From Pectobacterium atrosepticum (GTDB lineage: Bacteria > Pseudomonadota > Gammaproteobacteria > Enterobacterales > Enterobacteriaceae): DNA of 64,000 nucleotides. This document shows positions 1 through 64,000 of the stretch, in pieces. Under the pieces are notes generated by a model, which ran no database searches, was not told the DNA's origin, and was given only the letters and a program-made list of their open reading frames with translations. The stretch is taken from positions 4,216,001 to 4,280,000 of the forward strand of contig CP036163.1 in NCBI GenBank assembly GCA_019056595.1, in the 5' to 3' direction. Numbering within the stretch: the first letter of the stretch is position 1; every line of letters begins with the position of its first letter. Both the position numbers and the translations under genes were made by a program.

Positions 1-229
1 TTCGAATTATTTAGAATATATAACGTCAAACGCTCGATATTAGCGATGCGCTGATTTCGTGGCTAGAGCTAATTATTTCAGGCCGGTTTTATTTTAAAGT
101 AGCGGTATTATCGTTGGCAGAAATAATAACGACGAAAGTGTAATTCTTATAAATTCGCCTCTTTTTATTTATCAAACGGGAATGCTTTTTATTTGAGGAT
201 CATAAGATTCTGCGATAAATGACGCCCAT

Positions 230-252
230 GAAATAATAATGATTATTATTTC
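230..252. promoter_or_regulatory. 23-bp perfect palindrome, Fur-box-like
   Basis: Two 11-base arms, GAAATAATAAT and its reverse complement, flank a single G. The inner 19 bases match the classical Fur box (GATAATGATAATCATTATC) at about 14 of 19 positions by eye. It lies about 200 bp before hybO, so it could be a Fur or other dimer operator, or an AT-rich hairpin. Its role is inferred only. Confidence 0.35.
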
Positions 253-347
253 CTTCCGATAGTGCTTTCCGTGTGTCAACACCAGTGAGATAACTGAAGC
301 GATCTTACTCATGTTTTTATGAATAATAAATTTTTGATGATTAAAAA

Positions 348-361
348 ATGATGTAAATCAA
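348..361 (+). promoter_or_regulatory. FNR-like site before hybO
   Basis: ATGAT-gtaa-ATCAA matches the FNR consensus TTGAT-N4-ATCAA at 9 of 10 informative positions. Its centre is about 93 bp before the hybO start codon, a reasonable place for a class II activation site with a leader. Anaerobic induction of hyb would fit, but no -10 element could be fixed with certainty. Confidence 0.45.
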
Positions 362-447
362 TTCGATATTATGTGCAAGGAGTAATCAGTATTGCCATTA
401 AGTTTGTAGTGAGGTGCTCACTGGCTAACTGAAGGTATGTAAGAATA

Positions 448-1581
448 ATGACTGAAGAAAATAAAATGTTTTTCCGTGAGGGTGTCAATCGTCGTGATTT
501 CATGAAGCTGTGCGCTGCGCTGGCTGCCACCATGGGGCTGAGCAGTCGAGCGGCTGCTGATATCGCTTCCTCTGTGAGCGCTTCTGCTCGGCCACCCGTT
601 ATCTGGATTGGAGCACAGGAGTGTACTGGCTGTACGGAGTCTTTATTACGGGCGACTCACCCGACTATTGAGAGTCTGCTGTTAAACGTTATCTCTATGG
701 AATATCACGAAGTGCTTTCGGCGGCGTTTGGTGAGCAGGCGGAGGAAAATAAACACCACGCTATTGAGAAATACAAAGGCCAGTATGTGCTGGTCGTGGA
801 TGGATCTATCCCTATAAAGGATGGTGGAATCTACTGCATGGTGGCCGGTAAGCCGATAGTTGACCACATTCGTGACGCGGCGCAACACGCGGCAGCGATC
901 ATCGCGATTGGGTCTTGCTCCGCATGGGGTGGGGTTCCTGCAAGCGGTGTTAATCCTACCGGTGCGGTCAGTTTGCAGGAAATCTTGCCTGATAAAACGG
1001 TCATCAACATCCCTGGTTGTCCCCCTAATCCGCATAACTTCTTGGCTACCGTCGCCCACATCATTACCTACCAGCGTCCCCCTGCGCTTGATGCGAAAAA
1101 CCGCCCTGAGTTTGCCTACGCCCGTCTGATTCATGAGAATTGCGAGCGCCGTCCGCATTTCGATGCGGGGCGTTTTGCCAAACAGTTCGGTGATGACGGC
1201 CATCGGCAGGGCTGGTGTCTGTACCACCTCGGCTGCAAGGGGCCGGAAACGTATGGTAACTGCCCGACTCTGGAGTTCTGCGATGTCGGTGGTGGCATAT
1301 GGCCAGTCGGGATCGGTCATCCGTGTTATGGCTGCAATGAGCAAGGTATCGGTTTTACCAAAGGGATAGCTCAACTGGCCAACGTCGAAAACCCCACGCC
1401 GCGTAATGCCAAACCAGACGTGATGAGTAAGGAAGGGGGAAATGTCAGCCTGAGCACGGTCGGGTTGCTTGGCGGTGTTGTGGGGCTGGTGGCTGGCGTC
1501 AGTTTGATGACGGTGAAAGAGCTGGGGCGGCAACAGAAGATGAATCGTAACGATGGTGATCAGCCCTCGCGCAAGGAGTGA
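448..1581 (+). CDS. hybO: Hydrogenase-2 small subunit HybO
   Basis: Small electron-transfer subunit of the periplasm-facing [NiFe] uptake hydrogenase-2. It carries the iron-sulfur clusters that take electrons from the HybC active site. The N-terminus has a twin-arginine signal (NRRDFMKLC). The proximal cluster motif ECTGCTES follows near residue 60, and further cysteines lie in GSCSAW, GCPPNP and HPCYGC. A hydrophobic C-terminal helix (GLLGGVVGLVAGVS) would anchor the protein after Tat export. At 377 residues it is close to E. coli HybO. It is the first gene of hybOABCDE, with 3 bp before hybA. Confidence 0.97.
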   Translation: MTEENKMFFREGVNRRDFMKLCAALAATMGLSSRAAADIASSVSASARPPVIWIGAQECTGCTESLLRATHPTIESLLLNVISMEYHEVLSAAFGEQAEENKHHAIEKYKGQYVLVVDGSIPIKDGGIYCMVAGKPIVDHIRDAAQHAAAIIAIGSCSAWGGVPASGVNPTGAVSLQEILPDKTVINIPGCPPNPHNFLATVAHIITYQRPPALDAKNRPEFAYARLIHENCERRPHFDAGRFAKQFGDDGHRQGWCLYHLGCKGPETYGNCPTLEFCDVGGGIWPVGIGHPCYGCNEQGIGFTKGIAQLANVENPTPRNAKPDVMSKEGGNVSLSTVGLLGGVVGLVAGVSLMTVKELGRQQKMNRNDGDQPSRKE

Positions 1582-1584
1582 GCC

Positions 1585-2595
1585 GTGGACAGACGTAATT
1601 TTCTAAAACTGGCTACTGGCGGGGTGATGACGGTCGGCATCGCCCCCTCTGCGTTGGCTAAAGCAGAGAACAAGCCGCCAATTCCGAACTCGCTTGGCAT
1701 GCTGTATGACTCAACGCTGTGCGTGGGGTGTCAGGCATGCGTCAGCCAGTGTCAGCGCATCAACCACAGTGATGCACCGCATGGTGCGACATACGCCTAC
1801 GCGGGTACGGAACCGATGTGGTCTAACAACGATAAGCTCAGCCCCTACACCAACAACATTATTCAGGTGTGGAGTGATGGGAGCGGCGTACATAAAGACC
1901 AGACGGAAAATGGTTACGCCTATATCAAAAAACAGTGCATGCACTGTGTGGATCCCAATTGTGTATCCGTCTGCCCGGTGCAAGCATTACGCAAAGACGC
2001 CCATACAGGCATCGTGCATTACGATCCCGATGTGTGTACCGGTTGCCGTTACTGCATCGTGGGGTGCCCGTTTAATGTGCCGAAATATGACTATGACGAC
2101 CCGTTCGGAAAAATTCACAAGTGTGAGCTTTGCAATCAGAAGGGCGTTGAGCGGTTGGATAACGGAGGGTTGCCGGGGTGTGTTGAAGTCTGCCCGACGG
2201 GGGCGGTGATTTTCGGCACGCGGGAGCAACTGCTGGATGAAGCTAAAATGCGCCTTGCAGGGAAAACAGGCGAGCCTTACCGGTTCCCACGCCAGACATT
2301 GCAGGGGAACGACCGGTACGAACATCCTCTTCCACATTACCAGCAGCATGTATACGGCGAGTTGGAGGGGGGCGGAACACAGGTGCTGGTGTTGACTGGC
2401 GTACCGTTTGAAAACTTAGGGTTGCCACTGCTGGATAGCCTATCAACGGGGGCGCGTTCCGAACATGTACAGCACTCCTTGTATAAAGGCATGGTTCTGC
2501 CGTTTGCTGCACTGGCCGGGATCACTTTCCTGGTGCAGCGCAACATGGGTAAGCACGATCAGGACGAAAAAGAGGATGAACATGACGATGCATAA
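1585..2595 (+). CDS. hybA: Hydrogenase-2 ferredoxin-like subunit HybA
   Basis: Periplasmic 4x[4Fe-4S] protein that passes electrons between HybO and the membrane subunit HybB. It starts with a Tat-type signal ([10 protein letters not shown]). The cysteine clusters run in order: [37 protein letters not shown] and CELC. A hydrophobic C-terminal segment near residues 300-320 probably anchors it. The start is a GTG, with an AAGGAG ribosome site overlapping the hybO stop. Its end overlaps hybB by 14 bp. Confidence 0.96.
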
Positions 2596-3781
2596 AACGA
2601 GCCCCCTAGGCGGGCGGCTGGTGAGTTGGCCCGTGATGTTGCTGGCACCTTTCATTGTGTTGTGCCTGTTATTGATCGTGAAAAGGCTGGTGCTGGGGAT
2701 TGGTTCCGTTTCCGATTTAAATGGTGGCTATCCATGGGGTATCTGGATTGCTTTCGATCTGTTGGTCGGAACCGGTCTGGCGTGTGGTGGCTGGGCGTTG
2801 GCCTGGGCTGTCTATGTTTTTAACCGCGGTGAATATCATCCATTGGTGCGTCCTGCGCTGCTGGCTAGTCTGTTCGGTTACTCACTCGGCGGGTTATCCA
2901 TCACGATCGACGTGGGGCGTTACTGGAATCTGCCTTACTTCTTCATTCCCGGCCATTTCAATACGTCGTCAGTGCTTTTTGAAACGGCAGTGTGTATGAC
3001 GATATACATCGGCGTGATGGTGTTGGAGTTTGCTCCGACGCTGTTAGAGCGCTTGGGGTGGAAGGTCTCACTCAGGCGTTTGAATAAGCTGATGTTTTTT
3101 GTTATTGCGCTGGGGGCTTTGCTACCATCAATGCATCAGTCGTCTATGGGGTCGCTGATGATTGCCGCGGGTATCAAGGTGCACCCGCTATGGCAAAGCT
3201 ACGAAATGCTGCCGCTGTTTTCGCTGTTAACCGCTGCTATTTTGGGATTCTCAATTGTGATTTTTGAAGGATCTCTGGTTCAGGCGGGGCTTAGGGGAAA
3301 AAGTGTTCAGGAGACACCGTTATTCACTCGGTTGACCCGCACCATCGATATTCTGCTGTTGTTGTTTATTGTACTGCGCTTCGGGGAGCTTATTGCGCGC
3401 GACAAGACCGCGTATTTGTGGCACATCGATCGTTTCGCCCTTTCATTCTGGGTGGAAATACTGCTGCTGGCGATCCCTCTGCTGCTTTTTCGTCGGAAGA
3501 ATAATCGTCGCGACCCTCGCTTGTTGTTTATCGGTGCGCTGTGCATGGTCTTCGGTGCAGCGTTCTGGCGTCTGAATTATTCCCTATTGAGTTACAACCC
3601 AGGCAACGGCTACGGCTATTTCCCAACATTCAGCGAGCTGCTGATATCCATCGGTTTTGTGGCAATAGAAGTCTGTGCCTACATCCTGTTGATCCGGTTG
3701 TTGCCAGTGTTGCCTGTGCATCAACACAAAAATGAAAATAAATCGTTAGAGGTAGAGCATGAGCCAACGCATCACCATTGA
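2582..3781 (+). CDS. hybB: Hydrogenase-2 membrane subunit HybB
   Basis: NrfD-family integral membrane subunit that links HybA to the quinone pool. The 399 residues are dominated by about ten hydrophobic segments, and conserved stretches such as [14 protein letters not shown] and [15 protein letters not shown] match E. coli HybB. The frame opens earlier, but the ATG at 2582 ([11 protein letters not shown]) aligns with the family start and has a GAGG just upstream. It overlaps hybA by 14 bp and hybC by 23 bp, which suggests translational coupling. Confidence 0.95.
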
Positions 3782-5453
3782 TCCCGTCACCCGTATTGAA
3801 GGGCATCTGCGCATCGATTGCGAAATTGAAGACGGCAAAGTGGTTAAAGCCTGGTCATCCGGCACCATGTGGCGCGGTATGGAGGAGATAGTCAAAGGCA
3901 ACGATCCGCGCGATGCGTGGATGATTGTGCAACGTATTTGCGGGGTGTGTACCACCATTCATGCGTTGGCTTCTGTGCGGGCGGTGGAAAATGCGCTGGG
4001 GATGGAAGTGCCGATCAACGCCCAATATATCCGTAACATCATCGCGGCGGCGCACAGTATTCATGACCATATCGTGCACTTCTACCAACTTTCTGCGCTG
4101 GATTGGGTTGATGTCACTTCTGCACTACAGGCCGACCCGAAAAAAGCCGCCGATCTGCTAAAAGGCCTGTCAAACTGGCCGCTGAACAGTGAAGCGGAAT
4201 TTGCTCAGGTGCAGCAGAAGATTAAAAATCTGGTCGGTAGCGGTCAGCTCGGTATTTTCGCTAATGGCTATTGGGGACACCCGGCGATGTCGTTGCCGCC
4301 GGAGATTAACCTGATTGCCGTCGCTCACTATTTGCAGGCGCTGGAGTGTCAGCGTGACGCCAACCGGATAGTCGCGATTCTGGGGGGAAAAACACCGCAT
4401 ATTCAGAATCTGGCCGTTGGCGGCGTGGCAAACCCTATCAATCTTGATTCACCGGGCGTGCTGAATCTGGAACGCCTGATGTATCTGAAATCCTTTATCG
4501 ATCGTCTTGGTGATTTCATCGAACAGGTTTATCTGGTCGACACTGCGGTTATTGCTGCTCATTATCCTGAGTGGTTCACCATGGGGCGAGGAGCCGACTG
4601 TTATCTCTGTGTGCCGGAACTGCCTGTCGATCGTAAAAGTGAGACGTTCCTGATGCCGGGCGGGTTTCTGGATAATGGAAAATTTCGTCCGATAAACAAT
4701 CCGCATGATGAATACCTGCTCAAGGGGATCGAGGAAAGTGGCAAACATGCCTGGTATCAGGATGATCAGCCGCTGGCTCCTTGGGAGGGGTTGACCCGCC
4801 CGAATTACACCGGCTGGCAGGATGACGGTAAATATTCCTGGGTGAAATCGCCAACCTTCTACGGCAACGCGGTAGAAATGGGGCCTTTGGCGTGGCTGCT
4901 GTGTAATCTGCGAGCTGGCTATCAGCCCGCACAGCATTATTTCACACGCGCCAATGATATTTACAAAGCGCTAACCGGTAACGTAATGACGGAGGAGCAA
5001 CTGCCATCAACGTTGGGCCGGGTTTTAGGGCGCACCGTGCATGCCTGCGTGCTGCATGACACGCTGGCACAGCAGTGGCAGGCGCTGGTAACGAATATCG
5101 GCAATGGCGATCATGAAACGTTTATTCCCCCCAACATCCCAGAGCAAGGTGAATTCCGCGGTGTGGGCTTTATTGAAGCACCGCGCGGTGCGCTGTCGCA
5201 CTGGGTGGTTATTAAAGATGGAAAAATAGCCAACTATCAGGCGGTTGTGCCTTCAACGTGGAATGCGGGGCCGCGCAATTTTAACAATGAGCCAGGCCCT
5301 TATGAACGCTCTCTGGTGGGGACACCGGTGGCAGACCCGTACAAACCGCTGGAAGTCGTGAGAACGATTCATTCGTTCGATCCCTGTATGTCCTGCGCCG
5401 TGCATCTTGTCGATACATCAGGTCAGGAAGTGACCAAGGTTCGGGTGCTGTGA
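3759..5453 (+). CDS. hybC: Hydrogenase-2 large subunit HybC
   Basis: Catalytic [NiFe] subunit of hydrogenase-2. The N-terminal nickel-ligand motif is RICGVCTTIHALAS near residues 58-71, and the C-terminal one is DPCMSCAVH. The 15-residue tail after that histidine is the extension removed by HybD once nickel is inserted. At 564 residues it is within a few residues of E. coli HybC. It has no signal peptide of its own and is exported with HybO by Tat. hybD starts at its stop codon. Confidence 0.97.
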   Translation: MSQRITIDPVTRIEGHLRIDCEIEDGKVVKAWSSGTMWRGMEEIVKGNDPRDAWMIVQRICGVCTTIHALASVRAVENALGMEVPINAQYIRNIIAAAHSIHDHIVHFYQLSALDWVDVTSALQADPKKAADLLKGLSNWPLNSEAEFAQVQQKIKNLVGSGQLGIFANGYWGHPAMSLPPEINLIAVAHYLQALECQRDANRIVAILGGKTPHIQNLAVGGVANPINLDSPGVLNLERLMYLKSFIDRLGDFIEQVYLVDTAVIAAHYPEWFTMGRGADCYLCVPELPVDRKSETFLMPGGFLDNGKFRPINNPHDEYLLKGIEESGKHAWYQDDQPLAPWEGLTRPNYTGWQDDGKYSWVKSPTFYGNAVEMGPLAWLLCNLRAGYQPAQHYFTRANDIYKALTGNVMTEEQLPSTLGRVLGRTVHACVLHDTLAQQWQALVTNIGNGDHETFIPPNIPEQGEFRGVGFIEAPRGALSHWVVIKDGKIANYQAVVPSTWNAGPRNFNNEPGPYERSLVGTPVADPYKPLEVVRTIHSFDPCMSCAVHLVDTSGQEVTKVRVL

Positions 5454-5953
5454 TGAGCATTCTGGTGCTGGGGATTGGCAACCTGCTGCTGGGCGATGAG
5501 GCCGTGGGGGTTCGTATTATTGAAGCGCTTGAGCAGCGCTACCGTTTGCCGGAGCACGTCGAGGTGTTGGATGGTGGCACGTCAGGCATGGAATTGATGG
5601 ACGTAATGGCAAACCGCGATCACCTGATTGTGGCCGATGCGGTTCTGGCTGATAGCCCACCGGGCAGTGTCGTGGAACTGCATGATGAGGAAATCCCCGC
5701 GTTCTTTACCCGCAAAGTGTCGCCCCATCAGCTCGGGCTTTCCGATGTACTGATGGCGCTACGGCTGACGGAGGAATTCCCACGCCGGTTGACGCTGGTG
5801 GGCGTTGTGCCTGCATCGCTTGAACCCGGTATCGGCCTGACAGCCTTGGCCAGTCGGGCGATTGAGCCTGCGCTGGCTCAGGTTCTGGCGGCGTTGCAGT
5901 CTAGCGGCGTGGTCGCCGAACTGCGGGAGGCGTCTGATGCCGGATTTTGTTAA
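5453..5953 (+). CDS. hybD: Hydrogenase-2 maturation endopeptidase HybD
   Basis: M52-family protease that cleaves the C-terminal tail of pro-HybC after nickel insertion. The N-terminal glycine-rich motif with acidic metal ligand (GIGNLLLGDEAVGVR), the DGGTSGMEL loop and SPHQLGL all match E. coli HybD. A GTG at 5450 is also in frame, but the ATG at 5453, which shares one base with the hybC stop, aligns with the family start. hybE begins inside its last codons. Confidence 0.94.
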   Translation: MSILVLGIGNLLLGDEAVGVRIIEALEQRYRLPEHVEVLDGGTSGMELMDVMANRDHLIVADAVLADSPPGSVVELHDEEIPAFFTRKVSPHQLGLSDVLMALRLTEEFPRRLTLVGVVPASLEPGIGLTALASRAIEPALAQVLAALQSSGVVAELREASDAGFC

Positions 5954-6410
5954 CGGGTTTCAGCACAATCCAGCCGCACAGTTAGAAACGGCTTTTCAGG
6001 CGATCGCGGAGAGGGAAATGCAGTCTTTGCCTTTTTTTCAGCCTCAGATTCCGGTGTCCGCGTGTGGATTTCAACTGTTTGAGCACCAGTGGATTGGCTG
6101 TATGTTGACGCCTTGGATGCTGAGCTTACTGGTATTGCCCGGCCCGGATCAGTGCTGGCTACGACGGACTGTCGGGGAATCGCTGGGGCTGAGCCTGCCT
6201 TGCGGCGATATCCGTTTTACTGTGGGTTATGTTGACGGATGTGGACAATATCTGGCCTCATCTCTGATGTCGCCGTTGAATAAAACCTTGACGGCGGAAT
6301 CGATGCTGTCGCTGGCAGAACAAACCGTTCGTATGGCACTTTCCTTACCTGTGGTGGACGGAAATATGCCCGCCAGTCGAGGACGTAGGGCATTTTTTCA
6401 TCTCTCGTAG
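5937..6410 (+). CDS. hybE: Hydrogenase-2 assembly chaperone HybE
   Basis: Small cytoplasmic chaperone (157 residues) that in E. coli binds the hydrogenase-2 precursor and coordinates assembly with Tat export. The start ATG at 5937 follows GGGAGG and lies within the end of hybD; the frame is open further upstream but that part only shadows hybD. The conserved core LPCGDIRFTVGYVDG is visible. It is the last gene of the operon: the hybF and hybG genes that follow in E. coli are absent, and a strong terminator comes next. Confidence 0.9.
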   Translation: MPDFVNGFQHNPAAQLETAFQAIAEREMQSLPFFQPQIPVSACGFQLFEHQWIGCMLTPWMLSLLVLPGPDQCWLRRTVGESLGLSLPCGDIRFTVGYVDGCGQYLASSLMSPLNKTLTAESMLSLAEQTVRMALSLPVVDGNMPASRGRRAFFHLS

Positions 6411-6426
6411 GCGTGCATAAATCAGT

Positions 6427-6457
6427 AAAAACGCTGGCGGATGACGCCAGCGTTTTC
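6427..6457. terminator. Bidirectional terminator between hybE and hypE
   Basis: A perfect 12-bp inverted repeat (AAAACGCTGGCG with its complement) encloses the 5-base loop GATGA. The stem ends in four A/T pairs on each side, so it supplies a short U-run in both directions. It sits between the converging hyb and hyp operons. Confidence 0.85.
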
Positions 6458-6469
6458 ACGATGTGCGTG

Positions 6470-7480
6470 CTAACAAATACGCGGTAAAGGTTCCGCATGA
6501 GGAAGATCTAGCGTGCGCTTCACGCTGTAAAGCCCGGTTATGCGTACACCTTTCCGTTCAGTTACTTCGCCAATCAACGCCGCATCACATCCCAATGGGT
6601 GTTGATGTAGGGCTTCCATCACGGCGGACGCAGATTCTCGGCGGGTAATAATGACCAGTTTACCCTCATTGGCGAAATTTAGCGGATCCAGTCCCAGCAG
6701 TTCGCACACGCCGCGGACAACGGGTTTTACTGGCAGCTGTGCCTCGATAATGTCCATTCCATACCCGCTGCTGGCCGCAAATTCATGTAGCACGGCATTC
6801 ACGCCACCGCGCGTGGCATCGCGTAGCGCTTTGACGCCGGGTATCGGTAGCAGCGTTTGAATCAGGGGGGTTAACACCGCACAGTCGCTGGCTAGCTCAC
6901 CTTCCAGACCAAGCTGTTCGCGCAGATTGAGAATCGTCGCCCCGTGATCGCCCAGCGTTCCGCTGACGATAATGACATCGCCTTTGTCGATCTGATTGGT
7001 TCCCCAGCACACCTGATGGGGAATGGCACCGATGCCAGCGGTGTTAATGAAAATCTTATCCGCCGCGCCGCGTGGAACCACTTTGGTGTCGCCGGTGACG
7101 ATATCTATACCTGCTTCCTGAGCGGTTTGCGCCATGCTGCGCACGATAGTTTCCAGCATCTCCAGACTTAATCCCTCTTCGAGGATAAAGCCGCAGGAGA
7201 GCCAGCGTGGTCGCGCACCGCTAACGGCAATATCATTGGCTGTGCCACAGATTGCCAGTTTTCCAATATTCCCACCGGGAAAGAATAACGGATCAATGAC
7301 ATAGCTGTCGGTAGAGAAAGCCAGCCGGTCGCCGCTGGCAGTGAGCTCTGCCAGCGATAAGCGTGCCGCATCTTCTTGCTCTGCGAGCCATGGATTAGAG
7401 AAGGCCTCTATAAACAGGCTGGAAATCAACTGTTGCATTGCTCGGCCGCCGCTGCCATGGGCGAGGGTAATGGTTTTCAT
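6470..7480 (-). CDS. hypE: Hydrogenase maturation factor HypE
   Basis: Converts the carbamoyl group placed on its C-terminal cysteine by HypF into the thiocyanate that supplies cyanide ligands for the [NiFe] site. The C-terminal PRIC tail with the acceptor cysteine is intact. The AIR-synthase-like ATP-binding fold is recognised by LAHGSGGRAMQQL and FSTDSYVIDPLFFPGGN. The start ATG at 7480 gives 336 residues as in E. coli; the in-frame ATG at 7483 is equally well placed after AGGAGA. It is the last gene of hypABCDE and overlaps hypD. Confidence 0.95.
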   Translation of the reverse strand: MKTITLAHGSGGRAMQQLISSLFIEAFSNPWLAEQEDAARLSLAELTASGDRLAFSTDSYVIDPLFFPGGNIGKLAICGTANDIAVSGARPRWLSCGFILEEGLSLEMLETIVRSMAQTAQEAGIDIVTGDTKVVPRGAADKIFINTAGIGAIPHQVCWGTNQIDKGDVIIVSGTLGDHGATILNLREQLGLEGELASDCAVLTPLIQTLLPIPGVKALRDATRGGVNAVLHEFAASSGYGMDIIEAQLPVKPVVRGVCELLGLDPLNFANEGKLVIITRRESASAVMEALHQHPLGCDAALIGEVTERKGVRITGLYSVKRTLDLPHAEPLPRIC

Positions 7481-8598
7481 CATGCAGTCTCCTGTGCGCG
7501 ATATTGATACCAGGCGGCGCACGCGCCCTCGGAAGAAACCATCAGCGCACCGAAGGCACTTTGTGGCGTGCAGATTGTGCCGAAGAGCGAACATTGGTGG
7601 GGTTTACAGCGCCCGGTTAATACGTCTCCACAGCATGCCCGCGGATCGTCACTGGTTTCTTGCGGCTGTAGGCGAAAATAACGTTCCGCATCGAACTGCT
7701 GGTAATCTGGGGTTAATGTCACGCCGGATTCACCAATAATCCCCAAACCACGCCATTCGGCGTCACCTTTCAGCATGAAAACATCCGCTATCGCTTTTTG
7801 CGCTAGCGTGTTGCCTGCATCTGGCACCACACGGCGGTACTGATTTTCAATATCAGGTTGACCGGCGAGTTTTTGCTCGATCAACATGAGAACACTTTGC
7901 AGCAGGTCAACCGGTTCAAATCCTGCTATGACCAACGGTCGCTGGAATTCAGTGGCGATAAACTGGTAAGCATCAACCCCGATTACCATGCTGACATGTC
8001 CCGGCGCGATAAAAGCGTCAATGCTGTTATCCGGCTGTAACAGCAGGCTGCGTAGGGTGGGGATGATAGTAATGTGCTGACAAAAAAGGTAAAAATTGTC
8101 GACGCCATCGGCCTTGGCTTGTTGCAGGGTGAGTGCGGTTGCTGGCATGGTGGTTTCAAACCCCAGGGCGAAAAATACCACTTTGCGCTGCGGATTATCG
8201 CGAGCCAGTTTTAGTGCATCCAGAGGGGAGTAAACCACGCGGATGTCTGCTCCGTGGGCGCGGGCATCCAGTAAAGAGCCATTTTTCCCCGGAACACGGA
8301 TGGCGTCACCGAAGGTACAAAAAAGCGTTTCTGGATGGCTGGCTATCTCAAGGCAGTTGTCGATACGCCCCATCGGCAGGACGCACACCGGGCAGCCTGG
8401 GCCGTGAATAAATTCAATATTTTCCGGCAACAGTTGATCAATACCAAAGCGGTATATCGCGTGCGTATGGCCTCCGCAGACCTCCATAATGCGCAATGGA
8501 CGCTGTTTGGTATAAGAAAGCATCGGGGCCCGCTGGTTAAGGTGGGCAATAAGCGCCATCACTTTCTCGGGATCGCGGTATTCATCGACAAGATGCAT
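7480..8598 (-). CDS. hypD: Hydrogenase maturation factor HypD
   Basis: Scaffold protein with a [4Fe-4S] cluster that, with HypC, assembles the Fe(CN)2CO unit. Cysteine motifs are visible at CGGHTHAI, in GPGCPVCVLP, and near the C-terminus in CCGDVLTGRCKPHQC. Its 372 residues match the family. It overlaps hypE at one end and shares a start/stop overlap with hypC at the other, so the operon is tightly coupled. Confidence 0.96.
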   Translation of the reverse strand: MHLVDEYRDPEKVMALIAHLNQRAPMLSYTKQRPLRIMEVCGGHTHAIYRFGIDQLLPENIEFIHGPGCPVCVLPMGRIDNCLEIASHPETLFCTFGDAIRVPGKNGSLLDARAHGADIRVVYSPLDALKLARDNPQRKVVFFALGFETTMPATALTLQQAKADGVDNFYLFCQHITIIPTLRSLLLQPDNSIDAFIAPGHVSMVIGVDAYQFIATEFQRPLVIAGFEPVDLLQSVLMLIEQKLAGQPDIENQYRRVVPDAGNTLAQKAIADVFMLKGDAEWRGLGIIGESGVTLTPDYQQFDAERYFRLQPQETSDDPRACCGDVLTGRCKPHQCSLFGTICTPQSAFGALMVSSEGACAAWYQYRAQETA

Positions 8599-8876
8599 TA
8601 GCGCTGATCCTCACCGTACAGCAACACGCCGACATCCGGTTCGACGCCAAACATCTTTTGTAATATCTCCAGCGTGTTGAGGGCTTCCTGTTCGTCAATC
8701 ACGCTCATGGCGAAGCCGACATGTACCAATACCCACTGATCAATTCGTGACTGGCCATCGTCGTCATATGCACCGACTAATAACATGTTCACTTCGCGGC
8801 GAATGCCGCAAACATCGACCCATGCAGCACTGTCGCCGATAAGCTCTTTTACCTGACCGGGAACGCCTATGCACAT
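8598..8876 (-). CDS. hypC: Hydrogenase maturation chaperone HypC
   Basis: Small chaperone that shuttles the iron unit from HypD to the large-subunit precursor; the essential Cys2 is present (MCIGVPGQV). The C-terminal half ([17 protein letters not shown]) is HypC-like and unlike HybG. The start at 8876 is chosen because Cys2 must follow the initiator. No hybG exists in the window, so this protein probably serves both HybC and HyfG precursors. Confidence 0.94.
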
Positions 8877-9742
8877 TGTTGTTGCGCCTCCAGCCACGTT
8901 AACCACTGCTCTATACCGTCCCCTTTGGTGGCGGAAACCAGCAGGATTTCAATATCCGGGTTAACCTCACGGGCGTAGTCCAGACATTTTTCAACGTCAA
9001 AATCGAGATACGGTAGCAAATCCACTTTGTTCAGTAGCATCAGGGAGGCTGCCGCAAACATATGTGGATATTTTAGCGGCTTGTCTTCTCCTTCCGTGAC
9101 GGAAAGTACCACCACCTTGTGACGTTCGCCCAGATCGAAACTTGCAGGGCACACCAGATTGCCAACGTTTTCGATAAACAGTATCCCACTATTCGCCAGC
9201 GGCAGACGCTGCATGGCGTCATGGATCATTTGTGCATCCAGATGGCAGCCTTTTCCCGTGTTTACCTGAATGGCAGGCGTACCGGTTTCGCGTATCCGGG
9301 CGGCATCGTTACTGGTTTGTTGGTCGCCTTCAATAACGGCACATTCCGCGCGACCACGCAGGCGCAGCAGCGTTTCCGTCAAGAGCGTGGTTTTGCCGGA
9401 ACCGGGGCTGGATACCAGATTGAGCACCAACTGCTGTCTGGCGGAAAACTGCGTGCGATTGTGGGCGGCGATCTGGTTGTTTTTATCAAGAACATCGATT
9501 TCTATTTGCAGCATTCGGCGCTGCGTCATTCCCGGTGCGTGAGTTCCCGCTTCTCCATGTCCGTAGTGCAAATCACCCGAACGGGTTTCCTTAGGCATAA
9601 AAGAGGGCGTTTTCAGTCCGGTAATCTTTATGGCTGGATGCACGGCTGGTGCAAAAGGGGCGCTGCGAAAAGCGGAATGGGGATTATGTTCATCCCCTTC
9701 GATATAGCGGTTACCTTCGCCGCAACCACAGGTTGTACACAT
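8867..9742 (-). CDS. hypB: Hydrogenase nickel-insertion GTPase HypB
   Basis: GTPase that delivers nickel to the large-subunit precursors together with HypA. The N-terminal nickel-binding motif [11 protein letters not shown] is intact. The P-loop [11 protein letters not shown] lies near residues 112-122, followed by [10 protein letters not shown] and the guanine-specificity motif LNKVDLLPY. There is no long histidine-rich stretch, as in E. coli HypB. It overlaps hypC by 10 bp. Confidence 0.95.
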
Positions 9743-9743
9743 A

Positions 9744-10097
9744 TTAAATCTCCTGTTCTATTTCCATGCGTTTGAGCTGGATGCCATCGTCTGCCACAAT
9801 TCGCAGGTTATCGCCCTGACATTGCGGGCAGCGACGTACCTGGATGGTTAACAGCGTGACAGACTGTTGGCAGTCGTAACACCAGCACTCAGCTTCCTGC
9901 TGGTGGAGGTGGAGCTGGCATCCTTCCGCCAGTGTGCGGCGACATACCATGCCAAAACAAAAATCGAGGGAGCTGGTTTCAACGCAAGAAAAAGCGCCAA
10001 TCTCCAGCCAGACTGCAGTGACCTTTTTGGCCCCGTGTTGCTGGGCTTGCTGTTCAATAATTTCGATGGCGCGCTGACAAAGCGTGAGTTCATGCAT
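9744..10097 (-). CDS. hypA: Hydrogenase nickel-insertion protein HypA
   Basis: Nickel- and zinc-binding partner of HypB. The N-terminus MHELTLC carries the nickel-binding His2, which fixes the start at 10097. The zinc site is formed by CWCYDC and CPQCQGD in the C-terminal half. At 117 residues it matches E. coli HypA. It is the first gene of the operon; since hybF is absent it probably also serves hydrogenase-2. Confidence 0.94.
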
Positions 10098-10751
10098 TAA
10101 TGTCTCCGAAGCAAAACCATACCGCCGTAAACGGTATGCCATACTTGTCCGGCTGCTTTTTCTGCTTTAAGAAGTTCTATTTTCTCAGCTACTGAAAGCC
10201 TTTTTTTTGATGCTGTCGGGTATTGTGATGAGATTTCGCCCAAATCTTTCCAACTGTGGGATGGAAAGTAAGGCGAATAAGAGACTCATGGTCAAAGAGG
10301 TATGTGGGAAGGTTGCTTTTGACGGCATTCTATTATTGCTCATCAATATAAGGATGTGCAGTATGTGAGGATTTAATTATATTCTCGGTAATATGCATCG
10401 ATGATTTCATAATAAATGAGTTTTTTATGACTGGTTGGTATATATGCTTCATGTTTAAGGTCTATGAAAATTCAATATTATCGTCGCGCCGGTGTATTAT
10501 TCTCTATGATTATAAAAAATTAATATATCGATGGTTATAGAAATAACGCTATGATATATAGCGAATGACATTATCCTACTTCTAAGGCAGAGTAATATTT
10601 CTTAGTGAATGTTTTATTAATAATTATTTATCATGCTATGTGTGTTACTACACGAAAATGTAGGCGCTAAGCGTGAGGAAATAAAAATATTGTGTCAGAT
10701 CAAAGTACCGGGTACTGTCGATTTTATTATTTTTACACCCCTTTATAATTA
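10098..10751. other. Intergenic control region between hypA and fhlA
   Basis: About 650 bp of AT-rich DNA between the divergent hyp operon and fhlA, with no supportable gene. A GG-N10-GC arrangement on the minus strand near 10238-10252 is a poor sigma-54 match. The best visible elements lie just before fhlA (10690-10716). The length is unusual for a simple divergent promoter. Confidence 0.5.
10690..10716. promoter_or_regulatory. FNR-like half site plus palindrome before fhlA
   Basis: TTGTG-tcag-ATCAA resembles an FNR site at 8 of 10 positions. It is followed directly by the perfect 13-base palindrome AGTACC-G-GGTACT. Both lie within 65 bp of the fhlA start, so they are candidate operators. 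No regulator can be assigned from sequence alone. Confidence 0.3.
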
Positions 10752-12767
10752 GTGCATCTTAATTCGGAAGTGGTAGCTAAATCCCCGATGATTTCACTAA
10801 ATACTTCCCGAGTTGCTGGCACCTGGGATATCCGGCGAGAGAAACTGGTCGATATCGCGGAGGCGTTACTCCGCCAGCAGGATCCACTCTCCGTTTTATC
10901 GGTTCTGGCAGCCCTATCCTCTGAATTCGTTTTCTTCCAGTCGGTTACGTTGTCGTTGCCCAGCTATGGTGTCTGGCAGCAGGATGTCACGCAGGAAACC
11001 CCGCCGCAGGGCGAGTGTTGTTCCGGTGGCGGACACTGTACGATGCCGCTAAACAGTACCAGCCCGTTGCAGGGGGAATTGAGTTTTATTCGTTCCCGTG
11101 GTGGACATTTTACGCCAGAAGAGCTTGGTTTTCTGCGTCAGGTGGCCTGCCTTGCTGGCGGAGTGCTTTCCCATATTTGCCACAACAAAACCTTGCTGGA
11201 TGAGTCCCAGCAGATGCGCCATCAGCGCGATCATTTCCGCATTCTGGTCGATATTACGAACTCGGTGCTATCTCATCTGGATATGGATGCGCTGGTGCAG
11301 GAAGTTTCGCGGGAGATCCACCGTTTTTTTGGCGTTCAGTATATTGCGATGGCGCTCAGCAACAGTGAAAAACCTGCTGATTTCCGCCTATGGTCGACCT
11401 ATTATGCCCCAGAGTCCCCGGTATCCCGCCATCAGTGTACGTTTCCTCGTGCGAAATCGTTAACTGAGCACGTTCTACAAAGCCACGAGGTCGTCGTGCT
11501 CAATCTTGACGACGATCGCTGCCAACAGGCTCGCGATACTTTTTTTGATGAATTGCGTTCCCGCCAGTTGTCTACGGTGTGTCTGTTGCCGCTTTCTTTC
11601 AATAGTGAGCCGTTAGGTGTGCTGGTTCTGGCCTATGAGCAAGCGGATTTTTTTCATGACAATCATCTGAATCTGTTGCAGCAAATAGCGGCTCGTATCG
11701 GCATCGCTGTGGATAACGCCGATGCTTACGGTCAGATTTCGCGTCTGAAAGATACCTTAAAGAATGAAAATATCTGGCTCAATGCGCGTATTCAGAACAC
11801 GGATGCCGAGGGCGATATCATATATCAAAGCGCTCAGATGCGGTCGGTATTGGAGCAAATGAGTATGGTGGCGACGAGCGACAGTACCGTACTGATCCTC
11901 GGGGAAACCGGTACGGGTAAAGAGCTGATTGCACGGGCTATTCATAAGATGAGCTATCGGCACAAAGGGTCGATGGTCAAAATGAACTGCGCCGCCGTGC
12001 CTTCAGGTCTGTTGGAAAGCGATCTGTTTGGGCATGAAAAAGGGGCATTTACCGGGGCTTCCACGGTTCATATCGGGCGTTTTGAAATGGCGGAAGGCGG
12101 CTCGCTGTTTTTGGATGAAATTGGCGATATGCCGCTTGAGCTTCAGCCCAAGCTGTTGCGGGTGCTACAGGAGAGGGAAATCGAGCGACTGGGTAGTAAT
12201 AAGGTCATCCCAGTAGATGTACGCCTGATTGCCGCAACCAATCGCGACCTGAAGCAGATGTCGATGGATCGCGAATTCAGAAGCGATTTGTATTACCGGC
12301 TGAATGTTTTCCCGATCTCTATTCCGCCGCTACGCGAACGGCCTGAAGATATTCCTCTGCTGGCGAAATTCTTTGTCCAGAAAATTGCGCATAGAATGAA
12401 ACGTAGCATAGACAACATTCCGGCGCAGGCGCTGCGCCAGCTCTGCCAGTACCCCTGGCCGGGAAATGTGCGCGAGCTGGAAAATGTCATCGAAAGGGCG
12501 GTGATCCTGACCCGAGGTTCAACGCTGAATTTGCAGATGCACGAGCTGAATGTGTCTGTACCGTCGGTATCGGTGAAAGAGAATAAAATTGCTCTGACAC
12601 CGCCGCCGGAAAACGATGAGAATGAACGTCAGCGCATCATCCAAGTGCTGCGAGAAACCAACGGCGTGGTGGCTGGGCCACGTGGTGCGGCCCTGCGGTT
12701 AGGGCTGAAACGCACCACGCTGCTTTCGCGTATGCAGCGGCTAGGGATTTCGATATACGATTTATAA
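10752..12767 (+). CDS. fhlA: Formate hydrogenlyase transcriptional activator FhlA
   Basis: Formate-responsive activator of sigma-54 promoters, expected to switch on the hyf and hydN-fdhF units. The N-terminal half contains GAF-type sensory regions with RDHFRILVDITNSVLSHLDMD, close to FhlA. The AAA+ domain shows the Walker A LGETGTGKE, the sigma-54 contact loop GAFTGA and WPGNVRELENV. The C-terminal helix-turn-helix is GVVAGPRGAALRLGLKRTT. The start is uncertain: a GTG at 10752 is first in frame but lacks a ribosome site, and an ATG at 10788 is possible. Unlike in E. coli, fhlA is divergent from hyp. Confidence 0.93.
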   Translation: MHLNSEVVAKSPMISLNTSRVAGTWDIRREKLVDIAEALLRQQDPLSVLSVLAALSSEFVFFQSVTLSLPSYGVWQQDVTQETPPQGECCSGGGHCTMPLNSTSPLQGELSFIRSRGGHFTPEELGFLRQVACLAGGVLSHICHNKTLLDESQQMRHQRDHFRILVDITNSVLSHLDMDALVQEVSREIHRFFGVQYIAMALSNSEKPADFRLWSTYYAPESPVSRHQCTFPRAKSLTEHVLQSHEVVVLNLDDDRCQQARDTFFDELRSRQLSTVCLLPLSFNSEPLGVLVLAYEQADFFHDNHLNLLQQIAARIGIAVDNADAYGQISRLKDTLKNENIWLNARIQNTDAEGDIIYQSAQMRSVLEQMSMVATSDSTVLILGETGTGKELIARAIHKMSYRHKGSMVKMNCAAVPSGLLESDLFGHEKGAFTGASTVHIGRFEMAEGGSLFLDEIGDMPLELQPKLLRVLQEREIERLGSNKVIPVDVRLIAATNRDLKQMSMDREFRSDLYYRLNVFPISIPPLRERPEDIPLLAKFFVQKIAHRMKRSIDNIPAQALRQLCQYPWPGNVRELENVIERAVILTRGSTLNLQMHELNVSVPSVSVKENKIALTPPPENDENERQRIIQVLRETNGVVAGPRGAALRLGLKRTTLLSRMQRLGISIYDL

Positions 12768-12784
12768 CAGTCTGACGGGTAAAT

Positions 12785-12805
12785 TGCCGGAGCGTTGCTC
12801 CGGCA
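12785..12805. terminator. Hairpin between fhlA and hycI
   Basis: A perfect 9-bp stem (TGCCGGAGC) with a GTT loop lies between the converging fhlA and hyf operons. The minus-strand side continues ATTTA, a weak U-run, so termination of the hyf transcript is more likely than of fhlA. Confidence 0.55.
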
Positions 12806-12818
12806 TCGTGTTAGCAGG

Positions 12819-13301
12819 CTAGGCTTCTTCAACCGTGAGCTGCGCAAACGGGCCGTTACCTTCCCATTCAGGCAGTTTCCGATACACGGTTTCCACTGCC
12901 TGTTTGATTTTTTCCGTCATCGGGTAACAGAACCCAACAATATCTGGCTGAATCCCCAGAAAAATGACGTCTGGAACCGTCTCTTTTAACCGCTCGATTA
13001 AAAAGTTAAGCGGCATGTTGTGCGTGCTCATCATAAACATTTCGGCAATGTCGTCTGGATCGATAAGACGTATGTCGCCCGGCATTAACCCCATATCGGC
13101 AGCATCCACAATGAGTACCCGATCGGGGTGTAATGCCTGAATGTGATGCGTCATATCTTCCGGCGTGGCACCGCCATCAATGGGAATCCAGCCCGTAATC
13201 GGGCCGGCCGCCATCATTTCCGCAAGCAGCGGGCCGGCACCGTCGTCACCCATCATTTTGTTACCGACGGTCAGAAGGATATCAGGTGTGGTATTGGTCA
13301 T
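12819..13301 (-). CDS. hycI: Hydrogenase large-subunit maturation protease HycI
   Basis: M52-family endopeptidase that removes the C-terminal tail of the hydrogenase-3/4 large subunit, here HyfG. The motif TVGNKMMGDDGAGPLL carries the conserved metal-binding aspartate, and IDGGATPEDM and VDAADMG complete the fold signature. At 160 residues it is slightly longer than E. coli HycI. The E. coli hyf operon lacks such a gene. It is the last gene of this operon, 4 bp after hycH. Confidence 0.94.
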   Translation of the reverse strand: MTNTTPDILLTVGNKMMGDDGAGPLLAEMMAAGPITGWIPIDGGATPEDMTHHIQALHPDRVLIVDAADMGLMPGDIRLIDPDDIAEMFMMSTHNMPLNFLIERLKETVPDVIFLGIQPDIVGFCYPMTEKIKQAVETVYRKLPEWEGNGPFAQLTVEEA

Positions 13302-13305
13302 CGGT

Positions 13306-13728
13306 TCATCCTACTTTATTGGCAATCTGTTTTTTTACGATGAGATAAATAGCAGGCTCTTGCTGAATTTCTGCCAGCAGACGCAGTAGTGTGGTACTCC
13401 AGGTTTGAAACGGCTCCAACTGCCCGGTTTGCGCCAACGGGGCCAGCGCGTGGGCCAGCATGTCGACGTGCGTGCTATCGATATAAATTTCTCCGAAGGT
13501 CAACAGACCGTTCATTTTGCGCTGTGCGTCTCCGGTGCCGAGCATGGCTGTCCACTGCGGATAGCGATCGAGATCGCAGGTCAGCTCGGCTTTCAGGCAA
13601 TCGATCACGCCGACATGATGGCCAATCGCCAGTGAGTAATACATCACCTGCTGGGGCTGTTCGGGTACGGATTCGCTGTCGAGAAATTTCTGGCGCAGCG
13701 ACCAAAAGATAACCTGATCTTCAGACAT
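13306..13728 (-). CDS. hycH: Formate hydrogenlyase maturation protein HycH/HyfJ
   Basis: Small accessory protein (140 residues) of the HycH/HyfJ family, needed for hydrogenase-3/4 large-subunit maturation. The recognisable core is [17 protein letters not shown], with YGEI-like FGEIYID further on and a [11 protein letters not shown] tail. It overlaps hyfI by 8 bp and precedes hycI, in keeping with a shared maturation role. Similarity appears closer to HycH than to HyfJ by eye, but the choice of name is not firm. Confidence 0.88.
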
Positions 13729-14500
13729 TCGGTGCCTCCCGCAATAGCTGCATCAGGCACTGTACGATTTCACGCAGGCGCGGGTCGTTTTCCTCGCTGA
13801 GCCAGACATCCAGTTTTTTGGCGGCAGTGGAGAGATCGGAACCCGCTAGCAGATTCAGTAACCGATCGCTGATTTCGCGGCCTTTCCGATATCCAGCCAG
13901 TCGACGGGCCTCCCGCTCAACCATAACGCGTGTCGCCAGCGGTATGGTGGGCAGCAGAGTTTCCGCACGCTCTCCCGGCAACTGAATGTGGTCTTGTCCT
14001 TTCAGTTTTTGCTCCAACAGGCCGAGTGCTACGGCAAAGCCGTGGATCGTCGCGGCGGGTGTCGGCGGGCAGCCAGGGATCCAGACATCGATAGGGACAA
14101 TGCTTTCACTGCCGCCCCATACGCAATACAGGTCGTGGAAAATTCCACCGCCGCAGCCGCACGCCCCGTAGGAGATACAAATTTTAGGGTCCGGCGCAGA
14201 TTCATAGGCTCGTATGGCTGGAACCCGCATTGCGCGGGTGACCGCGCCAGTAAACAGTAAGATATCGGCGTGACGCGGCGAGGCTACCACTTTGATACCG
14301 AAACGTTCGGCATCAAAGAGGGGCGTAATCGCGGCGAAGATTTCGATTTCGCAACCGTTACAGCCACCACAGTCAACGCGGTAGACGTAAGCCGAACGCT
14401 GAATATCTTTCAGCAAACGACCTTTCAACTGGGCAGCCTGCTCATCGAGGGTAATGGGTTGGCTGACATGATGGTTTATTTTCATTTCTGGCTGGCTCAT
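13721..14500 (-). CDS. hyfI: Hydrogenase-4 small subunit HyfI
   Basis: Complex I NuoB-like small subunit of the hydrogenase-4 module; it carries the [4Fe-4S] cluster next to the HyfG active site. The ligand motifs are [23 protein letters not shown] and PGCPPTP. There is no export signal, so it stays in the cytoplasm. At 259 residues it matches HyfI rather than a periplasmic small subunit. It overlaps hyfH by 4 bp. Confidence 0.95.
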
Positions 14501-15048
14501 TTTGCCTCTCCAATGTGATAACTCAGATTGGTGCGACCGTGATGATTCAGACTTTGTTCACGTTTGCAGGCCGGACAGGTTTCAAACTGGGGTCGCATTT
14601 CTTCTATGCTCTCAGCATCAATACCTGAATGGGCCAGCAGCGCCATGGCATATTCCACCGATTTCTCTGCGGCGAAGGGCTGACGGCACACTCGGCACTT
14701 CAGCAGAGTAAAGGTGGCTCGGGTGTATAAGTCCGGCTTGTGGGTTACGGCCAGTTCAAAATCTGCTGATAGCTGAATTGCGCGGGTCGGGCACACTTCT
14801 TCGCAGCGGCCGCAAAAGATGCAGCGCCCAAGAAACAGCTGCCAGGTGCGGGCACCTGTCTCAATGTCGGTTTCCATGGTCAGCGCGTTGGCTGGGCAGG
14901 CGATGGTGCAGGCACCGCAGGCGATGCATTGCTGGGCGTCGTATTCCGGTTTACCGCGAAATCCAGGGCAAACCTCCAGAGGCGCAAACGGGTATTTGAC
15001 GGTGACATCGCCAGCCTGCCAGATGGTTTTAAATAATTTCAGCATCAT
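14497..15048 (-). CDS. hyfH: Hydrogenase-4 ferredoxin subunit HyfH
   Basis: NuoI-like 2x[4Fe-4S] protein wiring the formate dehydrogenase side to HyfI. The two clusters are [12 protein letters not shown] and [12 protein letters not shown] in the N-terminal half. Further cysteine pairs, CRVC and CPAC, occur in the C-terminal half. Its 183 residues fit the family. It sits between hyfG (7 bp away) and hyfI (overlapping). Confidence 0.95.
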
Positions 15049-15055
15049 TCATCCC

Positions 15056-16792
15056 TCATTTCAGCGGCGAATTCTTACGCTCAATGCTGTAACGCTCGAT
15101 CTCTTTGTAAGGCACCGTAGTGGATTTGCGTTTTTTAATGTCCACCAGCGTAACGCGGTCGGTGCATGAATAGCAGGGATCGAGACTACCGATAATAAGC
15201 GGCGCATCGGATATGGTGTTACCGCGCAGCATATAGCGCAGTACCGGCCAGTTGGCGTAAGTTGCCGCGCGGCAGCGCCAGCGGAACAGTTTCTGGTTGT
15301 CGCCTAGCATGCTCCAGTGAACGTCTTCTCCGCGTGGGGCTTCGGTATAGCCCAGTGCGAACTTATACGGTCGGTAGGTAAATCCTTCGGTTAACAGGGG
15401 ACCTTCCGGCAGGTGATCCAGACCGAACTCCACCATGGACAAAGATTCCAGCGTCTCTTGCACCCGTACCATTACGCGGGAGAACACATCGCAGCCGTCC
15501 AGTGTGAACAGCGTTTTCGGCAGTGCGCTGTAGCCTGCGTAATCATGGTCGAAACGCATATCGCGGGCAAAACCACTGCCGCGAATCATCGGGCCAACCG
15601 GGCTGTAGTCACGCGCGATCTTACGATCCAGCAGGCCGATGCCTTGGGTACGTTGCTCCATATTGGGTGTGTTGAGCAGCATATCGACCAGTTGGGTCAC
15701 TTCGGCCCGCATTTCCTGGACCAGTTTTATCCCTTTCTGGCGCTGTTCTTTCAGGATGTCACGGCGGATACCGCCGATCAAATTGAGTCCGTAGGTTTTC
15801 CGCGCGCCAGTTAGCAACTCCGCCAGTGCCATGGATTTCTCTCTGACTCGGAAGAACTGCATAAACCCAGTATCGAAGCCAATAAAGTGGCTGGACAACC
15901 CGATATTGAGCAGGTGGCTGTGCAGGCGCTCCACTTCCAGCAATATACTGCGGATAGCGTGAGCGCGCGGTGGCACGTAGATGCCCAGAGCGTTCTCCAC
16001 CGAGGAGGTATAAGCCACGCTGTGCGCGAAACCACAGATCCCACATACCCGATCAGACAGGAAAGTCACTTCGTTATAGCCCATGCGGGTTTCCGCCAGT
16101 TTTTCCATGCCGCGGTGGACATAGAATAGGCGGTAGTCCGCATCGACAATACGTTCTCCGTCAACAAAGAGGCGGAAGTGGCCCGGTTCATCGGAGGTAA
16201 TGTGCAGCGGACCGACGGGGACGATCCGTGCCTCGCTGCCGCCTTCGTTTTTAAACTGATAGGTTTCAGTTTGAGTCGTTGGCTCTGGGCGTAGTCGATA
16301 GTCCATGGTGTCTTTACGCAGCGGGTAGAGATCGTCGGGCCAGTCATCCGGCAGCACCAGACGGCGCTCATCCGGTAGCCCTACGGGTATCAGGCCGTAC
16401 ATGTCTCGAATTTCGCGCTCCCCCCAGACGGCGGCGGGAACTCGCGGTGTGACGGAGGGGAATTCCAGCGTCAGGGGATCCACATACGCCTTAACCACGA
16501 TCCAGCACTTCTCCCCCTGTTCCATGGAGAGTGCATAATAGACCGCATAATTACCGTTTAACGTTCGTTCGTCGTTGCCAAACAGCACCGGCAGCCAGCC
16601 GCCTAACGGGTAATAAATAAACTCTACAACGTCTGGCAGCGACTCGGTTTTTATCGTAATAGTCAGTTGATCGTGAGTTTGCCACTCCTCATCGAGTACC
16701 GCCGCCGGGAATTTTTGGCGAATTTGCGCCAGGTAGTTCCCCCCCAGTTTTTGGTCGCTCTGAATGGCCCTGACGTGATTATCGTAAGTCAC
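15056..16792 (-). CDS. hyfG: Hydrogenase-4 large subunit HyfG
   Basis: Catalytic [NiFe] subunit of formate hydrogenlyase-2; the N-terminal third is NuoC-like and the rest NuoD-like. The nickel ligands lie in [11 protein letters not shown] and in the C-terminal DPCYSCTDR. The residues after that arginine form the tail cut by HycI. The frame opens at 16822, but a GTG at 16792 directly after AGGAGAGAAAA is the better start, giving 578 residues. The start overlaps the end of hyfF. Confidence 0.95.
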
Positions 16793-18392
16793 TTTTCTCT
16801 CCTGATGAGGTATTAACAGCACGGCGGCCAGCGGTACTCACGGTATTATCGGAACCACTTGCCCAGGGCCAGGTGTAATGCGGCTGTACGGCACGGCTGT
16901 CGCGTTGCAGCACGACGCTGGCCGCGTTTTCGAGCATCTGTACTACCGGATGTGGAATGTAGGTTCCCATGATCAGCATGAGCACTAACAGGATCGCCAT
17001 GGGCAAGGTGGTGAGAAGTCCGAGTTCACCTCGGCTGACCTGCTGCGGCGCGGAACCAAAAATGATGGCCGAGATCATGCGTACCAGTCCTCCCATCACC
17101 AGCGTTAACAACAACAGTAGAACGAGGGTCAGCCAGAAATGATCGGCGCTCAGCGCCGCGACCACGGTCATGAATTCGCTCAGGAATATGTTGAAAGGGG
17201 GCATTCCACCCAGCGCCAGCGCACCGCCAGTCATCAGCACGGCTGAGAAGGGCACGACGTTCAGCATGCCTTTGACGACGGTAATATCACGCGTGCCGTA
17301 TTTCAGCAGGACATTACCGGAACAGCAGAACAGCAGGGTTTTGCCCAAACTGTGGTTTAGGGTATGAAGCATCGCAGCCAGCACGCCCAGCGGACCGCCA
17401 ATCCCCAATGCCACGGCGATAAGCCCCATATTCTCTACCGAGGAGTAGGCCAGCAGACGTTTTATGTCGGTTTGTACCAGAATAAAGAATGCCGCGACTG
17501 CAATGGAAAGCAGGCCGAAAACGATAAGCAGTGTGCTGGTAAAGCGGCTGCCGATGGTGCCGTTAATAATGATGTTGTAGCGGAGAATGATCAGTAATGC
17601 GCAGTTCAGCAGCACCGCAGATAGCAGGGCGCTAACCGGACTTGGCGCTTCGCTGTGCGCATCCGGCAACCAGGCGTGCATAGGAAACAGGCCTGCTTTA
17701 GTACCAAAGCCAATCAGAACAAACACGAACGCCAATTGCATCAATACCGGATCCAATAGGGCGGCATGTTGCAGAACATCGGTCCAGAAAATGGCGTCGT
17801 CTGGGTTGGCCAGAATGTTGGTGGCGTTGGCGTAGACTAGAATAGTACCGAACAGGCCAAACGCGACACCGACGGAACAGATGATAATGTATTTCCACGC
17901 GGCTTCTAGAGAGGAACGCTGATTGTAGGTACCGACCAGAAAGGCGGAACTTAACGTGGTGGCCTCAACCGCAGCCCACATCATAATCAGATTATTACTG
18001 GTGATGGTCAGCAACATGGTGAATACGAACAGATGGAAGAAGCCGTAATAGTTGCACAACCCAGAAACGGACACCTCGCCATCGTCCACTTCATGGCGCA
18101 TATATCCGATGGAGTACAGCCCTGTAATAAAGCTGACTATACCGAGAATGGCCAAAAACAGGAGGCTCAGGGCATCCATATGCAACCATTTGTGCGCAGC
18201 CAGAATGTCACCGTGATAATAAATCAGGGAAACCACCCACAGCGATTCCACTAACAGCGCCGCAATCCCGATAGCATGCAGTGTTGTGACCAATCTTCGT
18301 GCGGCAGATCCCGCCAGATGGCAGCTAAAATTCAGCACGGAGATCCCGAGTGGTGTTAGCAGCAGCAATAAAAGTACGGATGTATCGCTCAT
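16779..18392 (-). CDS. hyfF: Hydrogenase-4 membrane subunit HyfF
   Basis: One of three antiporter-like (NuoL/M/N-related) membrane subunits of the hydrogenase-4 arm. The 537 residues contain about fourteen hydrophobic segments. Conserved features include the charged motif [21 protein letters not shown] cut short here as [14 protein letters not shown], and the [15 protein letters not shown] segment with the channel lysine. It may take part in proton or sodium movement coupled to hydrogen production, which is inference from complex I. Confidence 0.94.
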
Positions 18393-18396
18393 CCTA

Positions 18397-19053
18397 TTAC
18401 CCCTTCAGCGCGGTCAGTTGGTCGACACTCAGCGTATTGAGAGTGCGCCAGATCTTACGGGCCAGTATCGTCATGATGATGACGGCAAAGATTGCGTCAG
18501 TGGCGATACCAATTTCCACTAGCTCTGGTGCCTTACTCGCCAGCAGAGCCAGAGTGAGATGCGAGCCGTTCTCCATCAGGCAATAGCCAAATACCTGTTT
18601 AAGGATGTTGCGCTGTGTGACGATGCAGAGCAGGCCCACCATAAAATGGCCGAGCGAAACCGCCAGCGCCGGTTTTAGCGTCGCAAGCAGCGGTAGCTGA
18701 ACGGGTTCTGCGACAAACCAACACAGGATGACGATGGCGGCGGCGAGGATCATCAGTACCGGAAGGCTTATCACACTGCCTTCGTGGGCGGGATCGCGCA
18801 TGGTGCGAAACGCGAAATACAGGATGGCGGGGACGAGTACAACCTTCGTAAAAAAGGCGCTAATTGCCCATGTCCTCAATTCGTGGGCGTCCAGCGTATA
18901 AGACAGCGTTAAAAACAGCAGTACCAGTATCAGCGCCTGAAGTGAATATAGCCAACAGGATGCCGTAGGACGTTTTACGCCGATGACCATCAGCGAGGTG
19001 AACATCATCAGCCCCGCCAGATTATTGACGATAAGTGAACCGGTCATAATCAA
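18397..19053 (-). CDS. hyfE: Hydrogenase-4 membrane subunit HyfE
   Basis: NuoK-like membrane subunit, found in hydrogenase-4 but not in hydrogenase-3, so it helps identify the complex as FHL-2. The 218 residues form about six to seven hydrophobic segments, with the motif [20 protein letters not shown] near residues 135-160. It lies 4 bp after hyfF's start side and 6 bp from hyfD. Confidence 0.93.
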
Positions 19054-19059
19054 TCTCCC

Positions 19060-20520
19060 TTATCCAAGCCAGATTACGGCAATGACGCTGGAACAGAACG
19101 ACATCACGATCAGTACCAACAGTACCAGTCGCATCGTTATAGGCAGCGGTGAAGCCTGAACCAGTTCTTCACTCGGTTCTCCGGGGACAACCTGGCCGAA
19201 CCAGTAGATAAGCCAGGCGAAGCTGGCGACAGACTCGATCAGCACCAACACCATCAGCGGCGTCATTACCCAGAATTCGTGAGACATGGCGAACCCTGCT
19301 GCAAAGATGGGGAATTTGCTGAAAAAGCCGTTAAGCGGCGGAACGCCAGCGATAGCCAGTGCCGCGATACAGAAACCGATACCCACGATGGGCATTTTGT
19401 TGATCACGCCGCGTAAACGCGGTAACAGGCGGGTGCCGCAACAGTAGCTGAGGGAACCGGCCACCAGGAAGAACAGGCTCTTCGCAAAGGCGTGGTTGAA
19501 AATGTAGGCAATCCCACCCTCAAAGGCTTCACGGGAGCCAAAAATGGCGATGGACAAAGCAAGGAAGATGTAACCCAACTGGGTGATGGTGGACCACGCT
19601 AACAGGCGTTTCATATCTTTCTGCGGCAGGTACATCAGGAAACCGTAGACGATAGTCAACGTGGCCATGCCAATGCCTACCCAGCCAATCACCAGCGGGA
19701 TATGCCCAGATTCAACAATCGCGCGGGCATAGATATATACCCCGACTTTCACCATTGAGGCGGCGTGCAGATAGGCACTGACTGGCGTCGGTGCTTCCAT
19801 GGCATCCGGTAGCCACGCCTGTAACGGCAACTGGGCCGATTTGCCCCAGGCCGCGAACAGAATACCGCCGAACACCAGCAGCGCTGGGGTGCCGCTAAGC
19901 TGGGACAAGGCACTCAACGCAAACGTACCCGTTGAGATAAATAGCATGGCGGCAGCAATAAACAGGCCCAGAGAGGCGACGTGGGTTATCAGCAACGCTT
20001 TCAACGCTGAGCGCTGTGACTTCGCCGTCTGATAGTAGCCAATCAGCGCCCACGAGCAGCCACCCGTTATTTCAAAAAATAATAACTGGCCGAGGATCGT
20101 GGAAGACATGACCAGCCCAACCATGGCACCAATGAAGATCAGCAGGAAAGCATAATAGCGGTTGGTCCCCTCATGCGGATGTTCGCGGTTGCCTGTATTC
20201 AGATAGCCGATTGAATAGAGGCTGACCAGTAGGCCGAGGAAGACGACGGCAAAAACGATCAGCGTACTGATGCGATCGACCGTAAAACCAAACAGCGCCA
20301 CGTTGCCATAGTTCAGAAGGGGAAGCGTGACGGCTACTTTCCCGTGTGCCAGAAAGCCCCAGCCCAGCACCAGCGTGCCAAGCGTCGCCAGCAAAGCGAA
20401 CCCTGTGCAAAGCCATTTCGCGTTGCGCTTCGGCGAACATGCCGTCAGCAACGCGCCAATAAATGGCAGTAACAACGTTGCGAGGGCCGTATTGGTCATA
20501 AAGGATGAACTTTCCATCAT
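19060..20520 (-). CDS. hyfD: Hydrogenase-4 membrane subunit HyfD
   Basis: Second antiporter-like subunit, also specific to hydrogenase-4 over hydrogenase-3. Key stretches include FAAWGKSAQLPLQAWLPDAM and the DMKRLLAWSTITQLG helix with conserved lysines. About fourteen membrane segments are visible in up to 486 residues. An internal ATG at 20499 (MTNTALATLLLP) aligns better with E. coli HyfD and may be the true start. Confidence 0.93.
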   Translation of the reverse strand: MMESSSFMTNTALATLLLPFIGALLTACSPKRNAKWLCTGFALLATLGTLVLGWGFLAHGKVAVTLPLLNYGNVALFGFTVDRISTLIVFAVVFLGLLVSLYSIGYLNTGNREHPHEGTNRYYAFLLIFIGAMVGLVMSSTILGQLLFFEITGGCSWALIGYYQTAKSQRSALKALLITHVASLGLFIAAAMLFISTGTFALSALSQLSGTPALLVFGGILFAAWGKSAQLPLQAWLPDAMEAPTPVSAYLHAASMVKVGVYIYARAIVESGHIPLVIGWVGIGMATLTIVYGFLMYLPQKDMKRLLAWSTITQLGYIFLALSIAIFGSREAFEGGIAYIFNHAFAKSLFFLVAGSLSYCCGTRLLPRLRGVINKMPIVGIGFCIAALAIAGVPPLNGFFSKFPIFAAGFAMSHEFWVMTPLMVLVLIESVASFAWLIYWFGQVVPGEPSEELVQASPLPITMRLVLLVLIVMSFCSSVIAVIWLG

Positions 20521-20535
20521 GATTTTTCAGACTCC

Positions 20536-21486
20536 TTACAGACCAGTCAGATAAAACACAAATGACAGTGTGGCAACGCCAAATCCTACCCAGGTGACCC
20601 GGTGGGTCAGCAGGAAGCGTCCGCGGGCCAGACTGTTTTCAAATAGCGACGCCAGTACAAAAATCACCAGCAGTTTGATCAGCATCAGGACAAGCGCTAG
20701 CAGCAGGGAGCCTGCGGTGATCTCCGACGCTTTACCGAATGGCATAAACACAGCCAGAAACAGTGCGGCAACCACCACCTGCTTCAGGCCAATGCCCCAC
20801 TTCACCAGCGCCAGAGCGCAGCCGGAATATTCGGTCAGCGGCCCTTCCTGCAATTCCTGCTCCGCCTCTGCCACGTCAAACGGGATTTTTCCCATCTCGA
20901 TAAAACTGGCGAAGCCGCAGGCCAGCAGTGCCAGCAGCGTTGCCGTCGGTGAGACCCAAGCGTCCGTCAGCGTGGCGCTGATAGTCCCGATGTTTGTGGA
21001 ACCCGCTATTAGGGCGACAACCAACAGGCCAAGAATGAGTGTCGGTTCAACCAACACGCCTAGCGTCAGTTCACGACTGGCACCGATACCCGCGAAGGTG
21101 CTGCCAGTGTCGAGACCGGATAGGGAGAAGAAGAAACGGAACAGCGCAAACAGATACAGTAGGGTGATGATGTCACCCGCACCGCCAAAGGGTGACGTGC
21201 GGGTCAATACTGGTAGCGTCATTGCAATCAGTAACATGCTGCCCAGTAACACCCAGGGCATTGCGCGAAAGATTATGCCGGATTGCGCCGGAGCGACGTC
21301 CTGACGTCCGAGCAGTTTGACTATATCGCGGTAGTCTTGCCAGATGCCCGGCCCACGGCGTGAGTGCATGCGGGCGCGGATCTGGCGGGAAATACCGGTA
21401 AATAAAGGTGTCAGTAACAAAAGGATCCCTGCCTGTATCAGCGCAAAGATACCCATCATTAGCGACGGAGTTTCTTGCATCGTCAT
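20536..21486 (-). CDS. hyfC: Hydrogenase-4 membrane subunit HyfC
   Basis: NuoH-like subunit that docks the soluble hydrogenase onto the membrane arm. It has about eight membrane segments and the conserved acidic loop DVAEAEQELQEGPLTEY. The RARMHSRRGPGIWQDYRD loop is also typical. The start is placed at 21486, after GAGGGAAAGATC, giving 316 residues and no overlap with hyfB; the frame is open back to 21510. Confidence 0.94.
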   Translation of the reverse strand: MTMQETPSLMMGIFALIQAGILLLLTPLFTGISRQIRARMHSRRGPGIWQDYRDIVKLLGRQDVAPAQSGIIFRAMPWVLLGSMLLIAMTLPVLTRTSPFGGAGDIITLLYLFALFRFFFSLSGLDTGSTFAGIGASRELTLGVLVEPTLILGLLVVALIAGSTNIGTISATLTDAWVSPTATLLALLACGFASFIEMGKIPFDVAEAEQELQEGPLTEYSGCALALVKWGIGLKQVVVAALFLAVFMPFGKASEITAGSLLLALVLMLIKLLVIFVLASLFENSLARGRFLLTHRVTWVGFGVATLSFVFYLTGL

Positions 21487-21496
21487 GATCTTTCCC

Positions 21497-23512
21497 TCAC
21501 ACCGCGACAATCAACAGCAGTACGGTCAGTGCCGCAACCACGTACAGACAGTAGAGGCGGAAGTCGCCGCCCTGTAACCGCTGTAGCTGTGCACCGATAC
21601 GCCGTACCAGACGCACCAACGGGTAAATAATTTTTTCATCCCAGAACGGTTCGATGATGGTGGCTCCCTGAGTGATGCCTTGTAGCGCTCTGGATAGCTG
21701 AGGAGCTGGATTAAGCCGCTGGCGCATGCGATAGAGCCCGCCGAACATCGCGCGCAGCGGTTGCGTAAAGCCGCTGGCCGAGACGGCCATCTGCGGTTCC
21801 CAGGCGTAACCACACGCCCATGGGTCACCATGGCGGCGAAACGCGGGACGATTACCTTTCAGGAATAACCAGATCAACAGCGGCAGCACCGGCAACGCGA
21901 TGAGCAGGATAAAGACGAGCGCAGGGGAGAACATCGCCTGCTCGGCCTGAGCCGGAATCAGCAAGTTTCCCTGAGCGACTGCCACGTCCTGAGCACCGCT
22001 CAGCGACATCGCAACCTGAGCAATAATGGGCGCTACCTTGCTTGCACCAAGGCCTAGCGCTACGCAGCACAGTGCTAGCAGCAACATGGATAACGTCATT
22101 TGCCACGGTACTTCTCGGGCCTGACTGGCTTCCTCGCTACGTGGCGCGCCGCAAAAACTGACGCCATAGACTTTGACGAAGCACATCGCGGCTAATGCCC
22201 CCGTGATGGCCAGCATCACAATGGCTACGGGTGCACTGAGGCGCATGAGAACATTGCCGTCGTGGCTCATGCTGAACAGTGACTGGTAGGTGTACCATTC
22301 ACTGATAAGGCCATTGAGCGGCGGCAGGGCGGAGATGGACATGCAGCCAATCAGAAAGGCCAATGCGGTTTTGGGCATGAGTTTGCCGAGGCCGCCCATT
22401 TTTTCCATATCACGGGTATGCAGGCGGTAGATGACGGCACCCGCGCCTAAAAACAGCAGCCCTTTAAACACAGCGTGATTCAGCAGGTGATAGAGCGCCC
22501 CCAGCAAGCCGAGCGTCGCTAATACCTGATGCTGAGTGGCGATGCCAACCATCCCTACGCCAACACCCATCAAAATGATCCCGACGTTTTCGACGGTATG
22601 CCAGGCCAGCAGGCGCTTAATATCGTGTTCTGCCAGCGCATACAACACACCCAGTACGGCGGAAATGGATCCGAACGCCAGTACCACAATCCCCCACCAC
22701 AGCTGTGGCGCCGCCAGCAGATCGATACCCACTTTGATGATGCCGAAGATACCTATTTTCACCATGACGCCGGACATCAACGCAGAGGCGTGAGACGGCG
22801 CCGCGGGATGGGCGCGCGGTAGCCAACTGTGCAATGGCAGCATGCCCGCTTTGGCACCGAAACCGAAAAAGGCCAGCAGGAAGACGACCGAAGACAGCAC
22901 TGGGGAGAGCGATAATCGGCGGAATGCCGCAAAATCCAGGCTGCCGCTTTCTCTCCACATCAGGAAGAACGCGATCATGATCAGCACCGATCCGGCATGG
23001 GCGATAAAGAAGTAGAGCAGGCCTGCGCTGACGGATTCACGATCCTGTTCAGAAATAACCAGAAACCAGGAGGCTAGCGACATGGCTTCAAACAGGATGA
23101 TGAAGTAGAACGCATTATCCATCACGACCAGACCCACCATGGAAGCGATAAACAGATTCATAAAGCCCCCCATACTGCCGGCGCCTCGTCCTATATATTC
23201 ACGGACATAGGCGATGGAGTAGAGCGAGCAGACTGTGACCAGCAGCGAGATGACCGTCACCATAAAGGCGGCCAACATATCGAGACGCACAGTAAAGGCA
23301 GCAAAGTGAAATAGGCCCTGCGTAGCGTATAGCTGAATCTGCCCGCTCAACAATACGGGCACGGCGCTGCATAATCCCAGTACGCCACCGCAGATGGCGG
23401 TAATGGCGGCGATGATGATTGACGCGTTTTCTTTACGCGCCATGAGCAGAGATAACACGGCGCCTGCGAGGTAACAGATCGCTGACCACTGAAGCAACTG
23501 AAGTGAATCCAT
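21497..23512 (-). CDS. hyfB: Hydrogenase-4 membrane subunit HyfB
   Basis: Large NuoL-like antiporter subunit (671 residues) at the far end of the membrane arm, equivalent to HycC of hydrogenase-3. The channel motifs FGAKAGMLPLHSWLPRAHP and DIKRLLAWHTVENVG are present. A long C-terminal extension carries additional helices and basic loops (RPAFRRHGDPWACGYAW). It begins 2 bp after hyfA ends. Confidence 0.95.
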   Translation of the reverse strand: MDSLQLLQWSAICYLAGAVLSLLMARKENASIIIAAITAICGGVLGLCSAVPVLLSGQIQLYATQGLFHFAAFTVRLDMLAAFMVTVISLLVTVCSLYSIAYVREYIGRGAGSMGGFMNLFIASMVGLVVMDNAFYFIILFEAMSLASWFLVISEQDRESVSAGLLYFFIAHAGSVLIMIAFFLMWRESGSLDFAAFRRLSLSPVLSSVVFLLAFFGFGAKAGMLPLHSWLPRAHPAAPSHASALMSGVMVKIGIFGIIKVGIDLLAAPQLWWGIVVLAFGSISAVLGVLYALAEHDIKRLLAWHTVENVGIILMGVGVGMVGIATQHQVLATLGLLGALYHLLNHAVFKGLLFLGAGAVIYRLHTRDMEKMGGLGKLMPKTALAFLIGCMSISALPPLNGLISEWYTYQSLFSMSHDGNVLMRLSAPVAIVMLAITGALAAMCFVKVYGVSFCGAPRSEEASQAREVPWQMTLSMLLLALCCVALGLGASKVAPIIAQVAMSLSGAQDVAVAQGNLLIPAQAEQAMFSPALVFILLIALPVLPLLIWLFLKGNRPAFRRHGDPWACGYAWEPQMAVSASGFTQPLRAMFGGLYRMRQRLNPAPQLSRALQGITQGATIIEPFWDEKIIYPLVRLVRRIGAQLQRLQGGDFRLYCLYVVAALTVLLLIVAV

Positions 23513-23514
23513 GA

Positions 23515-24135
23515 TTATTCGTCCCCTTCCTGTTGCACGGACATGAAACCCTGTTCATGAAAGGATGACAGCAGGGTTTTCAAACGTCTGGACTGGCTGT
23601 TGGTACTGATGGATTGGCTATCCACCAGAGAGATGGATTTGGTCGGACAGACCCGGATACATTCAGGACCCGTATCTTGAAAATCACACAGATCGCATTT
23701 CACCGCGATGGCGCGAATACCGGCGTTCCAGGCGATAAAAGGGTTAGCTCCGGGCGCGCTACCGGGAACGTCACGCAGCAGCGCTTCGGGAATCATGTTT
23801 TGTAGCAGCGCTGGGGTATTAACCGGCGTGCTGCCGGACGGGGTAATTGCGCCGAAAGGGCAAACCAGCCCGCAGAGTTTACAGCCGATGCACAGACTTT
23901 CATTCAGCACGATGGCGGCATTTTCATGCGTAATAGCATTGACCGGACAGACGCGGGCGCAGGGGGCATCTTCGCACTGGCGGCACATTAACGGGGCGGT
24001 TTTATCCTCGGTTTTCACCACGGTTAGCCGGGGTAGTCCCTGTAACCCCTGTGCTTTATGTACTGACGTACATCCGGCCATGCAGGTATTACACCCGATA
24101 CACAGTTCGGGGTCCGCAATAACAAAGCGGTTCAT
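23515..24135 (-). CDS. hyfA: Hydrogenase-4 ferredoxin subunit HyfA
   Basis: 4x[4Fe-4S] HycB-type electron carrier thought to pass electrons from FdhF to HyfH. The clusters are CIGCNTCMAGC, CRQCEDAPCARVCP, CIGCKLCGLVCP and CDLC...CIRVCP. It is the first gene of the leftward hyf operon, with a sigma-54 promoter about 50-65 bp upstream of its start. It is a paralogue of HydN across the divergent promoter region. Confidence 0.95.
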   Translation of the reverse strand: MNRFVIADPELCIGCNTCMAGCTSVHKAQGLQGLPRLTVVKTEDKTAPLMCRQCEDAPCARVCPVNAITHENAAIVLNESLCIGCKLCGLVCPFGAITPSGSTPVNTPALLQNMIPEALLRDVPGSAPGANPFIAWNAGIRAIAVKCDLCDFQDTGPECIRVCPTKSISLVDSQSISTNSQSRRLKTLLSSFHEQGFMSVQQEGDE

Positions 24136-24186
24136 GTTCAGTCCTCAGGTTCAGACGACGGAAAATAAATTATCACCTGTACCATA

Positions 24187-24202
24187 AGCATAATTCGTAC
24201 CA
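24187..24202 (-). promoter_or_regulatory. Sigma-54 promoter for the hyf operon
   Basis: On the minus strand TGGTAC-gaatt-ATGCT matches the -24/-12 consensus TGGCAC-N5-TTGCW, with the invariant GG and GC exactly 10 bases apart. It lies 52 bp before the hyfA start codon. FhlA-dependent activation is expected. Confidence 0.8.
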
Positions 24203-24611
24203 TTATTTTATTTTGCTTTAATTCAACGACTTATGTTTTTTTAGGAAGGGAGGTGCCGCGAGTGTCGAACGTCATACCTTGAATATCGTCACTTTTGTCT
24301 ACGCGTATGACAGTGAAAAGGGAGGGGCGATTGCTGATGGCGTGGCAAAACCGTGGCGTGGTTTCCCTATGGCAGGGAAGTACAGAAAAACTCTGCAAAA
24401 ATGTGAAGATAAATAAAATCAGCCTGACAAGCGTCAACGTTTTCACACCCGGATTATGAATAATCACATAAAGAATATGGATATTGGTCAGGATGAATCA
24501 GGAGCCTATTCTTTGCTTGTATTCTTGCAGGTCGCATCGTCATAAGTGTCGAGATCGCTTTTCCTGACAAGATTATTTAAAAAAACCAATTAAAAACAAA
24601 TAATTATAAAT

Positions 24612-24627
24612 TGGCACGTTTTATGTA
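24612..24627 (+). promoter_or_regulatory. Sigma-54 promoter for hydN-fdhF-hypF
   Basis: TGGCAC-gtttt-ATGTA has a perfect -24 element and a -12 element with GT in place of the usual GC, at correct spacing. It lies 47 bp before the hydN start codon and faces away from the hyf promoter. Confidence 0.75.
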
Positions 24628-24673
24628 TACCTGACTAAGTACGATTAAAAAAATAACCTCGTAGTCGGAGAAT

Positions 24674-25222
24674 ATGATGAACCGTTTTGTCATTGTTGAT
24701 TCGAGCAAATGTATAGGCTGTCGCACTTGCGAAGTGGCCTGTGTCGTGTCGCATCAGGAAGCGCAGGATTGTGCCTCCCTGACGCAGGAAAACTTTTTAC
24801 CCCGCATTCACGTCATCAAAGGGGCGAATGTCTCAACGGCCGTCATGTGCCGGCAGTGCGAAGATGCTCCCTGTGCCAATGTCTGTCCGAATGGGGCGAT
24901 TACTCGTGAAAAAGATTTCATACATGTCCAGCAGGCGCGCTGCATCGGTTGTAAAACCTGTGTTGTTGCCTGCCCCTACGGTGTCATGGAAGTGGTTTCC
25001 CGCCCGGTGATGAAGAAAAGGATCACCGGTGAACCCTTCCTGTCATACAAGGTGGAAGCCAACAAATGTGACCTTTGTGATGGCCATGCGGAAGGCCCAG
25101 CATGTATCAACGTCTGTCCGACCAACGCAATTGTCAGTATTGACAGGGATAAGCTGGAATACATGAACGTCGAAAAACGTCGCCGTGCCGCGCTCAATTC
25201 GATTGAAATCCTGAATTTCTGA
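24674..25222 (+). CDS. hydN: Electron transport protein HydN
   Basis: HycB-family 4x[4Fe-4S] ferredoxin (182 residues) associated with formate dehydrogenase-H activity. Clusters: CIGCRTCEVACV, CRQCEDAPCANVCP, CIGCKTCVVACP and CDLC...CINVCP. It starts at ATGATG after CGGAG, and the second ATG (24677) is equally possible. It leads the rightward unit hydN-fdhF-hypF and is a likely electron carrier between FdhF and the hydrogenase, as is HyfA. Confidence 0.93.
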   Translation: MMNRFVIVDSSKCIGCRTCEVACVVSHQEAQDCASLTQENFLPRIHVIKGANVSTAVMCRQCEDAPCANVCPNGAITREKDFIHVQQARCIGCKTCVVACPYGVMEVVSRPVMKKRITGEPFLSYKVEANKCDLCDGHAEGPACINVCPTNAIVSIDRDKLEYMNVEKRRRAALNSIEILNF

Positions 25223-25227
25223 CGATA

Positions 25228-25243
25228 CCTGACTTCGGTCAGG
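25228..25243 (+). other. UUCG hairpin between hydN and fdhF
   Basis: CCTGAC-TTCG-GTCAGG forms a 6-bp stem closed by a stable UUCG tetraloop. No U-run follows, so it is more likely an mRNA-stabilising or processing element, or partial attenuator, than a terminator. Confidence 0.5.
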
Positions 25244-25278
25244 CCCGAATTCTTTCACTTTTAACAGGCCTGTTATTA

Positions 25279-27429
25279 ATGAAAAAGATCACTAGCGTAT
25301 GTCCGTACTGCGGTGCGGGTTGCAAACTCAAACTTGTTGTTGAAGACAACAAAATTATCCGAGCTGAAGCGGCTGACGGCGTCACGAACCAGAATGAACT
25401 GTGCCTGAAAGGGTATTACGGGTGGGATTTTCTCAATGATACCCAACTGCTGACTCCCCGCCTGACGCAGCCCATGATCCGCTATGAGAAAGGGGGGAGA
25501 CTCACTCCCGTTTCCTGGGACGAAGCTATCCGCTATACCGCACAACGTTTTAGCGAGATTAAAGCGAAATATGGCCCGCGCTCCATTATGACCACGGGGT
25601 CATCACGCGGGACGGGTAATGAAACAAACTACGTGATGCAGAAATTTGCCCGTGCGGTGCTCAACACCAATAATGTGGACTGCTGCGCACGCGTTTGTCA
25701 CGGCCCTTCCGTGGCGGGGCTTCAGGAAGTGCTGGGTAATGGCGCGATGAGTAACTCCATCAGCGATATCGAAAATTCTAAATGTCTGCTGATCTTTGGT
25801 TACAACAGTGCGGACTCGCATCCGATTGTAGCCCGTCGCGTGGTGAAGGCTCATCAGAATGGCGCCAAAATCATCGTTTGCGACCCGCGCCGTATTGAGG
25901 CTGCGCGTATTGCCGATCAGCACCTCCAGTTGAACAACGGTAGCAACATGGCGTTGGTGAATGCGTTCGGCTATGTCCTACTGGAAGAGAAACTCTACAA
26001 CCAGCACTATGTTGACCGCTTTACTGAGGGGCTAGACACCTACCGTGAAATCGTCAAGGACTATGCGCCGGAAGCAGTCGAACATCTCACCGGTGTACCG
26101 GCGGCGGATGTGCGCCAAGCAATGAGAACCTTCGCGGCGGCGCCATCAGCGACCATTATGTGGGGAATGGGTGTCACCCAGTTCGGTCAGGCTGTTGACG
26201 TTGTGCGTGGGCTGGCGGGGTTGGCGCTGTTGACCGGTAATTTGGGCCGTGAAAATGTGGGAGTCGGCCCGATTAGAGGCCAGAACAATGTACAGGGGGC
26301 CTGCGATATGGGGGTGCTGCCGAACATGTTCCCCGGCTACCAGTCTGTAACGGATCCCGATGTCCGCGCGAAGTTTGCCGATGCCTGGGGAATTTCACCG
26401 GCTGTGATGGATGAAAACATCGGAACCCGCATCACCGAAGTGCCGCATATGGCGCTGGAAGGAAAAATCAAAGCCTACTACATCATGGGAGAAGATCCGT
26501 TACAGACCGAGGCCGATCTCAGTCTGGTCCGTAGAGGGGTCGAAGCGCTGGATTTTCTGGTAGTTCAGGACATCTTCATGACCAAAACTGCTGAAGTGGC
26601 TGACGTGCTGCTGCCAGCTACCTCTTGGGGTGAACACGGCGGCGTATTTACCTGTGCGGATCGTGGTTTCCAACGTTTTGAAAAAGCGATTGAACCGAAA
26701 GGCAATGTAAAACGCGACTGGGAGATTATCAGCCTGATCGCCAGCGAAATGGGCTACCCGATGCATTATGCTGATAACCAGCAAATCTGGGACGAAATGC
26801 GTAGCCTTTGCTCGTTGTTCTATGGCGTCACCTACGAAAAAATGGGCGATATGGGCCATATTCAGTGGCCGTGTCCGACATTGGATCACCCAGGGACACC
26901 CTATCTGTATCAGGATAGCCACTTTGATACACCGAACGGCAAAGGCAAACTGTTTGCCACGCAGTGGCGTGCGCCAGCGGAAGTGCCGGATGAAGCGTAC
27001 CCGCTGGTGTTGTGTACCGTTCGTGAGGTCGGGCATTACTCCTGCCGTTCCATGACGGGTAATTGTGCTGCGCTACAGGCGCTGGCAGATGAGCCGGGGC
27101 GTGTGCAGATGCACCCGCAAGATGCAAATCGACTGGGGATTAAGGATAGAAATCTGGTCTGGGTCAGTTCACGCCGCGGTAAAGTGATTAGTCGTGCTGA
27201 TATCAGCGAGCGCATCAATAAAGGCACTATCTACATGACCTACCAGTGGTGGATCGGTGCCTGTAATGAATTGACTCAGGACAATCTGGATCCGATATCC
27301 AAAACACCGGAAACCAAGTACTGCGCGGCGAAGGTTGATGTTATTGAGGATCAACGCTGGGCGGAAGACTTTGCCAGTACATCCTATAACGATATGAAAG
27401 CACGCCTGCGCGCAGCCGTGGCGCATTGA
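25279..27429 (+). CDS. fdhF: Formate dehydrogenase-H FdhF, cysteine type
   Basis: Molybdenum-bis-MGD formate dehydrogenase that oxidises formate for hydrogen production. The N-terminal [4Fe-4S] motif is [11 protein letters not shown] with ELCLKG completing it. The catalytic residue 140, selenocysteine (TGA) in E. coli, is cysteine here: codon TGT at 25696-25698 within CARVCHGPS, followed by the conserved histidine. Length is 716 residues, essentially the E. coli length. No selenium machinery is therefore needed. The gene lies 56 bp after hydN and is followed at once by hypF. Confidence 0.97.
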
Positions 27430-27440
27430 GGCAAGGGGAC

Positions 27441-29729
27441 ATGCGGGGCGCAATGGATAACACGGGCGTGGTGCTGAGTATTCGGGGCAAGGTTCAGGGG
27501 GTTGGCTTTCGCCCCTGGGTCTGGCAACTGGCGAAACAGATGCATCTGTATGGCGATGTCTGTAATGATGGCGCTGGCGTGCAGATTCGCCTGATATCGG
27601 CACCGCAGGCGTTTATCCATGCGCTTCATACACAGTGTCCGCCGCTGGCGCGTATTGATGCGCTGGAGCAGTCTGTCATGTGCTGGAAAACGTTACCGAC
27701 GGATTTTACCATTCGCCCCAGTCATGGCGGCACCATGAATACCCAGATAGCACCGGATGCCGCCACCTGCCCATTTTGTCTCGCTGAAATGAACGATTTG
27801 GCGCAGCGGCGCTATCGCTATCCCTTCATTAACTGCACTCACTGCGGGCCGCGTTTTACCATTATTCATGCTATGCCCTATGACCGTCCGTTGACGGTGA
27901 TGGCGGCGTTTCCGCTTTGTCCAGCCTGTGAGTCGGAATACCGTAATCCCCGAGATCGGCGTTTTCACGCTCAGCCAGTGGCCTGTCCGGATTGCGGCCC
28001 TCATGTCTTTTGGCAGACGGTTGATCGGCGCTGCGAGGGTGAAGCGGCCCTTCAGGCTGCGGTAGCAATGTTGAAGGCGGGGGGAATTGTTGCGATCAAG
28101 GGGATTGGCGGCTTTCATTTGGCCTGTGATGCCCAAAACGATGAGGCTGTCCGGTTGTTACGTTTGCGTAAACACCGTCCAGCGAAACCGCTAGCAGTGA
28201 TGGTGGAGAATGCCAGCGGCCTGCCCGAGTTGACGGCAGCGCGGTTGAGCAGCCCGGCAGCGCCAATTGTTCTGGTAGACAAGCAGATAATGGGCTTCCT
28301 TAGCAAAGACATCGCCCCTGACCTGAATGACGTGGGGGTTATGTTGCCATCTAACCCATTACAGCATCTGCTGATGCAGGATATCGGACGTCCGTTGGTG
28401 ATGACGTCTGGAAACCTCAGTGGGCGTCCTCCGGCGCTAACCAATGAACAGGCGTTGAGTGAACTGGCTGGTATTGCCGACGGTTGGCTAATGCACAACC
28501 GCGATATTACGCAGCGCATGGACGATTCGCTGCTGGATACGCGCGGCATGATGATACGACGGGCCAGAGGGTTCGTACCCGATGCGATCTCCTTGCCTTC
28601 TGGCTTCAAGAATATCCCGCCTATGGTGTGTTTGGGTGCGGACCTGAAAAACACGTTCTGTCTGGTGCGTGGCGAGAGTGCGGTATTGAGCCAGCATTTG
28701 GGCGATTTAAGCGACGATGGCGTTGAATCGCAGTGGCACCGTGCGTTTGATCTGATGTGCCGGGTTTATGACTTCACTCCTCAGCAGGTCGTGGTGGATG
28801 CCCACCCCGGTTATCACTCTCTCCGATTGGGGCAGCAGATGGGGTTGCCGTGCCACTACGTTTTGCATCACCACGCCCACATTGCTGCCTGTCTGGCTGA
28901 ACACGGTTGGCCGTTGGACGGCGGAGCCGTTATTGGTCTGGCGCTGGATGGCGTGGGAATGGGGGCTGAAGGGCAGCTTTGGGGCGGAGAGTGTCTGAAG
29001 GTGGATTACCGCGTCTGCGAGAGATTGGGCGGGTTACCGTCGGTCGCTCTGCCGGGGGGCGATCTGGCTGCACGGCAGCCGTGGCGCAATTTGCTGGCGC
29101 ACTGCCTGGCTTTCGTTCCTGACTGGGAGACTCTACCGGAAACGGATAGCGTTCGCCGTCATCCTTGGGGGCCTCTGGCCAAAGCGATCGCTCGGGGGAT
29201 CAATTCTCCTACTGCATCGTCCGCTGGGCGGCTTTTTGATGCTGCGGCAGCAGCGCTGGGATGTACGGCCGAGGTTCAACACTATGAGGGAGAGGCGGCT
29301 GGCCGGCTGGAGGCAATGGCTACGCGGTGTGGCGGGGTTGATCATCCGGTGACGCTGCCCTGCGTTGCGGGTCAACTGGATATGGTGACCTTCTGGCGGC
29401 AGTGGTTGAACTGGCGTGCGGAGCCAGAAGCCAGAGCATGGGCTTTCCATGACGTGCTGGCAGCCGGGCTGGCTTCTCTGGTCCGGCATCATGCACAACG
29501 ACTGAATATCGGTACCGTCGCCTGCGCTGGCGGTGTGTTCCACAACAAGCTGTTATGTCAACGGCTGGTGTCTCGTCTTGATGGCCTTAACGTGCTGTTA
29601 CCTACGCGACTGCCTGCTGGCGATGGTTCAATTTCTTTGGGGCAGGCGGTGATAGCCGCCGCACAGTTACAATCGACTATAAAGGATAAACTTGATGTTA
29701 CTTCCCGTTCTGCGCAACCATCCCCGTAG
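27441..29729 (+). CDS. hypF: Carbamoyltransferase HypF
   Basis: Makes the carbamoyl group transferred to HypE for cyanide-ligand synthesis. Domains in order: acylphosphatase ([13 protein letters not shown]), two zinc fingers (CPFC...CTHC and CPAC...CPDC), a YrdC-like domain ([13 protein letters not shown]) and the Kae1-like C-terminal domain ([16 protein letters not shown]). The start is uncertain: ATG 27441 has GAGG 8 bases upstream, ATG 27453 is also possible, and a TTG overlaps the fdhF stop. Its end overlaps the nickel permease gene by 35 bp. Confidence 0.95.
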
Positions 29730-30717
29730 CGCGATGCTGTTAATATTGCTGTTGTCGGCAAATCTTGTTTCATGGTGTTGGGCACTGGTTGTGTTCCAGA
29801 ATAATGGTGCACTGATAGCGGCCTGTTTGCTGGCTTGGTCTTACGGTTTGCGGCACGCGGTGGATGCCGACCATATTGCCGCGATTGATATCGTCACCCG
29901 TAAAATGATGCAGCAGGGACAGCGTCCGTTAGGGGTAGGTGCCTGGTTTTCACTCGGGCATTCAACGATTGTGATCTTGGCTACAGTAGCGATTGCGGCG
30001 ACAGCGGCGGCGTTTCAGAAAGATATCGCGTGGTTCCACGATGTTGGCGGCATTATCGGAACATCGGTTTCTGCCTTTTTCCTGTTGGCGATGGCGCTGG
30101 TGAATCTGGTTATTTTGCGCGGCGTCTGGCGAAATTTTCGGGCCTTAAAACGTGGTGAACCGCTGCAAAACCGTGATGAGATGGGCGCTTCTGGCGGGAT
30201 GATGAGTTGGCTTTTCCGCTCCACCTTTCGGATGGTCGATAAAAGCTGGCATATGTATCTGGTCGGTTTTTTGTTTGGGTTGGGCTTCGATACCGCAACG
30301 GAAATTGGCGTACTGGGTATCTCCGCTGCCAGTGCTTCTCTCGGTGTATCCATCTGGTCAATTCTCATCTTTCCAGCCTTATTCGCTAGCGGTATGGCGC
30401 TGGTCGATACTCTGGACAATATCCTGATGGTAGGGGCATATGGCTGGGCATTTAACAAGCCACAGCGCAAACTGTATTACAACATGACCATCACTGGCGC
30501 TTCGGTGGTAGTGGCTCTATTTATTGGCGGTATTGAGGCTCTGGGGCTGCTAGTGGACAAGTTTGATTTGCAAGGCGGGGCATGGTCTGTGGTCAGTGGC
30601 CTCAATGATAGCCTTGGCAATGCTGGCTTTATCGTGATTGGTATATTTGTTGTCTTCTGGTGCATATCAATGCTGATTTATCGCTGGAAAGACTATGATT
30701 CATTGGTGGTAAGCTAA
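29695..30717 (+). CDS. NiCoT-family nickel/cobalt permease (HoxN/NixA type)
   Basis: High-affinity nickel (or cobalt) uptake permease of the inner membrane; 340 residues with about eight hydrophobic segments. The family signature [13 protein letters not shown] is in the second segment, and [14 protein letters not shown] in a later one. The start ATG at 29695 follows AAAGGATAAACTT and lies inside the end of hypF. Its place at the end of the fdhF-hypF unit implies that it supplies nickel to the two hydrogenases. Cobalt selectivity cannot be excluded. Confidence 0.92.
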
Positions 30718-30906
30718 TATTGCTTGTTCTGCGTGGGTCGCGTTTTTTGCCAGTTGCGGCAGAATGACCCGATCGGATTTTAACGGTAACAGCATTTCTG
30801 CGTTCATTGCTTGCAGGTTGCTGTTACCGAGCAGTGGAAGCTGATTTAGCTGCGGGAATTTTTTGGTAAGAGAAAGACAGAAGTTGTAAGGCTCTACAGG
30901 AGAGCC
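30700..30906 (-). pseudogene. Possible decayed gene fragment
   Basis: The minus strand is open for about 65 codons between a TAA in the hairpin arm and a TGA inside the end of the permease gene. Its codon use looks coding-like (for example LPLKSDRVILPQLAK). The only in-frame ATG is internal, and no family was recognised. It may be the tail of a lost gene or a chance open frame. Confidence 0.2.
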
Positions 30907-30910
30907 TTAC
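30886..30910. terminator. Hairpin between nickel permease and purN
   Basis: A perfect 10-bp inverted repeat (GTAAGGCTCT and its complement) with the loop ACAGG lies between the converging genes. Neither side has a clear U-run, so termination would be weak or factor-assisted. Confidence 0.5.
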
Positions 30911-30933
30911 TGAGGTGACGTGCTTGTGGCCTA

Positions 30934-31569
30934 CTAGGCGGCATAACCCTGTGGAGGAATACGCACGCTATCCAGCCAGGCTTCATTATCACGCATCACC
31001 AGTCTTCCGTTCAGGAACCAGTTAATGACCATCGGATAAATCGTGTGCTCGTGCGTCTTAACGCGTTCGCTCAGGCTTTCTTCCGTGTCGTCACTAAATA
31101 CAGGTACCTTCGCTTGCAGAACTGACGGGCCGCCATCCAGTTCATCGGTGACAAAATGTACGGACGTACCGTGTTCCCTATCGCCATTTTCCAGCGCCTT
31201 ACGATGCGTATGTAGTCCGGGATATTTCGGCAGCAAGGAAGGGTGGATATTCAGCATTTTGCCTGCAAATTGAGCGACAAATTCCGGGCTGAGGATTCGC
31301 ATATAGCCCGCTAAGACCACCAGCGCCGGTTCATATTGCTCAATTTCGTTTGCCAGTGCAGCATCAAATGCTGCGCGGTCGGCAAAGTCTTCAGGATTCA
31401 GGACGCATGTAGGGATCGCGGCATCCTGTGCACGTACTAACCCATAAGCCTCCGCATTGTTACTGAATACGGCGACGATCTTTCCTTTAAGGCGTCCGTT
31501 CTTACAGGCGTCAATCAACGCCTGTAAGTTGCTTCCATGACCTGAAACCAAGACAACGATGTTTTTCAT
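30934..31569 (-). CDS. purN: Phosphoribosylglycinamide formyltransferase PurN
   Basis: Transfers the formyl group of 10-formyl-THF to GAR, the third step of purine synthesis. The N-terminal phosphate-binding segment VLVSGHGSNLQALIDA and the catalytic region LVVLAGYMRILSPEFV with INIHPS-like LNIHPSLLPKYPG are present. At 211 residues it matches E. coli. It overlaps the purM stop by one base, in the conserved purMN operon. Confidence 0.96.
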   Translation of the reverse strand: MKNIVVLVSGHGSNLQALIDACKNGRLKGKIVAVFSNNAEAYGLVRAQDAAIPTCVLNPEDFADRAAFDAALANEIEQYEPALVVLAGYMRILSPEFVAQFAGKMLNIHPSLLPKYPGLHTHRKALENGDREHGTSVHFVTDELDGGPSVLQAKVPVFSDDTEESLSERVKTHEHTIYPMVINWFLNGRLVMRDNEAWLDSVRIPPQGYAA

Positions 31570-32606
31570 CAGTTAATAACCACTGCGTCTCCGGCATCGG
31601 TTTGCGTAATGACGCCGATTTTCCATGCGTTTTCGCCGCTGCTATTGAGTAATGCAACGGCCTCGTCTGCCTGTTCGGCTGGCAGTACGATGATCATACC
31701 AACACCGCAGTTGAAAGTACGATACATTTCGTGGCGGCTGACATTACCAGCCTGCTGCAGCCAGTTGAAAACCGCAGGCCATTGCCAGCTGGATTCGTCA
31801 ATAGTCGCCTGCATACCTTCTGGCAGCACGCGTGGGATATTTTCCCAGAAGCCGCCGCCGGTCAGATGAGAAATCGCGTGGACATCCACTTTCTCAATCA
31901 GGGACAGGACAGATTTCACGTAGATTTTAGTCGGTGCCAGCAGGTGGTCGGCCAGCGATTTGCCTTCCAGCTCGAACTGTTCTGGATCGGTCTTGCTGAC
32001 TTCAAGCACTTTACGCACCAGCGAATAGCCGTTTGAGTGCGGGCCGCTGGCGGCGAGGGCAACCAGAACATCACCGTGCTGAACTTTGCTGCCGTCGATG
32101 ATTTCCGATTTTTCTACGACACCGACGCAGAAGCCGGCAACATCGTAGTCTTCGCCGTGATACATCCCCGGCATTTCGGCAGTTTCACCACCGACCAGCG
32201 CACAGCCTGATTGCTTACAGCCTTCCGCGATACCGGTAATCACGCTGGCAGCGGTGTCGACATCCAGCTTGCCCGTTGCGTAATAGTCGAGGAAGAACAG
32301 CGGTTCAGCACCTTGAACGACCAGGTCGTTTACGCACATTGCAACCAGATCGATACCAATCGTATCGTGGCGCTTCAGGTCCATCGCCAGGCGCAGTTTG
32401 GTGCCGACTCCGTCAGTGCCGGAAACCAGAATCGGTTCGCGGTATTTTTGCGGTAAGGCGCACAAGGCACCGAAACCACCCAATCCACCCATAACTTCCG
32501 GGCGACGGGTCTGTTTCACTACACCTTTGATACGGTCTACCAATGCATTACCCGCATCGATATCCACGCCTGCGTCTTTATAGCTGAGAGAGGTTTTGTC
32601 GGTCAC
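31569..32606 (-). CDS. purM: Phosphoribosylformylglycinamidine cyclo-ligase PurM
   Basis: AIR synthetase of the purine pathway (345 residues). The N-terminal [13 protein letters not shown] and the ATP-binding segments [12 protein letters not shown] and [11 protein letters not shown] are conserved. A PurR operator lies about 115-130 bp upstream, and an unusual 16-bp triple repeat lies in its leader. It is the first gene of purMN, divergent from upp. Confidence 0.97.
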
Positions 32607-32634
32607 TGCTGAGTCCCCACGAAGGTTACAGGTT

Positions 32635-32682
32635 GTATTCAGAAAAGATGGTATTCAGAAAACACGGTATTGAGAAAACATA
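32635..32682. repeat. Three tandem 16-bp repeats in the purM leader
   Basis: Three adjacent 16-base units share GTATTCAGAAAA, with small changes in the last bases and one C-to-G change in the third unit. They lie between the PurR box and the purM start codon, so they are probably transcribed. No function is evident. Confidence 0.75.
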
Positions 32683-32719
32683 CTGTGGTAAAAATAATGC
32701 GCGCTAATTCTAACAGTGT

Positions 32720-32735
32720 AGGCAATCGTTTGCGA
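32720..32735. promoter_or_regulatory. PurR operator for purMN
   Basis: AGGCAATCGTTTGCGA fits the PurR consensus ANGCAANCGNTTNCNT except for the last base. It sits upstream of purM in the purM-upp divergent region. Repression by PurR with hypoxanthine or guanine is the expected control. Confidence 0.8.
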
Positions 32736-32837
32736 GTGATGAGTCATCGGCTGGCTATTTTTCGTTAATGGCGACAATATCTCTTCTCGGTTGATCTGGA
32801 TCAGGCTTAATCGTATGGCGCTAAGTAAAAAAGGCGG

Positions 32838-32843
32838 TATAAT
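32838..32843 (+). promoter_or_regulatory. upp: Likely -10 element of upp
   Basis: A perfect TATAAT lies about 115 bp before upp. The -35 region is weak by eye. If it is used, the transcript starts near 32850 and carries the palindromic repeat described next in its leader. Confidence 0.5.
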
Positions 32844-32847
32844 CTCG

Positions 32848-32930
32848 CGATTTTTTTTACGACGGGCTCTCATGCCCGCCGCTCTGCGGGCCGCCGCAAG
32901 CGGTGTTTAAAAACGCGTTTAGCGTTTTTG
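32848..32930 (-). repeat. Palindromic intergenic repeat, upp-leader copy
   Basis: In reverse orientation this segment matches the tandem units at 39089-39229, sharing CGCTTGCGGCGGCCCG, GGCGGGCA and a TACG...A8-type end. About 50 of 63 aligned positions are identical by eye, with one gap. GC-rich inverted repeats inside would fold into hairpins in the upp leader. Confidence 0.75.
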
Positions 32931-32959
32931 TCCGCCCACTAGCCGATGGGGAGATAATG

Positions 32960-33586
32960 ATGAAGATCGTCGAGGTGAAACACCCACTAGTCAAACATAA
33001 ACTGGGTTTGATGCGTGAGAACGATATTAGCACTAAGCGTTTTCGTGAGCTGGCTTCCGAGGTAGGAAGTTTGCTGACTTATGAAGCGACGGCCGACTTG
33101 GCAACCGAAAAAGTCACCATTGATGGTTGGTGCGGTCCGGTTGAAGTCGATCAGATCAAAGGCAAGAAAATTACCGTCGTACCGATTCTGCGTGCAGGAT
33201 TGGGGATGATGGACGGCGTGCTGGAAAATGTCCCTAGCGCGCGTATCAGCGTTGTCGGCATCTACCGTGATGAAGAAACGCTGGAGCCTGTTCCTTATTT
33301 CCAAAAGCTGGTTTCCAATATCGAAGAGCGCATGGCGCTGGTTGTTGACCCCATGCTGGCAACTGGTGGTTCAATGATTGCGACGATCGATCTGCTGAAA
33401 AAAGCAGGTTGTCACAGTATTAAGGTACTGGTGTTGGTCGCGGCGCCGGAAGGGATTGCCGCACTGGAGAAAGCCCACCCGGATGTCGAGCTTTACACGG
33501 CATCAATCGATAAAGGCCTCAACGAGCAGGGTTACATCATGCCGGGGCTGGGTGATGCGGGCGATAAAATATTTGGTACGAAATGA
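32960..33586 (+). CDS. upp: Uracil phosphoribosyltransferase Upp
   Basis: Salvages uracil to UMP using PRPP. The 208 residues begin [20 protein letters not shown] as in E. coli; an ATG one codon earlier (32957) and an upstream open frame are not needed. The PRPP loop [16 protein letters not shown] is intact. GGGGAG lies before the start. A terminator separates it from uraA. Confidence 0.97.
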
Positions 33587-33591
33587 CAGGT

Positions 33592-33619
33592 AAGCCGACT
33601 TGATAGTCGGCTTTTTTTT
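33592..33619 (+). terminator. Rho-independent terminator after upp
   Basis: A 9-bp stem (AAGCCGACT) with the loop TGAT is followed by eight T residues. This is a strong intrinsic terminator, so uraA probably has its own promoter or relies on read-through. Confidence 0.9.
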
Positions 33620-33802
33620 GGGCGCCAACCTACGTATTTCCTATGGTTCTCTACAGCCTGTATTACGTCACACGCGGTTCTTTATTACATCAGCAGTCAA
33701 CATATTCTGCTTCACTACGGTGGGGCGGGGTGAGTCTGGCTGTTATAAGAAGTGCGGGTCTACCTGCACATATAAATAGCAACACTACAGAGGATATTGA
33801 AG

Positions 33803-35092
33803 ATGACTCGTCGCGCCATCGGGGTGAGTGAACGACCCCCCTTGTTACAAACCATCCCGTTGAGTTTCCAGCATCTGTTCGCGATGTTTGGCGCTACCGT
33901 TCTGGTACCCATTCTGTTCAAGATCAACCCGGCAACCGTGCTGTTATTCAACGGTGTAGGTACGCTGCTTTATTTATTCATTTGTAAGGGAAAAATCCCG
34001 GCGTATTTGGGATCGAGCTTCGCGTTCATTTCTCCCGTTTTACTGCTGTTACCGCTGGGATATGAAGTCGCACTCGGTGGTTTCATCATGTGTGGCGTGT
34101 TGTTCTGTCTGGTAGCGCTGATTGTTAAGAAAGCGGGTACTGGCTGGCTAAATGTACTGTTTCCGCCTGCGGCGATGGGGGCGATTGTCGCTGTTATCGG
34201 CCTTGAGCTGGCAGGTGTCGCGGCAGGAATGGCTGGGCTGTTGCCTGCCGATGGCGCATCGGTCGATTCCACTGCGGTGACGATTTCACTGGCGACGCTG
34301 GCGATCACCATTCTGGGATCGGTGCTGTTTCGCGGTTTTCTGGCGATCATCCCGATTCTGATTGGGGTACTGGCTGGCTATGTGCTGTCATTTGCGTTTG
34401 GTGTGGTTGACTTGACCCCAATTCGTGAAGCGCACTGGTTCGCGATGCCGACATTCTATACGCCGCGTTTTGAGTGGTTTGCCATTCTGGCTATTCTGCC
34501 TGCGGCGCTGGTGGTGATTGCGGAACACGTGGGCCACTTGGTCGTGACGGCGAATATCGTGAAGAAAGATCTGATGCGCGATCCGGGGCTGCATCGCTCC
34601 CTGTTCGCCAACGGAATTTCTACCGTGCTGTCTGGTTTCTTCGGCTCTACACCGAATACGACCTACGGCGAAAACATCGGCGTGCTGGCTATTACCAAAG
34701 TGTACAGCACCTGGGTTATCGGCGGTGCGGCAATCCTCGCGATTCTACTTTCCTGCGTGGGCAAACTGGCCGCGGCGATTCAGGCTGTACCGGTTCCTGT
34801 CATGGGCGGCGTGTCGCTACTGCTGTACGGCGTGATCGGTGCGTCCGGTATTCGCGTGCTGATTGAATCCAAAGTGGATTACAACAAAGCGCAAAACCTG
34901 ATCCTGACCTCCGTGATTCTGATCATCGGCGTCAGCGGCGCGAAAGTGCATCTTGGCTCGACCGAGCTGAAAGGCATGGCGCTGGCGACAGTGGTTGGTA
35001 TCGGTATGAGTCTGGTGTTTAAGGTCATCAGCCTGTTCCGCAAAGAGGAAGAGATCCTCGATGCGCCCGAAGAGAACGACGCGCGTTCATAA
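33803..35092 (+). CDS. uraA: Uracil permease UraA
   Basis: Proton-coupled uracil importer of the NCS2 family with about 14 membrane segments in 429 residues. The start ATG at 33803 follows AGAGGA at good spacing and gives MTRRAIGVSERPPLLQT as in E. coli. Conserved helices include SFAFISPVLLLLP and the AEHVGHLVVTANI region with the substrate-site glutamate. Confidence 0.96.
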   Translation: MTRRAIGVSERPPLLQTIPLSFQHLFAMFGATVLVPILFKINPATVLLFNGVGTLLYLFICKGKIPAYLGSSFAFISPVLLLLPLGYEVALGGFIMCGVLFCLVALIVKKAGTGWLNVLFPPAAMGAIVAVIGLELAGVAAGMAGLLPADGASVDSTAVTISLATLAITILGSVLFRGFLAIIPILIGVLAGYVLSFAFGVVDLTPIREAHWFAMPTFYTPRFEWFAILAILPAALVVIAEHVGHLVVTANIVKKDLMRDPGLHRSLFANGISTVLSGFFGSTPNTTYGENIGVLAITKVYSTWVIGGAAILAILLSCVGKLAAAIQAVPVPVMGGVSLLLYGVIGASGIRVLIESKVDYNKAQNLILTSVILIIGVSGAKVHLGSTELKGMALATVVGIGMSLVFKVISLFRKEEEILDAPEENDARS

Positions 35093-35104
35093 CCGCGTCA
35101 TTCT

Positions 35105-35141
35105 CCCTGTTGAGGCCGTGCATATCGCGGCCTCAACAGGG
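35105..35141. terminator. Strong hairpin after uraA
   Basis: A perfect 14-bp inverted repeat beginning CCCTGTTGAGGCCG has a 9-base loop, 13 bp after the uraA stop. No U-run follows on the plus strand, so it is a stable 3' end structure or factor-assisted terminator. Confidence 0.55.
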
Positions 35142-35197
35142 CCAGGTTTCTGTGGTAAACTCGATCCGTTTTCCTGCCCGTTTTGCTTGAGGTGATT

Positions 35198-35899
35198 CTG
35201 AACACGCCGGCACAGCTTTCATTGCCACTCTATTTACCCGATGACGAAACATTTGCCAGTTTCTATCCGGGTGAAAACGCGTCTCTTCTTGCCGCCGTCA
35301 ATAATGCTTTGTATCAGGAGCATGGTAGCTATATCTATTTCTGGTCACGCGAAGGGGGCGGGCGCAGTCACCTGCTGCATGCAGCCTGCGCTGAGCTGTC
35401 GCGTCAGGAACGCGCGGTGGGCTATGTGCCGTTAGATAAACGTGCCTACTTTGTGCCGGATGTGCTGGAAGGCATGGAACAGCTGGCACTGGTGTGTATC
35501 GACAACATCGAATCGATTGCAGGCGATGAAGCGTGGGAAATGGCGGTATTCAATCTGTATAACCGCATTCAGGAAACGGGACGAGCCCGGCTGTTAATTA
35601 CCGGCGATCGTCCGCCGCGTCAGTTGAATTTACGTCTGCCCGACCTTGCTTCTCGTCTCGACTGGGGACAAATCTACAAGCTACAACCGTTGTCGGATGA
35701 TGAAAAGGGTGAAGCGTTACAGCTGCGTGCCAGACTGCGCGGGTTCGAATTGCCGGAAGACGTGAGTCGTTTTCTGCTTAAGCGCTTGGATCGGGAAATG
35801 CGCACGTTATTTATGACGCTCGATCAGCTCGACCACGCTTCCATAACTGCACAGCGCAAGCTGACCATTCCCTTTGTGAAAGAGATCCTCGGGCTGTAG
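35198..35899 (+). CDS. hda: DnaA inactivator Hda, CTG start
   Basis: AAA+ protein that, with the DNA-loaded beta clamp, stimulates DnaA-ATP hydrolysis and prevents over-initiation. The clamp-binding motif QLSLPL is at the N-terminus and the Walker-like segment [11 protein letters not shown] follows near residue 50. The chosen start is a CTG at 35198, preceded by TGAGGTG at 5-base spacing. It gives 233 residues ([19 protein letters not shown]), exactly the E. coli length. A GTG (35192) and TTG (35183) are in frame but lack a ribosome site. Confidence 0.92.
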
Positions 35900-35944
35900 C
35901 TGGAATTATCGTTCACAGCACTCTTTCACAACTATCGTTCACAA

Positions 35945-36316
35945 TTACAAAATCTCCAGTACCTGTTCTGGTGGACGACCAATGCGTGCCTGACCCTGTG
36001 CCACGACGATAGGACGCTCGATGAGCTTCGGGTTATCGACCATCGCCTGAATAAGCTGAGCTTCTGTCAGTGCGGCGTTGGACAACCCCAACTGCTGATA
36101 AATCTCTTCTTTGGTTCTCATCAACTCGCGCGCACTGCTAAAGCCCAACTGTTGGATAAGCTGATCCAGCGTCGCGGCATCGGGCGGCGTGTCGAGATAG
36201 AGCACGACGTCGGGGGTAATATTGTGCTCTTGCAGCAGCGCCAGCGTTTCACGGCTCTTGGAACAACGTGGGTTGTGGTAAATCGTCACGGATGCTTTGG
36301 TTGAAGGCTGTGTCAT
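35945..36316 (-). CDS. yfgD: ArsC-family thioredoxin-like reductase YfgD
   Basis: Small arsenate reductase-like protein with the ArsC fold. The motif NPRCSKSRETLALL contains the single catalytic-type cysteine, and the C-terminal ERPIVV and IGRPPEQVLEIL are conserved. It resembles E. coli YfgD more than plasmid ArsC, and no arsenic genes are nearby, so arsenate reduction is unproven. The start may be 36316 or 36322. It lies 8 bp before bepA's end in the conserved yfgD-bepA pair. Confidence 0.88.
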   Translation of the reverse strand: MTQPSTKASVTIYHNPRCSKSRETLALLQEHNITPDVVLYLDTPPDAATLDQLIQQLGFSSARELMRTKEEIYQQLGLSNAALTEAQLIQAMVDNPKLIERPIVVAQGQARIGRPPEQVLEIL

Positions 36317-36330
36317 CGTCATGCTCCTTA

Positions 36331-37794
36331 TCAGGATTTCTGGTACTGGCGGAAACGCTGCTGCAACTGACGGAGCTGGTCGATACGGGCGTCGTAGCGC
36401 GCCTGCTCCAGGCTCCCCAATTTGACCAGTGAACTCGCGTTGCTCAGTAACCGAATAGATTGATCGAGCTGACCGTTAAGCGCCAGACTTTCTGCGCGTG
36501 CAGCCAACTCTTCTGCGCGCTGTCCTTGGGCTGCTGCGGTTTGCGCCAGCAGATCCCAGCCGTTCGGATCGTCAGGGTGCGCATAGGTGTAGCGATACAA
36601 TATTTTGCCGGCAGCAGCAGGCTGTTTCCCTTCAACATAGGCATTGGCCAGATTAAGCTGAAGTACTGGGTTAGCCTGCATTCCGGGCACGTTTTGTAAA
36701 CGGGCGATAGCCTGCGCGGCACGATTTTGTCCCAGATCGATGTCGGTCATCATATCCAGAAACCACGGATTGTCTGGTGCGCTGCTTAGCAGCGGTTGCA
36801 GCACATTACGCGCTTCATCGTACTTCTTCGCCTGATAAAGCTGAATCGCACGGCCATATTTTGCGGCCAACTGTTCCCGTACGTTACCCTTTTCCCATTG
36901 CACCAGCAGATCGTCGTTTAGTGGGCGATCCGGTGAGCCATACATACCAAAGGTGCGTATTTTGGCGAACAAGAAATCCTGAGAAGACTGCACTGGTGTC
37001 GGGCGCATCTGGTTGGCGCGGTTACGAGCGTCAGACAGGCGACTTTCCGGCAATGGGTGAGTCAGCAACATTTCCGGTGGTCTTGAAGCATAACGCGATT
37101 GATCAGCCAGCTTTTGCAGGAAATTCGGCATGGCTTGCGGATCGAACCCTGCACGCTGCAGCACCTGAATCCCGATGCGGTCTGCTTCTTGTTCATTCGA
37201 TTGCGTGAAGGTAATCATGCCTTGCTGCGCGCCAGCCAGCGTACCGCTGAGCGCTGCCATTCCTAACTGTGGATTGGCCATCGCCAGCAGGATGGAACCG
37301 AGTGCGCCGACCCAAGTGAGCGGAGCGCTGCGCTGCTGTGATTCCATGCTGCGCGCTAAATGCCGCTGGGTAACGTGAGAGATTTCATGCGCCAGCACGG
37401 AGGCCAGTTCGCTCTCGCTATCGGCATAGCGGAACAGTGCGGAATGCAGTACCACATTGCCGCCGAAGAAGGCGAAGGCGTTGATGTCGTCATTACGGAT
37501 CAGATAAAAATGGAACGGCGTGCGCACGGAATCGGCCTGTTTGACCAATCTGTTACCGAGCTGATTAATGTAATTGGACAGCAGCGGGTCGTTGATAAGC
37601 GGCGCACCGGCTCGTAACTGACGGACGTAAAAGTCGCCCATTGCCAGCTCCTGATTGATACTAAGCGTACCGCCTGCGGTGGTGCCGATATCCGGCAGCC
37701 GATCCTGCGTGTCAGCCTGAGCAGGAAGCAGGTTGCCAGCCAGTAGCGTCCCAAGCAGGACGGACATGACCGTTTTTCTTAACCGAATAGACAT
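36331..37794 (-). CDS. bepA: Periplasmic chaperone/metalloprotease BepA
   Basis: M48 metalloprotease that assists or degrades LptD and other outer-membrane proteins. It has a signal peptide (cleavage probably after AQA), and the zinc motif HEISH lies near residue 135 in [20 protein letters not shown]-type C-terminal half follows. The start ATG at 37794 ([15 protein letters not shown]) gives 487 residues or very close, as in E. coli; an upstream ATG at 37815 is also in frame. Confidence 0.94.
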
Positions 37795-37913
37795 AACGGA
37801 AGATAACCTTATCAACAGCTAACGTGAAAGCATTCTGCCGACTATCTTAGCCAGCGATGGCAGACAAAGAAATGCCCGAACGGGAAAAACGTGGTGAAGA
37901 GGGATAATGATAG

Positions 37914-37942
37914 GAAAAACCGGCACCTATTACGGTGCCGGT
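37914..37942 (-). terminator. Rho-independent terminator after bcp
   Basis: On the minus strand a 9-bp stem (ACCGGCACC with its complement) closes a 6-base loop and runs into TTTTT. It lies 22 bp after the bcp stop. Confidence 0.88.
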
Positions 37943-37963
37943 GGACGATCTGAAAACCGCGAA

Positions 37964-38434
37964 TCAGGCGCTTTTCAGATAATCGAGAACGATGTCGTGG
38001 TGGTTGCTGGTTTTGAAGTCGTCAAAAACCTTCTCTACCTTGCCGTTTTCATCGATCAGGAAGCTGATGCGATGAATCCCGTCATAGGTTTTCCCCATGA
38101 ACGTTTTTTCTCCCCAAACGCCAAATCCTTCTGAAACCTGATGATCTTCATCAGAAAGTAGCGTGAAATTTAAGACCTCTTTTTCGATAAAGCGGGACAA
38201 TTTTTCTGATTTATCCGTGCTAATACCGAGAACTTCAACACCATGTTTTTTCAAATCATCCATGTTATCGCGCAGGCCGCAAGCCTGAACGGTGCATCCT
38301 GGCGTCATCGCTTTAGGGTAGAAATACACCAACACTTTCTGTCCCTGGAAGTCGGTTAAATTTACTTGTTCGCCATCCTGGTCGGGCAAGCTAAATTTCG
38401 GTGCAATATCACCGGCTTTCAGTGTGTTCATCAC
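37964..38434 (-). CDS. bcp: Thiol peroxidase Bcp
   Basis: Peroxiredoxin Q-type enzyme that reduces peroxides with thioredoxin. The catalytic motif AMTPGCTVQACGL carries the peroxidatic and resolving cysteines five residues apart. Its 156 residues match E. coli. The start is ATGATG; either codon is possible. In E. coli the hyf operon lies directly beside bcp, but here bepA does. Confidence 0.95.
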   Translation of the reverse strand: MMNTLKAGDIAPKFSLPDQDGEQVNLTDFQGQKVLVYFYPKAMTPGCTVQACGLRDNMDDLKKHGVEVLGISTDKSEKLSRFIEKEVLNFTLLSDEDHQVSEGFGVWGEKTFMGKTYDGIHRISFLIDENGKVEKVFDDFKTSNHHDIVLDYLKSA

Positions 38435-38483
38435 GACTCTCCGTCTTATTTCTCTTCATGCTGTGGATATACCCATAAATAGA

Positions 38484-39035
38484 CTATCGGGCATAGTTAA
38501 CGACGCTAATACTGCCTTGTGCGTGCAATTCTGTACATAGCTGATGAAAGGCTGGCTCAATAATTGAGCTATCAAGCGTTGCAGAACTGTGTGCGGCAAT
38601 CTGAATATACAGCTGCGGCGGTTTGCCACCCTCGGCGGGCTGCGTTTTGGAAACCAGCTCGGCAATGTTTAACTGGTGAGAATCGAACAAATCGGTAAAG
38701 CGCTCAATGATGTGAGGGGAGTCGGCAACGTCGACCTTTACCCAAACGGTTGAAGGCGTTGGCTGACTAGCCTGTGACTCCGTCCGCTTCATCACGATCA
38801 GTAAATCCATCTCTGCGCCTTTCAGCGGCAGGGTAGATTCGATCAGCGTTATCGCATTCCAACTGCCGGACAGCAGCATAATAAACGTGAACTCTTTGCC
38901 CAGCATGGCAAGACGGCTATCTTCGATATTGCAGCCACAGCTACTGACGTGACGGGTAATCGCATTGACGATACCGGGGCGATCAACCCCCATCGCGGTA
39001 ATAACCAGATAGTGTTCTTGTGAGCTTGGCAACAT
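38484..39035 (-). CDS. gcvR: Glycine cleavage regulator GcvR
   Basis: Two-ACT-domain regulator that binds GcvA and represses the glycine cleavage genes when glycine is scarce. The first ACT domain reads TAMGVDRPGIVNAITRHV, followed by SCGCNIEDSRLAMLG; the second begins VDVADSPHIIERF. The start at 39035 is chosen because AGGAAG lies at good spacing; the preceding ATG at 39038 is too close to it. The upstream open frame runs into the repeat region and is not part of the protein. Confidence 0.92.
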   Translation of the reverse strand: MLPSSQEHYLVITAMGVDRPGIVNAITRHVSSCGCNIEDSRLAMLGKEFTFIMLLSGSWNAITLIESTLPLKGAEMDLLIVMKRTESQASQPTPSTVWVKVDVADSPHIIERFTDLFDSHQLNIAELVSKTQPAEGGKPPQLYIQIAAHSSATLDSSIIEPAFHQLCTELHAQGSISVVNYAR

Positions 39036-39088
39036 CATGCTTCCTGTCTTTTTTCCCATTAATACATGGTAAACATAAAAAATTGCTT

Positions 39089-39259
39089 GGAGCAATTTTT
39101 AACGCCGCTTGCGGCGGCCCGAAGGGCGGCGGGCAGGGATAGCCTGCCGTAAAAAAAACGGAGCAATTTTTAACGCCGTTTACGGCGGCCCGAAGGGTGG
39201 CGGGCAGGGATAGACCGCCATAAAAAACGGGAGCAATTTTTAGCTCGATTTACGCGGCC
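39089..39259 (+). repeat. Tandem palindromic repeats before dapA
   Basis: Two nearly identical units of about 70 bp (39089-39159 and 39160-39229) are followed by a partial third (39230-39259). Each begins GGAGCAATTTTTA and contains CGGCGGCCCGAAGGG, GGCGGGCAGGGATAG and a run of A. Internal GC-rich inverted repeats would fold into hairpins. A related copy in the other orientation is in the upp leader. The flanking gcvR-dapA gap (39036-39407) holds no gene. Confidence 0.88.
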
Positions 39260-39407
39260 TATTTTCCCAAAACATCAGAAGCATTTTTAATTTCGTTTGC
39301 TGCGTCATAAAAAAACCTGCGTCAGACGCCTACAACGCCCTTGTCCGCTTGCTTTTGCATAGAGGTCAAAAGTACCATGAAGCACTTGTTTGTGGAGGGG
39401 ATGGCCA

Positions 39408-40286
39408 ATGTTTACGGGAAGTATTGTTGCGCTAGTTACGCCGATGGACGCCAAAGGCGCCGTTGACCGGGCGAGCTTGAAAAAACTGATTGATTATCAT
39501 GTCGCTAGCGGTACATCGGCGATTGTCTCTGTCGGCACGACGGGTGAGTCTGCCACGCTGAGCCATGACGAACATGGCGATGTCGTGCTGCTGACGCTGG
39601 AACTGAGCGACGGACGTATTCCTGTTATCGCTGGAACGGGTGCTAATGCTACTGCCGAAGGCGTTTCTCTGACCAAACGGTTTCATGGCACGGGTGTTGT
39701 TGGCTGCCTGACGGTCACACCGTACTACAATAAACCGACGCAAGAAGGTCTATACCAGCACTTCAAAGCGATCGCCGAGCATACCGATCTGCCGCAAATC
39801 CTGTATAACGTACCTTCCCGTACTGGCTGCGACATGTTGCCGGAAACTGTTGCCCGTTTGTCCGAAGTGAAAAATATTGTCGCAATTAAAGAAGCGACGG
39901 GGAACTTAAGTCGGGTAAGTCAGATCCAAGAGCTGGTTAGTGAAGACTTCATTTTGCTGAGCGGCGATGACGCCAGCGGTCTGGATTTTATGCAACTCGG
40001 CGGTAAAGGTGTGATTTCCGTGACAGCGAATATCGCTGCGCGTGAAATGGCTGAACTTTGCAGGCTGGCGGCGCAGGGCAATTTTGTCGAAGCGCGCCGT
40101 TTAAATCAGCGCCTGATGCCACTGCATCAGAAATTATTTGTTGAACCCAATCCTATCCCAGTGAAATGGGCTTGTAAGGAATTGGGACTCATGGCGACCG
40201 ATACGCTGCGCCTGCCGATGACACCGTTGACTGATTCCGGTCGTACGGTGATGGGGCAAGCACTTAAGCAAGCGGGTTTGCTGTAA
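39408..40286 (+). CDS. dapA: 4-hydroxy-tetrahydrodipicolinate synthase DapA
   Basis: Condenses pyruvate with aspartate semialdehyde, the first committed step of lysine and diaminopimelate synthesis. The segments [10 protein letters not shown] and [12 protein letters not shown] are conserved, and the Schiff-base lysine lies in [12 protein letters not shown] near residue 161. The start ATG at 39408 follows GGAGGGGATGGCCA and gives 292 residues as in E. coli. bamC follows 16 bp later. Confidence 0.97.
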
Positions 40287-40302
40287 TCGTTAGGGAGATT
40301 TA

Positions 40303-41340
40303 ATGAGTTATTCATTACAAAAGTCGATGGTGGCGAAAGTCGTTGGCTTATCACTCGTGATGTTGCTTGCGGCTTGTTCCAGCGATCAGCGCTATAAGCG
40401 TCAGGTCAGTGGCGATGAATCCTATCTAAAGGCACCAGCGCAACATGTGCTGAATACGCCTGCCGGGATGATTTTACCGGTGCAGAACGGGGATTTTGAT
40501 ATACCGCCAGTTACCCTGAATGGTGCAGTTGGCAAAGAGCTGGATATTCGTCCTCCAGTGCAGCCATTGGCTTTGTTGAATGGTTCCCGTACCCAAACCT
40601 CAGGTGATACGGCAACGCTGTTGTTAGAAAACAGTGCGCAAAACAGCCAGATCTGGTCTCAGGTTATCCGCGTGCTGCAAGACAACGCGTTTACCATTGC
40701 CAACCGTCAGGATGCCAGCCAAACGCTGACGACCGACTGGATCTCATGGCCGCGTGAAGATGAAAACGTTCCGTATCAGGGCCGTTATCAGATTTCTGTG
40801 CAACAGCAGGGTTACCAGGTTGCTCTAATCGTGAAACTGCTGGGCTTACAACTGAACGGTCAGCCAGTGACGACGAGCGATCAGACGCAGCGCTACGCTG
40901 GCCTGATGCTGAATGTCCTCAGTAATGGTCTGGACTCTCAGGCAACGGCACGCGAAAATGCGCTGGCAAACCGCACCATTGGTTCGCTGGACGTGCAGAG
41001 CGGTGCGGATGACACTGGTCTGCCGCTGCTGATTGTGCGCGGTCCGTACACTGTTGTGTGGGATCGTCTGCCTGTCGCGTTGGACAAAATCGGCATGAAG
41101 GTTAACGATCGCAGCCGTCCGCAGGGTTCTGTTTCTGTGACGTATCGAGCACCAAGCGGCGGAACCTGGGATGATCTGGGCGCGAAAAACCCTGAACTGC
41201 CTAACGGCGATTACAAATTGCAGGTCGGCGATTTAGATAACCGCAGCAGTCTGCAATTTATCGATTCCAAGGGGCATACGCTAACCCAGTCGCAGAACGA
41301 TGCACTGGTGGCCGTATTCCAGGCGGCGTTCAGTAAATAA
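40303..41340 (+). CDS. bamC: Outer-membrane assembly lipoprotein BamC
   Basis: Lipoprotein subunit of the BAM complex for beta-barrel insertion. The lipobox LLAAC places the acylated cysteine at residue 25. The N-terminal unstructured segment ([16 protein letters not shown]) that binds BamD is conserved, and the C-terminal helix-grip domain ends [17 protein letters not shown]. At 345 residues it matches the family. It is probably cotranscribed with dapA. Confidence 0.95.
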
Positions 41341-41350
41341 CGCATAAAAC

Positions 41351-41373
41351 AAGGGTCGGATTATCCGGCCCTT
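41351..41373 (+). terminator. Terminator after bamC
   Basis: A 9-bp stem (AAGGGTCGG pairing with CCGGCCCTT through one G-U pair) with a 5-base loop is followed by CTTCATT. It lies 10 bp after the bamC stop. Confidence 0.7.
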
Positions 41374-41483
41374 CTTCATTCAACAATATCTACCCGAATT
41401 GGCGGGCGCTATCGGCAAGCGTTCGGGGAAGCGTTAAATATCGGGTCGTATTTTTTGACCCTCACTGTGTGGAGTAATTAAAG

Positions 41484-42197
41484 ATGCAAAAGCTAGCTGA
41501 GCTGTATCGTGGAAAGGCGAAAACCGTCTACACCACCGAAGATCCCGATCTACTGGTGCTGGAATTTCGCAATGATACATCAGCAGGAGACGGTGCGCGC
41601 ATTGAGCAGTTTGACCGTAAAGGGATGGTGAATAACAAGTTCAACCATTTCATCATGAGCAAACTGGAAGAAGCCGGAATCCCAACCCAAATGGTGAGCC
41701 TGCTGTCTGACAATGAAGTGCTGGTGAAAAAACTGGAGATGGTGCCGGTCGAGTGTGTCGTGCGCAACCGCGCGGCGGGATCGCTGGTAAAACGTCTGGG
41801 TATCGAAGAAGGTATCGAGCTGAATCCGCCGTTGTTCGATCTGTTCCTGAAAAATGATGCCATGCATGACCCGATGGTGAACGAATCTTACTGCAAGACG
41901 TTCGGTTGGGTGAGCGAAGAGAATCTGGCCCGCATGAAGGAACTGAGCTACAAAGCGAACGATGTGCTGAGCAAACTGTTTGGCGACGCCGGGCTGATTC
42001 TGGTCGACTTCAAGCTGGAGTTTGGTCTGTTCAACGGTGAAGTGGTGCTGGGCGATGAGTTTTCACCAGACGGTAGCCGCCTGTGGGACAAAGAAACGCT
42101 GAACAAAATGGATAAAGACCGTTTTCGTCAGAGCCTCGGTGGCTTGATTGAAGCGTATGAAGAAGTTGCGCACCGTATCGGCGTAAAATTAGACTAA
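41484..42197 (+). CDS. purC: SAICAR synthetase PurC
   Basis: Adds aspartate to CAIR in purine synthesis. The 237 residues begin [16 protein letters not shown] and contain [15 protein letters not shown] and [11 protein letters not shown], all conserved. GTGGAGTAATT precedes the start. No convincing PurR box was found immediately upstream. Confidence 0.97.
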
Positions 42198-42216
42198 CTG
42201 CGCAATCGTTTACGTT

Positions 42217-42256
42217 CAGGCCGCCAGTCGGCAATAGGCTGGCGACCTGAATGTTT
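42217..42256 (+). terminator. Probable terminator after purC
   Basis: An imperfect stem (CAGG and CGCCAG with their complements, one C-A mismatch) with an 11-base loop ends in AATGTTTT, 19 bp after the purC stop. Confidence 0.45.
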
Positions 42257-42397
42257 TAACTATTTTCCTTTCAGAAAACGCCCTTTTATTCCTCATCTTT
42301 GCCTGCGTGATTTGCTGGTCTGCCCCTTATCTCGATTAATGTTATCATCGCGGTTTGCTTAACGCGCAACCTGACTACTTTCGACAGACTCGAATCC

Positions 42398-42850
42398 ATG
42401 GCTTACATCGATCCAACATTGTTAATTCTGCTCGTCCTGGCGGGGCTGGGTATCATCAGCCACAACATGACCGTCACACTGGCGATTCTGGTGCTGCTGG
42501 CGATACGTATCACACCCTTAAACAGCTATTTCCCGTGGGTAGAAAAATACGGTCTGAGCATCGGTATCGTCGTTCTGACGATTGGCGTGATGGCACCGAT
42601 TGCCAGCGGAAAAATTACCGCCAGTGAAGTGATGCATTCCTTCCTGCATTGGAAATCCCTGCTGGCGATTCTGATTGGTGTCGCCGTGTCCTGGCTTGGC
42701 GGACGTGGTGTGTCGCTAATGAGCAATCAACCCTCCGTTGTGGCGGGGCTGCTGGTGGGAACGGTCATGGGCGTGGCGCTGTTTCGCGGTGTGCCAGTCG
42801 GGCCGTTGATCGCCGCAGGGCTACTTTCTCTGCTGATTGGCAAGACCTGA
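42398..42850 (+). CDS. DUF441 membrane protein, YeaL-like
   Basis: Inner-membrane protein of the DUF441/UPF0756 family, similar to E. coli YeaL, whose function is unknown. The 150 residues hold four to five hydrophobic segments separated by short loops, with [20 protein letters not shown] and a glycine-rich end ([15 protein letters not shown]). In E. coli the gene between purC and tmcA is ypfJ; here that gene is absent and this one occupies the gap. It lies 17 bp before tmcA. Confidence 0.85.
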
Positions 42851-42867
42851 CTGAGCTGGCGCGTGTG

Positions 42868-44973
42868 ATGATATTGCGTGATTTTCTCCACAGCCAACAA
42901 CAGCAGCAACGCTATGGTATCCGACGATTGCTGGTGCTGAGCGGTGAGTCGAGCTGGTGTGAAGAGCAGGCGATGGTGCTTAGCAGCCAGTCAGCTGGCG
43001 ACTGGCTGTGGGTTAGCGAACACGCACCTGACTCCGTCGCCTCGTTGCCAGCCAGTCGTGTTCGGACGCTGCTAGGGCGAGAGTTTCATCACGCGGTGTT
43101 TGATGCGCGCAGCGGCGTGGATGTCGAGGCGCTGGCGATGCTGTCCGGCACGCTACGGGCCGGGAGCTGGCTGATTATGCTGGTTCCGTCGTGGCAAGTG
43201 TGGTCGACGCTGCCGGATGAAGACAGCCTACGCTGGAGCGAGCACGCACAGCCGATTGCTACTCCGCACTTTATTCAGCATTTTCAGCGGCAGTTGCTGG
43301 CCGATGACGATGTGGTTCTCTGGCAACAAGGTCAGCCGTTGGTGATTCAGCCACTGGCTGTAAGATCCGACTGGCAGCCTGCGCAGGGCGAACCGACTGC
43401 GCGACAGCAGCAGATCCTGCATGAACTGAGTGCCGCAGAATCTGGCGTATTTGTGATTACCGCACCTCGCGGGCGGGGAAAATCGACGCTGGCTGGAATG
43501 CTGACGCAGCGTAGTCGTGGAACCTGTTGGATCACTGCACCTTCCCGTTCGGCGACGGATATTCTGCAACAGTACGCGCGCAGCGATGCGCCATTCTGGG
43601 CACCGGATGCGTTGTTGGCATACTGCCGCCTTCATGGTGCACCTGATGTTGATTGGCTGCTGATTGATGAGGTTGCTGCGATTCCGTCTTCTGTATTGAC
43701 TGCGCTGTTGCCCTATTTTCCCCGTATTTTAATGACCACGACGGTGCAGGGGTATGAAGGCACGGGACGGGGTTTTCTGCTTAAGTTTTGTGCGGCATTG
43801 CCGCAGTGTCGCGTATTTTCACTGGACGATCCTCTGCGCTGGGCCGCTAATGACCCGCTGGAACGCGTGTTGGATCAGGCGCTGCTGTTCAACGAACCTG
43901 CCTCTCTTCATTTTCCGCTGAATCCCACTGATGGCGCACTGACTCTGCCCTCTGCCAAACTGGATATTCGAACCGAATGTGCCGACGACTGGCTGACACA
44001 TCCCGAACGCCTGACGTGGTGCTATGCGCTATTGTGCAGCGCACATTACCGTACCTCGCCGCTGGATTTACGCCGTCTGATGGATGCACTGGGCATGCAT
44101 ATTGTCAGTGCACAGGTGGCGGGTGATATTCGTGGCGTGTTGTGGCTGGTGGAGGAAGGCGGGCTGTCTGATTCACTGGCTCATGACGTTTGGGCTGGCA
44201 GGAGGCGACCGCGCGGTAATTTGGTGGCGCAATCGCTGGCGGCGCATGCTGGCCTGTGGAATGCGCCGACGCTGCACGCGCGTCGCGTAAGCCGGATTGC
44301 GGTTGCCTCGTCATCTCGCCGACAGGGAATAGGGCGAGCATTAATCGCAGATCAGACTCGTGAGGCACAAAAGCAGGCGCTGGATTATCTGTCGGTTAGC
44401 TTCGGCTATCAGCCAGATCTGTGGGCGTTCTGGCAATCGTGTGGGTTTCAATTGGTGCGTATCGGCAGTCATCTTGAGGCCAGCAGCGGCTGCTATAGCG
44501 CGATGGCGGTACTGCCGCTGAGTGAGGCCGGGCATAAACTGGCGCAGCAGGGAAGCCAGCAATTGGCGCGCGACTGGCACTGGCTACAACGCATGATTCC
44601 GCTGAGCCTCGCGCTGCCACAGACGGAAAATACGGATCTGGGTACAGAGAATATTGAACTGAATGACGACGACTGGCGTGAGCTGGTGGGATTTGCGTTT
44701 GCGCATCGGCCTATGGAGGCGAGCTTCGCTGCGATCTGTCGTCTGCTGATTCACACCTCGTTGCCGCTGCCTGCGCTACGTCTGTTGGCGGAAACACCGG
44801 GTGAAGGCGAACAGACGGCTGCTACGTTAGGGCTAACGGGCAAGAAAGCGCTCCTGAAACGCTGGCGAGAAGAAACCGCCAATGCGCTAATCGATCTCGA
44901 TGCGCAACGCGGTGAGCGCTGGCGGCTGTGGGTGCTTCCTGACGATGCAGCGGAGGATGCGCTTCATCCCTGA
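42868..44973 (+). CDS. tmcA: tRNA(Met) cytidine acetyltransferase TmcA
   Basis: Makes N4-acetylcytidine at the wobble base of elongator tRNA-Met using acetyl-CoA and ATP or GTP. The RecD-like helicase domain has the Walker A TAPRGRGKSTLAG and a Walker B-like DEVAAIPSSVL. The GNAT domain follows around RVSRIAVASSSRRQGIGRAL. The frame opens far upstream through the previous gene, but ATG 42868 (or GTG 42865) aligns with the E. coli start and gives 701 residues. In E. coli ypfH follows; here 14 kb intervene. Confidence 0.94.
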   Translation: MILRDFLHSQQQQQRYGIRRLLVLSGESSWCEEQAMVLSSQSAGDWLWVSEHAPDSVASLPASRVRTLLGREFHHAVFDARSGVDVEALAMLSGTLRAGSWLIMLVPSWQVWSTLPDEDSLRWSEHAQPIATPHFIQHFQRQLLADDDVVLWQQGQPLVIQPLAVRSDWQPAQGEPTARQQQILHELSAAESGVFVITAPRGRGKSTLAGMLTQRSRGTCWITAPSRSATDILQQYARSDAPFWAPDALLAYCRLHGAPDVDWLLIDEVAAIPSSVLTALLPYFPRILMTTTVQGYEGTGRGFLLKFCAALPQCRVFSLDDPLRWAANDPLERVLDQALLFNEPASLHFPLNPTDGALTLPSAKLDIRTECADDWLTHPERLTWCYALLCSAHYRTSPLDLRRLMDALGMHIVSAQVAGDIRGVLWLVEEGGLSDSLAHDVWAGRRRPRGNLVAQSLAAHAGLWNAPTLHARRVSRIAVASSSRRQGIGRALIADQTREAQKQALDYLSVSFGYQPDLWAFWQSCGFQLVRIGSHLEASSGCYSAMAVLPLSEAGHKLAQQGSQQLARDWHWLQRMIPLSLALPQTENTDLGTENIELNDDDWRELVGFAFAHRPMEASFAAICRLLIHTSLPLPALRLLAETPGEGEQTAATLGLTGKKALLKRWREETANALIDLDAQRGERWRLWVLPDDAAEDALHP

Positions 44974-45005
44974 AACGCATCGTTATGGATAGGCAGACTA
45001 CGGTA

Positions 45006-46271
45006 TCAGTTCAACTGTGATTTGAAGGCGGGCGCACGACGAAGTAATTCCCACAGCGTTTCCTGCAAGGGGATTTTCTGCGCTTCTGACAGCTGCGAGT
45101 AGCGCTGATAAAATGCATCCTCTTTCGCGGAAAAATCCGGGTTTTCCTGAAGCCATTGTTCACGTAGCGCGGTAATTTGCTCATCCGTTAGCTTTTTGCT
45201 CGGCGTGGCGTCTTCCTGTGCCTGAAACCAGCGGAAGCGCTTATCTGGCGTTGCGCGTTCTTCTCTGCTCCATCCGTCTTTAATTTGCAGGATCTGCGCC
45301 AGCGCGAAGCCAAGAGTGGTACTGATGCTGCGCCAGCTATCAGCGTCGGACGCGGCAGGCGGCGGCGATAGGCTGGCGAGTATTGTGGCAATATTCTTTT
45401 CCAGGCCCAGTTCGGTAGCCGCTTTTTCTTCCCAGCTTATTGCCTGCTGATGCAGTGCCGTCCATTCGCTTTCTGCCACGGCTTCACCCGCTAACAGCCG
45501 TGAAATTGCCTGAACCCACTGCTGACGCAAGCCGTCTACGGTTTCATCTACCAGCCAGTCAGACCACGGATTTCCTTCGTGACTTAACCAGTGGTGCAGC
45601 CATTGCAGCGCAACGCCATCTACCGTTTTTCCCGGAGCGAGAGCCGCAAAGAGGGCATCAACCTGTTCTGGTGTGGTGCTCGGCAGTTTTTCCAGCAGCA
45701 GGCCGAGCGAGGCCGGTAATCCGGTGATGCGTTCAAAGATGCGAATGTCTGCATTGTGCGCTAGCGCAGCAGAGACTGAGCCTTTGTTGTCCTGCCAGTA
45801 GGGGGAAAATGCGTGTTCGATATTACCGTCCGCCGCATGCTGACGTAGCCGCTGGTGGAGGAATGTGTGCAACGAAGCATCACCATAGAACGTGCTCCAC
45901 GTAACGTGAGTGTCTGCCAGCGGCTGTGCGGTGTTCTGTATCGCAATCTCGTGCGATTCCAGCCAGCCGCGTAGCTGCGCCAGCGTTTTCACACCGATCT
46001 GCCGTGAAATCTCCTGCCCATTTTTAAACAGCAGCAGCGTAGGAATACCTCGTACCCCAAAACGCTGCATGAATGCCGGATATTGCTCCACATCCAACTT
46101 GGCGACGGTTAGGTTGTCTGGCGTGTTATCGGCAATCGTGTTTAGCAGAGGAGCTAGCGTTTTGCACGGCTGGCACCAGGGTGCCCACAGGTCGAGCAAA
46201 ATGGGCTTGTCACTGTTATTGAGCAACGTATCCAGCGAGGTGTCGCTGGCAGTAATGATGGCGTCTGACAT
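45006..46271 (-). CDS. Thioredoxin with large C-terminal region of unknown function
   Basis: The first 110 residues are a thioredoxin domain with the redox motif WCQPC (Cys33, Cys36), a variant of WCGPC, and the cis-proline loop GIPTLLLF. The remaining 310 residues are rich in charged and helical sequence and were not recognised. The N-terminal layout recalls CnoX/YbbN, but that protein has another active-site motif and about 280 residues. There is no signal peptide, so it is cytoplasmic. It is the last gene of a unit with TldE-like and TldD-like proteases, 66 bp after the latter. The start is ATG 46271 after GGAG. Confidence 0.8.
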   Translation of the reverse strand: MSDAIITASDTSLDTLLNNSDKPILLDLWAPWCQPCKTLAPLLNTIADNTPDNLTVAKLDVEQYPAFMQRFGVRGIPTLLLFKNGQEISRQIGVKTLAQLRGWLESHEIAIQNTAQPLADTHVTWSTFYGDASLHTFLHQRLRQHAADGNIEHAFSPYWQDNKGSVSAALAHNADIRIFERITGLPASLGLLLEKLPSTTPEQVDALFAALAPGKTVDGVALQWLHHWLSHEGNPWSDWLVDETVDGLRQQWVQAISRLLAGEAVAESEWTALHQQAISWEEKAATELGLEKNIATILASLSPPPAASDADSWRSISTTLGFALAQILQIKDGWSREERATPDKRFRWFQAQEDATPSKKLTDEQITALREQWLQENPDFSAKEDAFYQRYSQLSEAQKIPLQETLWELLRRAPAFKSQLN

Positions 46272-46337
46272 GGTGTCTCCGTTCAGAGAAAATAGTGAGT
46301 AAGTTGAGTAGGGGGCAGTGAACCGTGACAACACGGC

Positions 46338-47783
46338 TTACTGTGAGCCGCCTACGGTCATGTTGTCGATACGAAGCGTTGGCTGGCCGACGCTGACGGG
46401 CAGGGATTGGCCTTCTTTGGTACAGGCGATATTGCCGTCATCCAAAGCCAAATCGTTACCCACCATCGCGACGTGCAGCAATGCTTCTGGCCCGTGACCA
46501 ATCAGCGTGGCACCTTTAACCGGGCGGGTGACGCGTCCGTTTTCAATCAGGTAGGCTTCGGTGGTGGAAAAGACGTATTTCCCGCTGCTGATATCAACCT
46601 GCCCGCCGCCGAAGCCGACGGCGTAGAGGCCGTTTTTGACCGATGCGATCACTTCTTCGGCTGGATATTGTCCTGCCAGCATGTAGGTGTTGGTCATGCG
46701 CGGCAGCGGTAGCGCAGAGTAGGAAGCCCGACGCGCGTTGCCCGTCAGGGCGGTATTCATCAGTCTGGCGTTGAGGCTGTCCTGTAAATAGCCGCGCAGG
46801 ATGCCGTCCTCGATTAATGTCGTGCACTGTGACGGTGTGCCTTCATCGTCCACATGCAGCGAACCCCGCCGGTTGGCGAGCGTGCCGTCATCCACGACGG
46901 TAATGCCCGGCGCGGCAACGCGTTCTCCTAACAGACTAGAGAATGCGGAACTGCCTTTGCGATTAAAATCGCCTTCCAGCCCGTGCCCGATAGCTTCGTG
47001 CAGCAAAATGCCGGGCGAACCTGCACCAAGGATCACGCTGTAAGTTCCTGCTGGCACCGGGCTGGCGTCCAGATTATTCAGCGCCTGATCGACAGCCTGA
47101 TTAACCCACTGGCTGACCGTCTCGTCAGCAAAGAATCGGTAGTCGAGGCGTCGCCCACCACCGCTGGAACCATTCTCCCGACGACCCTGCTGTTCGACGA
47201 CGACATTGATGACCAGATTCACCAGCGGGCGAACGTCGGTGGCGAGCCGACCGTCATGTCGGGCGATCAGAATGGTTTCGTGTGAAGCATTCAGGTAGGC
47301 CGTGACCTGCGTCACGCGGGGATCGCGGGCACGCGCCTGTCTGTCGATCGAGAGCAGAAGCTGACGTTTATGTTCTTCGGTTACGGCAAGTAAAGGATTG
47401 TCTGACGGATAAAGCGCGGTCGTGCCGTGCGGCAGCGACGCGGGTAGTGCCACACTGGCGGTCTGTCCCCGACGACTGATTTCTCTTACGGTATTGGCTG
47501 CTTGCAGAATAGCCTGCGGGCGGAGGTCATTGGTGTAGGAGAACGCCGTTTTCTCGCCGCTGACGGCGCGGACGCCAACGCCCTGATCGCGGCTAAATCC
47601 TGTTGGGCGCACAATGCCGTTTTCTAACTGCCAGCCTTCCTGCTGGCGGCGCTGAAAATAGAGATCGGCATAGTCCACCTGACGCTGCATGATGTGGTTC
47701 AGCGCGTGCGTTATCTCCGTCGTTTCCAGCGAAAATGCCGACAGCGCAGGTGAGACTCCCGCTCTGGAAGCGTGTATTGCCAT
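46338..47783 (-). CDS. TldD-like metalloprotease paralogue
   Basis: Zinc metalloprotease subunit of the TldD/TldE type, which in E. coli processes microcin B17 and cleaves unfolded peptides. The metal motif HEAIGHGLEGDFNRKG is intact near residue 265. The C-terminal KEGQSLPVSVGQPTLRIDNM matches TldD. Its 481 residues equal E. coli TldD, but identity looks moderate by eye. The location differs from that of E. coli tldD, so I take it as a second, specialised copy. It follows the TldE-like gene by 34 bp. The start ATG at 47783 has AGGA upstream; the frame is open to 47846. Confidence 0.9.
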   Translation of the reverse strand: MAIHASRAGVSPALSAFSLETTEITHALNHIMQRQVDYADLYFQRRQQEGWQLENGIVRPTGFSRDQGVGVRAVSGEKTAFSYTNDLRPQAILQAANTVREISRRGQTASVALPASLPHGTTALYPSDNPLLAVTEEHKRQLLLSIDRQARARDPRVTQVTAYLNASHETILIARHDGRLATDVRPLVNLVINVVVEQQGRRENGSSGGGRRLDYRFFADETVSQWVNQAVDQALNNLDASPVPAGTYSVILGAGSPGILLHEAIGHGLEGDFNRKGSSAFSSLLGERVAAPGITVVDDGTLANRRGSLHVDDEGTPSQCTTLIEDGILRGYLQDSLNARLMNTALTGNARRASYSALPLPRMTNTYMLAGQYPAEEVIASVKNGLYAVGFGGGQVDISSGKYVFSTTEAYLIENGRVTRPVKGATLIGHGPEALLHVAMVGNDLALDDGNIACTKEGQSLPVSVGQPTLRIDNMTVGGSQ

Positions 47784-47817
47784 GATAATGATCCTGTTTC
47801 TGTGACGCGATGTGGGA

Positions 47818-49182
47818 TTACTGCCCGGCGATCTGCATCTCTTCAATCAATAGGGAACCGCAGGAGAGATTGCCCTGCGTGTGGATGTCCGCTCCGAGCG
47901 CGACACAGTGCAGGAGCAGCGTTTTCAGGTTGCCTGCAATGGTGATTTCTTCGACCGGATACTGAATTTCGCCGTTTTCGACCCAAAAGCCCGCCACACC
48001 CTGCGAATAGTCGCCCGTCATTGGATTCAGTCCGTGCCCTAGCAACGTGGTGACCAGCAGTCCTGTGTGCATCTGGCGCAGCAGCGCTGGCAAGTCATCG
48101 CCAGCGCGACTCTGGTTGCTGCTGACGCTCAGATTATAGGCTCCACCTGCGTGTCCGGTCGTCGTGAGCCCCAGGCGTCGAGCGCTGTAGCTTGAGAGAA
48201 AATAGCCTTGTGCAATGCCGTCGTGGATGACATGACGCGGAGCAGTTGCGACGCCTTCAGCATCGAAGCAGGCGCTGGCCAGTGCGCCGGGAATAAACGG
48301 ATTTTCATACAAGCTCAGGTGCGGTGCAGTGATGGCCTCACCGAGGCACTGACCCAGAAATGACGTGGATCGATAAAGCGCCGCGCCGCTCAGCGCACCG
48401 ACCAAATGATGAATCAGGCTGTGCGCCACGGGGGCCTCAAACAGCACTGGACTGCGGCGGGTTGAGAGTTTTCGTGCACCTAGCTGTGCCACCGCACGTT
48501 GCGCGGCGGTATGTCCGATAGCCTCTGGCGAGGCCAGCAGCGACGGCGCTCTGCCGGAGGTGTGCCAGAAACCCTGCTGACGTTGCGTATCGTTACGCGC
48601 AATCGCATGGCTCCACAGGGTGTGTAACGATGTTGGGTAACCTGCCGAAAAACCGGCAGAGTTCGCCAGAATAAAGTCTCCCTGCTGCGAGGTGATTTCC
48701 GTGCTCTCGCTGTAGCCATGTTCATGTGTGGTATTGGCGGCCTGCTCGGCGCGCAGCGCCAGCGACAGCGCTTGCTCAACCGTCAGCGTATCGGCGTTGT
48801 GAAGCGCAAGATCGTAAATATTACGGGCGAAATGCTGTGCTTCCGGCAGACCGCTACACGGATCCTCATCGGCATATTTTGCCAGCGTGCTAGCGGCATC
48901 AACGGCATCCTGCAACGCTTCCTTGCTAAACAAGGTCGAAGAAACGGTGCCTGCGCGCTGGCCGAAGTAGACCGTAACGGACAGGAAGTTGCTTTGGTTT
49001 TGCGTCAGCGTATCAATATCGCCGTTCCTGACGCGGATCGTACGGCGGTTTCCCTGCGAGATGCTGACGACTGCCTGACTCGCGCCTTTTGCGGCCGCGA
49101 AGTCCAGCACGTCTCCGGCCAGCGACTGAAGCGTGTCGGTCTGCGGCGTAGCAAGAACGGGGGATTCATCAAGAGAAGGCAT
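47818..49182 (-). CDS. TldE/PmbA-like protease subunit paralogue
   Basis: Partner subunit of the TldD/TldE heterodimer; TldE lacks the metal-binding HExxxH motif, and none is seen here. Family features are GLPEAQHFARNIYDL, the substrate-binding segments near YNLSVSSNQSR, and TTLLGHGLNPMTGDYSQGVAGF cut here as GLNPMTGDYSQGVAGFW. Its 454 residues fit PmbA/TldE. It is the first gene of the TldE-TldD-thioredoxin unit and is preceded 36 bp upstream by the motif shared with the tonB and receptor units. Confidence 0.9.
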   Translation of the reverse strand: MPSLDESPVLATPQTDTLQSLAGDVLDFAAAKGASQAVVSISQGNRRTIRVRNGDIDTLTQNQSNFLSVTVYFGQRAGTVSSTLFSKEALQDAVDAASTLAKYADEDPCSGLPEAQHFARNIYDLALHNADTLTVEQALSLALRAEQAANTTHEHGYSESTEITSQQGDFILANSAGFSAGYPTSLHTLWSHAIARNDTQRQQGFWHTSGRAPSLLASPEAIGHTAAQRAVAQLGARKLSTRRSPVLFEAPVAHSLIHHLVGALSGAALYRSTSFLGQCLGEAITAPHLSLYENPFIPGALASACFDAEGVATAPRHVIHDGIAQGYFLSSYSARRLGLTTTGHAGGAYNLSVSSNQSRAGDDLPALLRQMHTGLLVTTLLGHGLNPMTGDYSQGVAGFWVENGEIQYPVEEITIAGNLKTLLLHCVALGADIHTQGNLSCGSLLIEEMQIAGQ

Positions 49183-49217
49183 TATTCGGTATCCATGCGT
49201 GACAGTGTTCTACTCAT

Positions 49218-49247
49218 GATGTGCAACGAAGAAAGAAAAGCGTCACC
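49218..49247 (-). promoter_or_regulatory. Shared motif, copy A (before TldE-like gene)
   Basis: In the direction of the gene this reads GGTGACGCTTTTC, a spacer, then TCGTTGCACATC. It matches copy B at 26 of 30 positions, and an A-tract lies upstream in both. It is a candidate ECF-sigma promoter or operator for the protease/thioredoxin unit, ending 36 bp from the start codon. Confidence 0.75.
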
Positions 49248-49346
49248 GCACGCCGAAACTTTTTTTACGCTGAGGAATTTGGATGATGGAGAAGATGATG
49301 CGCTCTGATGCTGGCGAGGCTTTCAGCACCAGAGCGAAAGAGGAAG

Positions 49347-49769
49347 TCAGGGGGCTTTGACGGGTTGCAGGACGAAATCGATTTTGCTCAGGCCACGCTG
49401 CTGGGCATTCGTCATGACATACGCTACCCGACCATATTCGACGGCCTGATCGGCAAACAGCCGTATATTCGGGTGAGTGCCTTCGGCTGAGGCCGCATCG
49501 AGTTTGGCGATCAGTTGGGCATCATCGACCGCTTCTTTATTCCAGTTAATTTGTCCGGTTGCGGTAATCGCGATATCCACAGCTTGTGGATCTTTTTTGA
49601 TTTTTTCGACGCTGGCGCGCGGTAGATCCACTTTGACGGCGTGATTAATGACCGGCAGGGTGATCATGAACACGATCAGCAGCACCAGCATGACATCGAT
49701 AAACGGCGTCATGTTGATGTCGTTAAGCAGGGCGTCTTCCTGACTTTCAAACGGGGATGACATACTCAT
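49347..49769 (-). CDS. exbD: ExbD-type biopolymer transport protein
   Basis: Proton-channel subunit that energises TonB. The single membrane helix near residues 21-43 carries the essential aspartate in NMTPFIDVMLVLLIVFM, followed by a periplasmic domain. Its 140 residues match the family. It follows the exbB gene by 14 bp. The start may be 49769 or the ATG two codons in. It is dedicated to this cluster judging by position; a housekeeping copy elsewhere cannot be excluded. Confidence 0.93.
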   Translation of the reverse strand: MSMSSPFESQEDALLNDINMTPFIDVMLVLLIVFMITLPVINHAVKVDLPRASVEKIKKDPQAVDIAITATGQINWNKEAVDDAQLIAKLDAASAEGTHPNIRLFADQAVEYGRVAYVMTNAQQRGLSKIDFVLQPVKAP

Positions 49770-49783
49770 GGCTATGTTCCTCT

Positions 49784-50542
49784 TCAGGCGGAGCGCTCAA
49801 CGGGGTGAGTCGGCTCATACCGCGCTGCACTATTCTGGTCGGTAATACTGGTCAGATCGGTAATACTGGTATCCACGCGTGCGCCAGTCAGCAGGTAAGC
49901 GTGCAGATCGTGCGCAAAGCGATTCATGGCATGCAGGACGATGCGATTGCGGCGGTTGATTGCGTTGAATCCTAATACGGCCGGAATCGCCACGAACAGG
50001 CCAAACGCCGTCATGATCAAGGCTTCGCCGACAGGGCCAGCAACCTGAGCCAGATCGGGCTGGCCGATGGTACTGATGGTTTGCAGCGCGTGAAAAATGC
50101 CCCACACGGTGCCTAGCAGGCCGATAAACGGCGCGGTACTGCCGATAGACGCCAGCGTGCCGAGGCCGGATTGCAGTTTGCCTGAGTTGGTGTCCAGCGT
50201 GTTGCTCAGGCCGCGCACCAGCCAGTCGCTGAGATCGACGTGTCCGCCCAGCGTGGAAGAAAATTTGTGCGGGTGTTTCAGCAGCGCGTGCCCTTCGATC
50301 ACCAGATCGCGGAACGGGTTAAAACGCTGCTTACCGAATTTCTCGACGCTCTCTTGCAGGCTGGTCGCCTGCCAAAAGGTATTCCGACTGTATTGCACGC
50401 TTTTGTTCAAGGCGAATAACTGCCGCGCTTTAAGCAGCATGACCGTCCATGACAGCAGCGACATGATGAGCAGAATGATGGCTACCGAGTGGGTGACCAC
50501 GTCGCCCTGCTGCCAGAAATGATGGATATCTAACGTGTTCAT
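49784..50542 (-). CDS. exbB: ExbB-type (MotA/TolQ/ExbB) proton channel protein
   Basis: Channel-forming subunit with three membrane segments (near residues 15-35, 125-150 and 165-190). The signature LASIGSTAPFIGLLGTVWGI and GEALIMTAFGLFVAIPAVLG are intact. The start ATG at 50542 follows GAGGT and gives 252 residues; the TTG further upstream lacks support. It lies between tonB and exbD in the order tonB-exbB-exbD. Confidence 0.93.
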   Translation of the reverse strand: MNTLDIHHFWQQGDVVTHSVAIILLIMSLLSWTVMLLKARQLFALNKSVQYSRNTFWQATSLQESVEKFGKQRFNPFRDLVIEGHALLKHPHKFSSTLGGHVDLSDWLVRGLSNTLDTNSGKLQSGLGTLASIGSTAPFIGLLGTVWGIFHALQTISTIGQPDLAQVAGPVGEALIMTAFGLFVAIPAVLGFNAINRRNRIVLHAMNRFAHDLHAYLLTGARVDTSITDLTSITDQNSAARYEPTHPVERSA

Positions 50543-50620
50543 GTGTGACCTCTTATGCAATAACCTGATTCGGGCGTGTTTGCGAAACGGCGGATGCGCT
50601 ATGTCAACGCGGGTGCTTTC

Positions 50621-51499
50621 TTAGTGAGTCAGCCGGAAATTAACGGGCTGAATCGTCATGACAGTAATGGCCTGTCCATTTTCGCGGTAAGGCGTACAGC
50701 GTGCCTGCGCTACGGCCTCAATCGCGGCCTGATCGAGTGCGTCATAGCCGCTACTGCGGGCAATGTCGTGTCGAATCAATCGCCCCTCTGGGCTAATCAC
50801 CAGACGAACCAGCACGTTGCCTTCCTGCTGGAGACGCTTGGCGCGGCGAGGGTAGTCAGGTTGCGGGACGACACAGCCAACGGATGCAACCTGCTTAGGC
50901 TGCGCACCCGGGCTGTTCTGCATCAGGTTGCCCTTGCTGGCGGTCGTCAGTGTGCCTGGCGTCGCTTCCGGTGCGGTGTGAGACGGCTCCGGTGCCGGAC
51001 GCGCCGCAGGCTGACGCTCAGCGGTGGTTTTTGGGCGGATGGGCTGTGGTTTTACCACTGGCTTAACCGGCGGCTGGTGAACCTCTTTTTTGACCGGAGG
51101 CGGCGTTTGCTGTTCCTCAACGACTGGTTTTTCAGGAACGGGCGCAATTTCACGTTCACCCTGTTCTGATGTCAGCACGGGTGGCTCCGGCGACGGTTCA
51201 GGAATCGGTTCGGGTTCTGGCGCGTCAACCATCGTGGCCTGAATGCTTATGCTGGCTGCTGGATTGAGCAGGTTGATCGGTGTGTATTCAGTGGTTCGCG
51301 TGATGAGTAAGGCAGCGACACCGGCATGGATCAGCGCGACCGTCAGAAAGCTGAGCGCAATCCTCCCCATTTCTCCCCGGTCGGGCGCCGCCACCGCCAT
51401 GCTGCGCGACGGCTGTGCGGGTGCGACGTCACGCCGTGCGGCGGGTGCCGCATCAACGCGCGCGTTTAACGAAAGGTGTTGCACGGATGCCTGTTGCAC
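50621..51499 (-). CDS. tonB: TonB energy transducer
   Basis: Couples the ExbBD proton channel to outer-membrane receptors. A cytoplasmic N-terminal extension of about 45 residues precedes the membrane anchor (IALSFLTVALIHAGVAALLI). A proline-rich spacer with EP and KP repeats follows, then a C-terminal TonB box-binding domain with DYPRRAKRLQQEGNVLVRL. The start is a GTG at 51499 behind GAGGAAAAC. The long N-terminal extension is unlike housekeeping TonB and suggests a dedicated transducer. Copy B of the shared motif lies about 80 bp upstream. Confidence 0.93.
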   Translation of the reverse strand: MQQASVQHLSLNARVDAAPAARRDVAPAQPSRSMAVAAPDRGEMGRIALSFLTVALIHAGVAALLITRTTEYTPINLLNPAASISIQATMVDAPEPEPIPEPSPEPPVLTSEQGEREIAPVPEKPVVEEQQTPPPVKKEVHQPPVKPVVKPQPIRPKTTAERQPAARPAPEPSHTAPEATPGTLTTASKGNLMQNSPGAQPKQVASVGCVVPQPDYPRRAKRLQQEGNVLVRLVISPEGRLIRHDIARSSGYDALDQAAIEAVAQARCTPYRENGQAITVMTIQPVNFRLTH

Positions 51500-51580
51500 G
51501 TTTTCCTCTGCTGCTCTTACTTACGGTGTCGGACGCTTTATGCCGCCCTGAACATCGGGATTGTGATGACCTCTATTAAC

Positions 51581-51610
51581 GATGTGCAACGAGGCAGGAA
51601 AAGTGTCACC
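51581..51610 (-). promoter_or_regulatory. Shared motif, copy B (before tonB)
   Basis: Towards tonB this reads GGTGACACTTTTCC, a spacer, then TCGTTGCACATC, with an A-tract and TTTC upstream. It lies in the fecR-tonB gap, so tonB-exbB-exbD is probably transcribed separately from fecIR. Confidence 0.75.
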
Positions 51611-51669
51611 ACGTGCGTGAAATTTTTTGCGGCTTGCCATCCTTGACTACCACCTTTGCGAGCCATCGC

Positions 51670-52644
51670 TTATACGTGTCTGGCGTCGGCGGCGCGGATA
51701 TGTATCCAGTAATCGGTGGTATGCACAATCGCGATGGGCATGGTTTGCGCCAGAGAATCCAGCGTGTAGTTCAGGTTATCTAACGGGAAATTGCCACTGA
51801 CGCGTAAATCAGCGATAGCGGGATCCAGCCGGATTATTCCGGGGGTGTAATCACGCAGTTCGCTGATGACCGACGCCAGCGAGCGATCGCGGACTTCCAG
51901 ACGACCCTGCATCCAGGCGCTTTCCGCCTCCGGCGTGACGGCAACCTGATAGAGCGTTGAGCGATCGAACCAGACGCCTTGACCCGCGTGAAGGCGCAGG
52001 CTTTGCCCTGCGTGGTTAGTCACCTTGGCGATGTTATCCAGCACGCCGACGTGGATGCCGCCGCTTTCATGACGCACGTTCACATTGGCCTGAAGCGCGA
52101 CGATATTGCCCATGTGGGTATCAATAATAAAAGGGCGTTGTGCATCCGATTTAATCTTCGCGAAGATACCACCGTTGAGAATGCCGACCTGACGGAGGGT
52201 ATTTTCTGGTTCAACGTTGATATCGACGGCGGTACGCGCGTTCAACATGAGCGTGCTGCCATCGCTGAGCGGAACCTGCTGGCGCTGTGCCGTGGCAGTC
52301 TTCACATCAGATAGAAGGGGTGATAGGGGGTAATGTTGGTTAAGTAACAAGCTGCTTAGCGAGGCGATGGCCACCATGCCCAGCCCATATTGCAGGACTT
52401 TGCGCCGACCTGAGGGGGCTAATAGCGCCTGGCGAATCGGTTCGTGAGGCAGCGCGGCGAGAAGCGGCTGAAATTTCCCCAGAGTTTGCTCAATGCGTTG
52501 GCAGGCGCGCTCATGCAGAGGGTTTTCGTATCGCCAGCGTCGGTACTCATCATAGTCGGACTGTGTTGCTTCGCCCGAACGCAGCAGCACCATCCATTCA
52601 ATCGCCTGTTCGGCAATCGGGTCATCCATGTGTCGTCTTGCCAT
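51670..52644 (-). CDS. fecR: FecR-type anti-sigma factor / signal transducer
   Basis: Inner-membrane regulator that relays ligand occupancy of a TonB-dependent receptor to an ECF sigma factor. The cytoplasmic DUF4880-type N-terminus includes AIEWMVLLRSGEATQSDYDEYRRW. One membrane helix lies near residues 83-100. The periplasmic FecR domain (VPLSDGSTLMLNARTAVDI) and a C-terminal STN-like segment follow. The start ATG at 52644 has AGGTGA at good spacing; a GTG at 52653 abuts the fecI stop. The name marks the family and does not imply a ferric citrate substrate. Confidence 0.92.
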   Translation of the reverse strand: MARRHMDDPIAEQAIEWMVLLRSGEATQSDYDEYRRWRYENPLHERACQRIEQTLGKFQPLLAALPHEPIRQALLAPSGRRKVLQYGLGMVAIASLSSLLLNQHYPLSPLLSDVKTATAQRQQVPLSDGSTLMLNARTAVDINVEPENTLRQVGILNGGIFAKIKSDAQRPFIIDTHMGNIVALQANVNVRHESGGIHVGVLDNIAKVTNHAGQSLRLHAGQGVWFDRSTLYQVAVTPEAESAWMQGRLEVRDRSLASVISELRDYTPGIIRLDPAIADLRVSGNFPLDNLNYTLDSLAQTMPIAIVHTTDYWIHIRAADARHV

Positions 52645-52653
52645 GCGGTTCAC

Positions 52654-53175
52654 CTATAAGTCACTGCTGTCCTGTGTGGCCAGATAGCAGTTGGTCAGCG
52701 CTTTGGCGATATATTTTCTCACCATACTGGCGGAGACATCGAGCTGTACGGCAATGTCGGCATAGGTCATGCCATCAAGCTGGCTAAACAGAAATGCCTG
52801 CCGTGCTTTGGTGGATAACCCATCCAGCGCCTGATCGATAGTGAGCAGCGCCTCCATCAACAGCTGTTGATCTTCTGGTGACGGATGGTGAAATTCAGGT
52901 TTACTCGCCAGCGCGGTGAGATAGGCTTTTTCCAGATCGCGGCGACGCCAGTTTTCATACAGTACGCGTTTGGCGAGCGTGGTTAGCATCGCGCGCGGTT
53001 CCTGTACATTGGCAAGATTTGGTAGCGAGGCCAAACGTAAAAATGCCTCTGAGGCGACATCTTCCGCTTCACAGCCGTAGGCAATACGGCGGCGTAATCT
53101 TTCCGTTAGCCAGCGATAGTCGCTACGAAATATCAGCGACAGTAAGTCGGGTTTTTTAACAGCCTCTATGTACAT
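52654..53175 (-). CDS. fecI: FecI-type ECF sigma factor
   Basis: Extracytoplasmic-function sigma factor with region 2 (RLRRRIAYGCEAEDVASEAFLRLAS) and region 4 (KARQAFLFSQLDGMTYADIA) separated by a short linker. The start at 53175 follows AAGG at good spacing and gives 173 residues, the usual FecI length; the frame is open to 53292. fecR follows directly. It is divergent from the receptor gene and, by analogy, should transcribe the receptor and related units. No copy of the shared motif precedes it. Confidence 0.92.
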   Translation of the reverse strand: MYIEAVKKPDLLSLIFRSDYRWLTERLRRRIAYGCEAEDVASEAFLRLASLPNLANVQEPRAMLTTLAKRVLYENWRRRDLEKAYLTALASKPEFHHPSPEDQQLLMEALLTIDQALDGLSTKARQAFLFSQLDGMTYADIAVQLDVSASMVRKYIAKALTNCYLATQDSSDL

Positions 53176-53584
53176 GGGCATCCTTAAATAGCGTAAATCA
53201 CAACAATGCTTGAACCGGGATACCCCAGGGCCGCAGAACAAAAGGAACGATGCGTCCTGTGCTGTTTTTAAGTCAAAATATGCAGGAGTCAAACAACGTT
53301 TTTTTTCTATGGTTAGTTAGAAATGTTCTGTTACTGACTGGAATGGGTAAATCTCTATTTCTGGATGTTTCTTGGCGGGCGATAAAAAAGACAATTCAGA
53401 AGAGTGATTCATTTTTATATTTAAAAATACAGAGGAAAGATTTGTCCAAATCAATCTGTTTTCTACCGAGGAAAAAATAATTACGGGAAAAATGACTTTC
53501 CCACTGTCACTTTTCCATCGTCATTGCACAAATCATACGAAGACCAATAAAAACTGATTTTTTGAAGCAATTGACGAGGGAAAA
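53176..53584. other. Divergent control region fecI / receptor
   Basis: About 400 bp without a supportable gene. The right half carries shared-motif copy C and, just before it, the inverted repeat GGGAAA-N6-TTTCCC at 53485-53502. No convincing Fur box was seen before fecI. Confidence 0.5.
53503..53532 (+). promoter_or_regulatory. Shared motif, copy C (before receptor)
   Basis: Towards the receptor gene this reads TGTCACTTTTCC, a spacer, then TCATTGCACA. It agrees with copy B at 21 of 30 positions without gaps, and it ends 52 bp before the start codon. The conserved blocks are at identical spacing in all three copies. Confidence 0.7.
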
Positions 53585-55960
53585 ATGAAAAAACGTAATA
53601 CTGCCTCTCCCGCTCTGGGGCTGAGTTTTAAGAAACGCTTATTCTTCACTAATATGTTGGCGATTAATTCTGCGTTATTCATGGGGGCAACGACCGTTCC
53701 TATGACCGTCTATGCGGCGGGTGAAAATGACACCGTGGCATTTTCTATTCCTGCGGGCGACCTGCAAAAAGGGCTATTGGCAATCGCCAATCAAAGCAAA
53801 CAGACACTCTCTTTTAATCCTGCGCTGGTGGCGAATTATCAGAGTGCCGCGCTGAATGGCAATTATTCAACGCGTCAGGCTATTTTACGCTTACTGCAAG
53901 GTACGCCGTTATTATTGACGACGACGGGTAATGGCACGCTGACCATTGTTTCTTCCCGCGCTAATGATGCAGATGTGGCGCAGGCGAGTGATAAAACGCT
54001 GCCAGCGATTACCGTCAGCGCAGGCAGTGAAGATGAAACCGTATTGAATCCCGGCACCTCCTCTTCGGCATTACGCACCAGCACGTCGTTGCAGCAAACG
54101 GCACAGTCAGTTCAGGTGATCAGTAATAAGCTGATTACCGCCCGTCAGGCCACATCGTTGGAAGAGGCGTTAAAAAACTCAGGCAGCGTGGTTACCATTC
54201 AGTCAAACCGTGGTACGCCTACGTACTGGATGCGTGGCTATGCCGTAACGTCTGGTGCGACGGATGGCCTGTCGGGCTCTAGCAATGCTGGTATTGGTCA
54301 GGGTACGGCGATTGAGGGGGTCGAACGTGTTGAAGTGCTGAAAGGGCCACAGTCGGTGCTCGCGGGAAGCAGTTCCGCCGCGGGAACCATTAACGTTGTG
54401 CGTAAAAAACCGGTAACCGAACCGTTGCATGTCCTCAAAGTCGAGGCGGCGCGCTACGGTGAATTTAAAACGGCTATCGATCTGGGTGGCGCGATCACGG
54501 ACGATAAAGCGTTCAGCTACCGTTTAAATGCCTCAACCATGAAATCTCAGCACTCCTTTCCTGATTACAACGGTAACCACGGTGATTATTTAGCCCCAGC
54601 GCTGACCTGGAAAAACGACAATACGCGGATCACCGTTGGTGCGGAAGTGAATCAGGCACGTAAATCGGGACCTGCCGGAACGATTTACGCTAACGGGAGA
54701 ATACAGAAGCTGCCGGAATATCGTCTGGGGGATAAAGACGATCATAACAAGATGAAAACGACGAATGCCTATTATGAGCTGGAGCAAAAACTCGTCGACG
54801 ATTGGACATTCAACAGTAAAGCGGGTTTCCAGAGCACGGCTTCGCAGATGAAGATGAACGAAACGCTGGATATCGCCGCTAATGGCAACAAAATTAGCCA
54901 CCCGCTGGCCTATAAATCCACTAATCAGACGTGGAGCCAGCAAAATGATATTCGCGGGAAAATCGAAACCGGGCCCGTCACTCAGACTTTGTTGGTCGGC
55001 CATGACTATAAGCATGAACGCTACGCCAGCTATGACGGCAGCTTTATCCTGATGACCAATGGGAATGTGTATAACCCAGACTCGTTGGTGTTCCCCAGCA
55101 TCGGTGAACCGAATAGCCGGACGTACACGTCCAAGCTGATTCAAAGCGGCTTCCTGTTCCAGGATCAGATCGATGTCTTTGACCGCCTGCATTTCCAACT
55201 GGCGGTGAAGCGCTCGACATGGAACAACAGCTATTTGGTAGGAACGCGAGCATCGACGTATACCGCGACCAAGTGGATCCCCAATTACGGCATTAGCTTC
55301 GATATCACACCGGACGTCACGGTTTACGCCAACTTGCTGAATAGCTTTAGCGGCAGTGCGCAAGTTTCGCGTTCTGGTGTCCAGCTCCCCCCAACGACGG
55401 GGCAGTCTAAAGAAGCTGGGCTGAAATTCAACCTGCTCGAAGATAACCTTACGCTGACGACAGCCGTATTCAGCATTGAGCAAAAAAACCTAGCGGTAAC
55501 GGATAGAAACGGTTTCCCCATTGCGACCACGGGACGCAAAAGTGAAGGTTTTGACGTGGATCTGAACGGTTCTTTGTTGCCGGGATGGGATGTCACGGCC
55601 AGCTATACCTACTCGGATAATAAGGATCCTACCACCGTTCGTAGCACGATTACGCCGCGCCACTCTGGAAACGTGTGGACGTCTTATGAAGTGCAGTCTG
55701 GACGCTATCAGGGGGCCGGTGCATCAGTCGGTATCAGCGGTTCATCGAAAACGCAGAACGGCCCGAGCAATAACGCCTTCAACATCGGCAGCTCGGCATC
55801 AACCGATGCATCGGTGTTTTACCGCCAGCCTGACTGGTCGCTGACGCTGGGTGTCAACAACGTCTTCGATCGCGATATCTACTACACCAGCACGACGCCG
55901 CTATATATCGGAGTGAAAGAAGGGCGAACGTGGCGTCTCACTGGGACGTATTCGTTCTGA
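53585..55960 (+). CDS. TonB-dependent receptor with STN signalling domain
   Basis: Outer-membrane siderophore-type receptor of 791 residues. A long signal peptide ends near AYA-type residues 44-46 (MTVYAAGEND). An STN signalling domain follows (residues about 50-125, FSIPAGDLQKGLLAIANQS), as in receptors that talk to FecR. The plug contains VERVEVLKGPQSVLAGSSSAAGTINV, cut here as VEVLKGPQSVLAGSSSA, and the barrel ends with GRTWRLTGTYSF. It resembles FhuE/FcuA-like siderophore receptors, but the ligand cannot be read from sequence. Motif copy C lies upstream and the ABC gene follows 74 bp later. Confidence 0.92.
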   Translation: MKKRNTASPALGLSFKKRLFFTNMLAINSALFMGATTVPMTVYAAGENDTVAFSIPAGDLQKGLLAIANQSKQTLSFNPALVANYQSAALNGNYSTRQAILRLLQGTPLLLTTTGNGTLTIVSSRANDADVAQASDKTLPAITVSAGSEDETVLNPGTSSSALRTSTSLQQTAQSVQVISNKLITARQATSLEEALKNSGSVVTIQSNRGTPTYWMRGYAVTSGATDGLSGSSNAGIGQGTAIEGVERVEVLKGPQSVLAGSSSAAGTINVVRKKPVTEPLHVLKVEAARYGEFKTAIDLGGAITDDKAFSYRLNASTMKSQHSFPDYNGNHGDYLAPALTWKNDNTRITVGAEVNQARKSGPAGTIYANGRIQKLPEYRLGDKDDHNKMKTTNAYYELEQKLVDDWTFNSKAGFQSTASQMKMNETLDIAANGNKISHPLAYKSTNQTWSQQNDIRGKIETGPVTQTLLVGHDYKHERYASYDGSFILMTNGNVYNPDSLVFPSIGEPNSRTYTSKLIQSGFLFQDQIDVFDRLHFQLAVKRSTWNNSYLVGTRASTYTATKWIPNYGISFDITPDVTVYANLLNSFSGSAQVSRSGVQLPPTTGQSKEAGLKFNLLEDNLTLTTAVFSIEQKNLAVTDRNGFPIATTGRKSEGFDVDLNGSLLPGWDVTASYTYSDNKDPTTVRSTITPRHSGNVWTSYEVQSGRYQGAGASVGISGSSKTQNGPSNNAFNIGSSASTDASVFYRQPDWSLTLGVNNVFDRDIYYTSTTPLYIGVKEGRTWRLTGTYSF

Positions 55961-56034
55961 TAACCCGTTCGGCCAATCTGTTAGACAAATAACGAGAACG
56001 GTCATTCACACGAATCAGCAGGTATAAACGGCGC

Positions 56035-57837
56035 ATGAACGCAAGCGAGACGAGTACGACAAGACCGGGCATCGGCCAGATTCTGATGCCCTATTGGCAG
56101 ACGTCAGAGAAGTATCTGGCGCTGTTTATTCTGGCGGTGATTATTAGCATCAATCTGGGGACGGCCTACATCAGCGTGGAGGCGAACCGAGTCTCGGGGA
56201 AATTCACCGATGCGTTGATTGGGTTGGATTGGGAGCAAATAAAGCCGCTGTTTATCTTCAGCTTCATCCTCGGTTTGAGCGTCATGATGCTGAGATGGGT
56301 AAACGTGCTCAGTCAAGGCTATCTGGCGTTGCGCTGGCGTACCTGGATGACGCTCCACTATATCCGGCGTTGGACGGGGACATCGGCCTATTACGAAATA
56401 GAGAGAGACGGTGCGCTGTCGAATATCGATCAGCGTATCGCCGATGACGTTAACGAACTGGTATCGGCCTCGCTGAACTTTTTTCTCAGCCTTATCTCGG
56501 TCGTCATCAGCACTGTCACGTACACGGCGCTGCTGTGGTCGGTTTCTGGAGTGCTGCGTTTCTCGTTTATGGGCAGCGACTGGGCGATATCCGGCTATAT
56601 GGTTTACGCCCTCTACATCGAATATATCCTTCAGGTTGCGCTGTCGCACTGGCTGGGTAAGGCGTTGATAAAACTGAATATGGATCAACAAAATGCGGAA
56701 GGTGACTTCCGCTTCCTTGGCGTTCAATTACGTGAAAACGCGGAACAGATTGCTTTCTATCAGGGAGGATCGCGGGAAGGTGAACGGCTGGCCCAGCGGT
56801 TTGCTCGCGTGCGTGACAATGCGCTGTCTGTGCTGCTGCGTGGTTTTAAGGTGTCGTTTGGTCAGAGTCTGTTTAGCCATTTTCTCTCACCGTTGCCAAC
56901 GTTATTGGCGCTACCACAGCTGTTACGTGGAGAGATCACCTTTGGCGATTTGACGAGGATTCAAATGGCTTACGGTTCTCTGGGAGCGACGCTGAGCTAT
57001 TTTATGCAGGCGTATCAGGCCTTCACGCGCTGGCTAGCGCTGACGAAGCGTTTACAGGATATGGACGCTGCGCTGAACAAAAGTGTGCGGACGTCATCGC
57101 CTATTCGGGTGACGGAACACGACGGTCTTGGGTTTTCCTGTGAGAATCTGCGGCTGTTAACGCCGGATGGCCGTGCGCTGACCGCGTTAGATGATTGGCA
57201 GGTCTTGCCCGGTGAGCGTTGGATGATTAACGGCGCATCCGGTGTGGGTAAAAGCACGCTGCTGCGCGCCTGTGCCGGACTATGGCAGCACGGTAGCGGG
57301 GCGATTACACTACCTCGCCACTGCCGCACGCTGTTTTTACCGCAGAAAAGCTACCTCCCGACGGGAACGCTGAAAGCGGCATTGTGCTACCCCAGCAATG
57401 TGCGGGATTTTACCGACGAGCGGTGCCGACATGCGCTCATCGGCAGCGAATTATCGGACATGGCCTCGCAGTTGAATGATGAAGATCGCTGGCAGCAGCG
57501 GTTATCCGGCGGTGAGCAGCAGCGAATGGCGATAGCCCGTGCGTTGTTGCATCGGCCCGATTTTATTTTTCTGGATGAAGCCACCAGTGCGCTCGATCCT
57601 GAGACAGAGCAGCAGGTGTATCAGGCATTGGTCACGGCCTTACCTGATAGCGCGATTATCAGCGTGGCGCATCGAGAATCGCTGGCGGCTTTGCATACTC
57701 ATCATCTACATCTGGCACCTTTAGCCGAAAGTGACGGTCTGCACAAGAAGGATGCTCATGCAGGCGATGATGCACTGCCGCATCCAGATTCGGATAGGAC
57801 ATTTAGTGAACGTGGTTTTGCCTGGCGCGGTGAGTGA
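56035..57837 (+). CDS. SbmA/YddA-like ABC transporter, membrane and ATPase domains fused
   Basis: Inner-membrane transporter of 600 residues. The N-terminal half is an SbmA/BacA-like membrane domain with about six segments (for example YWQTSEKYLALFILAVII and LRWRTWMTLHYIRRW). The C-terminal half is an ABC ATPase with the Walker A GASGVGKSTLL, the signature LSGGEQQRMAIARALL and the Walker B FIFLDEATSALD. SbmA-family proteins import peptides such as microcins; YddA and FusD are fused forms linked to TonB receptors. Here it follows the receptor in the same unit, suggesting the second step of uptake. Export cannot be ruled out. Confidence 0.88.
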   Translation: MNASETSTTRPGIGQILMPYWQTSEKYLALFILAVIISINLGTAYISVEANRVSGKFTDALIGLDWEQIKPLFIFSFILGLSVMMLRWVNVLSQGYLALRWRTWMTLHYIRRWTGTSAYYEIERDGALSNIDQRIADDVNELVSASLNFFLSLISVVISTVTYTALLWSVSGVLRFSFMGSDWAISGYMVYALYIEYILQVALSHWLGKALIKLNMDQQNAEGDFRFLGVQLRENAEQIAFYQGGSREGERLAQRFARVRDNALSVLLRGFKVSFGQSLFSHFLSPLPTLLALPQLLRGEITFGDLTRIQMAYGSLGATLSYFMQAYQAFTRWLALTKRLQDMDAALNKSVRTSSPIRVTEHDGLGFSCENLRLLTPDGRALTALDDWQVLPGERWMINGASGVGKSTLLRACAGLWQHGSGAITLPRHCRTLFLPQKSYLPTGTLKAALCYPSNVRDFTDERCRHALIGSELSDMASQLNDEDRWQQRLSGGEQQRMAIARALLHRPDFIFLDEATSALDPETEQQVYQALVTALPDSAIISVAHRESLAALHTHHLHLAPLAESDGLHKKDAHAGDDALPHPDSDRTFSERGFAWRGE

Positions 57838-57886
57838 TGTTTTCTGCTGTCTTCAATGGTGTAATTCCGCTCGAACATGGGCGGAG

Positions 57887-58258
57887 TTATTGCGTCTCTA
57901 AGAGTCGGAAAACCAGAGACGCTTTCCCCGGTTTCTCTGGGTAGTCGGCAATTAACGTCAGTTCGGTCTTTTTCTCTCCAGACCAGAGCTGGCATTCCAC
58001 TCTCTTGCGCTGAGGGGAGGCGTCCATCACGTAGCTGCACAGGGGAATCCTGCCCGTCCTATCTGGTGTAAAAGCCATGTCATAAGGTGGAAGCGTCAGC
58101 TCTGCGATGGTTTCCCCCACGCTATCCAATTCCTCAAGAATCTCTTCGTAAATAGCCGGGTTCACGCCAAAATCCACTAAAGCATCCGTATCGCCATGTT
58201 GGATGCCGTGCAACAGCTCGCCCACGAGTCGATAGATTTCATCTCTGTCACCTGTCAT
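57887..58258 (-). CDS. Small hypothetical protein
   Basis: A 123-residue acidic, soluble protein with no signal peptide or membrane segment; no family with known function was recognised. It contains LVGELLHGIQHGDTDALVDF near the N-terminus and LTLIADYPEKPGKASLVFRL near the C-terminus, suggesting an alpha/beta fold. It lies 37 bp after the ATPase remnant on the same strand, so it may once have formed a pair with it. It converges with the ABC gene. Confidence 0.65.
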   Translation of the reverse strand: MTGDRDEIYRLVGELLHGIQHGDTDALVDFGVNPAIYEEILEELDSVGETIAELTLPPYDMAFTPDRTGRIPLCSYVMDASPQRKRVECQLWSGEKKTELTLIADYPEKPGKASLVFRLLETQ

Positions 58259-58295
58259 CGCTCATTTCCTTGGTTTTAGAAAATATGACGACATG

Positions 58296-58545
58296 CTAAG
58301 TGTTTTCACCGGTGTCGTCTTCATCGACGAGTAATATCTTCATCATGCCCTGTGGGTTATTTAAAAACTGCCGCGTGATTTGATAATGCTCCGTATCCTG
58401 CCATGCAACCTGCTGAATACCGTTTTCATTGAACTGATAAATCACTGAATTAGGGTAGGCCAGAATAATAGGCGAGTGGGTAGCGATGATGAACTGACAC
58501 CCCGCGTTCACCAACTGATGGATACGCGCCAGTGCGGTGAGCCGC
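58296..58545 (-). pseudogene. Truncated C-terminus of an AAA-family ATPase
   Basis: The minus strand encodes about 80 residues (ALARIHQLVNAGCQFIIATHSPIILAYP and onward, cut here as CQFIIATHSPIILAYP) that match the C-terminal Walker-B-distal part of COG3910-type predicted ATPases. The P-loop domain and the conserved LDEPE segment are missing. Upstream of about 58545 the match stops and no start codon with a ribosome site is seen. It is a deletion remnant. Confidence 0.7.
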
Positions 58546-58737
58546 CTCCCAAATAAAAAGGGATTTGGAAAGTAAGGTTGACGTTAATGCGATGCATTAT
58601 TTCGGGGTATAAACCTTATTTGCATGAAGGGCGGTTTCTGGTAGAAAAGAACCTCAGTCTCCTTCACTAATCTTTGTGCAATAACCACAGGAAAGTGACA
58701 GCGAGAGCGCCATAATTTTTTGAATCAGGATAAGCCG

Positions 58738-58965
58738 ATGCTGGAATTACGCCCTAACTGTGAACACTGCGACTGTGATTTGCCGCCGGACGCCGAAACG
58801 TATATCTGCTCCTATGAGTGCACGTTCTGTCCTGACTGTGCGGATGCCGTATTTCACCACGCCTGCCCGAACTGCGGTGGTGGATTGGTCAAACGACCGG
58901 TGCGTCCGGTACGCTGTCTAGTGAACGATCCGGCTTCAACGATCCGTATTATCAAACCGCACTGA
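58738..58965 (+). CDS. DUF1272 zinc-ribbon-like protein
   Basis: A 75-residue protein of the DUF1272 family. Four cysteine pairs (CEHCDC, CSYEC, CPDCAD, CPNCGG) suggest binding of two zinc ions. Family function is unknown. The start ATG at 58738 has AGGA upstream and gives the typical MLELRPNCEHC beginning; the frame is open slightly further upstream. Confidence 0.85.
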   Translation: MLELRPNCEHCDCDLPPDAETYICSYECTFCPDCADAVFHHACPNCGGGLVKRPVRPVRCLVNDPASTIRIIKPH

Positions 58966-59133
58966 TAGGGCGAGGCTGTGAGGTTTTCCCCTCTGTCATT
59001 GCAAAAAATGGAACATCTCGTTCAGTAATTCCCGATTTCTCCTGTCAGTGCGCGGCGTATAGTGAGAATTAACCGTACTTTATGACGACTGTCGCCAGGT
59101 GTTGCGTTTGACGCATGCCTTCAGGAGAGAAAC

Positions 59134-59751
59134 GTGAATCAAGATTATGTTGTTGTTCAGCAACCCTCAGAAGCAAATCGGTTAATCCTGCTGTTTCATG
59201 GAGTAGGCGATACCGCCGCAGGCATGGCGCAGATTGGGCGCTATTTTGCCGCCGCATTACCGCAGGCGCTCGTGATCAGTATTGCCGGACCGTTCAGTAC
59301 TGGCTATGGCGACGGGCGGCAGTGGTTCTCTGTTCAGGGCGTCACGGAAGAGAATCGGTTATCTCGTATTGAAGCAAACTTGCCGCGTTTTGTTGATACC
59401 GTGCGTCACTGGCAGGAACAAAGTGGCATTAGCGCGGAACAAACCGTGCTGGTGGGGTTCTCGCAGGGGAGCATCATGTCGCTGGAGGCGTTGAAGTCTG
59501 AGTCCTCGCTGGCCGGGCACATTATTGCGTTCAGCGGCCGCTTTGCCGTTTTGCCAGAAAAAGCCTTTGCTGATGTTGCGGTGCATCTGATTCACGGTGA
59601 AGCAGATGGCGTCATTGTGGTTGGGCATGCTCATGCTGCCGCTCATCGCTTTCAGGAGCTGGGAACGTCGTTTACGTTGGATATCGCACCCGGTGTCGGG
59701 CACGGTATTGATGAACACATGCTGAAGCAGGCGCTGGTTTATCTGAAATAA
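59134..59751 (+). CDS. ypfH: Esterase YpfH
   Basis: Alpha/beta hydrolase of the carboxylesterase/phospholipase family. The nucleophile elbow is GFSQGSIMS, the oxyanion region is LLFHGVGDTAAGM, and the catalytic histidine is in GVGHGID. At 205 residues it is shorter than E. coli YpfH but conserved. In E. coli it adjoins tmcA, which here is 14 kb away, so it marks the right border of an inserted or retained block. Confidence 0.9.
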   Translation: MNQDYVVVQQPSEANRLILLFHGVGDTAAGMAQIGRYFAAALPQALVISIAGPFSTGYGDGRQWFSVQGVTEENRLSRIEANLPRFVDTVRHWQEQSGISAEQTVLVGFSQGSIMSLEALKSESSLAGHIIAFSGRFAVLPEKAFADVAVHLIHGEADGVIVVGHAHAAAHRFQELGTSFTLDIAPGVGHGIDEHMLKQALVYLK

Positions 59752-60024
59752 ACATACCTCATCAGATTATCTTATTGGTGATGTTTGATGTGGCAGTGTT
59801 CGTTATCATTACGTACGGTGTGCATAATGATTTTTCGGCGCTGCCTCTATTCAAATGAGAGCATATATTTTCTGGAATGAGATTTTATCCATATTAAAAA
59901 TAATATAATCCATATTTGGCTGTTAAATAATATAGACAATATTTTTATTTGTGTTGAGTGTTCAATATTTCCCTTCTTTTTTCGGATATAAGTAACACAT
60001 CCTTATGGAAAAAGAGGGTGTGCC

Positions 60025-61695
60025 ATGTTTAAGCGTATTAAAGTCATTACCATCCTTGTTATTTTATTGTTTGTATTAGGAATATCTCAGTTTTTAACCG
60101 GGGCGCTATCCGTTCGGGCATTGATAAACGATAGAGATAGTTTCCTTGTTTCTCAACGCTCTAACCAGAATGTGGCCGCCTTTACCGATGCCTGGATTAT
60201 GATGAATCAGACGCGCATCGCTATCGGATCTATTATACAAAACATGATGCTGGGGAATGCGGATAAAGAAGCCATGCAGGCGCTTTTACAGCAGGCCAAA
60301 TCACAACTGGTTGCCTCAGAGAGTAGTTATAAACACTATTTGTCTCTGCCTAATACACCTGGATTGGATGACGCGTTATCCAAAAAACTTGAGACGAGTT
60401 ATACCGCTTACGACAAGCTACTGAATGATATTGTGGATTCGCTTTCTGGTGGGTTGGCAGGGGCGGCGATGAAATTGAGTAGCGAGGCGACACCGTTTAA
60501 CGTGGCGATGCAGGATGCCTATATTACGTGGCGTGCGGCACAAAATCAGCTGTCAGATGATGGCTTACAGGAAAACCACGTCGCATTTGAAACGATGCTG
60601 TGGCTTTTGGGCGCACTGTCCGTGGTCGTCGTGCTGGTGATTATCCTCAGTTGGATCGGGTTGCAGCGTATTCTTTTGCACCCGCTGCGTACGCTCATGC
60701 GGCATATCAGCGCTATCGCCGAGGGTAATCTGACGCATCATATTGATACCGCAGGTCGTAATGAGATGAGCCAACTGGCGGCGGGGCTGCACGATATGCA
60801 GCAGTCATTAATCCGTACCGTGAGCCTAGTGCGTGACAGTTCCAACTCCATTCATTCCGGGGCCAGTGAAATTTCGGTAGGCAGCAACGATCTGTCTTCA
60901 CGTACCGAGCAACAGGCCGCATCGCTACAGGAAACAGCGGCCAGCATGGAGCAGCTAACCTCAACGGTGAAACAGAATTCAGACAACGCGCGTCAGGCTA
61001 CGCTGCTGGCAAAAAATGCGTCAGAAACGGCCAACAAAGGTGGCACTGTCGTCGATAATGTCGTGAAAACGATGAATGAGATCTCTGACAGTTCACAAAA
61101 GATCGCCCATATTACCAGCGTGATTGATGGCATTGCTTTCCAAACCAATATTCTGGCGTTGAATGCGGCGGTAGAAGCGGCGCGAGCGGGTGAGCAGGGG
61201 CGGGGCTTTGCCGTGGTGGCGGGTGAAGTGCGCACGCTGGCACAGCGCAGTGCGCAGGCTGCCAAAGAGATCAAATCGCTGATTGATGATTCGGTTAGTC
61301 GCGCCAATACTGGTTCTTTGCAGGTGAAAGACGCGGGCGATACGATGAAAGAAATCGTCAGCGCCGTGAGCCGAGTAACGGATATTATGGGCGAAATTGC
61401 GTCGGCATCGGATGAACAAAGCCGGGGGATCGATCAGGTCGGACAGGCGGTCAATGAAATGGACCGTGTTACGCAGCAAAACGCCTCGCTGGTTGAAGAG
61501 TCGGCTTCTGCCGCGGCAGCATTGGAAGAGCAGGCCAGATTTTTGCAGAATGCGGTTGAGGTGTTCAAAATTAATCAGGCGGTAGCGCAGGAACACCGCG
61601 CGGCGAGCGCATCTTCTCTTGCTGCATTACCGAAATCGCTTTTGCCCAAACCCACGTCCGCCGGATCATCAAATGCGAATTGGGAAACGTTTTAA
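60025..61695 (+). CDS. Methyl-accepting chemotaxis protein
   Basis: Tar/Tsr-type chemoreceptor of 556 residues. One membrane helix near residues 10-30 and a second near 192-213 bracket a periplasmic four-helix ligand domain. A HAMP domain follows, then the cytoplasmic signalling domain with the hairpin tip FQTNILALNAAVEAARAGEQ. The C-terminal pentapeptide NWETF binds CheR/CheB. The ligand is unknown. No clear flagellar sigma-28 promoter was found in the AT-rich 273 bp upstream. Confidence 0.94.
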   Translation: MFKRIKVITILVILLFVLGISQFLTGALSVRALINDRDSFLVSQRSNQNVAAFTDAWIMMNQTRIAIGSIIQNMMLGNADKEAMQALLQQAKSQLVASESSYKHYLSLPNTPGLDDALSKKLETSYTAYDKLLNDIVDSLSGGLAGAAMKLSSEATPFNVAMQDAYITWRAAQNQLSDDGLQENHVAFETMLWLLGALSVVVVLVIILSWIGLQRILLHPLRTLMRHISAIAEGNLTHHIDTAGRNEMSQLAAGLHDMQQSLIRTVSLVRDSSNSIHSGASEISVGSNDLSSRTEQQAASLQETAASMEQLTSTVKQNSDNARQATLLAKNASETANKGGTVVDNVVKTMNEISDSSQKIAHITSVIDGIAFQTNILALNAAVEAARAGEQGRGFAVVAGEVRTLAQRSAQAAKEIKSLIDDSVSRANTGSLQVKDAGDTMKEIVSAVSRVTDIMGEIASASDEQSRGIDQVGQAVNEMDRVTQQNASLVEESASAAAALEEQARFLQNAVEVFKINQAVAQEHRAASASSLAALPKSLLPKPTSAGSSNANWETF

Positions 61696-61742
61696 CCGAG
61701 GAATCGTGTTGCTGTTGAGCAAAACGTGTAGCATGAAGAAAG

Positions 61743-61775
61743 CAATGCAGGCCGTAATGGCCTGCATTGTCTTTT
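61743..61775. terminator. Terminator between chemoreceptor and atoB
   Basis: A perfect 11-bp stem (CAATGCAGGCC) with the loop GTAAT is followed by TCTTTT on the plus strand. It lies between converging genes and may work in both directions. Confidence 0.8.
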
Positions 61776-61793
61776 AACTGGCAACAACCCGCT

Positions 61794-62972
61794 TTAAACG
61801 CGTTCGACGATCATCGCGATACCTTGCCCACCGCCGATGCACAGCGTCGCCAATCCCAGCGTTTTGTTATAGCTGTGCAGCGCATGTACCAGCGTGACGA
61901 GAATACGCGCACCGCTCGCGCCGATAGGGTGGCCCAACGCAATCGCACCGCCGTTGACGTTCACTTTCTCTGGATCGAGATGAAGATCGCGCTGTACCGC
62001 TAGAAACTGTGCGGCAAAAGCTTCATTTGCTTCAATCAGGTCAATATCACCGATCGTCAGCCCAGCCTTGAGCAGTGCTTTCTGCGTCGCCGGAATCGGC
62101 CCCAGCCCCATCACTTCACTCGGTACTCCAGCAGACGCCCAACTGCGGATCCGCGCCAGCGGGGTAATACCCTGTTTTTTCGCTTCGGATTCACGCATTA
62201 ACACCAGCGTCGCGGCGGCATCGTTAATGCCGGACGCATTGCCTGCGGTGACGGTGCCGTTAGCGGAAAACGCCGGACGTAACGCGGCCAGCGATGCCAG
62301 CGTGGTGTCGGCGCGAGGGAATTCATCCCGATCGAAAATCCGCGTCTCTTTTTTGCTACGCAGTGACAGCGGGGTTATTTCGGCTTTGAAGCGGCCAGCC
62401 TCAATCGCGGCGACGGCTTTCTGCTGTGATGCCAGCGCCACCTGATCCTGTTCTTCTCGCGTGAGCTGGTAGCGCTCGGCGATATTTTCCGCCGTGGTAC
62501 CCATGTGGTAATCGTTAAACGCACACCACAGACCATCCTTAATCATGATGTCAACGAGCTTGCCGTCTCCCATGCGGTAACCGTGGCGCGCTTTTTCCAG
62601 CAGGTAAGGCGCGGCGCTCATGTTTTCCATCCCGCCGGTCACGCAGACCTGATTATCGCCGGACAGAATAGACTGTGCGCCCATCACAACGGCCTTCAGG
62701 CCGGAACCACACACCTTACTGATGGTGAGCGAGGGTGTTTCAAAAGGCAGCCCAGCAGCCTTGCTGGCCTGATGCGCGGGGTTTTGCCCCAGACCGGCTT
62801 GCAGCACGTTGCCGAGAATCACTTCATCAATCGCCAGCGTGTCCGGCAGCGTCGACAGGCAGTCACGGATGGTGGCAGATGCCATGTCGATAGCCGATGT
62901 GTTGGCCAGACTGCCTGCGAATTTACCAATCGCGGTGCGCTTGGCATTAACAATAACAATGGAGTCGTTCAT
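61794..62972 (-). CDS. atoB: Acetyl-CoA acetyltransferase (thiolase) AtoB
   Basis: Thiolase that splits acetoacetyl-CoA into two acetyl-CoA. The acyl-enzyme cysteine lies in [12 protein letters not shown] near residue 88, the catalytic histidine in [10 protein letters not shown], and the second cysteine in [11 protein letters not shown]. Its 392 residues match the family. It follows atoA by 11 bp in an atoDAB-type unit for short-chain fatty acid use. Confidence 0.94.
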
Positions 62973-62983
62973 GGTCGCCTCGA

Positions 62984-63631
62984 TTAATGAATGCTGAATG
63001 GTTTTACATCGGCGGACACGATGAAGTTCGCCTCGGTTTTTTGGCGTAGTTCGTCCACGGTGATATCAGGGCTGATTTCGGTCAGCACCATCTGCTGGTT
63101 GATAAAGTGAAAGACCGCCAGTTCGGTGACGACCATGCTGACTTTATTGGCGGCGGTCAGCGGGTAGGTACATTGATGCAACAGCTTCGCATCGCCATTT
63201 TTGGCGCAGTGTTCAAGGGCGATGATGACCTTCTTCGCGCCGACAACCAGATCCATCGCACCGCCCATGCCGGGCACCATTTTTCCCGGCACCATCCAGT
63301 TGGCGAGGTTGCCGTGTTCATCGACCTGCAAACCGCCCAGCACGCAGACATCGACATGGCCGCCGCGAATCAGCGCAAAGGAAAAGGCGCTGTCGAACAT
63401 TGCCGCACCCGGCACCATGCCGCATGCCTGACCTCCGGCGTTAACCAGATTGCCATCCGGTTCGGTAATCGCGCCGAGCCCCAAAAAGCCGTTCTCTGAT
63501 TGGAAGGTAACTTCGATGCCGTGCGGCACGTAATTCGCGACTTTGGTGGGTAAGCCAATCCCTAAATTCACCACGTCACCATTTTTCAGTTCCAGCGCGA
63601 CGCGGCGGGCGATTAATTCTTTCGCATCCAT
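62984..63631 (-). CDS. atoA: Acetate CoA-transferase beta subunit AtoA
   Basis: Beta subunit of acetoacetyl-CoA:acetate/3-oxoacid CoA-transferase. The catalytic glutamate lies in [11 protein letters not shown], and [19 protein letters not shown] is conserved. The start ATG at 63631 shares one base with the atoD stop and gives 215 residues; the upstream open frame belongs to the overlap with atoD. Confidence 0.93.
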
Positions 63632-64000
63632 TATTTCTCTCCCAAATAAAGGTGATCGACCAGCGCCGCTGGGGTGACAATACATTCCGGCGCAAGTTGG
63701 CCAACCGGAATAACCTGCTCGCATTGCGCCACGACTTTCTTCGCGGCAAGCGCAATAAGCGGGTTGAAATTACGGGCAGTGAGGTGATAAATAAGGTTTC
63801 CGCTGGTGTCGGCAATGCTGGCCTGTAATATGGCGAGATCTGCCTTAATTGGCAGTTCTAATAAATAGGTAATATCGTTAATTGTTATTTTTTGTTTGTT
63901 TTCTTCGACGATGGTGCCAACGCCGGTAGGTGTCAGAAAACCGCCTAAGCCCGCGCCGCCGCTGCGAATACGTTCCGCCAGCGTCCCTTGTGGCACCAGC
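63631..64000 (-). CDS. atoD: Acetate CoA-transferase alpha subunit AtoD (partial)
   Basis: C-terminal part of the alpha subunit; the frame runs off the right edge of the window, so the N-terminus is missing. The visible [21 protein letters not shown] and FLTPTGVGT segments and the C-terminal [19 protein letters not shown] are typical. It overlaps atoA by one base. Confidence 0.9.

Follow-up and report, generated by a model that had tools for sequence, protein, structure and literature searches.

A promoter-like motif very probably joins TonB-dependent import and TldD/TldE-like peptidase genes under a FecI-like sigma factor in Pectobacterium atrosepticum

RESULTS

The import cluster and its motif copies

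The window analyzed here, a stretch of 64,000 nucleotides of Pectobacterium atrosepticum (contig CP036163.1, positions 4,216,001 to 4,280,000), contains a gene cluster for TonB-dependent import, in which an ECF sigma factor, a FecR-type regulator, and a receptor with an STN domain make up a complete cell-surface signaling set. The genes recognized are the following:

45006-46277, minus strand: thioredoxin domain joined to some 310 additional residues
46338-47783, minus strand: TldD-like metallopeptidase (TldD equivalog model, 598 bits; cut-off, 513)
47818-49182, minus strand: tldE (pmbA)-like gene (domain models)
49347-49769, minus strand: exbD-like gene
49784-50542, minus strand: exbB-like gene
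50621-51499, minus strand: tonB
51670-52653, minus strand: fecR-like sigma regulator gene (FecR, DUF4880)
52654-53175, minus strand: fecI-like ECF sigma factor gene, 173 amino acids (Pfam/NCBIfam models and tree); likely reader of motif copies A to D
53585-55960, plus strand: TonB-dependent receptor with STN signaling domain, plug, and barrel; nearest solved relatives FoxA and CntO
56035-57837, plus strand: SbmA_BacA-related ABC transporter with fused ATPase (ABC_membrane_2 and SbmA_BacA models)

The tldE-like gene is a second copy, 41% identical to the housekeeping copy (G000:C2:3164764). The preliminary description of this DNA reported a 30-bp motif in three copies, each oriented toward a downstream gene of its own (tldE-like, tonB, and receptor) and preceded by an A/T tract. 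The coordinates, strands, and agreement values given there were all correct on recount, and the start positions of the facing genes, 49182 (tldE), 51499 (tonB), and 53585 (receptor), bear out the orientation. The tract is present at all three copies, at a distance from the core that differs by a few bases. The three copies stand, but their count was incomplete, as a fourth copy, D, is also present:

49218-49247 (core 49220-49245), minus strand: copy A, upstream of tldE; -10 TGACGC, T-run, downstream element TCGTTGCACA
51581-51610 (core 51583-51608), minus strand: copy B, upstream of tonB-exbB-exbD; -10 TGACAC
53503-53532 (core 53505-53530), plus strand: copy C, upstream of receptor and ABC transporter; -10 TGTCAC
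49260-49266, 51623-51628, and 53485-53493 (GGGAAAAAT): A tracts of copies A, B, and C, respectively, likely -35 elements
58675-58700, minus strand: copy D, an orphan without an intact gene downstream; 2 mismatches, A tract at 58716-58721
58296-58583, minus strand: remnant of an AAA-type ATPase open frame (C-terminal end)

Without gaps, copies A and B agree at 26/30 positions, and B and C as well as A and C at 21/30. When the 200 bp upstream of each of the three genes were shuffled 2000 times with dinucleotides preserved, the likeness of A and B was never reached, and that of B and C and of A and C was reached in 6 shuffles each. When up to 3 mismatches to the core pattern were allowed, a scan of the genome returned seven matches: copies A, B, and C at zero mismatches, by construction, as the pattern was derived from them; copy D and one other match at 2; and two at 3. 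The three matches other than A to D sit within long open frames, and the reversed pattern gave two matches. A second, slightly wider pattern also returned seven (three at zero mismatches and four at 2, including D), with one control match. Thus, these scans show no exact match in the genome beyond A to C.

The remnant downstream of copy D (88% over 77 of the 253 residues of a relative's ATPase) occupies the place of the genes found downstream of D in relatives. The other 14 FecI-positive genomes of the genus all have a D copy upstream of a subtilase-autotransporter gene, with at most 2 mismatches in 13 of them and 3 in the remaining one, G149. No subtilase-autotransporter gene was found at positions 37001-64000 of the window.

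Occurrence of the motif with the FecI

In a draw of 149 genomes from the family, the motif was found at up to 1 mismatch in 6 (reversed control, 0), and these same 6 genomes are those with a FecI at 69% identity or more. Within the genus, such copies flank fecI in 15/15 FecI-positive genomes, and the motif occurs in 1 of 10 FecI-negative ones, as an orphan D copy. Copies B and C are each present in all 15 FecI-positive genus genomes and in the five other genera examined (5/5). Copy A is kept in 13/15; the two exceptions are those without tldE/tldD. In the five other genera, tldE/tldD come after the genes for the receptor and ABC transporter, and exactly copies B and C are present. The motif is thus kept upstream of the orthologues, as the preliminary description had proposed to examine.

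Farther away, a draw from the phylum yielded 3/398 genomes in which the motif is present with 1 mismatch at most, all three with the FecI (control, 0), and a draw from the order yielded a FecI match at an E value of at most 1e-50 in 3/394 genomes. Exact motif copies occur in clusters of Paraburkholderia caribensis and Burkholderia cenocepacia (FecI identity, 57 and 53%), which also hold a receptor, Ton motor, ABC importer, thioredoxin, and TldE/TldD; in these betaproteobacterial copies of the system, the motif occupies the same places as here. Paraburkholderia caribensis MWAP64 has a FecI of 52% identity and the import genes, yet lacks the motif even when 3 mismatches are allowed. Of 59 plasmid records with a receptor match, 5 were examined. 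A Burkholderia glumae plasmid contains an exact motif copy, and no FecI was found on the plasmid itself. No relative of the cluster was detected in the phage and Escherichia coli genomes searched. In a tree that left out the own-genome sigma factor L152, which gave no match, the FecIs associated with this promoter form a group apart from the fec-type FecIs, although long branches and seven open forks make this tree a weak one.

Promoter anatomy

Aligned to the E. coli fecA promoter, the motif resolves into three parts: TGNCRC as the -10 element, then a T-run, and TCRTTGCACA as the downstream element. To limit redundancy, conservation was tabulated for 22 sites drawn from 9 of the 21 sequences that the window and 20 loci provide; the full sets comprise 13 A, 20 B, and 20 C copies. 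TGNCRC, followed by TTTT in copies A to C, has T, G, and C invariant in 22/22 sites (9 loci). In TTGCACA, the bases G, C, A, C, and A are invariant in 22/22 sites and the first T in 21/22. The A tract accompanies copies A to D at variable spacing, and copy B in the five other genera has a T tract instead, which leaves the -35 element poorly defined. Together, the 30-bp motif and the upstream A/T tract most likely represent the anatomy of a FecI-type promoter, with the shared A tract as the likely -35 element.

The fec locus of the same genome has this promoter anatomy too, with a downstream part TCGTTCGAC where the motif has TCGTTGCAC; the former is also found in the E. coli fecA promoter and other fec-type sites. 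A generic expression for the architecture matched 6 of 24 FecI-like loci, three of them convincing fec-type sites, and gave 10 matches in 1.34 million bases of control DNA (contig regions from the TldE search of genomes, at least 80 loci at 41-49% identity). The fec-type form occurs in only 3/24 loci, and therefore the architecture is not general for FecI-like sigma factors. A sigma-70 promoter scan was uninformative, with 9 sites found and 9.5 expected, and terminator-like sites were not in excess (20, against 15.5 in shuffles; SD, 4.5). Scanned with a Fur consensus, the cluster reached at best 13/19, versus 15/19 at fec loci including that of the same genome; this is a weak test, as the Fur site documented for E. 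coli fecA escapes it too.

DISCUSSION

The cluster resembles E. coli fecIR-fecABCDE in its FecI, FecR, and receptor with a signaling domain, and its motif resembles the fecA promoter with TGTC in the -10, a T-run, a downstream TCGTT, and probably an A-rich -35. It differs from fecA in having TGNCRC instead of TGTCCT and TTGCACA instead of TTCGAC, and from the fec system in including its own tonB-exbB-exbD and peptidases. We consider it very probable that the motif corresponds to the core of a FecI-type promoter, and that the cluster FecI reads it before the receptor-ABC, tonB-exbB-exbD, and tldE-tldD-thioredoxin genes, coupling import with peptide breakdown. With the motif and a close FecI occurring together and the anatomy being fecA-like, a single regulon read by the local FecI-like sigma factor, as previously proposed for this DNA, is the best-fitting reading. 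In such promoters, an A/T-rich -35 would be followed about 13 to 17 bases on by the -10 TGNCRC, with the T-run at the start region and TCRTTGCACA within the first transcribed bases. We infer both the reader and the start position. The receptor would signal via FecR to the cluster FecI, which in relatives might read the motif also before the surface subtilase gene. If FecI reads the motif before all these genes, import and peptide breakdown would be switched on together upon ligand binding.

FecI-type sigma factors are known in most cases from a single receptor promoter, and E. coli FecI is described in PMC9249621 as controlling just one promoter; here, there are three and a vestige, copy D. 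The regulon is most likely larger than that of E. coli FecI, with TonB-dependent import joined to peptidases, and one sigma factor appears to tie the importer and peptidases to the receptor and its energy supply. This coupling would provide a handle on the ligand and a physiological setting for TldD/TldE beyond their housekeeping role.

Alternatively, the motif or its TTGCACA half might be an operator for a repressor or activator, with the FecI promoter elsewhere or merely overlapping. Conservation is highest in TTGCACA, which lies in DNA expected to be transcribed, outside the classical -35 and -10 elements; in three betaproteobacterial loci an Lrp/AsnC-type gene stands directly behind a copy, and the B. 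glumae plasmid carries the motif with no FecI found on it. However, the motif is not palindromic, all copies have the same orientation relative to their genes, an equivalent part exists downstream in fecA, for which we know of no matching operator, and no Lrp/AsnC gene was recognized among the cluster genes in the window. We therefore regard an operator, which the preliminary description had kept as an alternative, as unlikely. Still less probable is that the conserved bases act in RNA, as a posttranscriptional leader element: the downstream half would fall in the 5' leader, but conservation spans the -10 and ends soon after TTGCACAT, and sequence rather than structure is conserved, as judged by eye. 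A riboswitch or other known leader RNA was rejected, as no Rfam family matched at positions 40000-64000. Since the genome scans give few matches beyond the cluster copies, and none of these at zero mismatches, a dispersed repeat is ruled out, and chance likeness, despite the 6/2000 shuffles attaining the B-C and A-C scores, is hardly credible for a motif conserved across genera with differing flanks and confined in the phylum draw to genomes with the FecI.

Within the FecI promoter reading, the downstream element deserves attention. It is strictly conserved in beta- and gammaproteobacterial copies, and mutations downstream of the fecA start are described in PMC9249621 as strongly reducing transcription. 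Given this conservation, the old observation that bases after the fecA start matter becomes testable by swaps between FecI paralogues. Tentatively, and with more doubt than confidence, we suggest that TCRTTGCACA is a sigma-specific promoter part, and that the regulon it marks is an undescribed program of peptidase-coupled import and recycling for a peptide-like ligand. The element would be read in the first transcribed bases, jointly with the -10, and TGNCRC...TTGCACA would be told apart from TGTCCT...TTCGAC of the cell's own fec-type FecI and from TGTCAC...TTGCTCA, found at the promoter of a FecI paralogue in G151. Members of the regulon would be the receptor, Ton motor, ABC importer, thioredoxin, TldD/TldE, and surface subtilase, joined in two other genera by a MacAB-type exporter.

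Pectobacterium Fus and E. coli ydd/pqqL likewise combine a TonB-dependent receptor, its own TonB, an inner membrane transporter, and a protease in one cluster. Unlike these systems, the present cluster has TldD/TldE where they have an M16 protease, and is under FecI/FecR control. No M16 protease was matched at positions 37001-64000 of the window, and the receptor matched 26 solved structures (up to 1e-5), with FoxA and CntO at the top and no FusA chain among them. The main text of PMC6793856, on Fus/PqqL, does not mention TldD, FecI, thioredoxin, a promoter, or an autotransporter. Literature searches on TldD together with TonB-dependent uptake and FecI, and on related topics, returned no description of the cluster, and a search for a link to lasso-peptide isopeptidases returned no paper. 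Of the 15 FecI-positive genomes of the genus, only G149 and G157 have an M16 protease gene, which follows that for the ABC transporter; these are the two members that lack copy A and tldE/tldD, and the M16 protease stands in for the latter. This exchange suggests that the protease slot is interchangeable.

Microcin-type peptides are taken up by SbmA and processed by TldD/TldE. The cluster is similar in uniting an SbmA-related importer with TldD/TldE, and it differs in that no gene for a microcin or other precursor was recognized here, although not by a systematic search. The ligand may be peptide-like; the ABC transporter would import it, the thioredoxin reduce it, and TldD/TldE cut it. The shared promoter type suggests that uptake and digestion of some such compound form a single program in this bacterium. 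In one member of the genus, there are two more pairs of receptor and SbmA genes, and a motif copy with 2 mismatches precedes one of these pairs.

Promoter copies and gene content of the cluster

We regard the cluster as FecI-type surface signalling in a new form, with a longer promoter and a regulon that takes in peptidases. Its Pfam families comprise FecI, FecR, a receptor with an STN domain, TonB, ExbB, and ExbD, with further matches to an SbmA/BacA-related ABC transporter with ATPase, TldE, TldD, and a thioredoxin-domain protein. The cluster TldE is a second genomic copy, 41% identical to the housekeeping TldE.

45006-46277, thioredoxin domain fused to ~310 residues without Pfam match
49218-49247, minus strand, motif copy A, before tldE
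51581-51610, minus strand, copy B, before tonB
52654-53175, minus strand, fecI
53503-53532, plus strand, copy C, before the receptor gene
58296-58700, putative deletion scar; copy D runs into a frame that keeps only the C-terminal end of an AAA-type ATPase gene
58675-58700, minus strand, copy D, two mismatches to the core pattern (genome scan)

In Paraburkholderia caribensis MWAP64, the thioredoxin fusion is present as two genes (108 and 333 aa).

The preliminary description of three gap-free motif copies, each directed at its own gene, was borne out, with 26/30 (A-B) and 21/30 (B-C) identical positions. When the upstream regions were dinucleotide-shuffled 2000 times, no shuffle reached the A-B likeness, and the B-C and A-C likenesses were each equalled in 6/2000. 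A whole-genome scan with the core pattern (5.04 Mb, two contigs) returned 7 matches at ≤3 mismatches, versus 2 for the reversed pattern; the seven were A, B, C, D, and three sites within long open frames.

The Escherichia coli fecA promoter, GGAAAATAATTCTTATTTCGAT-TGTCCT-TTTTACCCTTC-TCGTT-CGAC, has the same layout as the fec locus of the P. atrosepticum genome. Alignment with copy A, TAAAAAAAGTTTCGGCGTGCGG-TGACGC-TTTTCTTTCT-TCGTT-GCACA, identifies the 30-bp motif as -10, start region, and downstream element, and the A/T tract upstream of it is likely to be the -35. A comparison of 22 sites from nine loci showed no variation in GCACA, at three T positions of the T-run, or at the T, G, and C positions within the -10; the A tract was less conserved than these. 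This pattern agrees with the mutation effects reported in a review of FecI systems (PMC9249621), where changes 3' of the start strongly lower fecA transcription and -35 mutations weigh less.

Conservation in Pectobacterium

Fifteen of 25 genus genomes were FecI-positive (E ≤1e-50), and in all 15 fecI was flanked by motif copies at ≤1 mismatch. Conservation at orthologues, another check named at the outset, held for B and C in 15/15 and for A in 13/15. The two genomes without copy A (G149 and G157) have neither tldE nor tldD, and they alone among the 15 encode an M16 protease directly after the ABC transporter; near that position, five of the 15 (G153, G158, G160, G168, and G172) carry all or part of a gene for a DPPIV/S9-type peptidase. 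One of the ten FecI-negative genomes (G161) has the motif at ≤1 mismatch, as an orphan D copy, with the cluster and the autotransporter gene missing from the 15 kb examined. Two mismatches represent background, since at that level one additional unrelated conserved sequence is common to all 25 genomes. The cluster copy of G168 (L164) is decayed, with several fragmented genes and an internal stop in fecI; A, B, and C are retained.

Copy D was found at ≤2 mismatches in 14/15 FecI-positive genomes and at 3 in G149. A subtilase-autotransporter gene follows within ~0.3 kb in all 14 FecI-positive genomes other than that of the window (Peptidase_S8 and Autotransporter in the one scanned with Pfam). 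Because this gene is missing behind D in the window and only the C-terminal part remains of an ATPase gene that is complete in several relatives, D is most likely a promoter left by a deletion.

In genome G151, a region with further motif copies (L171, 2-4198 and 5010-12853) includes a 0-mismatch copy before a secreted protein of at least 1399 residues, matching MGH1-like glycoside hydrolase and F5/F8-type C, and a 2-mismatch copy before a second receptor-SbmA pair. A paralogous G151 cluster (L155) encodes a FecI (58%), receptor, ABC transporter, separate thioredoxin, and S9-type peptidase; its promoters carry TTGCTCA in two divergent copies 49 bases apart, before the ABC and receptor genes. 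FecIs with TTGCACA promoters cluster with this paralogue and MWAP64 (97/96), and fec-type FecIs with TTCGAC promoters form a separate group (98/99); the inner order is unsure owing to long branches.

Proposed function

Judging from the domain set, ligand binding by the receptor would signal to FecR and FecI, and FecI, given its co-occurrence with the motif and the promoter anatomy, would read A, B, and C. By their families, the Ton motor would energise uptake, the ABC transporter would carry the ligand or its fragments into the cytoplasm, thioredoxin may reduce it, and TldD/TldE may cut it. The surface subtilase and M16/S9 peptidases of relatives, and the SbmA-type importers beside extra G151 receptors, point to a peptide-like ligand. 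The cluster would work like the fec system but differs in regulon size and downstream promoter sequence. It would also resemble Fus/PqqL import, but neither an M16 protease (in 37001-64000) nor a FusA-type receptor (among 26 solved matches) was found in the window.

Occurrence outside the genus

Six of 149 family genomes had a FecI of ≥69% identity (next best, 48%), and the motif at ≤1 mismatch was present in exactly these six (reversed control, 0). The loci of the five other genera read receptor, ABC, thioredoxin, then tldE and tldD in one direction, with exactly two copies each, before tonB and receptor, at 1 to 3 mismatches. Three of the five carry one more copy away from the locus: in two, upstream of a MacA-MacB-outer-membrane exporter operon (L190:5474-7037; L192:5276-9896), and in the third as an orphan at the position corresponding to D in Pectobacterium. 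These operons match NCBIfam models named MacA, MacB, and NodT below equivalog cut-offs (MacA alone scanned for the second). PvdRT-OpmQ serves ligand export or recycling, of which these unlinked operons may be reminiscent.

Among 398 phylum genomes, three had the motif at ≤1 mismatch, each FecI-positive (control, 0). Plasmid records queried with 76 bp around an exact B. glumae copy yielded two loci, also recovered by receptor search. P. caribensis NZ_CP015960 (FecI 57%) has an exact copy upstream of tonB-exbB-exbD-ABC-thioredoxin-tldE-tldD and a second, with 2 mismatches, upstream of Lrp/AsnC-receptor genes; Burkholderia cenocepacia NZ_CP091014 (FecI 53%) has a single exact copy ahead of the entire gene run. 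Two observations count against FecI as the reader: no FecI was found on the B. glumae plasmid carrying the exact copy, and MWAP64 (FecI 52%, import genes), where TldD is not recognisable, has no motif at ≤3 mismatches.

In beta-proteobacterial loci L181, L186, and L187, an Lrp/AsnC-type regulator gene sits between motif and receptor. By eye, we recognised a frame resembling a cysteine desulfurase after the P. caribensis operon and, adjoining the B. glumae operon, the sulfur-metabolism genes sfnG and msuE, a hint only as to the ligand.
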